From IMG/VR virus record IMGVR_UViG_3300044998_000218, positions 1-29,465 of that record: DNA of 29,465 bases, one strand, 5' to 3'. Shown one piece after another: positions 1 through 29,465 of the stretch. This DNA comes from a virus. The notes beneath the pieces are model-generated. The model was not told where the DNA came from and ran no database searches. It worked only from the letters and a program-made list of their open reading frames with translations. The position numbers and the translations under genes were made by a program. Within the stretch, counting starts at the first letter, position 1; each line of letters begins with the position of its first letter.

Positions 1-619
1 GGCCGGCGAGGATCGCGGCGACCCCGGTCGAGCCGACTCCGGCGAACGGGTCGAGGACGAGCTCGCCGGCGCGGGTGCTCGACTCGACGAGCTCCCGGAG
101 GAGCGCCACGGGCTTCTCGGAGGGGTGCCGGACGTTCCGGCCTGTCGGCGGAGCGAACCGGAGGACTGACCCCTTCCGCATCCGAACGGGGAGAGCTGGG
201 GCGTCGCGCTTGCCGGCGTGCCGGTATTTCGAGACGGCGAACGAGATCCGTTCGTGCTGCGGTCCCCACGGGGCAGAGAGGTCTCCCATCCCGGGCCGGG
301 CCTTGTCCCACACGAGCTCGGCTCGTTCGCTGACGAGGAGGCCGGCGAGGACGTCGTCGGGTCCGAACACGTAGAGGTGCCGGTGTTGGCCGACGAGCCG
401 CACACACTCGGCGAGGACGCGCCGGATCCCATCGCGGTCGGCGGGAGCGTCGTTCAGGAGCTCGTCGAAGGTCTCGGAGCGCCTGTTTGAGCGCCACTCG
501 ACCCCGTACGGCGGGTCGGTGACGACGAGGTCGACGGACTCCGTCGAGAGCTCGGCGAGGACGTCGAGCGCGTCTCCGTGGTAGACCTCGGCGTGGTCGC
601 TGCGGTAGATGGGGCTCAC
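1..619 (-). CDS. DNA methyltransferase, N6-adenine/N4-cytosine type, 3' end missing
   Basis: This gene probably methylates phage DNA using S-adenosylmethionine, protecting it from restriction or marking it. Reading from a GTG at 619, the product shows the catalytic motif TDPPYGVEW (DPPY at about residues 35-38). Near the window edge come HPSEKP and the AdoMet-binding motif LDPFAGVGSTG. Catalytic motif before AdoMet motif is the beta-class order of the PF01555 family. DPPY favours adenine over cytosine N4, but the target base and site cannot be read from sequence. About 206 residues are visible, and the C-terminus lies beyond position 1. The start overlaps the stop of the RuvC-like gene as GTGA, so the two are translationally coupled. 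It is the last visible gene of the leftward recombination operon. No restriction endonuclease is seen beside it, so an orphan phage methylase is most likely. Confidence 0.93.
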   Translation of the reverse strand, partial: MSPIYRSDHAEVYHGDALDVLAELSTESVDLVVTDPPYGVEWRSNRRSETFDELLNDAPADRDGIRRVLAECVRLVGQHRHLYVFGPDDVLAGLLVSERAELVWDKARPGMGDLSAPWGPQHERISFAVSKYRHAGKRDAPALPVRMRKGSVLRFAPPTGRNVRHPSEKPVALLRELVESSTRAGELVLDPFAGVGSTGVAAILAG

Positions 620-1122
620 CACGAGAGGTTCGCTATCGCGTCGCGTTCATGGTCGAGCTCGGCCAGCTCGAGCCCGTGGGCTTGCCGCGCCATCCGGCGG
701 AGGAGGAACGCGTCGGCCTCGTCGTCGTTCACGGACCCACGCGCTCCGAGCTCGATTGCTCGGGCGACCATCCGGTACTTGTCCGCGTTGCCGTTCCCCG
801 TCGCATGTCTCTTGACGGAGCTGGGCGGGATCTCGACGTAGGGGACGTCGAGCTCGAAGAGCCGGAGCCTGACTGCGCCTCCGAGCTCGCCGAGCCGGAC
901 GAGGGAGATCCTCCCGGGTGACGCGAGGGAGTATCCCTCGACGGCGACGAGGTCGGGCAGCGGTGGGTAGAGCCGGAGGAGCCGCTCTAGGGCTGTCAGG
1001 AGCTCGTGGAGCCGCCGAGGGACGTCGTCGGCCTTCGTTCGGGCGGTGACACTGTGGAGAGCTCCCTCCGGTGCCGCGTAGCCGATACGGGCGGTTGAGA
1101 GGTCGAGGCCGGCGATCCTCAC
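616..1122 (-). CDS. RuvC-like Holliday junction resolvase
   Basis: The 168-residue product has the layout of a RuvC/RNase H-fold endonuclease that cuts branched DNA intermediates of recombination or replication. Acidic residues sit in the expected places: D7 in AGLDLS, E62 in AVEGYS, and the cluster DDEADA at about 133-138, matching the RuvC metal-binding set. The length equals that of bacterial RuvC (about 170). The start is a GTG overlapping the preceding stop as GTGA. It follows RecT and the exonuclease in one operon and likely resolves the recombination intermediates they create, or debranches DNA before packaging. The family call is firm; the substrate is inferred. Confidence 0.9.
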   Translation of the reverse strand: MRIAGLDLSTARIGYAAPEGALHSVTARTKADDVPRRLHELLTALERLLRLYPPLPDLVAVEGYSLASPGRISLVRLGELGGAVRLRLFELDVPYVEIPPSSVKRHATGNGNADKYRMVARAIELGARGSVNDDEADAFLLRRMARQAHGLELAELDHERDAIANLSW

Positions 1123-1331
1123 GTTCTCCGCTCCGCCATGTCGGCCTGGTGCCAGAGCATCGCAGCGAGCCCGCGTGCTTCCGCCGGGGTGAGATAGCGC
1201 CAGAGGTCGGCGTCTTCCAGGGTCTCGCCGGGCCCAGCTTCGATAGTGAGAACGACGTTCGCTTCCTCGACGTCGACGGAGATCTCCGGGAGGTTCCCGG
1301 CGTAGGCGTGCGCCTCAGGGCGGAGGAACAT
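1119..1331 (-). CDS. Small conserved-type phage protein, function unknown
   Basis: I do not recognise a named family. The 70-residue product starts MFLRPEAHAY. It has a central beta-rich stretch (SVDVEEANVVLTIEAG) and a C-terminal helix (LTPAEARGLAAMLWHQAD). That helix resembles the LTPxEAxxLAxxL ending of many short actinophage proteins. A longer in-frame start at 1355 exists. I chose 1331 because its ATG overlaps the RecT stop as TGATG and a GAGGAG lies about ten bases upstream. The stop overlaps the RuvC-like GTG. Its place between RecT and RuvC hints at an accessory role in DNA metabolism, but nothing in the sequence proves it. Confidence 0.75.
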   Translation of the reverse strand: MFLRPEAHAYAGNLPEISVDVEEANVVLTIEAGPGETLEDADLWRYLTPAEARGLAAMLWHQADMAERRT

Positions 1332-2641
1332 CACGACGAGGTCTCCTCGATCCATCCGACGAGCTGGCTACAGATCCCGGAGCCGGCGAGGTCGTCGAGG
1401 GTGGCGACGGTGACGGGGTGGGGCTGTTCGGCGGCGAGTCGCTGCGCCTCTCGGAGCACCTGCACCACCTTCGCCTTGCGTTGCCGGAGGAACTCGCGCC
1501 ACCGGTCGCCGGTCCACTCCTCCGGCGGGGTGACGACGGTTGTCCGTCTCGGCGGAGCTGCGCTCTGAGGAGGCTCGGTCTGGCCGGCGAGGAGCATCAT
1601 CCCCTCCGGGAGCTCGTCGAGGGCGCTAATCACGGCAGAGAACTCGTGGGGGCTGAGATCCTTCGAGGACGAGACCTCCCGCTGGAGGATGGCCGAGATC
1701 GCTCGGAGCCGGTCCGCGCGCTCGTGGACTCCGTGAGCGGCGAGCTTGATTGCGATGAGCTGCGGAGCGGAGTAGCGGGGGCCGGGGTCGACCTCGTTCG
1801 GCGGGTCCGGGTCTCCGTCCCACTCGTCGCTGGTCCACTCCTCCTCGGCCTCGTCGACCGGGGCGGGATCGTCAACCGGGCCCGGCTCCTCTCCCAGCTC
1901 GTGAGCGGGTTCGGCCTCGACGATCTCGGCGTCGATGATCTCGTCCTCCCCGGGGAGGCTCGGGACGTCCCCTCGTGGCCGGTCGACGACCTGCGGTTGC
2001 ATCGCCGGTGCCGCTCCGGGCGCGGTCGCTGCACGCTTGGCCTTGACGGTGTTCGCCGGCGGAGCGTTCGTCACCTGACCAGAGTCCTCGGGCTCGAGCG
2101 GCCGGTCGACGTCGTCTCCGTCGGCGAGCTCCTCAATGGTGTGTGAGATCCCGGCGAGGACGTCGGGGAAGAGAGCCCGGCAGAGCTCTGCCGTTGCGCG
2201 GGCGAGGAGCATCGCGCGGGGGTAGCTGCGCCAGTTGTTCTTGCCGGCGAGGCCGGCGCGCTTCGCGTCGTCCATCGTCCACGCGACACGCGACACGCGC
2301 TCGGACCCGGCGCGCTGTCCGGCGACGATGACACGGGTCGACGTGCTCTCCTCGATCCAGATCTCGTGACCAGCTCGGAGGACGAGCCCGCGCATGAGCT
2401 CCGCTGCCATCGCTGGGCGTCCGTCGACGACGTGAATCTTCGCGAGGGACTGCATCGGGGAGATTCCGGCCTCGTGGCCGGCGAGGATGCACGCGAGGAC
2501 GGCCTCGGGCTTCCCTCGGAGCGCCTTCGGGACGAAGTCGGTATCGGCTACCCGGCTCGCGAGCTTCCACGCCTCGGGCGCTAGTTCGAGGGAGCTCGAC
2601 GAGCTCCGGGGAGGTTGGAACGGGACGATGTTGGTACTCAT
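1331..2641 (-). CDS. recT: RecT-family single-strand DNA annealing protein
   Basis: This is the phage recombinase that anneals complementary single strands made by the neighbouring exonuclease. The core spans about residues 25-175. It contains TDFVPKALRGKP, AGHEAGISPMQSLAKIHVVDGRP, and further on WTMDDAKRAGLAGKNNW and YPRAMLLARATAELCR, the signature of actinophage RecT (PF03837). The 436-residue protein is much longer than a classical RecT of about 270. An acidic Pro/Glu/Asp-rich linker (about 175-285) leads to a helical segment (about 290-345) common at the C-terminus of actinophage RecT proteins. A further basic helical tail (about 370-436) follows. The start at 2641 was chosen over an upstream ATG at 2938 because the upstream part lies antisense-style over another gene. 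It also gives an ATGA overlap, and AAAGG sits at a usable distance. Confidence 0.93.
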   Translation of the reverse strand: MSTNIVPFQPPRSSSSSLELAPEAWKLASRVADTDFVPKALRGKPEAVLACILAGHEAGISPMQSLAKIHVVDGRPAMAAELMRGLVLRAGHEIWIEESTSTRVIVAGQRAGSERVSRVAWTMDDAKRAGLAGKNNWRSYPRAMLLARATAELCRALFPDVLAGISHTIEELADGDDVDRPLEPEDSGQVTNAPPANTVKAKRAATAPGAAPAMQPQVVDRPRGDVPSLPGEDEIIDAEIVEAEPAHELGEEPGPVDDPAPVDEAEEEWTSDEWDGDPDPPNEVDPGPRYSAPQLIAIKLAAHGVHERADRLRAISAILQREVSSSKDLSPHEFSAVISALDELPEGMMLLAGQTEPPQSAAPPRRTTVVTPPEEWTGDRWREFLRQRKAKVVQVLREAQRLAAEQPHPVTVATLDDLAGSGICSQLVGWIEETSS

Positions 2642-2976
2642 GGTCGGGGCCTTTCGGGGTGCTGGTGGAGGTGGAATGTTGAGTCGTGAACGGCGACGTA
2701 CTCGTGGTCGGTTGGGAGGTGCATCACGAACGCGAGGTCGGCCGGGAGGAGGTGCCGGCGGGCGTGGAAGATCTCGTCCCATTGCGGGTACTGGGAGGCT
2801 CTGCCGCGGTGGTCGACGAACGAGATCGAGAGGTGCCATCCGGCCGGCTCGTTCGCGACGAGGGCCCGGAGCGTCCCGTCGCTGACGCGCCGGTAGTAGG
2901 CGATGACTCCGGGAATCGGCGAGCTGGCCTGGGTCCACGGGGACCGCTGGCGCGTGATCGGCTTGTGTTCCATCAT
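2638..2976 (-). CDS. DUF7694-like phage protein
   Basis: The 112-residue product matches from memory the small phage proteins of the DUF7694 type. Diagnostic stretches are GWHLSISF (about 53-60), YPQWDEIFHARRHLLP (about 69-84), VMHLPTDHEYV and FHLHQ near the end. The WDEI-R-LLP and FHL motifs and the length fit that family, whose function is not established. The start is one of two tandem ATGs (2976 or 2973) that overlap the exonuclease stop. The stop overlaps the RecT start as ATGA. Being wedged between exonuclease and RecT suggests a role with recombination proteins, but this is context only. Confidence 0.82.
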   Translation of the reverse strand: MMEHKPITRQRSPWTQASSPIPGVIAYYRRVSDGTLRALVANEPAGWHLSISFVDHRGRASQYPQWDEIFHARRHLLPADLAFVMHLPTDHEYVAVHDSTFHLHQHPERPRP

Positions 2977-3908
2977 CCCTCCGTCGGCGGTTCCGCGGCG
3001 TCGAGCTTCACAGTCGCCGCGCCTCCGCTCTTCCAGTCGAGCCACTCCCCGACCTGCTTCGCGTAGAGGAACGTCCGGTAGGCGGCGTCGGTCCGTGGGT
3101 CTCCGGTGACGTCGAACGGGATGACGTCGTAGCCGTCGGCGCGAACGTGGACCGCTGCAACGAAGTCCACGGCGGGCATGGGCTCCTCTCCGTCGGGACC
3201 GAGGATCGTCTCGAAGAACCGGTACGCCTGTAGCTGCAGGGCGACCTCGGCGAAGATTCCGGAGCGGGAGGTCTTGATATCGAGGAGGCCTCGGCCGACG
3301 GGCCGGCCTGCCCACGGGCCGGAGCTCCACACCTTCCCGGGGAACTCGGCGAGGAGGTCCATCTTCCCCATGTAGCGCCATCGGCGGTTGATCCCCACCA
3401 GCTCGAGCCGGGCGTTCGCCGGTTCCCACTCGTCGAGGAACCGGACGTAGGCGTCGACGTGGCCTCGGAGCGCCTCGGAGACCTCGACCTCTTCGCCGCG
3501 GGCGAGAGCCTCGGCGATGTTGTGGACGTCGGTCCCCTTCGCCGCAGCCTCGCCGAGGTCGAGGAACCGGACGTTCGCCAGTGCGTCGGCAAGAGCCGCT
3601 CGCGGAAGCGGTGTCGAGTCGGACCACTTGACGACCTTCCCTCCGGTGCGCGACTCCTGCCACCTCCGAAGGTCCTCGACGAGGTCGTCGGCGACGATCC
3701 TCGTCCGGCCGTCGGCGGTCTTGGCGACGGTGAGCCGGTCGGCGACGAACTCGGCCGGAACCTTCGAGGCCCATCCGACGAGGCCGGGCTTGGGTATCCC
3801 GTTCGAGAGGATCGTGGTCACTCCCGGGCACCACTCCCCGTCGAGGTAGTACGTGTGGCCGTTCCCGCTCTTCTGGATCCGGGTCGGCGGCGCAGCCTTG
3901 CGGGCCAT
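2973..3908 (-). CDS. RecB/Cas4-like PD-(D/E)XK exonuclease
   Basis: The 311-residue product is the exonuclease partner of RecT and should resect double-stranded ends. Visible nuclease elements, in order, are KGTDVHNIAEA (His129), GKMDLLAEF (Asp184), GLLDIKTSRSG (Asp210 and Lys212), and QLQAYRFFE (Gln-x-x-x-Tyr type motif, about 225-229). This is the RecB-family core. The N-terminal VTTILSNGIPKPGLVGWA is typical of phage Cas4/RecB-like exonucleases. No cluster of four cysteines is present, so it lacks the iron-sulfur module of true Cas4. The ATG overlaps the preceding stop as TGATG. Exonuclease plus RecT forms a Red/RecET-like pair. Confidence 0.9.
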   Translation of the reverse strand: MARKAAPPTRIQKSGNGHTYYLDGEWCPGVTTILSNGIPKPGLVGWASKVPAEFVADRLTVAKTADGRTRIVADDLVEDLRRWQESRTGGKVVKWSDSTPLPRAALADALANVRFLDLGEAAAKGTDVHNIAEALARGEEVEVSEALRGHVDAYVRFLDEWEPANARLELVGINRRWRYMGKMDLLAEFPGKVWSSGPWAGRPVGRGLLDIKTSRSGIFAEVALQLQAYRFFETILGPDGEEPMPAVDFVAAVHVRADGYDVIPFDVTGDPRTDAAYRTFLYAKQVGEWLDWKSGGAATVKLDAAEPPTEG

Positions 3909-4948
3909 CAGGACCTCACCTCTCCCAGCTCGGCCAGCCGGTTGTAGAGGGCGTCCAGGGCTCCCTTTCGGGCCGCGAGGCCTCGACCCCGTCCCTGCTT
4001 CTCCGCCTCGACGAGCCGGCGGAGGTGGCCGACGTCGACGATCTCGGAGATCCTCGCGACGAGGAGCGGAACCGTCGTGTCGACGAACGCGAAGTCGGCG
4101 GAGGTCGGGAGTCGCCTCAAGAGCTTTTCCTCGCCGGGAAGCGCCGGCGGTTGCGGAGCTTGGTCGGGCATGTCGAACGGGTCGACGTCGTCGTAGTCGG
4201 TGGGCGCGTCGTCCGGTTGAGCGTAGGACTCCACCTCGTCGTCGAACGGGTCGACGTCGTCGGGCTCGGCGTCGGAGGTGAGGTTGGCGATCTCCTCTTC
4301 GAGCTTGCGGACCTCGGCGGCGGCGCGACGGAGGTCCTCAAGGGTCTCGCCGGTCTCGTGGTGGAGGAGCTCGACGACGGTGCCGGCGTCGTGCTGGTCG
4401 CCGGCGTGTGGGCGGGGGAAGCCGCGAGCGTACTCGTCGGGCCAGAGGGCTCGTTCTCCGTTGTCGTAGACCACGACGGCCGGCGTCTGGTCGTCGGCTC
4501 CGAGGAGAGCCACCGGATCCCCTCGACGCTCGGCGAGCTCCTGAGCGGTCAGGACGACCCCGTTCGCGTCGGTCCATCCCTCGTCGCCGAGCTCGGGGAT
4601 CGGCACGCGGCCGGCGGCGGCGTCTTTCGCTTGCCGGTACTGCGAGCGGAGGTGAGAGAGGAGACGGGCTCCGGGGTCTCGGTCGAGCTCGAAGAGGTCG
4701 ACAACCTTGTGGGACTCGACGTAGACCAGACCGTCGTCGGTGTCCTCGTGGCCGGCTTTCTTCACTCGGGTCTCGATCACGAGCACGACGCGGTCCCCGA
4801 TCCCATGAGGTCGGGTGACACGGTTTCCAGCACCGGAGAGAGCGGTTCGCATGGCGACGGGGTTCCGTCCGTGGTAGTCGGGAAGCTCGAGCGTCGGGAG
4901 TGCCGGCTGGTCCTCGACCTCCGTAGTCGGTTCGGTGTGCTCGGTCAC
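3908..4948 (-). CDS. Acidic protein of unknown function in the recombination operon
   Basis: I do not recognise a named domain. The 346-residue product starts at GTG 4948. That start overlaps the HTH gene stop as GTGA and has AAAGGA about six bases upstream; an in-frame start at 5044 would bury that junction. The N-terminal half (about 20-170) looks globular, with segments such as IGDRVVLVIETRVKKAGHE and DDGLVYVESHKV that suggest a beta-rich fold. A helical segment (about 205-245) follows, rich in Glu, Arg and Leu. Then comes a very acidic linker (about 245-285) with DDVDPFD written twice, then a helical C-terminus with a basic patch (KQGRGRGLAARKG). The acidic linker could be a docking tail, as in single-strand-binding partners. 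This is inference. Confidence 0.8.
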   Translation of the reverse strand: MTEHTEPTTEVEDQPALPTLELPDYHGRNPVAMRTALSGAGNRVTRPHGIGDRVVLVIETRVKKAGHEDTDDGLVYVESHKVVDLFELDRDPGARLLSHLRSQYRQAKDAAAGRVPIPELGDEGWTDANGVVLTAQELAERRGDPVALLGADDQTPAVVVYDNGERALWPDEYARGFPRPHAGDQHDAGTVVELLHHETGETLEDLRRAAAEVRKLEEEIANLTSDAEPDDVDPFDDEVESYAQPDDAPTDYDDVDPFDMPDQAPQPPALPGEEKLLRRLPTSADFAFVDTTVPLLVARISEIVDVGHLRRLVEAEKQGRGRGLAARKGALDALYNRLAELGEVRS

Positions 4949-5217
4949 TGGTCTGTCCTTTCGGGTTGTGTTCGGATCTCGTGTCGCGACATGGCCTCGG
5001 CGCGCTGCGGGGAGACTCCGAAGATCTCTCCGATCTCGCGCCACTTGAGCCGGGGTTGGCCGCTCCTGGCCTCGACGATCGCCGAGCGGCGCAGCATCAC
5101 GTACCGGTGCTCGATCTCGGTGACGTCGACGCGGGCCTCTGCGATACGGCGGAGCCGCTCGCGCGGGTCGGAGGTGCGCGCGAGGTCGGCGAGGAGCTGT
5201 TCGAGCGGGTCCGTCAT
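4945..5217 (-). CDS. Small helix-turn-helix DNA-binding protein
   Basis: The 90-residue product has an N-terminal helical part (about 1-50) followed by LKWREIGEIFGVSPQRAEAM (about 58-77). That reads as a helix-turn-helix of the sigma-region-4 or MerR-like kind: the first helix WREIGEIFG, the turn, then recognition helix PQRAEAMSR. It is the first gene of the leftward early operon, directly downstream of the candidate promoter and 17-bp dyad, so an autoregulator or early transcription regulator is plausible. Its stop overlaps the next GTG. It is too short and lacks the extra domains of a typical immunity repressor, so I do not call it one. Confidence 0.82.
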   Translation of the reverse strand: MTDPLEQLLADLARTSDPRERLRRIAEARVDVTEIEHRYVMLRRSAIVEARSGQPRLKWREIGEIFGVSPQRAEAMSRHEIRTQPERTDQ

Positions 5218-5251
5218 GTTGGTGCGCCTTCCTGCTGGGCGTCGTGGTCAG

Positions 5252-5288
5252 GGCACGGACCGTACACCGCGCCCGCTGGGTTCCTCAA
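5252..5288 (-). promoter_or_regulatory. Candidate leftward sigma-70-like promoter
   Basis: Read on the minus strand, TTGAGG (5288-5283) is a good -35 box. After an 18-base spacer, TACGGT (5264-5259) could be the -10. Transcription would start near 5252, leaving a leader of about 35 bases before the HTH gene at 5217. It sits in the only sizeable intergenic gap and heads the recombination operon. The -10 is weak, so this is a candidate. Confidence 0.45.
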
Positions 5289-5289
5289 G

Positions 5290-5306
5290 GGTTCTACTAA
5301 AGAACC
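5290..5306. promoter_or_regulatory. 17-bp inverted repeat, operator-like
   Basis: GGTTCTACTAAAGAACC has perfect 6-base arms (GGTTCT/AGAACC) around a 5-base centre. It abuts the -35 box of the leftward candidate promoter and overlaps TACTAA (5295-5300), which could be a -10 for the rightward gene at 5333. A protein bound here could control both directions. It stands out because it is AT-richer than its surroundings. An alternative is a short RNA hairpin in the rightward leader. Confidence 0.5.
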
Positions 5307-5332
5307 TGCGAGACTGCGCCGATGAGGTGGGC

Positions 5333-5533
5333 ATGCTCAACACACAGACCACCACCACTACCACGACACGGGCCGAGCGCGGCGAGGTGTCGGCGATGCT
5401 GTTCGGCGAGGTGATGCACGCAGCCAGGGTTGCGTTGCGGGTCGGCGAACTCGACCGAGCTCGCGGCCTCGCCGAGGCCGGCGAGATTCTCTCGGGGATC
5501 CCGGCCGACGTGCTGCTGTCGCGTCTGCGCTAG
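5333..5533 (+). CDS. Lone rightward small protein, function unknown
   Basis: This is the only supported plus-strand gene. The 66-residue product begins with a Thr run (TQTTTTTTTR). A helical body with alternating acidic and hydrophobic residues follows (AMLFGEVMHAARVALRVGELDRARGLAEAGE), ending LLSRLR. Support comes from GAGGTGG just upstream of the ATG, mostly G or C at third codon positions, and its fit into a divergent intergenic region. Its stop shares the palindrome CTAG (5530-5533) with the holin-like gene on the other strand. Leucine codons here are split between CTC and CTG, unlike the CTC-dominated neighbours. No family is recognised; a small regulator or anti-repressor is possible but unproven. 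Confidence 0.65.
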   Translation: MLNTQTTTTTTTRAERGEVSAMLFGEVMHAARVALRVGELDRARGLAEAGEILSGIPADVLLSRLR

Positions 5534-5817
5534 TCGAGCGGAGCCGGCGGAGGGGGCAGCGGCAGACCGGGAGGTCCGTCGCCGGGGTTTGGCAGGACGG
5601 AGAGCCGCCACCGGGCGATGATGAGGACGGCGTTCGCGACGGCGATTAGTCCGGCCAGGACCGCCGACACGAGCGCGGTTCCGAGGAGGGACAGGTCGAC
5701 GGAGACGTCGGCCGTCTCCTCGATCACCGCGTGGAGGAGCGGGGAGCCGAGGAGAGCGCCGACGAACGCGGCGACGAAGGTCCACAGGAGTCGTTCGAGG
5801 GCGTCGCGTAGCTTCAT
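5530..5817 (-). CDS. Holin-like membrane protein
   Basis: The 95-residue product has two predicted transmembrane segments, about 10-28 (LLWTFVAAFVGALLG) and about 44-68 (LLGTALVSAVLAGLIAVANAV). A basic stretch RWRL follows, then a Pro-rich tail. Size, topology and position next to the endolysin fit a two-segment holin resembling the r1t-type family, which forms membrane holes that time lysis. The ATG overlaps the upstream gene stop as ATGA. It is the last gene of the leftward structural and lysis block; no terminator is visible because the stop is shared with the convergent gene. Confidence 0.8.
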   Translation of the reverse strand: MKLRDALERLLWTFVAAFVGALLGSPLLHAVIEETADVSVDLSLLGTALVSAVLAGLIAVANAVLIIARWRLSVLPNPGDGPPGLPLPPPPAPLD

Positions 5818-6251
5818 GGCCGAGAGTCTCGCGCGCCTACGTCACCTCTGCGGGTGATGTTGCCGGCGTCGTCAGTCGACCTCGTCCGAGATTCTGGCGG
5901 GCGGTGCTGCTGTATGCGCTCGACGATGTTCCACGAGAGCTCGGACAGGATCGACTCGAGCCGTCCGGCGATCGCGTGGGCGAGCTTGTCGCCGAGGCCG
6001 TCGAGGAGCGCAGCGTTCTGACCTTCGAGCCGGGCGATCCGTTCCCCACAATCCCGTTCCGATAGCGACAGCTCGACGCGTAGGTCCTCGTTCGCTGACC
6101 GGAGCGCCTCGTTCGCGGACGAGAGTAGGTCGATCGAGGTCTCGACGCCTCGCACCTTGCCGACTGCCCACAGAGTCGCCAGGATGCCGCCGGACCCGAC
6201 GGTGATGCCAAGCACGACCGCCGCTATCTCTAGCAAGGTGATGAGCTCCAC
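5814..6251 (-). CDS. Membrane-anchored coiled-coil protein of the lysis cassette
   Basis: The 145-residue product has one N-terminal hydrophobic segment (about 4-30). A heptad-like helix (about 33-92, with ANEALRSANEDLRVEL) follows, then a polar, basic tail. It lies between endolysin and holin, starting at a GTG with AGGAA upstream. Such single-pass coiled-coil proteins next to holins may be a second holin, an antiholin, or a membrane partner of lysis. No lipobox or outer-membrane spanin feature is seen. The exact role is unassigned; lysis cassette membership rests on position and topology. Confidence 0.75.
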   Translation of the reverse strand: MELITLLEIAAVVLGITVGSGGILATLWAVGKVRGVETSIDLLSSANEALRSANEDLRVELSLSERDCGERIARLEGQNAALLDGLGDKLAHAIAGRLESILSELSWNIVERIQQHRPPESRTRSTDDAGNITRRGDVGARDSRP

Positions 6252-6263
6252 AGCGTGCCGTTC

Positions 6264-7430
6264 CTACCGGTGCAACGCCACGACGTCGACGACGAGGTGC
6301 GCCGGCGCAGCGACGAACACGCGGAACCGGCCGGCTCCGTCGAGCTGTACCGGCAGAGTGTTCGCTGCGGCCTGGCCGGCGGCGTAGTTGAGACAGGACA
6401 CGTTCGGTCGGGGACCGCCTGCCCACGCGGTGACGTAGCCGGCTGCTTCCGCTCCGGTGACGGTCACTGTCACGGTTGCGGCGACTGCGCCGGCGGCGTC
6501 GGGGACGGTGACAGTCAGGGGAGCGGCCGGCGTGACCTTGCCGTAGCGGTCCGCTCTCGTGTCCACAATCCGGGACTGAGAGACGAGCTCGAACCGGTCG
6601 GAGACCGGGGAGGCCGTCGGCGGGACGTACGGCGGTGCTGGCCGCGTCGGCAGCTCGGGGACCGGCGGGGGGGGTGGCGGTGTAGGGGGTGGCGGCGTCG
6701 GCGGGGCTGGCGCGAGCCGAGCGGCGACTACTGGCAGGATCGACGCGAAGAACACGGCGCGCAGACCGGGACCGATATCGGTGTGTGAGAGGCCGGACGT
6801 GCCGCCGAGCCGCCGAGCGGCCAGGTTCGCTTCGAGGTGGTCGACGATCCCTCGACGCGTCCCCTGCCGAGGGGGTTGGCCGTGTCGGCTTGCGCCTTCG
6901 GCGAACTCTTCCTCACTGAGCCACACCGGAGGGATTGAGTGCCGTCGGCACCAGTCGACAAGCAGATCGACGACGGCGGCGAGCTGCGCCGGCCGGGCGT
7001 TCCACTGTGCCGGGGTCCATCCGGCGCGTCCGACGATCTCGACGGAGAGCGTCTCGTCGTTCCAGCGGCCGGTGGTGTAGGGCCGGTCAGTCTCGGGGAC
7101 GGTGTAGCCGATCTCGCCGAGAGCTCCGACGTATGCCGTTGCGCTCACTTGGTCCGGTCTCCACGCGTCGTAGGTCATGGAGCTCGCGAACTGGCCGGCG
7201 GTCGGCTCCGGTGTGCCACTCTCGGTTGTGTGCAGCACGATCGCTCGGATGGTGCGGCCGTTCCGTCGGCCTCGGCCGTACTGGGCGGCGTGTCCCCGGT
7301 GTGTGTAGACGGACCCGGCTGGGATCGTGGGGATCGGCGCGTACTGTTCGGGGGCGGCGGAGCCGGTCGCTCGGACGTTCGCCGGGCGAGCTCGACGGGC
7401 CCACTCCGGAGGGTCGAAGGGTGTCGCCAT
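6264..7430 (-). CDS. Endolysin: N-acetylmuramoyl-L-alanine amidase with unusual C-terminal domain
   Basis: The 388-residue enzyme should cleave the amide bond between N-acetylmuramic acid and L-alanine. The Amidase_2 (PF01510) domain spans about residues 60-235. It contains AIVLHTTESGT (His67), SVEIVG (Glu131), GIVDHLEANL (His198) and SHTDIGPG (His216/Asp218), the probable zinc and catalytic residues. A Pro-rich linker (about 240-275) leads to a C-terminal domain (about 284-386) starting SRIVDTRADRYGK and ending VVDVVALH. That domain resembles repeats in actinobacterial secreted proteins and may bind the cell surface. It is not a standard LysM, SH3 or PG-binding module. No signal peptide is seen, so export would need the holin. 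The ribosome site before ATG 7430 is weak. Confidence 0.93.
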   Translation of the reverse strand: MATPFDPPEWARRARPANVRATGSAAPEQYAPIPTIPAGSVYTHRGHAAQYGRGRRNGRTIRAIVLHTTESGTPEPTAGQFASSMTYDAWRPDQVSATAYVGALGEIGYTVPETDRPYTTGRWNDETLSVEIVGRAGWTPAQWNARPAQLAAVVDLLVDWCRRHSIPPVWLSEEEFAEGASRHGQPPRQGTRRGIVDHLEANLAARRLGGTSGLSHTDIGPGLRAVFFASILPVVAARLAPAPPTPPPPTPPPPPPVPELPTRPAPPYVPPTASPVSDRFELVSQSRIVDTRADRYGKVTPAAPLTVTVPDAAGAVAATVTVTVTGAEAAGYVTAWAGGPRPNVSCLNYAAGQAAANTLPVQLDGAGRFRVFVAAPAHLVVDVVALHR

Positions 7431-7470
7431 GAGGGCCAGGGTACCCGGAGCTCGGCGGAGGGCCCGGGAC

Positions 7471-9687
7471 CTACTCGGGGGTGTCCCACGAGATCACGAC
7501 CTGGCCGTTCCCGGAACGAGCTCCGTCGGTCACGTTGAGGTCGTAGCCGGCGGGGTCGACCCATCCGGAACCGCCGCCTCCGTCGCCGGCGTAGGAACCT
7601 CCGCCGAAGAGGACCGGGGTCCCGGCTCCGCCGCCGCCGTAGTAGCCGCCGCCGCCGCCGCCGCCGGCGAAGTGGAACGAGTTAGAGGTCGTGCCGGCGT
7701 CGCCTCCCTGATTGAACGCGCCGGCCGTCCCGCCGGCTCCGGCCGCTCCTCCGGCGAACTGCGTCGCTCCGAGACCCGCTCGGGCGACCCCTTCGGTCTG
7801 CGCCGGCGAGAGACCCCAGCCGTCCGTGCCGGCGAAGAACCCGCCGGCTCCGCCTTGCGCGTCGGTCGCGTTCCTCGACGACCCGGTCCGGTTCGAGCCT
7901 CCGCCTCCTCCCGCGCAGAGGAGGGTAGACGCCATCCCGGACCCCTGCGGACGGACGTCAGACGAGCCTCCTCCCTGGCCTCCGGCGACGTTCCCGGGCG
8001 CGGTCGCCGGGGTGAGGCCTCCGTTCGGCCATCCCCCGACCCCGGTCGAGGAGGAGTTTCCGTAGTCTCCCTGGCCTCCGACGTACACGTCGAGGACGGT
8101 CCCGGGGACGACCTGGAACGTCGCGGTGGCCTCGGCTCCGTTCCCTCCCTTCGTTCCGCCTCCCTGAGCTCCTCGGGCGGTGATCGTGATCTCGGAGACG
8201 TTGTCGGGGACGGTGAAGGTCTGAACCGCGCCGGTGAACTCGAAGGTCTGGCTGTTGGGAGCCGTCGGGCTCTGCCGAACCGCTCCCTGGGCGAGGATCC
8301 ACCACGAGGCCTCACCGGCGTTGTCCTCGAGAATGTCGACCCCGGCCGTCGGCGACGGGCCTCCGTCGGCGATCGTGGTAACCCGGATCCGGTAGTCGGT
8401 CTGGCCGGAGAGCCCCTCCGCGGCCCACGAGAGCGTCGCTCGGATCTGCTGGCCGTCGGTGTAGGGGATCGAGAGATCTCGGAACACGACGAGCTCGGAG
8501 ACGGCCTCGTAGACCTCGACGAGCAACGATCCCGCGCCGACCCCGGTCGCGAAGAGGTCGAGGTGGTAGTTCGCTCGGCCTCCCTCGCGGAACTGTAGAG
8601 GGATCCGGGCGACGGTGTAGGTCCCGTCGTTGCGGACGGGGTAGGTCGTGCCGACGGGGCCGACGAACTGGAGCCACTCTTGCGAGCTCGAAGCTCGAGC
8701 GTTCCCGTCGCCGGAGAACATCGGGTCGGGGATGCCGGCTAGCTCGACCTCGTTTCGCCACGGTTGCAGCGGGTATCGCTTGAGCCGAACGACGGAGACG
8801 CGCAAGTCGGCGGCGAAGTCGGGGTCCGACACGCGCACCGTGTCTCCCACCTGCACGCGTCCCGACATGAACGACAGCTCGGAGAGGTCCACTACCTGTA
8901 GCTCGTAGGTGGCCGACCCACCCGACAGCCTGGCTAGCTGCTCCTGGGCGGCGGCGAGGAGCTGCGAGTCGACGAGGAACCGGCTATCGCTCCACACTGC
9001 GGACCTGGAGTAGCGGGCACGGGCCTGGGCCAGCGACAGACCTTGCGAGGTGTAGTAGGTGAAGTCCTCGATGTATTCGAGGCCTCCGTTCACACCGGCG
9101 ATGCTGAGACCGTCGGCACCGTAGGGATACAGGATTGTGAGCGCCGGCGGCGTGCGCCGGCGGCGAACCCCGGTCAGGTTCCGCCCATAGCGGAACGCCA
9201 GGGCGAGGTCTCGGCCGCGCCGGTCGGCGAGCGTCACTTCCTTCGTGGAGGTGTCCCAGCTCAAGGTCCGACCGGTCACACGCGCCCACGACCGGAGGAG
9301 ACCGAGAACCGTTGCGTCCTGCTGCTCGAGCGAGAACCTGTCGGAGCTGTCCGTGGTGCCGGGCCCGGTTGTCCATCCGGTGCCGGCAAGGATCTCGGCT
9401 AGGCCTTGTCGCGGGGTGAGGTCGTCGAGGACGGTGGAACCCACGCGGGTTACTTCGGCAAGCCGATACCACAGCGCGTTCGCTCGGACGGTGATTGTCG
9501 CTGTCGACCCGCGTCGGCCGGCTTCGAGCTCGACGACGTAGAACCGTCGGCCGTCCCAGCGGAGCTCACAATCCGGGTCGAGCAGGTAGCTCTTCGGGTG
9601 TCCTGCTGCGATCTCGAAGTAGAGCTCTTCGGACTGGTCGAGCCGCTCGTCGTGGTAGAGGTCGAGGAATCCGCCGGCGATGCTCAC
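7471..9687 (-). CDS. Tail tip protein with glycine-rich C-terminal domain
   Basis: The 738-residue virion protein has a prophage-tail/Gp37-like N-terminal part (about 1-330), of the kind that forms the baseplate hub or tail tip. It carries segments such as FEIAAGHPKSYLLDPDCELRW and SWDTSTKEVTLADRRG. A beta-rich middle (about 340-475) follows. The C-terminus (about 480-738) starts FEFTGAVQTFTVPDNVSEI and runs into dense Gly stretches (GGGGGGGYYGGGGAG near 674-688). This resembles the glycine-rich ALK/LTK-type domain and can form polyglycine-II helix bundles used in receptor binding. Its GTG start overlaps the preceding stop as GTGA; an ATG-type start at 9729 was rejected. It likely carries host-recognition surfaces. 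Confidence 0.82.
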   Translation of the reverse strand: MSIAGGFLDLYHDERLDQSEELYFEIAAGHPKSYLLDPDCELRWDGRRFYVVELEAGRRGSTATITVRANALWYRLAEVTRVGSTVLDDLTPRQGLAEILAGTGWTTGPGTTDSSDRFSLEQQDATVLGLLRSWARVTGRTLSWDTSTKEVTLADRRGRDLALAFRYGRNLTGVRRRRTPPALTILYPYGADGLSIAGVNGGLEYIEDFTYYTSQGLSLAQARARYSRSAVWSDSRFLVDSQLLAAAQEQLARLSGGSATYELQVVDLSELSFMSGRVQVGDTVRVSDPDFAADLRVSVVRLKRYPLQPWRNEVELAGIPDPMFSGDGNARASSSQEWLQFVGPVGTTYPVRNDGTYTVARIPLQFREGGRANYHLDLFATGVGAGSLLVEVYEAVSELVVFRDLSIPYTDGQQIRATLSWAAEGLSGQTDYRIRVTTIADGGPSPTAGVDILEDNAGEASWWILAQGAVRQSPTAPNSQTFEFTGAVQTFTVPDNVSEITITARGAQGGGTKGGNGAEATATFQVVPGTVLDVYVGGQGDYGNSSSTGVGGWPNGGLTPATAPGNVAGGQGGGSSDVRPQGSGMASTLLCAGGGGGSNRTGSSRNATDAQGGAGGFFAGTDGWGLSPAQTEGVARAGLGATQFAGGAAGAGGTAGAFNQGGDAGTTSNSFHFAGGGGGGGYYGGGGAGTPVLFGGGSYAGDGGGGSGWVDPAGYDLNVTDGARSGNGQVVISWDTPE

Positions 9688-10622
9688 GAGATCACCCCGC
9701 GTTGGGTGCCGTCGAGGCCGTAGACCCACACGTACTCGCGTCGTGGCGGGTACCGGCGGGACACACGCGAGAGGCCGTGCGCGGTGATGGTGCCGGCCGA
9801 GGACAAGTTGGCGGAGAGTTGCGTTTTGGGGTTGCTGATTGTGACGTCGACGGAGAGGGTGCCGGCCGAGGACAAGTCGGCGGCAACTGAGGTGACCGGG
9901 ACCGCGTAGCGGATGATGACGATGCCGGAACCGCCAGCCGCGGGACCGGGACGAGCCTCCCCACCTTTCCCGCTGTTTGCAGGACTAGCCGTTGGACTCC
10001 CTGTGTTGTCCGACCCTAGGCCACCTTGACAGCGTTCGACGCCATCCATGCAGATGACGCCTGCGCCACCAGCACCACGCACCCCAGGCGCACCGTTGCC
10101 GCCAGCCCCGCCAGCGCCACCGCCACCGCCACCGCGCCGGTTAGCGACGATCGCGCTGTCGTAAGCAGCTCCACCGGCATGTCCCTGCCCGGAGGTTCCC
10201 GCACCGCCCGCGCCGCCACCGGAGACTGCGCCGCTTCCACCGCCACCACCTGAGCCGCCGCTTCTGCCGTTTCGCTGTCCGCTGTTAGCGGAGCCGCCAC
10301 CGCCACCACCAGTCGCGACAAGCAGCGACCCGATACTGGACGCGCCTCCGTCCGAACCCCGAGCGTGACTGCCCGGAGCGCCTGCGCCGCCAGCGCCGAC
10401 GGTGATGGTCTGGTCGCTTGTGATCGTCAGGGCTGCCGAGTACCGGTATCCGCCCGCACCACCCCCGCCGCCGACCGAGCCACCACCAGCTCCACCACCA
10501 CCGGCGATGACCTCCGCCTCGACGTCTCCACCATCGACCACAATCAGGGTGCCGTTACTGGTGAAAATGTGCGTGCGGAAACCGCCCGATTCCGTGACGG
10601 ATCCGCCGGTGAAGTAGGGCAC
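9684..10622 (-). CDS. Glycine-rich minor tail protein
   Basis: The 312-residue product begins GTG 10622 with GGAG eight bases upstream. After a short beta segment (FRTHIFTSNGTLIVVDGG), residues about 35-225 are extremely Gly-rich with Ala and Ser. The domain ends GGSGIVIIRY, the typical ending of phage glycine-rich tail domains. The C-terminal part holds a 23-residue tandem repeat built on LSSAGT, encoded by two 26-base near-identical repeats at 9789-9814 and 9858-9883. It ends in a basic, Tyr/Trp-containing tail (YVWVYGLDGTQRG). It is likely a fibre or tip-attached adhesin partner of the next gene, which has its own Gly-rich end. Confidence 0.78.
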   Translation of the reverse strand: MPYFTGGSVTESGGFRTHIFTSNGTLIVVDGGDVEAEVIAGGGGAGGGSVGGGGGAGGYRYSAALTITSDQTITVGAGGAGAPGSHARGSDGGASSIGSLLVATGGGGGGSANSGQRNGRSGGSGGGGGSGAVSGGGAGGAGTSGQGHAGGAAYDSAIVANRRGGGGGGAGGAGGNGAPGVRGAGGAGVICMDGVERCQGGLGSDNTGSPTASPANSGKGGEARPGPAAGGSGIVIIRYAVPVTSVAADLSSAGTLSVDVTISNPKTQLSANLSSAGTITAHGLSRVSRRYPPRREYVWVYGLDGTQRGVIS

Positions 10623-10626
10623 GCGA

Positions 10627-10995
10627 CTAGCTCCACACCGCCAGCGTCAGCGTGAGGTCGCCGAGCGCGATCTCGGTTGCCTGCCCAGCGACCGCCGACA
10701 CCGGGGCATCGTTGATCTCTCCGACCCACCACGCGTTGCCGGCGGTTGAGGCGTCGTGGATCGATATGTGAGTGAGGTCCTCTGTCGCTGGCGCGGAGAG
10801 CCACTCGATCAGGGCTGCGTTCGAGCATGTGCCGCCGGTGGCGGTGGTCCGCGTGAACGACCTCCGCCGGTCATCGTCGGCGACATTGGCCGTGCCGTCG
10901 GTGCCGGGGTCGCCGGTGTGGAGCTGCACCCACAACGTTGCCGGCATCGCTGTCCCGTTGAGGATGGCGTTCGCTGCCCACGGGGTGAGGTTCAT
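10627..10995 (-). CDS. Small minor tail protein, LHTGDPG family
   Basis: The 122-residue product contains WVQLHTGDPGTDGTANVA (about 22-39) and DLTHISIHDASTAGNAWW (about 73-90). This pairing is typical of a widespread family of small phage tail or fibre-associated proteins (Gp80-like), in which an LHTGDPG strand and a THxSxxD segment recur. Its role is probably tail-fibre or tail-tip structure. An AGGGAG Shine-Dalgarno lies nine bases before ATG 10995. It sits between two structural genes. Confidence 0.78.
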   Translation of the reverse strand: MNLTPWAANAILNGTAMPATLWVQLHTGDPGTDGTANVADDDRRRSFTRTTATGGTCSNAALIEWLSAPATEDLTHISIHDASTAGNAWWVGEINDAPVSAVAGQATEIALGDLTLTLAVWS

Positions 10996-11016
10996 TGTCG
11001 AGAGCTCCCTTCTCGG

Positions 11017-11781
11017 TTAGATGCGGTAGCCGCGGGCGACGACCGCGCAATGAGTGTTGCCGGCTCCGAGAGCGGGAACCGTGACCACGATCGACGTGTT
11101 CACGGCTGACGCTGGGAGAGCAGCGGAAAAGTCGACGGTGAGCGGAACGGCCGGAACGGTTGGGCCGGCGGGGACCCCGAACACGTAGGACCTTGAGCCG
11201 CCGAGAAGACCGGAGACGACGACCTCGACGAGACCGGAAGCGGTTGCTCCTCCGGCGGTGATCTCGAACCCGGTGAGGTGCGTTGTCACGGATGCCGCTC
11301 CGCTGAGTGTGGCGACGGCCGACGCGTTCGCTACCACGCCGGAGCCGGCGATTAGTGGGGTAGCGGCCGGCGGGTATCCGGGGACGTTCCCGACGATGGT
11401 CCGGAGCCGGCCGAGGTTGTCGACGTGGAGAGCGTGGTAGTCGCCGGCGGCGGCGTCGGAGGTGGGGGTGTCGCGACGGATGGCGAGAGCCATGACACCG
11501 GAGTCGCCGGATGCTGCTACTGCGTCCTCGGCTTTTAGGAGACCGGACGGCGAGAGAGCGAGCCGGGTCAGGATCCCCTTCGCGAGGGCGATGAGGGTAC
11601 CGGCGGCGGTCGGGTCGGTGACCGCGGCGTCTGCGGTCTGGCCGGTCGCCGCGTCGCCTCCGTCCGCTATGCGGAACCAGTGAATCCACCGGTTCGTGCC
11701 GTCCCCTCGGTCGCCGAACTCGCCGGAGGTGCGAACCGCGTTCGTGTCGGTGTTGAGGTCTGTCGACTGCGGGCTGCCCAT
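11017..11781 (-). CDS. Virion structural protein, probable tail component
   Basis: The 254-residue product is low in charge and rich in Ala, Gly, Thr and Val, as in beta-structured virion proteins. The stretch AASGDSGVMALAIRRDTPT, followed by DYHALHVDNLGRLRTI, recurs in many phage structural proteins of unknown detail. The C-terminal 110 residues (SVTTHLTGFEI through VVARGYRI) look like a beta-sandwich and could be a carbohydrate- or host-binding domain. It starts one base after the distal tail gene ends, with AAAGG upstream, and ends with TAA. I assign it as tail-associated from position. Confidence 0.72.
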   Translation of the reverse strand: MGSPQSTDLNTDTNAVRTSGEFGDRGDGTNRWIHWFRIADGGDAATGQTADAAVTDPTAAGTLIALAKGILTRLALSPSGLLKAEDAVAASGDSGVMALAIRRDTPTSDAAAGDYHALHVDNLGRLRTIVGNVPGYPPAATPLIAGSGVVANASAVATLSGAASVTTHLTGFEITAGGATASGLVEVVVSGLLGGSRSYVFGVPAGPTVPAVPLTVDFSAALPASAVNTSIVVTVPALGAGNTHCAVVARGYRI

Positions 11782-11782
11782 G

Positions 11783-12583
11783 TCATCGGAACCTTTCTCG
11801 CCAGAGGAGACGAACGGTAGCGGTTGTGGCTGTCCCGGTGCGCGTCATGGTCCAGGGGTTCGCGCCGGGGAGGAGGAGCGGAAACTCTCCGGAGACGTCG
11901 GCCATCGTGAGCGCCGTTCGGTCGAACGCGCCGGTGAGGTTGACGTCTCCGTTGGGGCCGGTGGTGACGGTGTCCGAGAGGCTCGACACTGTGATCGTGT
12001 TGCCGCTGGTGAGGTTCCCAGCCCACGAGATCGCGTAGCCGTTCACCGCGAACGTGAACGACGTGAGCGTTCCGTTGGTCGGGGTGATCTCGACGACCGG
12101 GAGGGCGTTCACCTCGTCGGGGATCTCGAACGTTCCGCCGGCGGGGAACCCGGAGATCGATAGGACCTGTTCGGAGGTTGCGAGGGCGATGGCGTAGGGG
12201 CCGACCGAGAACGGGAGCGAGATTTTCGCAGCGGTGAGCCATTCCGCCGGGTCGGCGGAGCGGTCGAGGATCGCCTCGTGGAACCGGTCGGGTTCGTCGG
12301 AGAGGACGAGACGAGCTGGGCTCGGGAGGTCCGCCCAGTCGGCGAGGGCCCGGACGCTGGCGCGCCTGTCGTCGAGGCCGTCGGCGACGATCACGAGCTC
12401 GGCGACGAGGTCCCGGTCGCCGGGTTCCTCCGGGAAGAACCACGACCCGGCGCGTCCCGGGACCTGCACGCGTTCGTGGCGGCGTCGGCCGACGAGCTGC
12501 CGGGACACTTGCACGACGTTCGCGGCTGGCACCGCGCTCGACAAGGCGACGGCGTTGTAGGTGAGGTCGACCGGAGGGCTCAT
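11783..12583 (-). CDS. Distal tail protein (Dit-like)
   Basis: The 266-residue product fits the siphovirus distal tail family (PF05709) that forms the ring joining tail tube to baseplate. Supports are its place right after the tape measure gene, its length, and a layout with an N-terminal domain. That domain includes GRRRHERVQVPGRAGSWFFP and SDEPDRFHEAILD, the latter resembling the strand-turn typical of this family. The C-terminal part is a galectin-like beta domain (about 160-266). ATG 12583 overlaps the tape measure stop as ATGA. The longer open frame upstream is a shadow of the tape measure gene. Confidence 0.8.
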   Translation of the reverse strand: MSPPVDLTYNAVALSSAVPAANVVQVSRQLVGRRRHERVQVPGRAGSWFFPEEPGDRDLVAELVIVADGLDDRRASVRALADWADLPSPARLVLSDEPDRFHEAILDRSADPAEWLTAAKISLPFSVGPYAIALATSEQVLSISGFPAGGTFEIPDEVNALPVVEITPTNGTLTSFTFAVNGYAISWAGNLTSGNTITVSSLSDTVTTGPNGDVNLTGAFDRTALTMADVSGEFPLLLPGANPWTMTRTGTATTATVRLLWRERFR

Positions 12584-14826
12584 GCGACTGCGATCCTGGT
12601 GCTCGGCCGACCTGCGCCGGTTGCCGCACGATCGAGCTCGCGTTGCACGACGCGGAGGATCTCGGTCGCTTGCTCCTCGAAGAACCGGGGATCTCGCACC
12701 TCGGCGTCGACGTTCATCGTGAGTGAGATCGTAGAGCCGCCGCCGCCGGCGTCGACGATGGCAGCGGCGACAGTCTCCCGCATGAGGGCGACCGGGGACA
12801 CGATCTCGGGGTTGTCCCGGCCGGCGTCTCCGATTTGAGCGATCATCGGCTCTGACGCGATTCCTCCGGTTGCCATGCTGGGGATCGTGAACCCCTTGCC
12901 GCCGAGGCCGGGCACCCATCCCGGGGCGGTGAACCCGAACCCTCCGACGGTGCTGTTCCACGCGGTGACGATGCCCTGGAACGCGACACGGAATGGCGCT
13001 GCGATGATCTCTGCGAGCGTCGAAAACGCCGATCCGATGGTCTCGGGGATGCCGGTTACGAACCCTACGATGCCGCCGCCGATGGACTCGACCACCGTGC
13101 GCGCTGTGTTCCACGCGGTCTCGGTGACGGTGACCACCGCGTTCCAGGCTGTTTCGATGACGGTCCGGACGGTGTCGACGGCGGTCTCGACGACGACGGT
13201 TATCGCCTGCCACACGTTCTCGACGACGACGGTTATCGCTCTCCACATGGTCTCGAAGATCGTGCGATAGACAGTGAGGTAGGTCTCGACGACGGTCCGC
13301 ACGGCCTCAAACCCTGCCACGATCACGGCGCGGATGGTCTCGACAGCGTTCGCTATCGTCGACGTGATCGCCTCCCACACTGCGGCGACGGTGGCCGCTA
13401 CCGCACGCCACATGGCCGTGAACGACGACGCCAGAGCTCGAGCGGCGGTCTGGATCGCGTCCCACGTTGCGCCGAGAAGCTGCTTCACGGTGTCCCAGTT
13501 CTTGTAGATCACAAACGCTACGGCGGCGAGGCCGAGAAGGACCAGGACGACCGGGTTCGCAGCGAGGACACTCATGGTCGTGCCGAGCATCCGGAACACC
13601 TCGATCGCCCGCAGGATCGGCCCGGCGAAACCGATGATGCCGGCGGTAAGCGTGGCGAAGATGATGACGAGTCCCTGTGCTGGGGCTGGAATCTTCGTGA
13701 AGAGGTCGAGGACCGTCGCGAGAGCTCCTCCGACGGCTCCGACGAACGGTGCGAGAGTCTCGCCGAGGTTGAGGAACACGACCGCGAACCTCGCCTTGAG
13801 CTTTTCCATCGTGGCGGCAAGTCCCTGGTCCATCATCTCGAACCCTTCGGCCGTTGCGCCGGCGCTCGTGCGTGTGGCGTCAAGGTTCGCGGCGGCGGTC
13901 TCGAGGTCGTTCGAGAGACCGACGAACGCTTGTCCGGCTTCGATCGAGCCAAAGAGGTCGACCACGGACAGACCGAGCTCGTCGGCTCCGCGCTTCATCA
14001 GTTCGGCGGCGTCGACAAGGCTCCCGCCGGAGGCGATGAACTCCGGGAACGTCTGGCCGCTCATTTCCTGGAAGTTCTTGCTGGCCTTCGTGCCTTCCTT
14101 GCCGAGCTCGGAGATCGCTCCCTTGAGCTGTGTCATCACGACCGACGTCGGGGTGCCTTGAGCGGTGAGCGTGGCTGTCGCGGCGGCGACGTCCTCAATG
14201 GACACCCCGAACGACGACGCGATCGGCGCGACCTGGAACATGGCCGAGCTCATTTCGCCGATCGTCGTCTTGCCTGCTTGCATCGCGGTGAAGAGCACGT
14301 CGGAGACGCGCTCGGCCTCCGTCGCTTCCATGCCGTAGGCATTGAGGACGGTTGTCAGTCCGTCGACGGAGGTAGCGAGGTCGGTTGCTCCCGCCTTCGC
14401 GAGACGTTGCGCGTCCTCAAGGAACGTGAACACGTTGTCTCGGTCGACGCCGGCCGAGAGGGAGTCGTAGAGCGCCGGAATCACCTCGTTCGGGAGCACC
14501 CCGAACTCTCCGGCGAAGTCCTTGACCTGCGAAGTCATTTCCGCCATGACCGGACCAGAGATCCCGGGTAGCAGAGTGAACACCTCGCGCATCCCCTGGT
14601 CGAACGACGCGAAGTCGAACACGCCTTTCGCCATCGCTGCGGTGCCGGCGAGGAACGCGCCGCGGAACGCCTTGCCAGCTCGGCCACCGATCAGACCGGA
14701 GGAGGTCTCCGCCTCGCGTCCGACCTCCGAGTCGAGCTCTCGGCCGAACCCTTCCGCGTCCGGCCGGATCTTGACGTAGCCGGTCCCGACCTTCCCGCCG
14801 CCGCCGCCAAACCCTCCTAGTTGCAT
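12580..14826 (-). CDS. Tape measure protein
   Basis: This 748-residue protein sets tail length and is ejected with DNA. By the usual 0.15 nm per residue, the tail would be about 110 nm. Residues about 60-335 form the PhageMin-type tape measure core (GVFDFASFDQGMREVFTLLP, GEMSSAMFQVAPIAS). Two hydrophobic segments at about 386-408 and 421-441 may insert in the host membrane. A repetitive helical zone (about 450-585) carries regularly spaced Trp and Thr/Val, the classical 11-residue-type tape measure repeats. It lies directly downstream of the frameshifted chaperone genes, as is usual. No lysozyme or peptidase motif is evident. Confidence 0.95.
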   Translation of the reverse strand: MQLGGFGGGGGKVGTGYVKIRPDAEGFGRELDSEVGREAETSSGLIGGRAGKAFRGAFLAGTAAMAKGVFDFASFDQGMREVFTLLPGISGPVMAEMTSQVKDFAGEFGVLPNEVIPALYDSLSAGVDRDNVFTFLEDAQRLAKAGATDLATSVDGLTTVLNAYGMEATEAERVSDVLFTAMQAGKTTIGEMSSAMFQVAPIASSFGVSIEDVAAATATLTAQGTPTSVVMTQLKGAISELGKEGTKASKNFQEMSGQTFPEFIASGGSLVDAAELMKRGADELGLSVVDLFGSIEAGQAFVGLSNDLETAAANLDATRTSAGATAEGFEMMDQGLAATMEKLKARFAVVFLNLGETLAPFVGAVGGALATVLDLFTKIPAPAQGLVIIFATLTAGIIGFAGPILRAIEVFRMLGTTMSVLAANPVVLVLLGLAAVAFVIYKNWDTVKQLLGATWDAIQTAARALASSFTAMWRAVAATVAAVWEAITSTIANAVETIRAVIVAGFEAVRTVVETYLTVYRTIFETMWRAITVVVENVWQAITVVVETAVDTVRTVIETAWNAVVTVTETAWNTARTVVESIGGGIVGFVTGIPETIGSAFSTLAEIIAAPFRVAFQGIVTAWNSTVGGFGFTAPGWVPGLGGKGFTIPSMATGGIASEPMIAQIGDAGRDNPEIVSPVALMRETVAAAIVDAGGGGSTISLTMNVDAEVRDPRFFEEQATEILRVVQRELDRAATGAGRPSTRIAVA

Positions 14827-14839
14827 GCCGTCCTCCGGG

Positions 14840-15450
14840 TCATCGTGCGAAGAACCGCCGAACCTCGTCCGGCGTGGAGTACCGCGGTTTCGGCCGGGGT
14901 GTGGGCCGAGGGTAGCGGAGCGGCTTCGGTAGCCGGCTGGGGCGGCGCTGCTTGTCGGTGTGGATGAACTCGGTCAGGTTGTAGAGGGCGTCGAGCCGTT
15001 CGAGGATGAGCGCCAGGATCTCGTCGGAGTGCGTCCATCGGAACCGATGAGCGCGCACCAGCTCGGCGAACAGTTCGCCGGGGAGCTCGGCGACGGAGCT
15101 CGGGTCTACTCCGAGGTCGGCGGAGAGACGGGCGACGGTGCGCTCGACTCCGCCTCCGTAGGGTCCTCGTCATCTTCGGGTCCCTCCTCGGCGAGCTGGA
15201 AGTTCTCGACGGTGCGTAGCCACGCGTTGAACGGGTGATTCGGGTCCTCGAAGTCCCGGCTCTCGTTCTTCGGTCGCGGGCCGACGAGCTCGATCCACGT
15301 CGCGTAGAGCAACGCCTCGGGGTCGCCGGCCTTGAGGGCTTCGATGCCGGGGATCCCGTCGTAGCTTCTGCGCTTGGCGGCGATCTGTGAGAACGCTCCG
15401 AGCTTGACGGTATGCGTCTCCCCGGCGATCGTGACGGCGAGCCGGCTCAC
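14840..15450 (-). CDS. Tail assembly chaperone GT fusion, made by -1 frameshift
   Basis: Reading the first chaperone frame and then slipping back one base joins it to a second frame ending at 14840. This gives about 203 residues. The downstream frame is open from about 15169 and reads as a T domain: ADLGVDPSSVAELPGE, then HRFRWTHSDEILALILERLD. Earlier than 15170 that frame is closed by TGA at 15172-15170, so the slip must lie between 15169 and the G stop at 15108-15106. The frame offset is exactly -1, as in lambda G/GT and nearly all siphovirus chaperones. Independent start at GTG 15058 would lose coding sequence that looks genuine. The fusion coats the tape measure protein during tail assembly. 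Confidence 0.85.
15106..15450 (-). CDS. Tail assembly chaperone G
   Basis: This 114-residue product starts at GTG 15450, overlapping the major tail protein stop as GTGA. It has a beta-like start (SRLAVTIAGETHTVKLGAFS), a helical middle (IEALKAGDPEALLYATWIELV), and an acidic Pro/Ser-rich end after about residue 95 (EGPEDDEDPTEAE). Position between major tail protein and tape measure, and the -1 related frame downstream, identify it as the abundant member of the chaperone pair. Confidence 0.85.
   Translation of the reverse strand: MSRLAVTIAGETHTVKLGAFSQIAAKRRSYDGIPGIEALKAGDPEALLYATWIELVGPRPKNESRDFEDPNHPFNAWLRTVENFQLAEEGPEDDEDPTEAESSAPSPVSPPTSE
15160..15166 (-). promoter_or_regulatory. Candidate -1 slippery site GGACCCT
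   Basis: In the zero frame this reads G GAC CCT, which can re-pair as GGA CCC. It lies four bases after the last stop in the -1 frame and 50 bases before the G stop. The proline codon slips cleanly, but the Asp codon re-pairs imperfectly, so this is the best candidate rather than a textbook heptamer. Confidence 0.35.
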
Positions 15451-16016
15451 GAGCCGATCGGCGCGAACGCCGCGTCGTCGGAGTCGTAGCGCCACGGCTT
15501 GCCGTTGTCGGCGTCGTCGAGAACCTCGAGCGTGAGCGGGAGGAGACCGGGTCCGCTCTTGGCGAAGGTGCTCTCGACGTCGTTCGTGACGAACGTCCGG
15601 CCGGCGCAGAACCGGAAGCTGCGGAGGCCGTCGGTCATGTCGAGGACCACGGCTCGCACGTTCACTTCGTCGGGCTCCGGGGGTTCGTAGCGGTACTCGC
15701 CGGGCTGCGGTTCGGTGATTGCTCCGCCGCCGTACGCGACCAGGAGGTTCTCAGCGTTCCATTGCATGAGGGTGAGCTCGAGTGTCCCCGTGCGGCCGTC
15801 GAGGTACTTGCGGACCGGGTAGAACGCCTGCCATGCCCGGACCTCCTGCACACTCTTCGAGTCGGTGAACTTCGCTCCATCTTCGGTGATGAAACCGTGC
15901 TCGACGAACGCGGGGTCGAGAGCATCGGAGAGGTACTGCGGGAGCGGCGTACCCTCCGGAGCGGTCCACAGGGTGCCGGTTCCGGCGATCAGGATCTCGG
16001 CGGGGTTGTTGGGCAT
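15447..16016 (-). CDS. Major tail protein
   Basis: The 189-residue product is the likely tail tube subunit, sitting between the tail terminator gene and the tail assembly chaperones. Typical features are the N-terminal AEILIAGTGTLWTAPEG, the pattern RTGTLELTLMQWNAENLLVAYG near residues 75-96, and a C-terminal beta segment ending FAPIGS. Two ATGs nine bases apart are possible. At 16025 a GGAGG would touch the start codon with no spacer, whereas 16016 leaves nine bases, so I chose 16016. A strong hairpin lies upstream in the leader. Confidence 0.85.
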   Translation of the reverse strand: MPNNPAEILIAGTGTLWTAPEGTPLPQYLSDALDPAFVEHGFITEDGAKFTDSKSVQEVRAWQAFYPVRKYLDGRTGTLELTLMQWNAENLLVAYGGGAITEPQPGEYRYEPPEPDEVNVRAVVLDMTDGLRSFRFCAGRTFVTNDVESTFAKSGPGLLPLTLEVLDDADNGKPWRYDSDDAAFAPIGS

Positions 16017-16025
16017 GAGGGGCAT

Positions 16026-16030
16026 CCTCC
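16026..16030 (-). promoter_or_regulatory. Shine-Dalgarno that decides the major tail protein start
   Basis: GGAGG lies directly against the ATG at 16025 but nine bases before the ATG at 16016. The second start is therefore the usable one. Confidence 0.6.
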
Positions 16031-16041
16031 GTTCTTCCAGT

Positions 16042-16064
16042 CGGCCGGAGGGCGTCTCCGGCCG
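16042..16064 (-). promoter_or_regulatory. Perfect 9-bp hairpin before the major tail gene
   Basis: Arms CGGCCGGAG and CTCCGGCCG are perfectly complementary around a 5-base loop. The hairpin begins right after the tail terminator stop codon and ends about a dozen bases before the major tail protein Shine-Dalgarno. No T-run follows, so it is not a classical terminator. It may stabilise or process the mRNA of this highly expressed gene. Confidence 0.6.
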
Positions 16065-16499
16065 TCAACTCGCGACGGTAGCCGACGGGTAGGCGGTAAT
16101 CGCGGACGTGAAGAGGAACCGCGGCCGGGCCGGTGTGTAGTCCTCGTCGGGGAGGTCGATCATCGGGCCCGCGTCCACGCCGACGATCACGGCTGTGTCC
16201 TGGAGTCCGAGGGCCCGGGCGTGGAGCAGACCTTCGGCTGTGCGGGCGAGCTCGTGGGCCTGCGCCTTTGAGCCTCCGTAGGCTTCCGTCTGGATCTGAG
16301 CTCGGAAGATCCATAGTGGCCGGCTCGTCAGCTTCTCGTCGCCGAGGAGGGTTACCCGGATCATGGGTTCGCCTCCGGCTCCCTTCGGGATCGCAGTCCA
16401 CACGCGGTCGCCGACGAGGTCGACGAGCTCGGGCTGGTCTCGGTAGAACTGCGAGACAACGGCCTCCATGTTCGGCAGGGTCACGAGCTGGTCGGTCAC
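16065..16499 (-). CDS. Tail terminator protein
   Basis: The 144-residue product starts at GTG 16499, overlapping the neck protein stop as GTGA. It has an N-terminal helix (MEAVVSQFYRDQPELVDLVGDRVW), then strands (EPMIRVTLLGDE, RPLWIFRAQIQTEA) and a central helix (KAQAHELARTAEGLLHARAL). A strand-rich end with PRFLFTSAITAYP follows. Length and strand-helix-strand order fit the gpU-like tail terminator family, which caps the finished tail tube. Its place immediately before the major tail protein supports this. Confidence 0.75.
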   Translation of the reverse strand: MTDQLVTLPNMEAVVSQFYRDQPELVDLVGDRVWTAIPKGAGGEPMIRVTLLGDEKLTSRPLWIFRAQIQTEAYGGSKAQAHELARTAEGLLHARALGLQDTAVIVGVDAGPMIDLPDEDYTPARPRFLFTSAITAYPSATVAS

Positions 16500-16834
16500 G
16501 ATCCACCTTCCTCGAAGTCGGAGAGAACCTCTCGCGCTGCCTTGCGGATTGGAGCTCGGGCCGGGTAGTTCGCGGTCCCGTACTCGGGGAGGTGCCAGAC
16601 CGGGGAGTCGACCCCTGCCCATGCTTCCAGTCCGTCGGGTCCTGGCTGCGCGGGAACGTACCGGACCGACCGCCAGTAGCCCATGAACCCTCGAGGGGCC
16701 CACCGCTGGATCCGCTCGCGTACTCTGGCCGCTGCCGCTGTGAGCGCCTTCGCCACTCCGGGGCCTTCGAGAACGTCGGCGATGCCGCGGTCGTCCCGCT
16801 CGAACCGGAACTGGGAGGAGCTCGGCGAACTCAT
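16496..16834 (-). CDS. Neck / tail-completion protein, HK97 gp10-like
   Basis: The 112-residue product begins MSSPSSSQFRFERDD at an ATG that overlaps the stopper gene stop as ATGA. It carries a basic helix (GVAKALTAAAARVRERIQRW, about 30-50) followed by WRSVRYVP. The end, VWHLPEYGTANYPARAPIRKA, is characteristic of gp10-like proteins, where the E-Y/F-GT segment recurs. These proteins sit at the head-tail junction. The long upstream extension is a shadow of the neighbour. Confidence 0.78.
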   Translation of the reverse strand: MSSPSSSQFRFERDDRGIADVLEGPGVAKALTAAAARVRERIQRWAPRGFMGYWRSVRYVPAQPGPDGLEAWAGVDSPVWHLPEYGTANYPARAPIRKAAREVLSDFEEGGS

Positions 16835-17172
16835 CGCGACCTCCGCAGGGTTACTTCGAGGAACTCGACACGACCAGTCCTCGGGTTGCGCGCCGGCCAC
16901 GGGGGGCCGTCGAGCTCGAACGTGATTCCCTCGACCTCGATGCGGTCCGTTCCGTCGACGACGAGGTCTCGGCGGAGAACGCCGCGCCACTGCTCGAGCT
17001 GGACGTCTGTGTTCGCGGTTTCTTCGCTGCGTTGCACCTGCCACACGGAGCCGGCGCGAGGGTGTTCGGTCGAGATGGTCTGCTCTGTCGGGTCTCCCAT
17101 TTCGTCGGGCGGGCCGTCCTGAGTGACGCGATGAACGGTGACGTCCGAGGGGAAGAGCCGCTCGGGCCGCAT
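16831..17172 (-). CDS. Head-tail stopper (head closure) protein
   Basis: The 113-residue product is strand-rich, with HRVTQDGPPDEMGDPTEQ near the start, RDLVVDGTDRIEVEGITFELDG and VEFLEVTLRRSR at the end. Length, the G-D-x-x-x motif and order fit the SPP1 gp16-like stopper family that closes the filled capsid. ATG 17172 has GGGAG eight bases upstream. Only one base separates it from the connector stop. Confidence 0.72.
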   Translation of the reverse strand: MRPERLFPSDVTVHRVTQDGPPDEMGDPTEQTISTEHPRAGSVWQVQRSEETANTDVQLEQWRGVLRRDLVVDGTDRIEVEGITFELDGPPWPARNPRTGRVEFLEVTLRRSR

Positions 17173-17173
17173 T

Positions 17174-17791
17174 TCACAGGCTCCCGGCGGTGATCGTGCC
17201 GGCGGTCGTCGAGAACCTCCGACGGAGCATTTTCGCCTCGGAGTCGGTGAGGTGCGAGCCGCCGGCGTCGAGCGTGTTGCGGTAGCTCACGGAGTACGGG
17301 CCGAGAGTCTCTTGCGAGATCCCTCCGCCGGGGTTGCCGATTACTCGAGCGGCGACCCGGAGGGCGAGGCTTTTCACACTCAGAGGGACGTTCTCGGCGG
17401 TGTATCCGTAGCTGTAGGTGACGGTGACGGTCGACGCCGGGCCTCCCCAATGTGCGCCACCGGCGGCGTCAAGCGGGCCGGAACGAATCAGGCTCCGTTC
17501 GTTCCACTGGTAGAGGCCGGTGGCGAGCTCGTAGCCGTTCAGCGCGACGCCGGTAACATCCACCACTGGCCGACGTGGCAGGAGGAGGTCCCGGGACCAT
17601 GTGCCGGCGAGCTTCGCGGTCTCGGTGCCGGCGATGATCCGATTCCGAGCTGCGGTCTGCATGTCGGCGGAGACGAGCTCCAGGAGGAGCTCGGCCTGTG
17701 CGATCCACTCGTCGTCGACGCCGGGCGATGGTGCGAGCGTTTCGCCGGTGAGGAAGGTTCGGAGCTCTTGCGGTGTGGCGAACGAGGTCAT
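17174..17791 (-). CDS. Head-tail connector (adaptor) protein
   Basis: The 205-residue product begins with a helical part, TPQELRTFLTGETL and DEWIAQAELLLELVSADMQTA. RPVVDVTGVALNGYEL and STVTVTYSYGYTAENVPLSVKS follow. Those segments, ending with helices ALRVAARVIG and a C-terminal tail, match the SPP1 gp15/HK97 gp6-like adaptor family that attaches to the portal. ATG 17791 overlaps the last glycosyltransferase stop as ATGA. The glycosyltransferase cassette thus interrupts the usual capsid-to-connector order. Confidence 0.82.
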   Translation of the reverse strand: MTSFATPQELRTFLTGETLAPSPGVDDEWIAQAELLLELVSADMQTAARNRIIAGTETAKLAGTWSRDLLLPRRPVVDVTGVALNGYELATGLYQWNERSLIRSGPLDAAGGAHWGGPASTVTVTYSYGYTAENVPLSVKSLALRVAARVIGNPGGGISQETLGPYSVSYRNTLDAGGSHLTDSEAKMLRRRFSTTAGTITAGSL

Positions 17792-18684
17792 CGTCTGCGC
17801 TCCTCTCGGATGATCTTGTGCCGGCGGAGCGCCTCCACCTCGTCGGGGTCCGAGGTTTCGTAGATCCCGTCGTGGAACCGGATCACGAGGTCGGAGCCGA
17901 AGAGCCGGAGCGTCCGTCGGTTCGCTGTCATCCGGAACCGTACCGGTTTTGCAAGCTTGGGCAGAGGTTTCCACTCTGCGCCGGCGACTACTGCGGCCAT
18001 GCGTCGGGGGTAGCCTCGGGCATTGCGGTAGCGGGCGACGAGCTCTTCGGATGCTGGGGAGCCTCGAAGGGTTGGGGCGGGGTGCGGGTGCCAGAGGTGG
18101 CAGAGACGGCCGGCGAGCCGGTGGCCGGGGCCGGCGAGCGTCTCGAGCGCCCATCCGAACGCGACGTCCTCGCCTCCCCATCCGAGAAACCGGCGATCGA
18201 TTCCGCCCACGAGCTCGAACGCGTCGGCGGAGACGACGGTGATCCCTCCGCCGGCCGGTCCGACGTACGGGGTCCGGGCGACGACGGCCATACGGGGTCG
18301 GCGGGTCGGGTCGGAGTAGAGCCGCTCCGTTTCCCGGTCTCGGAGCCGGTAGACAGCCCGGTGGGGGATGGTCCACGGGTACCGGCCGGAGCTCACCAGC
18401 TCGACGGCCTCGGACAGGACCCGGGGGTCGGTGATGAACGAGTCGGCGTCGGCGACCACCAGGACGTCGACGGGTCCGAGCCGCTCAAGGCCGTTAGCGA
18501 CGGCCGCTCCCTTCGACCACTCCTCGGCCTCTTCGATCTCGCCGAGGACCACCGGGAGCTCGGGGTGCTTGTCGGCGTACCATTTGAGGACGAACGAGAG
18601 GGCCCGGGCGCGCCACTCGTCGCCGGCGCGGGTCGGGACCACGACGCCGACGGAACGGGCGCGTTTCCGGTTTTTCGCGGTCAT
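17788..18684 (-). CDS. Glycosyltransferase, galactosyltransferase-like GT-A fold
   Basis: The 298-residue product starts with a basic stretch, then the beta strand SVGVVVPTRAG. DVLVVADADSF (DAD about 79-81) is the metal/nucleotide-sugar motif. Further on, GGGITVVSADAFELVGG and FLGWGGEDVAFGWAL (about 145-180) match the GT7-like C-terminal motif with acceptor and catalytic residues. The family transfers a sugar from a nucleotide donor. No membrane segment is seen, so it would act in the cytoplasm on phage or host molecules. ATG 18684 overlaps the upstream stop as ATGA. It is the last enzyme of the five-gene cassette; a virion protein acceptor is inferred from location. Confidence 0.85.
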   Translation of the reverse strand: MTAKNRKRARSVGVVVPTRAGDEWRARALSFVLKWYADKHPELPVVLGEIEEAEEWSKGAAVANGLERLGPVDVLVVADADSFITDPRVLSEAVELVSSGRYPWTIPHRAVYRLRDRETERLYSDPTRRPRMAVVARTPYVGPAGGGITVVSADAFELVGGIDRRFLGWGGEDVAFGWALETLAGPGHRLAGRLCHLWHPHPAPTLRGSPASEELVARYRNARGYPRRMAAVVAGAEWKPLPKLAKPVRFRMTANRRTLRLFGSDLVIRFHDGIYETSDPDEVEALRRHKIIREERRR

Positions 18685-19514
18685 CTGAGGACCCCCGGGG
18701 GAGGGTCGTAGAGGAGGGCGGGCTGTCGTTCTCCCTCGATCGTGACCGGCTTGCCAGGGTCGGCGCGCCAGTACCACCGGCGGAAGATCTCCTCAAGGGC
18801 CTCGGGGCCGTGCTGGTCGAGGAGGTCTCCCCACTGTCGCCAGTGTGCCCCGTGGTCCGGGGCCTGCCGGTCGCCGGCGGCGCGGTACGCGGCGGAACCG
18901 TTGCGGACCTTCCGGACGAACTGTTCGAGGGACCGGTAGGGGTAGTGCCGAACGACGAGGACCGGGTCGAACGGGGCCGGCGTGAACTCCTCGTAGTGGG
19001 CTCCGTGATTCCCCTGCTCGATCACGAGGTCGGGTCGATAGCGGACGGCAACCTTCGGGAGCGGAGCCGGCGACCGCCTCCGCCATCCGATCCGGCGGAC
19101 AGGGTCCTCTTCGTCGGGGTCGAGGCCGGTCGAGACGTGGTCGTAGAGCTCGGCGGGTACAAGATGCCACCGGGCGGGGACCGGCTCGAGGACGTCTGCG
19201 AGCCGGTCGGCGTGCGGGGTGTACCACCACTCGTCGGCGTCGAACGGGACGATCCATGTTGCGCCGAACTCTTCGGCGGCGCGATGGGCGAGGGCTGTCA
19301 TCTTCCGACTCTGAACGTAAGCGGGGTCGTCGTCGTCGACGACCACGAGCCGGGCCCGGTGTTCGGCTCGGAGCTCCTCGAGGACTTCTCGGGTTGCGTC
19401 GACGGAGAGGTTGTCGGCGACGACCACTGCGTCGACCTCGTCGAGCATGTGCCGAACCGTCGAGCCGATCACGTCCGCCTCGTCCCGGACCATTGCCACG
19501 GCGACGACGGTCAT
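18681..19514 (-). CDS. Glycosyltransferase family 2-like protein
   Basis: The 277-residue product opens TVVAVAMVRDEADVIGSTVRHMLDEV, the classic start of GT2 proteins in which the MVRDE segment binds the nucleotide. DNLSVDATREVLEEL follows, then the DxD-type motif VPFDADEWW (about 89-97). The C-terminal half is rich in His, Trp and Arg and includes NHGAHYEEF, HYPYRSLEQFVRKVRNG and HWRQWG. It resembles PF13704 glycosyltransferases. It starts at the TGATG overlap with the preceding gene. Donor and acceptor cannot be told. Confidence 0.85.
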   Translation of the reverse strand: MTVVAVAMVRDEADVIGSTVRHMLDEVDAVVVADNLSVDATREVLEELRAEHRARLVVVDDDDPAYVQSRKMTALAHRAAEEFGATWIVPFDADEWWYTPHADRLADVLEPVPARWHLVPAELYDHVSTGLDPDEEDPVRRIGWRRRSPAPLPKVAVRYRPDLVIEQGNHGAHYEEFTPAPFDPVLVVRHYPYRSLEQFVRKVRNGSAAYRAAGDRQAPDHGAHWRQWGDLLDQHGPEALEEIFRRWYWRADPGKPVTIEGERQPALLYDPPPGVLR

Positions 19515-20185
19515 CAGTAGCCGGTCCCGACGCGATGGTGGCCGATGTGCTCGACCCATTCCCCGGAGTCGCGCGCTCCCCAATAGCCGAACCGGAGCCG
19601 GTCGTCGACGAGGAGCTGGTGAGAGAACACTCCCTCTGACCGGGCTCCGTCGGGCCACTCGTGGTCGAGGACGAGGGCCATCCGGTACAGACTCGGGTTG
19701 GTCGTGAAGAACAGACGGTGTTCGAGCCAGGCCCGGCCGCGGCCGTCGGTCTGCTCGACGTAGGCGTCCGGATGTTGCTCGACGATCCCGCCGGCGGCGC
19801 GCTCTGCGTCGTTCCAGGGTTGCCGCCGGAGGGCGAGCTGCACGAGCTCGGGGTTAGCGAGGAGAACGGCCATCATGTCGACGAGCTCGACTCGCCGGCG
19901 GAACACGAAGTCGTCTTCGAGGTGGAACACGAACCGCGCGGAGGAGTGCTCGCGGAGGTGGGCCCACGCCGACCGGATCGCTCCGCCGAACCCACTCCGG
20001 CCGGCCGGTGGGCCGATCACTTTCCCGCCGAACCGGGCGAGCCATCGCCGGTACTCCGGGTCGCCAGAGTCGTCGTGGATCCAGATCTCCGAGACCGGGC
20101 CGAAGAGCTGGGCGAGCGCCGACGGGACGGTCCTCTCGATACAGTCTCGCCGGCCGTCGGTCATCACGAGAAGAGCGATCGTCAT
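19514..20185 (-). CDS. Glycosyltransferase with EDD motif
   Basis: The 223-residue product opens TIALLVMTDGRRDCIERTVPS, a nucleotide-sugar binding start. IWIHDDSGDPEYRRWLA follows, then FVFHLEDDFVF (EDD about 90-92), the metal-binding site in place of a usual DxD. GRAWLEHRLFFTTNPSLYR and VFSHQLLVDDRLRFGYWG complete a single GT-A domain. ATG 20185 overlaps the previous stop as ATGA. A long open frame upstream belongs to the shadow of the neighbour. It is probably cytoplasmic, with the other cassette members. Confidence 0.82.
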   Translation of the reverse strand: MTIALLVMTDGRRDCIERTVPSALAQLFGPVSEIWIHDDSGDPEYRRWLARFGGKVIGPPAGRSGFGGAIRSAWAHLREHSSARFVFHLEDDFVFRRRVELVDMMAVLLANPELVQLALRRQPWNDAERAAGGIVEQHPDAYVEQTDGRGRAWLEHRLFFTTNPSLYRMALVLDHEWPDGARSEGVFSHQLLVDDRLRFGYWGARDSGEWVEHIGHHRVGTGY

Positions 20186-20799
20186 CGGAGTGTCCTTCCC
20201 TGTCTGCGGAACCATGCGGCGTGTCTGCGGAGAATCTCGGAGCGAAGGCCGACCGGGTTCCGGACCGTCGCGTTCCGGCCCGAGCGGTTGACGTGGACCC
20301 GGTAGACAGCGTCGGGAACGTGGACCACGGGCTCGCCGAGGAGCCAGGCTCGCCGGAAGAGGGACCAGTCCTCCCACGCGCGCTCGGACCAAAAGCCGCC
20401 GGCGCGCTCGAACGTGTCCCGACGGATGAGCGTTCCCACAACGCACGGGTTCCATCCGCGGTCGATGTTGCGGCGATCGTCGTCGAGGGTGCGCGCGGGG
20501 CCCGGGATGCCGTCGACGACCTCGCGGACTGCCGGAGCGAGGAGGCCGCGGTTCATTCGGAGGGCTCGCATCGCTCGAAGGTAGCCGGGTTCGAGCTCGT
20601 CGTCGGCGTCGAGGAAGCAGAGCCACGGGGCGGCGGTCATCGCGGCCGCTGTGTTCCGGGCCTCGGCCACCGAGCTCCCTCCGTGGAACACGACGAGGTC
20701 GGCCGGCTCCTCCCTCTCGGCGGAGGTTTTCGCTCGACGATGGGCGAGCTCTGCCCATCGGAGCTCGCCGAACGTCGCGACGATCACCGCGACGTCCAT
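20182..20799 (-). CDS. Glycosyltransferase family 2
   Basis: The 205-residue product opens MDVAVIVATFGELRWAELA and carries SSVAEARNTAAAMTAAPWLCF, then the signature FLDADDELEPGYL (DADDE about 64-68). CVVGTLIRRDTFERAGGF and AWEDWSLFRRAWLLGEPV follow, with the W-E-D acceptor/catalytic motif. This is a clear, minimal GT2 domain. The start at ATG 20799 overlaps the upstream gene by 16 bases. A GTG at 20787 would make a tidier GTGA but would remove the first strand. Confidence 0.87.
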   Translation of the reverse strand: MDVAVIVATFGELRWAELAHRRAKTSAEREEPADLVVFHGGSSVAEARNTAAAMTAAPWLCFLDADDELEPGYLRAMRALRMNRGLLAPAVREVVDGIPGPARTLDDDRRNIDRGWNPCVVGTLIRRDTFERAGGFWSERAWEDWSLFRRAWLLGEPVVHVPDAVYRVHVNRSGRNATVRNPVGLRSEILRRHAAWFRRQGRTLR

Positions 20800-21461
20800 A
20801 GCCTCCGCCGGCGGGCGAACAGGGCGCGGCCGTGACTCATGCGTCGGCGCTGCTGCTGGTAGAGCTCGTCGGTCGGGGCTTTTCCCCACGACGGGTGGAG
20901 GTGCTCGACGACGGAGTGCTCGGCGAACGCGAACGCGCCACGAGCTCGGGCTGTGGCGATCAGCTCGTCGTCGACGTACTCGTGCCAGTAGCCGGGGTGG
21001 AGAACGAGGCCTCGCCGGTCGATCGTGCCGCACTCGTCGACGTAGGTTCGCCGGACAAGCGAGTGCGTCGCGTGCTGTCCGGTCCTGGCGCGTTCGGTCG
21101 GCGCGAGGTCCTGGGTTCCGACGACTCCGATCCTGTCGTCGGCGAAGAGGGCGAGGCCGGCGGAGAGCCATCCGGGGTGGAACCGGAGGTCGTCGGCTCC
21201 GAGGAAGAGGAACGGCTCTGACGTTGCGGCGTACCCGGCGTTGATCTTCCGGGCGTAGTCACCTCGGGGAGTTGGCGGCACCGTGAGGTATTCTGCGCCG
21301 GCCTCTTCGATAGCGGCGATCTCGTCCCAGTCGCCGGCGGTGGCGATGAACAGGAGCCGGTGAGGCTCCGGGGTGTTCTCGGCGACTGAGCGGACGAGCG
21401 GGCCGACGTTCCTCGGCCGGCGGAGAACCGGGACGAGGAGAACGGTCGGCCCGCTCGTCAT
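20784..21461 (-). CDS. Glycosyltransferase-like protein, first of the cassette
   Basis: The 225-residue product opens TVLLVPVLRRPRNVGPLVRSV and carries HRLLFIATAGDWDE. YARKINAGYAATSEPFLFLGADD follows (motif GADDLRF about 88-94), then GWLSAGLALFADDRIGVVG. The C-terminal half has HPGYWHEYVDDEL and HLHPSWGKAPTDELYQQQ, typical of phage GT2-like proteins. It begins only four bases after the major capsid stop, without an obvious Shine-Dalgarno, so translation likely follows from the capsid gene. The capsid gene being its neighbour suggests it may act on a head protein. Confidence 0.83.
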   Translation of the reverse strand: MTSGPTVLLVPVLRRPRNVGPLVRSVAENTPEPHRLLFIATAGDWDEIAAIEEAGAEYLTVPPTPRGDYARKINAGYAATSEPFLFLGADDLRFHPGWLSAGLALFADDRIGVVGTQDLAPTERARTGQHATHSLVRRTYVDECGTIDRRGLVLHPGYWHEYVDDELIATARARGAFAFAEHSVVEHLHPSWGKAPTDELYQQQRRRMSHGRALFARRRRLWTSR

Positions 21462-21465
21462 GCGC

Positions 21466-22434
21466 TCAGGACGCGTTGGCGGGCTCGAGCACGGCGAACG
21501 GGTAGCGCGTCTCGTCGTCCTCGTTCACGCGGTTCACGGGGTTCGGGAGCGCCCAGCCGAGCCGGAACACACACCGGAGCGCCGTGGAGTCCTGCTGCAT
21601 GAGGTTGAGCAGGACGTTCCCGTCGGCGTCGGTGAGGACCCCGTCAGTGTGGACGCTGTAGGTAATGTCCTTGCGGATCGCGTAGACGAGCTGCGACCAG
21701 TCGCCGGAGATCAGGAGGCTTCGGGTCGGGTCGATCGCGCCGTTCTTCGGGAACTGCACGGGCTCCCCGTCGAGCTCGTAGGTCGAGCGACCTCCCTCGG
21801 TTGCCTGCCGGCCGGCGCGGAACACGGGCTGGCCGTCCTGGTCGCGGAGGCCGCGCATCTTGGCACGCATGGAGAGCGACGCGATGTGGCCGGAGACCAT
21901 GTAGCCGTCCTCCTCGACGAAGGACAGGATCCCGCCTTCGCCGAGAATGTCGTCGTACAGGTCCCCGTTGGTGCCCAGCTCGAGGACGTGGCCGGCCTGC
22001 TCGGCGACCTCCACCACGCCTTCGGGCCAGAGGGCCGGCGCGTTGATCCCGTAGAGGATCGCCTGGTCGACGGCGAGGCCGAACGCCTCGACGATGCCGG
22101 GCCGCATCTCGGACCACAAGTCGTAGTCGACGTCGTCCAGGACGTTGTCCGGGATCACGACGATCACGGCGAGCTCCTCGGCGTTCACGTAGACGTTCCG
22201 CCACCGGGCGTCGGTCGTCTGCTTGAGGCCGGTGTCCCCGTCGACGAAGTACGCGTGTGGGAGGGAGCTCCACACCGGGAGCCGGCGCTGGTTGCGAGCC
22301 ATGTCCGGGAGTCGCCGGGCGAGGGAGAGGACCGAGGACTGCTCGGCGGCGCTACCGAGGATCTCTCGGGAAGCTTCCTCGGGGATGAGGGGGCTCGCGT
22401 CGCCGCGGTCCACAATGTCGGAGTAGGTGGGCAT
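21466..22434 (-). CDS. Major capsid protein (HK97 fold)
   Basis: The 322-residue product is the shell subunit. The start DIVDRGDASPLIPEEASREIL and then SVLSLARRLPDM and RLPVWSSLPHAYFV are a typical opening of HK97-type capsid proteins (N-arm, then E-loop beginning). SEMRPGIVEAFGLAVDQAILYG is the spine-helix region. DPTRSLLISGDWSQLVYAIRKDI and TALRCVFRLGWALPNPV form the A-domain and P-domain ending. It follows the scaffold gene and has the strongest Shine-Dalgarno of the window. No protease gene is visible nearby, and no residue pattern for covalent cross-linking can be judged. Confidence 0.93.
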   Translation of the reverse strand: MPTYSDIVDRGDASPLIPEEASREILGSAAEQSSVLSLARRLPDMARNQRRLPVWSSLPHAYFVDGDTGLKQTTDARWRNVYVNAEELAVIVVIPDNVLDDVDYDLWSEMRPGIVEAFGLAVDQAILYGINAPALWPEGVVEVAEQAGHVLELGTNGDLYDDILGEGGILSFVEEDGYMVSGHIASLSMRAKMRGLRDQDGQPVFRAGRQATEGGRSTYELDGEPVQFPKNGAIDPTRSLLISGDWSQLVYAIRKDITYSVHTDGVLTDADGNVLLNLMQQDSTALRCVFRLGWALPNPVNRVNEDDETRYPFAVLEPANAS

Positions 22435-22440
22435 CTTGGG

Positions 22441-22449
22441 TTCCTCCTC
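22441..22449 (-). promoter_or_regulatory. Strong Shine-Dalgarno of the major capsid gene
   Basis: GAGGAGGAA lies six bases before ATG 22434. This is the best ribosome site seen in the window and fits the high expression needed for the capsid protein. Confidence 0.65.
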
Positions 22450-22455
22450 GGAGGG

Positions 22456-23013
22456 TTAGGACCGTCGGCCTGCTAGCCGGCGGATCTCGTCGTTCATCGA
22501 GAACCCGGACGCGGGCTTCCTCCCGCCACCGGGCAGCGATCCCGCTTTCGCGCTCTTCGCGAGGTTCGGGTATCGCTTGACCAGATTGTCGAGAGCTGCG
22601 GCGATCGCCTTGCGGTCGACCTTGCCGTCGGTCACGAACCCTTCGCGATCATCCTCCGTGAGGAGTCGAGCGAACGAAGGGTCGGCGAGCTTCTCGCCGG
22701 CCGCAGTCTCGACCGCGAGGCCGACCATTTCGGCGAGCATCTCAGCGCGAGCTTCCTCGCGTGCTTCTGCCTTCGCCTTCTCGATCGCCTTCTCGGTCTC
22801 GGTCATGCTCTCGGCCTTGATCCTGTCGAGCTCGGCCTGGAGCTTCCCGTTCTGCCGTTCGTGCTTGCGAGCCATCTCGCGCCACTTCGCCGCGTTCTCT
22901 GCGGTGAGCTCTTCGTCTCCGGCTCCCTCGGGACCCTTGCCGCCGGCTCCCGTGTCGGGGTCCTTCGTCGAGGGATCTTCGGTCTCTTCGCTGGTCGTGG
23001 TCTCCGTCGCCAT
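22456..23013 (-). CDS. Scaffold protein
   Basis: The 185-residue product is strongly charged and helical, as expected for a capsid assembly scaffold. It opens with an acidic Thr/Glu/Gly-rich region (about 1-38). A long coiled-coil-like helix follows (about 40-100, with RKHERQNGKLQAELDRIKAE and EKAIEKAKAEAREEARAEM), then helix pairs and a basic C-terminus (GFSMNDEIRRLAGRRS) that may bind the capsid protein. ATG 23013 has GGAGGA ten bases upstream. It lies immediately before the capsid gene, the usual place. No peptidase motif is seen, so it is not a fused protease-scaffold. Confidence 0.9.
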   Translation of the reverse strand: MATETTTSEETEDPSTKDPDTGAGGKGPEGAGDEELTAENAAKWREMARKHERQNGKLQAELDRIKAESMTETEKAIEKAKAEAREEARAEMLAEMVGLAVETAAGEKLADPSFARLLTEDDREGFVTDGKVDRKAIAAALDNLVKRYPNLAKSAKAGSLPGGGRKPASGFSMNDEIRRLAGRRS

Positions 23014-23099
23014 GTCGGCTACGTCCTCCGTGCTCGGGGGATCCCTGTCGGCTCCCTCGTGGCAGAGGATACGCGCGCACGGGGCCCGCGTGTTGGTAT
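23014..23099 (-). other. Gap between the small protein gene and the scaffold gene
   Basis: The 86 bases contain the scaffold Shine-Dalgarno and an imperfect GC-rich dyad around CACGGGGCCCGCGTG (23076-23090). TATCCT on the minus strand (about 23067-23072) could be a -10, but no convincing -35 lies upstream. I see no firm promoter or terminator here. Confidence 0.3.
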
Positions 23100-23294
23100 C
23101 TACTCGGCGGAGCGGAGCCGGTCGAGGATCCGGCGCGTCTCCTCGGGGTCGGCGAGGAGGTCCTCGGGGAGCTCGTCGTCGTAGCTCACGGCGCGCGCCG
23201 GCCGGCCTCGGAGCGCGGCGAGCCGGCGGGTCTGCCACTCGGCGAGCCGCTCCGTCCGGGCTCCTCTCGGGTCACTCCCACGGGATCCTGGCAT
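23100..23294 (-). CDS. Small charged protein between MuF and scaffold genes
   Basis: The 64-residue product starts MPGSRGSDPRGARTERLAEW with GAGGAGG nine bases upstream. It overlaps the MuF gene end by 23 bases. It is basic at the front (LAALRGRPAR) and acidic at the end (DDELPEDLLADPEETRRI). I do not recognise a family. Position before the scaffold gene suggests a minor head or assembly protein. Confidence 0.65.
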   Translation of the reverse strand: MPGSRGSDPRGARTERLAEWQTRRLAALRGRPARAVSYDDELPEDLLADPEETRRILDRLRSAE

Positions 23295-25362
23295 AGTCGG
23301 GGACCTCCTCTCCGGCCTGTCGTGCGGTCGTCACGATGCGAGCGTACAGGTCCTCAAACGTGAGGCCGGGCTCGTCAATGTTCTCGGGGACCAGCTCCCG
23401 GTATCGGGCGTAGGCGTTCGGGGGCATTTCGCTGGGGTAGTTGCGGAGGCCGTATTCGAGCTCTCGGACCTCCTCCTCCCACGACTGGTAGCTCATGCGG
23501 TACGGGGACGGTCCATGCTGCGGGTTCGTGGATTGCCGGCCGAGGAACTGGTAGGCGTCCTGCGCGAGGTCCTCGGCGTCACGGGCTGCGATGTGGCCGG
23601 CGGCGTTGAGGTCGTCGGAGCCGAGAACGGCGCGGACGGAGTAGCGGACGTCGGCGACGAGGTGGTCAGGGTCGATCGCTCCGGAGTAGGCACGATCGCT
23701 TGGCAGCTTCCCTCGTCGGATCGCTCCGGCCGCTTCGTACTGCCGTGTGAGGTCGAGCCAGTGTCGGATGGCCTTGTCCTGGTCGCCGGCGTACTGCGGG
23801 TTCACTCGTCCGATGGCCTCCGCCACGAGGTCGGGAGCCGAGGTCGGGGAGTCGTCATACCATCGGCGCGAGAGCCGAGCTCGTTCTCGAGCGTCGATCT
23901 GCTCTAGCCAGTCCCAGCTAGCGCGACTGACCCGGGTTCCTTGCGGTGTGCGAGCTCCGGCCGGTGGGGGCCGCTGGATCTTCCACGCGTCGTTGTAGCT
24001 GTAGAGAATGTCGAACGCTTCCGCCTGGGTGCGGGCGGCCTGCTCGGCGATCTCTTTCCGGACGGCCGGGATGCGTTCGAGCGCGGCTAGCACCTCGTCC
24101 GGAGTGACTCCGTTCCTCGTTGCGACTTCGATCACGTCGGGGGAGTCGACGGTGTAGGACTTCCGGGCCTCCCGGGCGGCGCGCTGTTCTTGTGCTCGGG
24201 CGAGTTTCTTCGCGTCGCGTTCGGCAGCTACTTGTTCGGGGGAGACGTTCCGCCGGGCTGCTTCACGTTGCACACTGGTCGACTTCGGGTCGGTCGGCTT
24301 GATCCGGTGTTTAGGAGCGTCGGCGATCGCTTCCTCTGCGATGCTCGCCGGGGTGCGCGCTAGCTCGTCGACTTGTGAGGTGACGCGTGCAGCGGTCCTT
24401 GCCACGTCGTCGAGCTGGTCGACAGTCGCCGCCGGCCGAGCGGTGGGAAGCTCGAGGTCGGCAATGTCGTCGGCGGAGGTGAACGCGTGACGACTGTCGG
24501 TCAGGACTCTGCCGAGCTCCCCGTGTGTTCTCACCTGCGGTACTACCGGACCGTCGGGCACCACTCGACGAACCGGGGAACCCGACGGGGTGAGAAGCCG
24601 AGCCCCGGTGTCGGGGTCGCGGAGGTACTCGACTCGTGCGCGCGAGATTGTGCCGTCGGCGTCGACGAGGTACCGGCCGTTCCAGTAGTCGGGCACGTTG
24701 TCGGCGGCTCCCGCCGCCTTGAGGTCGGCCAGCAGATCGGAGTTGATGATTCGGCCGGGGTCGGCGGTCCCGTAGATCTCGGCGACGTCACAGTCACATG
24801 ACGCGTGAATCGGTTGTAGGTCGGCGATCTTGTAACGCTGGGTGGATGCGGCGGCGCAGAGGGCGCAGCTCTGTCCGGTCAGGACGCGCCGGTAGCCGAC
24901 GACCCACGGGCGGCCGTCGGCTCCGGCGGAGATTGCGGAGCGGTTAGCGAGGATGACGTCGGTCTGTGCGGTCTGCCTGGCACGGGACCGGCCGGCGGCG
25001 AGCGCCTGGTCGACGTCGCCGGTAGTGGAGACGGTGCGGCGCGCTTGCACGATGCTCCGCTCGTACACCTGCACCGGGTCCATCCCGTTGCGGATCGGCG
25101 GGAGCGTCGGCGTGACCGTCGACCGGTGGCCGAGCACTAGGTCGTTCGCTTCGAGGTAGCCGGCTGCGAGAGCGGCGGTCTGCTGCTGTGCTGCAACCGA
25201 GATCCGTGCGGCCTCGGCCGAGAACCTCGCAGCGGACACCGCGTCCAGACCGGCGTACGCGTCCCACGCGTCCTCGACGAGACCGGCGGCGGTCTGACGG
25301 ATAGCGAGGAGCTGGGCGTGGTGTGCCTGCTGGATCCTGGCGAGGTCGTCGACCACCGCCAC
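23272..25362 (-). CDS. MuF-like minor capsid protein with long C-terminal extension
   Basis: The 696-residue product has an N-terminal helical region (about 1-150) with RSRARQTAQTDVILANRSA, then the MuF metal-site-like cluster SCALCAAAS (C166/C169) and PIHASCDCDVAEI (H186, C189, C191). This is the SPP1 gp7/Mu gpF domain (PF04233) that sits near the portal. Another 480 residues follow: a linker, a basic charged helical zone (about 355-455) with two related motifs RRNVSPEQVAAE and TRNGVTPDEVLAAL, and an aromatic C-terminal part (about 470-696). I recognise no toxin fold there. The GTG start lies three bases after the portal stop, in the same frame as the portal gene. Confidence 0.85.
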   Translation of the reverse strand: MAVVDDLARIQQAHHAQLLAIRQTAAGLVEDAWDAYAGLDAVSAARFSAEAARISVAAQQQTAALAAGYLEANDLVLGHRSTVTPTLPPIRNGMDPVQVYERSIVQARRTVSTTGDVDQALAAGRSRARQTAQTDVILANRSAISAGADGRPWVVGYRRVLTGQSCALCAAASTQRYKIADLQPIHASCDCDVAEIYGTADPGRIINSDLLADLKAAGAADNVPDYWNGRYLVDADGTISRARVEYLRDPDTGARLLTPSGSPVRRVVPDGPVVPQVRTHGELGRVLTDSRHAFTSADDIADLELPTARPAATVDQLDDVARTAARVTSQVDELARTPASIAEEAIADAPKHRIKPTDPKSTSVQREAARRNVSPEQVAAERDAKKLARAQEQRAAREARKSYTVDSPDVIEVATRNGVTPDEVLAALERIPAVRKEIAEQAARTQAEAFDILYSYNDAWKIQRPPPAGARTPQGTRVSRASWDWLEQIDARERARLSRRWYDDSPTSAPDLVAEAIGRVNPQYAGDQDKAIRHWLDLTRQYEAAGAIRRGKLPSDRAYSGAIDPDHLVADVRYSVRAVLGSDDLNAAGHIAARDAEDLAQDAYQFLGRQSTNPQHGPSPYRMSYQSWEEEVRELEYGLRNYPSEMPPNAYARYRELVPENIDEPGLTFEDLYARIVTTARQAGEEVPDYARIPWE

Positions 25363-25365
25363 CGG

Positions 25366-26826
25366 TCACACCTCGGCCGGGTTAGGCAGTAGGTCGGGGC
25401 GAGGTGTCTGAGGGTTCCGCAGCTCGGCGAGCGCCGCGGCTTGCTGGAGCGACGACCGGGCGCGCATTGCGGGGAACCGGGCGATCTGCTCCGGGCTGTA
25501 GCCGAGCTCCTCCCATAGCTGCTCGGCAGGAACCTCGAGCGTCTGCTTCTTCATCACGGCGTCGACGTGCTCGGATTCCGTGCGAGTCTCAGGGTCACTC
25601 CAGATCGTCTCCATCTGCTGCGCGTTCGCGAGCTCGGCGTTCCCGGCGATCTTGCCGGCGATCCGCATCACTTCTTCCCAACCTGCCCCGAAGTGTCGCT
25701 GCTTGCGCCGGACCTTCGCGACGAGGCCGGTCTCTGCGCTCTTGAGGCTCTCGCCGGAGAGCCTGTCGGCGGAGGCTCGAAGGTAGTGAGGCGGGGTGCT
25801 GCTCACGCTGGCGATGTGCTGGACGAGGAGCTCGATCGCGCTCACGTACTGGTCGATTGAGACGGTCGGGAACGCACCAAACCGGGCCTCGGCGGACTCT
25901 GTCCACCACGTCTTGCCGGGGCCGCTCCGGAACTTGGGCGGGATGACTTCGTCGGTCTCCTCGTCGACGTCCGGCTCCCATCCGGTGACGAACCGCTGGG
26001 GGAACGCCGCGAACTCGGAGGCCACCAGCATGTCGGCGAGGAGCTTGTTCGCTGCGTCCTGAATCGGGATGACCGCGGCGAGCTCGGAGTGAGCTGCCCA
26101 CCCGACTCGGCGGGAGAGGGTGAGCCGTGGACGGTTGAGGAACTCGACCATCGGGACGACGCCGAGCGGGTTCGGCATTGACGACGACTCGTCGAGCTTC
26201 GGCGCGAGGTCGGCGTGGGTCTCGGCGACCCACTGGACACGGAACGGGTCGACGATCGCGCCGGTTCTTTTCGCCCGGCTCCGGAAGAGGTACACGCGGT
26301 CCGGTCGGAAGAGCTCGGCGTGTTCGTACCCTTCCTCGTCGGTCCACACACGGAGCCCAGCGGTCCGGCGACGTCGGATCTTCGGGTGAGCGAGCACGAT
26401 GGCGCTCGTCGCGCTCTCGACCGTGATCTCGGGGATGTTCTCCTCGTCGGAACCGGCGTCACCGCGCTGCCACGCGGTCACGTAGAACGCTCCCTGGATG
26501 AGGCCGTCCGTGTGACCCATCGCCGACTGCAGGTCGAGCTCGTTCTCCTCCCACAGTCGCTTCGCCGCTGTGTCGGCCTCCACCTGTTCCCCGACGCGGA
26601 ACCCTTGCACATGCAGCCGCTCCTCCACGGCGTCGACGACGAGCGCGCACCAGTTGTCGGCGAACGCTCCGAACAGACCGCCGAACGCCTCCAGGAACTT
26701 CTCCGACGCGAACGCCAGCCGGTGGTCCCCGTCGTAGTAGGCGGTTGCGGTTTCGATCACTCGCCGGCGGCGCACCAGCTCGGCATACATGGTCCGAATG
26801 ACGTCGGTCGGGTCGTCGAGGTTCAT
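25366..26826 (-). CDS. Portal protein
   Basis: The 486-residue product fits the SPP1 gp6-like portal family (PF05133). It starts MNLDDPTDVIRTMYAELVRRR. YYDGDHRL at about 30-37 is typical, and FGAFADNWCALVVDAVEERLHVQGF follows. MVEFLNRPRLTLSRRVGWAAHSELAAV and PPHYLRASADRLSGESLKSAETGLV are the characteristic middle. The portal forms the dodecameric DNA channel at the capsid vertex. A longer start at 26853 would overlap the terminase; 26826 has a clear GAGGAGA eight bases upstream. Confidence 0.93.
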   Translation of the reverse strand: MNLDDPTDVIRTMYAELVRRRRVIETATAYYDGDHRLAFASEKFLEAFGGLFGAFADNWCALVVDAVEERLHVQGFRVGEQVEADTAAKRLWEENELDLQSAMGHTDGLIQGAFYVTAWQRGDAGSDEENIPEITVESATSAIVLAHPKIRRRRTAGLRVWTDEEGYEHAELFRPDRVYLFRSRAKRTGAIVDPFRVQWVAETHADLAPKLDESSSMPNPLGVVPMVEFLNRPRLTLSRRVGWAAHSELAAVIPIQDAANKLLADMLVASEFAAFPQRFVTGWEPDVDEETDEVIPPKFRSGPGKTWWTESAEARFGAFPTVSIDQYVSAIELLVQHIASVSSTPPHYLRASADRLSGESLKSAETGLVAKVRRKQRHFGAGWEEVMRIAGKIAGNAELANAQQMETIWSDPETRTESEHVDAVMKKQTLEVPAEQLWEELGYSPEQIARFPAMRARSSLQQAAALAELRNPQTPRPDLLPNPAEV

Positions 26827-26834
26827 CGTGGGGT

Positions 26835-26841
26835 TCTCCTC
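26835..26841 (-). promoter_or_regulatory. Shine-Dalgarno that decides the portal start
   Basis: GAGGAGA overlaps the terminase stop region and lies eight bases before ATG 26826. It favours that start over the longer in-frame one at 26853. Confidence 0.55.
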
Positions 26842-28639
26842 ACGCTGCGCCACCGGCGCGGCGTCGTCTCTTTGGGGCCCGGAGCATCGCGCGGGCGAGC
26901 GCGTTCACGAGCGCAGCTATGCCGTCTATCCGTTTTGCGCTCTTCCGCCGGTCGGGTTTGGTCGGCTTGATGTTCCCGGCCGGGTCCTGCATCACTTCGA
27001 CACAGTCGGCCATCCACCGGAGAACCGGGTTCCAGCCGAACCGGAGGAGCGGAACCTCCGGCGTCGACCCCATCACGAGCCGCTCGAGCTCTTTGGAGGG
27101 CCCGGACAGCGACGCGTACCCCTGCCGGATCGGGACCATCGTGTAGGGGTTGCGTCGTTGCGTTTGCATCTCTTGCACGGTCTCCGCCGCGTTCCACGGG
27201 TCGTAGCCAACCTCCGCGACCGTACAACCGAGCCGGGAGATCTCGGCGGATAGGTCCTCCCGGAACCGCGCGTAGTCGACCACGTTCCCCTCGGTGAGGT
27301 GGATCCATCCCTCGTCGGCCCAGCGGCGAAGCGGGACTCCGGTCAGCTTTTCGAGCTCCTCGACGCGCTGCTCGGGGATCCAAAACAGAGCGCGACCGAT
27401 GTAGCCGGCTCCGTCGTTCGCCGGGTCAGGAGCGATAATCACCGCGGCGGTGAAGTCCGTCGTTGCCGAGAGGTCGATCCCGGCGTAGGCGACCGCCTTC
27501 TTCCACTCGTCGGCCGTCGGTGTGACACCCATCGAGGTGTCCCACTGTGTCATCGTGAACCACGCGACCGACTGCTTGGTTCGCTTGCCGAGATGAAGCC
27601 GAAGGTACCGGTTGAGCTGCGCCGGCGAGCTCTTCGCCTCCCGGGCTTTCGAGCGGAGGTAGTCGAGCTCGACTGTGTACCCGACCCCAGGGTTCGCTGC
27701 GATGAGGGTCGACGTCTCGAACGGGCGGAGCTCGATTGCTTCTGCGGAGGCCGCGAACACGACCCCGTAGAACGTCTCGTCCTCGGTGTGGCCGTCGGCG
27801 AGGTTCTCGACGTAGCTCCTCTTCGTATCGTAGATGCTCCCCGTCACCCCTTCATCGGCCGTCGTGATGAACACGACGAGAGGCTGCGTCCTCGACCCGG
27901 TGCCGGTCTCGATTGCGTCGATCGTGTCCGGGGTCTTGTGAACGTGGACCTCGTCGACGATTCCTCCGTGGACATTGAGTCCGTGCAGCGAACCACCGAG
28001 GTCCGATGCGAGGGGCCGGAAGATAGCGGCCGTCGACGGGTTCTCGAGGAGGTTCCGCTGGATCCCACGCGGGCCCAGCTTGCGGCGGAGCGGGCCGCAC
28101 CGCTCCGCCATCGTCTTAGCCGGGGTGAACACGATCCGGGCTTGGTCCTTGTTACGCGCAGCGGCGTAGACCTCGGCTCCCGGCTCGTCATCGGCGAACG
28201 CCAGGACGAGCCCGAGGCCGGAACACTCGGTGCTCTTCCCGTTCTTGCGAGGTTTCTCGAACCACGCTGTCCTGATGATCCGTCGCCACTCGCCGGCCGG
28301 CTCGGCGTCGTCCCGATGGTCGAGCTTGTGCCATCGCACGAGGCCAAACACTGGTGCGATCTCGTAGAAGAACTGCCAGTCGAGGAGCCGGAGCGGCCTG
28401 CCAGCCCACCGCCCCTTGATCTGCTCGAACTGAGCGAGGGTCCGGACCACCTTCTCGACTCTGGCGCGTGAGTAGTGAACGTCAGGACCGGCCGGAACCG
28501 GCGTCACGATCGCCGGTGCGTTCCCCTCGAGCCATCCCGTCGCGATCACCTCGCCGGCCTCGACAAGCTCGACGAGGTGAGCGCCGATCGCCTGCCAGAC
28601 CTCGGCCTCAGTCGAACAGATCGTCGCCGGAACCGTCAT
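26840..28639 (-). CDS. terL: Terminase large subunit
   Basis: This 599-residue motor packages DNA into the procapsid and cuts the concatemer. The ATPase half shows the Walker A variant EKPRKNGKST (about 128-137), Walker B GGIVDEVHVH (about 225-234) with the catalytic Glu, and the coupling motif VFITTAD (about 256-262). The nuclease half shows AGIDLSATTD (Asp389), VGYDPWNA (Asp480), and KRIDGIAALVNA near 569-580. These are the RNase H-like acidic residues of HK97-type terminases (PF03354). The ATG at 28639 has GAGGAG nine bases upstream and overlaps the small subunit end by 32 bases. Confidence 0.96.
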   Translation of the reverse strand: MTVPATICSTEAEVWQAIGAHLVELVEAGEVIATGWLEGNAPAIVTPVPAGPDVHYSRARVEKVVRTLAQFEQIKGRWAGRPLRLLDWQFFYEIAPVFGLVRWHKLDHRDDAEPAGEWRRIIRTAWFEKPRKNGKSTECSGLGLVLAFADDEPGAEVYAAARNKDQARIVFTPAKTMAERCGPLRRKLGPRGIQRNLLENPSTAAIFRPLASDLGGSLHGLNVHGGIVDEVHVHKTPDTIDAIETGTGSRTQPLVVFITTADEGVTGSIYDTKRSYVENLADGHTEDETFYGVVFAASAEAIELRPFETSTLIAANPGVGYTVELDYLRSKAREAKSSPAQLNRYLRLHLGKRTKQSVAWFTMTQWDTSMGVTPTADEWKKAVAYAGIDLSATTDFTAAVIIAPDPANDGAGYIGRALFWIPEQRVEELEKLTGVPLRRWADEGWIHLTEGNVVDYARFREDLSAEISRLGCTVAEVGYDPWNAAETVQEMQTQRRNPYTMVPIRQGYASLSGPSKELERLVMGSTPEVPLLRFGWNPVLRWMADCVEVMQDPAGNIKPTKPDRRKSAKRIDGIAALVNALARAMLRAPKRRRRAGGAA

Positions 28640-29081
28640 CCGCCGCAGCTCCTCGAGGGACGGGGAACCGGAGCCGGCTCGTCGGCGTGAGGTAGAGCTC
28701 CCGAGCTGCGGCGATCATCGTCCGGTTCGCTTCCCGGTACACGATCCACGCCGGGTGACGAGCTGCGCCATCCTTCGTATCCCTGACCAAACCTTCGCGC
28801 TTGAGGATCTCCTCGGCCTCTTGCATGTGCGCCCACGCCGTGACGTACGCAGTCAGCACCCCCCGGTCGATCTCGGCGACCACCCCCGCCCGCTCAAGCT
28901 CGGGCACTACCCGCCGCCACTCCGCCGCCGCCTTCCTCGACAGTCCCTCCGGAGGCTTAGGCGCAACAGGCGGAAGCACTAGCCGCTTCACCTTCTCGCC
29001 GGTCTCAGCATCCCGGAGAGGTTTCATCCCTCGAATCCGCCGAACGTTGTCCGGCATCGGGACCGGGCCTCGTTGTCCCAT
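28608..29081 (-). CDS. terS: Terminase small subunit, P27 family
   Basis: The 157-residue product starts MGQRGPVPMPDNVRRIRG, a common opening of P27-type small terminases. The conserved core follows: GLSRKAAAEWRRVVPELERAG, then DRGVLTAYVTAWAHMQEAEE and HPAWIVYREANRTMIAAAREL. It ends SRLRF and an acidic tail (PF05119). It should recognise the packaging site and recruit the large subunit. It overlaps the large subunit start, and lies directly after the interrupted zinc-ribbon gene. Confidence 0.9.
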   Translation of the reverse strand: MGQRGPVPMPDNVRRIRGMKPLRDAETGEKVKRLVLPPVAPKPPEGLSRKAAAEWRRVVPELERAGVVAEIDRGVLTAYVTAWAHMQEAEEILKREGLVRDTKDGAARHPAWIVYREANRTMIAAARELYLTPTSRLRFPVPRGAAADDGSGDDLFD

Positions 29082-29086
29082 CGCTC

Positions 29087-29407
29087 CTACTCCCTACGGC
29101 TCGAGCTAGTGAGGTGCCAGGCTCCGCACTTGGGGCAAGAGTAGACGCGCACCGGCCGAGTGCGTCGGTTCCCGCCGGCGTAGTTGGCGAGCCGGCGGCG
29201 GGCCTCCTCCTCGGAAAACCCGGACTTCCCCGACGAGCACCGGACGACGAAGCTCCCGGCCGGCGGCGGAGCCTCTCTCGCAGCCCGTCGAGCTCGCGAA
29301 GGAGAGGCCTTTCCCTTGAGCTCCCGGAGCGCTGCTTATTCGGCGACCGACCGCCTGCTCCGGTTCCTCCCCGGCGGGAGGTGGCGTGGCCGGTTCTTCC
29401 TACCCAT
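29087..29407 (-). pseudogene. Zinc-ribbon-like small protein gene interrupted by an in-frame TAA
   Basis: A frame from ATG 29407 encodes MGRKNRPRHLPPGRNRS and then meets TAA at 29338-29336 after 23 codons. The same frame continues to 29087 with a clear protein: FVVRCSSGKSGFSEEEARRR, then RVYSCPKCGAWHLTSSSR. The C-SGK...F-S-xxEA and CPxCGxWHLTS motifs are typical of a small phage/actinobacterial zinc-binding family. No ATG, GTG or TTG lies between the stop and the first cysteine. The gene is therefore either broken, a sequencing error, or read through. Frames shifted from it give low-value products. It sits just upstream of the small terminase, as many phage HNH or zinc-ribbon genes do. Confidence 0.7.
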
Positions 29408-29465
29408 CCCACGACCCCGACCGTCCGGGGAAGCGGCCTCGAAACCTGTCCTCGGGCGCGGACGC

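Follow-up and report, generated by a model that had tools for sequence, protein, structure and literature searches.

The viral record IMGVR_UViG_3300044998_000218 of IMG/VR (positions 1 to 29,465; this whole stretch of 29,465 nucleotides is referred to below as the window) encodes five consecutive glycosyltransferases, GT1 to GT5, which we interpret, with a probability of roughly 0.7, as a transferable virion-glycosylation module predicted to build a multi-sugar O-glycan on the C-terminal serine of both the major capsid protein (MCP) and the tail-tube protein (TTP). We directly observe the enzymes, the conservation of their order and position, and their association with a C-terminal serine on both of these proteins. 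The relevant features of the window are:

20784..21461, minus strand: GT1, GT-A glycosyltransferase, 225 aa (PF00535 2e-4, phrog_14945 5e-6, model)
20182..20799, minus strand: GT2, GT2-family glycosyltransferase (DADDE), 205 aa (PF00535 6e-6)
19514..20185, minus strand: GT3, phage 'galactosyl transferase' family (EDD), 223 aa (phrog_3047 6.5e-20)
18681..19514, minus strand: GT4, PF13704 glycosyltransferase (DADEWW), 277 aa (PF13704 7.6e-11)
17788..18684, minus strand: GT5, galactosyltransferase-like (DAD, GWGGED), 298 aa (PF02709 1.6e-6, phrog_1721 2e-16)
21466..22434, minus strand: MCP, HK97 fold, proposed glycan acceptor ending in ...PANAS (PF05065 2.7e-25)
21469..21471, minus strand: codon of the MCP C-terminal serine, inferred O-glycosylation site
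15447..16025, minus strand: TTP, proposed second glycan acceptor ending in ...APIGS (PF25681 2.1e-29)
15450..15452, minus strand: codon of the TTP C-terminal serine, inferred O-glycosylation site
17174..17791, minus strand: head-tail adaptor Ad1, bordering the cassette on its downstream side and outside the proposed function (phrog_442 6.9e-19)

The segment from 17788 to 21461 holds five complete ATG-started ORFs on the minus strand, overlapping one another by 16, 4, 1 and 4 bp in order from GT1 to GT5, with GT5 overlapping the next gene downstream by a further 4 bp. The upstream neighbor is the MCP, which is also matched by phrog_10 (8.6e-41), and the downstream neighbor is the head-tail adaptor. 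The ORFs and profile matches thus confirm the first-pass annotation, which had claimed five GT-A-type genes in one overlapping run from the MCP to the head-tail connector. Its further statement that no nucleotide-sugar synthesis, polymerase or membrane-bound transferase genes accompany them also holds, as none of these, nor any flippase, was seen among the window genes that were scanned.

Profile searches yielded glycosyltransferase-family matches for all five ORFs, with the caveat that the PF00535 match of GT1 falls below the cut-off. Each contains a DXD-type metal motif, and the distinct motifs read earlier from the translations were all located in their respective proteins: GADD at residue 88 of GT1, DADDE at 64 of GT2, EDD at 90 of GT3, DADEWW at 92 of GT4, and DAD at 79 together with GWGGED at 168 of GT5. 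No membrane segment is present in the sequences of GT1-GT5. Structure prediction, which had been proposed for every enzyme, returned GT-A folds for GT1 and GT5 (mean pLDDT 92 and 93 respectively), which compare with known GT-A structures at TM-scores of ~0.6-0.7 for GT1 and only ~0.5 for GT5; the assignment of GT2-GT4 was made from sequence alone, without a model. A PDB profile search links GT2 to 9jma, a glucosyltransferase of bacterial origin (2e-5), and the nearest solved structures to GT4 are GmaR (1.6e-8) and SunS (0.013). GmaR is a flagellin glycosyltransferase and SunS a peptide S-glycosyltransferase, both acting on proteins or peptides; however, the GT4 match to them is limited to the GT-A core and does not reveal the acceptor specificity. 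GT1 is both the most conserved and the most cassette-specific member. GT1-GT5 are soluble GT-A-like glycosyltransferases.

A synteny search, as suggested at the outset, recovered the GT1-2-3-4-5 order from 70 loci of uncultured phages, representing 39 distinct cassettes, and the retention of this order excludes chance as the origin of the run. The view that such genes do not belong at this site has to be given up, since the position beside the MCP is conserved across a large set of uncultured phages. One cassette-bearing locus (L076) is a prophage of Parafrankia soli. The cassette loci adjoin head genes of differing families, including major head proteins of phrog_10, 267, 283, 544 and 617, adaptors and the portal. 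The median identity of GT1 is 0.54 within one MCP family and 0.50 between two unrelated ones; these nearly equal values imply that the module is not restricted to a single type of head. IMG/VR contains at least 224 GT1 loci, whereas no GT1 homolog was found among 50,697 isolate phage records, which is why the cassette has been overlooked. A search of isolate phages with the cassette DNA gave one short match only, and actinomycete genomes yielded a full-length GT1-type match in just 2 of 395, the remaining matches being weak and only partial, within the GT core. In many relatives a SAM methyltransferase gene is inserted between GT3 and GT4, and in one (L132) an NDP-sugar epimerase lies inside the cassette. 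Most of the relatives' contigs are fragments. A shared non-glycosyltransferase protein was considered as a common acceptor, and gene clustering of 55 cassette loci, in which GT1 is present by selection, recovered none as widespread (portal in 32 and TerL in 22 at most); hence there is no universal partner protein.

The two proposed acceptors are distinguished by their C-termini. In the discovery set, within which the pattern was first spotted by eye, the MCP ends in serine in 26/26 phages with GT3 and GT4 as against 22/89 cassette-less homologs (Fisher 6e-13), and the TTP does so in 21/21 with the cassette as against 10/34 without it (8e-8). The ending in cassette phages is mostly of the form -[G/A]S-COOH, and both AGC and TCN codons are used for the serine. 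The association persists in clusters at 70% identity (16/16 versus 6/38, 4e-9); at 50% identity the MCP clusters are too few for a test. Other protein families in these phages seldom show this feature (portal 1/32, VG15 1/30, TerL 0/22), and across all genes of cassette phages the background is 15.7%. In held-out loci, fetched later via GT4 and GT2, serine ends the MCP in 11/16 and the TTP in 9/10 (p ~0.001 each); the MCP rate of 69% is below that of the discovery set, and the serine is thus strongly enriched rather than universal. Two loci (L138, L141) that keep GT1, GT2 and GT5 and lack GT3 and GT4 also lack the MCP serine. Exceptions that have GT3 and/or GT4 are L391/L394 (MCP ...ITA, TTP ending in Ser), L399/L404 (MCP ...ALA, TTP ...GTI) and L392, whose MCP assignment is weak; L361/L425 have a C-terminal threonine instead.

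Cassette-less loci display a related pattern, in that the C-termini of MCP and TTP co-vary (12/17 versus 1/22) and most of the serine-tagged loci contain another type of transferase at the same site, a class that was defined post hoc, after inspection of the tagged loci. In untagged controls there was no transferase among 33 large genes scanned, the scan covering only genes of at least 225 aa that lie either between the MCP and TTP genes or within the first 4.5 kb. Six serine-ending MCPs without any transferase (L288, L296, L303, L305, L322, L323; mostly -TVS, -VLS or -SPS) look like background. HK97 has the serine on both proteins (...SSGS, ...LTIS) and no matching glycosyltransferase, so the tag does not suffice by itself.

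Glycosylation of phage particles has been described in a few mycobacteriophages, including Che8, Corndog and Myrna (Freeman et al. 2023, Cell Host Microbe, via PMC12363180, PMC12619734 and PMC10877033); Che8 is reported there to bear glycans at the C-termini of its capsid and tail-tube proteins (PMC12619734, citing Freeman 2023), and its gp110 to be an essential glycosyltransferase (PMC12363180). Glycosylation of this type calls for glycosyltransferase genes and for a hydroxyl residue at both C-termini, and the window has five intact ORFs in a structural operon, their expression being inferred, and serine at the end of both MCP and TTP. Both systems have phage-encoded glycosyltransferases, with capsid and tail tube as reported targets in Che8 and as proposed ones here, and the Che8 proteins likewise end in ...GS (capsid ...KTGS, tail tube ...SDGS). 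Among eight isolates chosen for a gp110-type enzyme, 7 have the serine on the MCP and all 8 on the tail protein. Che8 gp109 is related to GT5 (69 bits), and gp108 is a GT2-type enzyme fused to a methyltransferase (22 bits with GT2); however, gp110 lacks a clear counterpart in the window, its match to GT3 reaching only 11 bits. Moreover, the glycosyltransferase genes of Che8 number three and lie at the extreme right of its genome, in contrast to the five that adjoin the MCP here; GT1 has no isolate homolog, and the five-gene cassette spans uncultured phages with unrelated heads. The best reading is that the glycan would be placed as in Che8 but built by more enzymes, most of them different from those of Che8.

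Several alternatives have to be weighed against this interpretation. The virion protein might be glycosylated elsewhere, with the serine tied to, for example, head or tail assembly, as those few cassette phages that lack an MCP tag and the tagged HK97 without a glycosyltransferase would allow; we regard this as unlikely, given that the cassette-linked serine occurs on two differently folded proteins and not on further structural proteins from these phages, that the same tag accompanies different transferase types, and that Che8 provides a precedent at exactly these C-termini (PMC12619734). The first-pass annotation had itself offered modification of DNA or of host wall polymers, and both fare worse: partner genes for DNA modification are nearly always absent, and GT1-GT5 lack a membrane segment. 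Action on the host surface (wall polysaccharide or a teichoic-type polymer), for instance to block superinfection, is very improbable: five glycosyltransferases would suit a cell-surface oligosaccharide, as would the epimerase of L132, but the cassette has no lipid-carrier transferase, flippase or polymerase, and neither the structural operon position nor the MCP and TTP C-termini would be explained. Serotype conversion of the Gtr type is similarly unsupported, with no flippase or membrane-bound bactoprenol transferase among the window genes scanned. Glycosylation of a modified base in the phage DNA can be given hardly any weight. Phage enzymes that glycosylate modified DNA bases have been described (Pyle 2024, cited by PMC12619734), and in one relative (L145, on a contig of 103 kb) a TET/JBP gene lies ~8 kb away from the cassette; yet a companion gene for a hydroxylated base is otherwise wanting, with a thymidylate-synthase-type gene in 0/18 viral records and TET/JBP in 1/~67, many of them fragmentary, and the window-related records of 37-40 kb contain neither. 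This proposal, too, leaves the head-operon position and the link to the C-termini unaccounted for.

The original suggestion, a chain of several sugars attached to a virion protein, remains the best-supported reading, with the C-terminal serines of MCP and TTP as likely acceptors; this rests on sequence evidence, and no glycan has been observed. In the proposed mechanism, the soluble GT-A enzymes would draw on host nucleotide sugars in the cytoplasm and assemble an O-linked multi-sugar chain at the terminal serine of MCP and TTP, the two most abundant virion proteins, before or during assembly, such that head and tail would be coated in sugar. The chain might be started by GT4, the nearest to the protein-acting GmaR and SunS, or by GT3, and extended by the remaining enzymes, while the methyltransferase of many relatives would methylate it. 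That serine is the acceptor and that all five enzymes act on one chain is inferred, no glycan having been measured in this phage group. As a guess, the coat may shield virions in soil from being bound or from aggregating, or it may alter contact with the host surface.

More tentatively, and at somewhat less than even odds, a C-terminal [G/A/S]-Ser on the capsid and tail-tube proteins could be a general exchangeable anchor for coating tailed-phage virions, into which unrelated modules plug. Such modules, using this one site beside the MCP, would comprise the five-gene cassette as well as GT-B enzymes, Stealth-type phosphosugar transferases, and glycerophosphotransferases of the CDP-glycerol type accompanied by a methyltransferase; if so, some phage particles would bear polymers of a teichoic-acid-like or phosphosugar kind in place of ordinary glycans. 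The presence of the cassette in dozens of otherwise different viruses, along with the serine patterns, suggests that sugar-coated phages are perhaps far commoner than currently thought. Serine at both the MCP and TTP ends is of help in predicting which phages bear a coat of their own making and at which point it is attached. The frequency of virion glycosylation and the polymer types involved become testable questions, which matter for how phages are recognized by the immune system, for their persistence in soil and for enzymes that tag protein C-termini.

Comparable gene blocks occur in two other phages. Mycobacteriophage Wildflower, which we provisionally take to be Corndog-like (cluster O) from the size of its genome and the placement of its glycosyltransferases, has an O-methyltransferase and three glycosyltransferases within the head operon, one of them matching the GT5 profile, and its MCP and tail protein end in ...VGS and ...GDS; however, the block lies between the portal and the capsid protease instead of after the MCP, and the three enzymes are not colinear with GT1-5. 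In Caudovirales GX15bay (MK557849) the cluster lies upstream of the terminase and GT1 and GT5 were not found, but it contains consecutive homologs of GT2, GT3 and GT4 (41, 45 and 43% identity), accompanied by extra glycosyltransferases and a methyltransferase.

The 29,465-base IMG/VR virus record carries on its minus strand a structural block of siphovirus type, in which the first-pass annotation had placed an overlapping run of five glycosyltransferase genes (GT1-GT5, the cassette) between the genes for the major capsid protein (MCP) and the head-tail connector. The ORFs, all complete and ATG-started, and a glycosyltransferase-family match for every one of them bear this out:

Upstream neighbour: major capsid protein (PF05065, 2.7e-25)
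Inside 17788-21461, minus strand: GT1 (225 aa), GT2 (205 aa), GT3 (223 aa), GT4 (277 aa), GT5 (298 aa)
Downstream neighbour: head-tail adaptor (phrog_442, 6.9e-19)

Adjacent cassette genes share 1-16 bp, and the last of them, GT5, runs 4 bp into the gene that follows. The metal motifs named earlier are present in all five enzymes, and no membrane segment was found in any of them. Structure prediction, which had been proposed as a check, was run for GT1 and GT5 and gave confident models with GT-A folds: GT1 best matched the mannosyltransferase PcManGT and SpsA, both GT-A enzymes, and GT5 a beta-1,4-galactosyltransferase and a polypeptide GalNAc-transferase, with TM-scores of only ~0.5. As no nucleotide-sugar genes were seen in the window, these precursors must be supplied by the host, which the GC content of ~68% and a Parafrankia prophage suggest, by inference, to be an actinomycetote; host range is not settled. 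Elsewhere in the window, two adjacent tail genes (7471-9729 and 9684-10622), whose reading frames overlap by 46 bp, encode the glycine-rich domains PF12810 and PF21722 and are possibly adhesive tail-tip parts.

With GT1, GT3, GT4 and the capsid protein as queries, searches of viral contigs recovered the order GT1-GT2-GT3-GT4-GT5 in 70 loci, representing 39 distinct cassettes, so that the synteny search advised by the first-pass annotation found the cassette to recur unchanged in order. Relatives of GT1 number at least 224 in viral contigs and five in genome contigs (the best from Parafrankia soli), with none among 50,697 isolate phage records and a full-length match in only 2 of 395 actinomycete genomes; GT1 therefore represents a phage and prophage family rather than a common host gene. 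GT1 is preceded by one or two head genes, which come from many different families, and GT5 is followed by genes of the neck or tail. The isolates nearest to the window MCP, Arthrobacter Eileen, Acutalibacter Fontainebleau and Rhodococcus ReT1v-2, have no glycosyltransferase at the MCP-adjacent position, which is occupied by ordinary adaptors. Median GT1 identity is 0.54 inside a single capsid family and about as high, 0.50, across two unrelated families, and pairwise identities of the five enzymes correlate (r 0.39-0.62). These sequence data fit a module that is retained or transferred as the heads around it change; in which direction it moves is inferred.

The MCPs adjoining cassettes belong to unrelated capsid families and terminate in serine, mostly as Gly-Ser or Ala-Ser, as do 15 of 17 tail-tube proteins (TTPs) of the same phages, one exception being truncated by the contig end; the window proteins end in ...PANAS (MCP) and ...APIGS (TTP). 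In these phages a serine end occurs in 1/32 portal, 1/30 VG15 and 0/22 terminase proteins and is lacking in the scaffold; the background over all genes is 15.7%. Both codon classes, AGC and TCN, are used for this terminal serine (the tag). In a case-control comparison, with homologous capsid proteins retrieved irrespective of the cassette, the MCP ended in serine in 26/26 loci with GT3 and GT4 versus 22/89 without any cassette (p 6e-13), and the TTP in 21/21 versus 10/34 (p 8e-8). After clustering of MCPs at 70% identity the figures were 16/16 versus 6/38 (p 4e-9); at 50% MCP clusters were too few to test, and the TTP contrast persisted (11/11 versus 2/9). Held-out loci, which GT4 and GT2 searches subsequently retrieved from previously unused contigs, had the tag on 11/16 MCPs and 9/10 TTPs (p ~0.001 each versus cassette-less homologues), the exceptional MCPs ending in Ala (L391/L394 and L399/L404), Thr (L361/L425) or Cys (L392, a weak MCP assignment).

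In mycobacteriophages, phage-encoded enzymes are already known to glycosylate the capsid and tail-tube proteins at their C-termini: published papers place the glycans at these termini (PMC12619734) and state that capsid glycosylation requires gp110 in Che8 and gp38 in Corndog (PMC12363180). The two Che8 proteins end in ...KTGS and ...SDGS. Among isolates picked for a Che8-gp110-type enzyme (Che8, Marvin, Neville, Wildflower, Sbash, Jabbawokkie, mEp390 and phiAsp2; Sbash proteins identified by position), serine ends the capsid protein in 7/8 and the major tail protein in 8/8, mEp390 counting for little as its capsid ending is that of HK97. Glycosyltransferase-less TM4, D29, Giles, Bxb1 and ReT1v-2 have serine on neither protein, and Eileen on the tail protein only. 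HK97 (L343) is a true counter-example to the association: its capsid precursor (4028-5185, ...SSGS) and tail subunit (6733-7437, ...LTIS) are both tagged and no matching enzyme was found, reflecting either coincidence or an unrecognised enzyme.

In cassette-less loci capsid and TTP serines co-occur (12/17 versus 1/22, p 2e-5). There are other TRANSFERASES at the same site, 12 tagged, cassette-less loci having a different transferase between capsid and TTP genes:

L179:4093-6368 and L332:6707-8907, glycerophosphotransferase-like PF04464, each with a methyltransferase
L241:10257-11174 and L248:6430-7800, glycerophosphotransferase-like PF04464
L262:7675-8397 and L286:4043-4732, Stealth-type phosphosugar transferase (PF11380, below the Pfam cut-off)
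L261, L265, L267, L268, L275 and L289, GT-B enzymes

The PF04464 phages have Gly-Ser capsid ends and a teichoic-acid-like virion coating is possible in them; L262 and L286 are tagged on both capsid and tail tube. No other transferase was found in tagged, cassette-less L222, L227 and L312, and untagged controls had none among 33 large genes of this interval. One shared C-terminal anchor with exchangeable enzymes would yield such data, which remain a correlation. As far as could be checked without the original Freeman 2023 text, the following are new: the cassette of five enzymes in its conserved position, its occurrence with unrelated heads across uncultured phages, the predictive use of a C-terminal serine, which the case-control comparison supports, and the other polymer transferases at this site. 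Ten cassette-less relatives of the window MCP (L009, L197, L217, L231, L236, L244, L224, L226, L238 and L255) end mostly in -LTA, -LSA or -MTA and have a gene of ~290-318 aa directly 3' of the capsid gene, without a Pfam match in the first six, which were scanned singly.

That the cassette modifies phage DNA is most improbable, a thymidylate-synthase-type gene being absent from 18 viral records and TET/JBP present in one (L145) of ~67. Action on the host wall is also highly unlikely, since a lipid-carrier or membrane component is absent from the cassette and the tagged virion proteins would be left without a reason. Glycosylation of a virion protein at another site remains open, mainly on account of the exceptions to the serine tag.

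Under the favoured reading, a multi-sugar O-glycan on the C-terminal serines of MCP and TTP, GT4 would initiate the chain, because its profile is nearest, among PDB entries, to the flagellin glycosyltransferase GmaR (1.6e-8) and the peptide glycosyltransferase SunS (0.013). L138 and L141 lack GT3, GT4 and the capsid serine, L138 also the TTP serine, a pattern which also points to GT3 or GT4 as initiator. GT1 and GT2 may extend the chain; GT5, which is similar to galactosyltransferases, has a relative in Che8, gp109 (69 bits). The roles assigned to GT1, GT2, GT3/GT4 and GT5 are all weak inferences. L138, L141 and L080, with reduced cassettes (GT1+GT2+GT5 or GT1+GT5) and no C-terminal serine on capsid or tail tube, are natural variants that could show which enzyme depends on the tag.

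Many relatives have a ~200 aa SAM-dependent methyltransferase (PF13489) gene between GT3 and GT4, and one large relative also encodes an NDP-sugar epimerase/dehydratase; together with the glycosyltransferases these are the components of a pathway that builds and methylates an oligosaccharide. The mangrove-soil phage GX15bay has consecutive GT2-GT3-GT4 homologues with further glycosyltransferases and a methyltransferase, in a block upstream of the terminase, unlike the MCP-adjacent cassette of the window. A separate group of short viral contigs (L046-L065) has GT3 and GT4 homologues ~600 bp apart and no full cassette. In L145, a 103-kb phage contig, the TET/JBP dioxygenase gene, 684-1592 (contig 71270-71734), lies ~8 kb upstream of an enlarged cassette.
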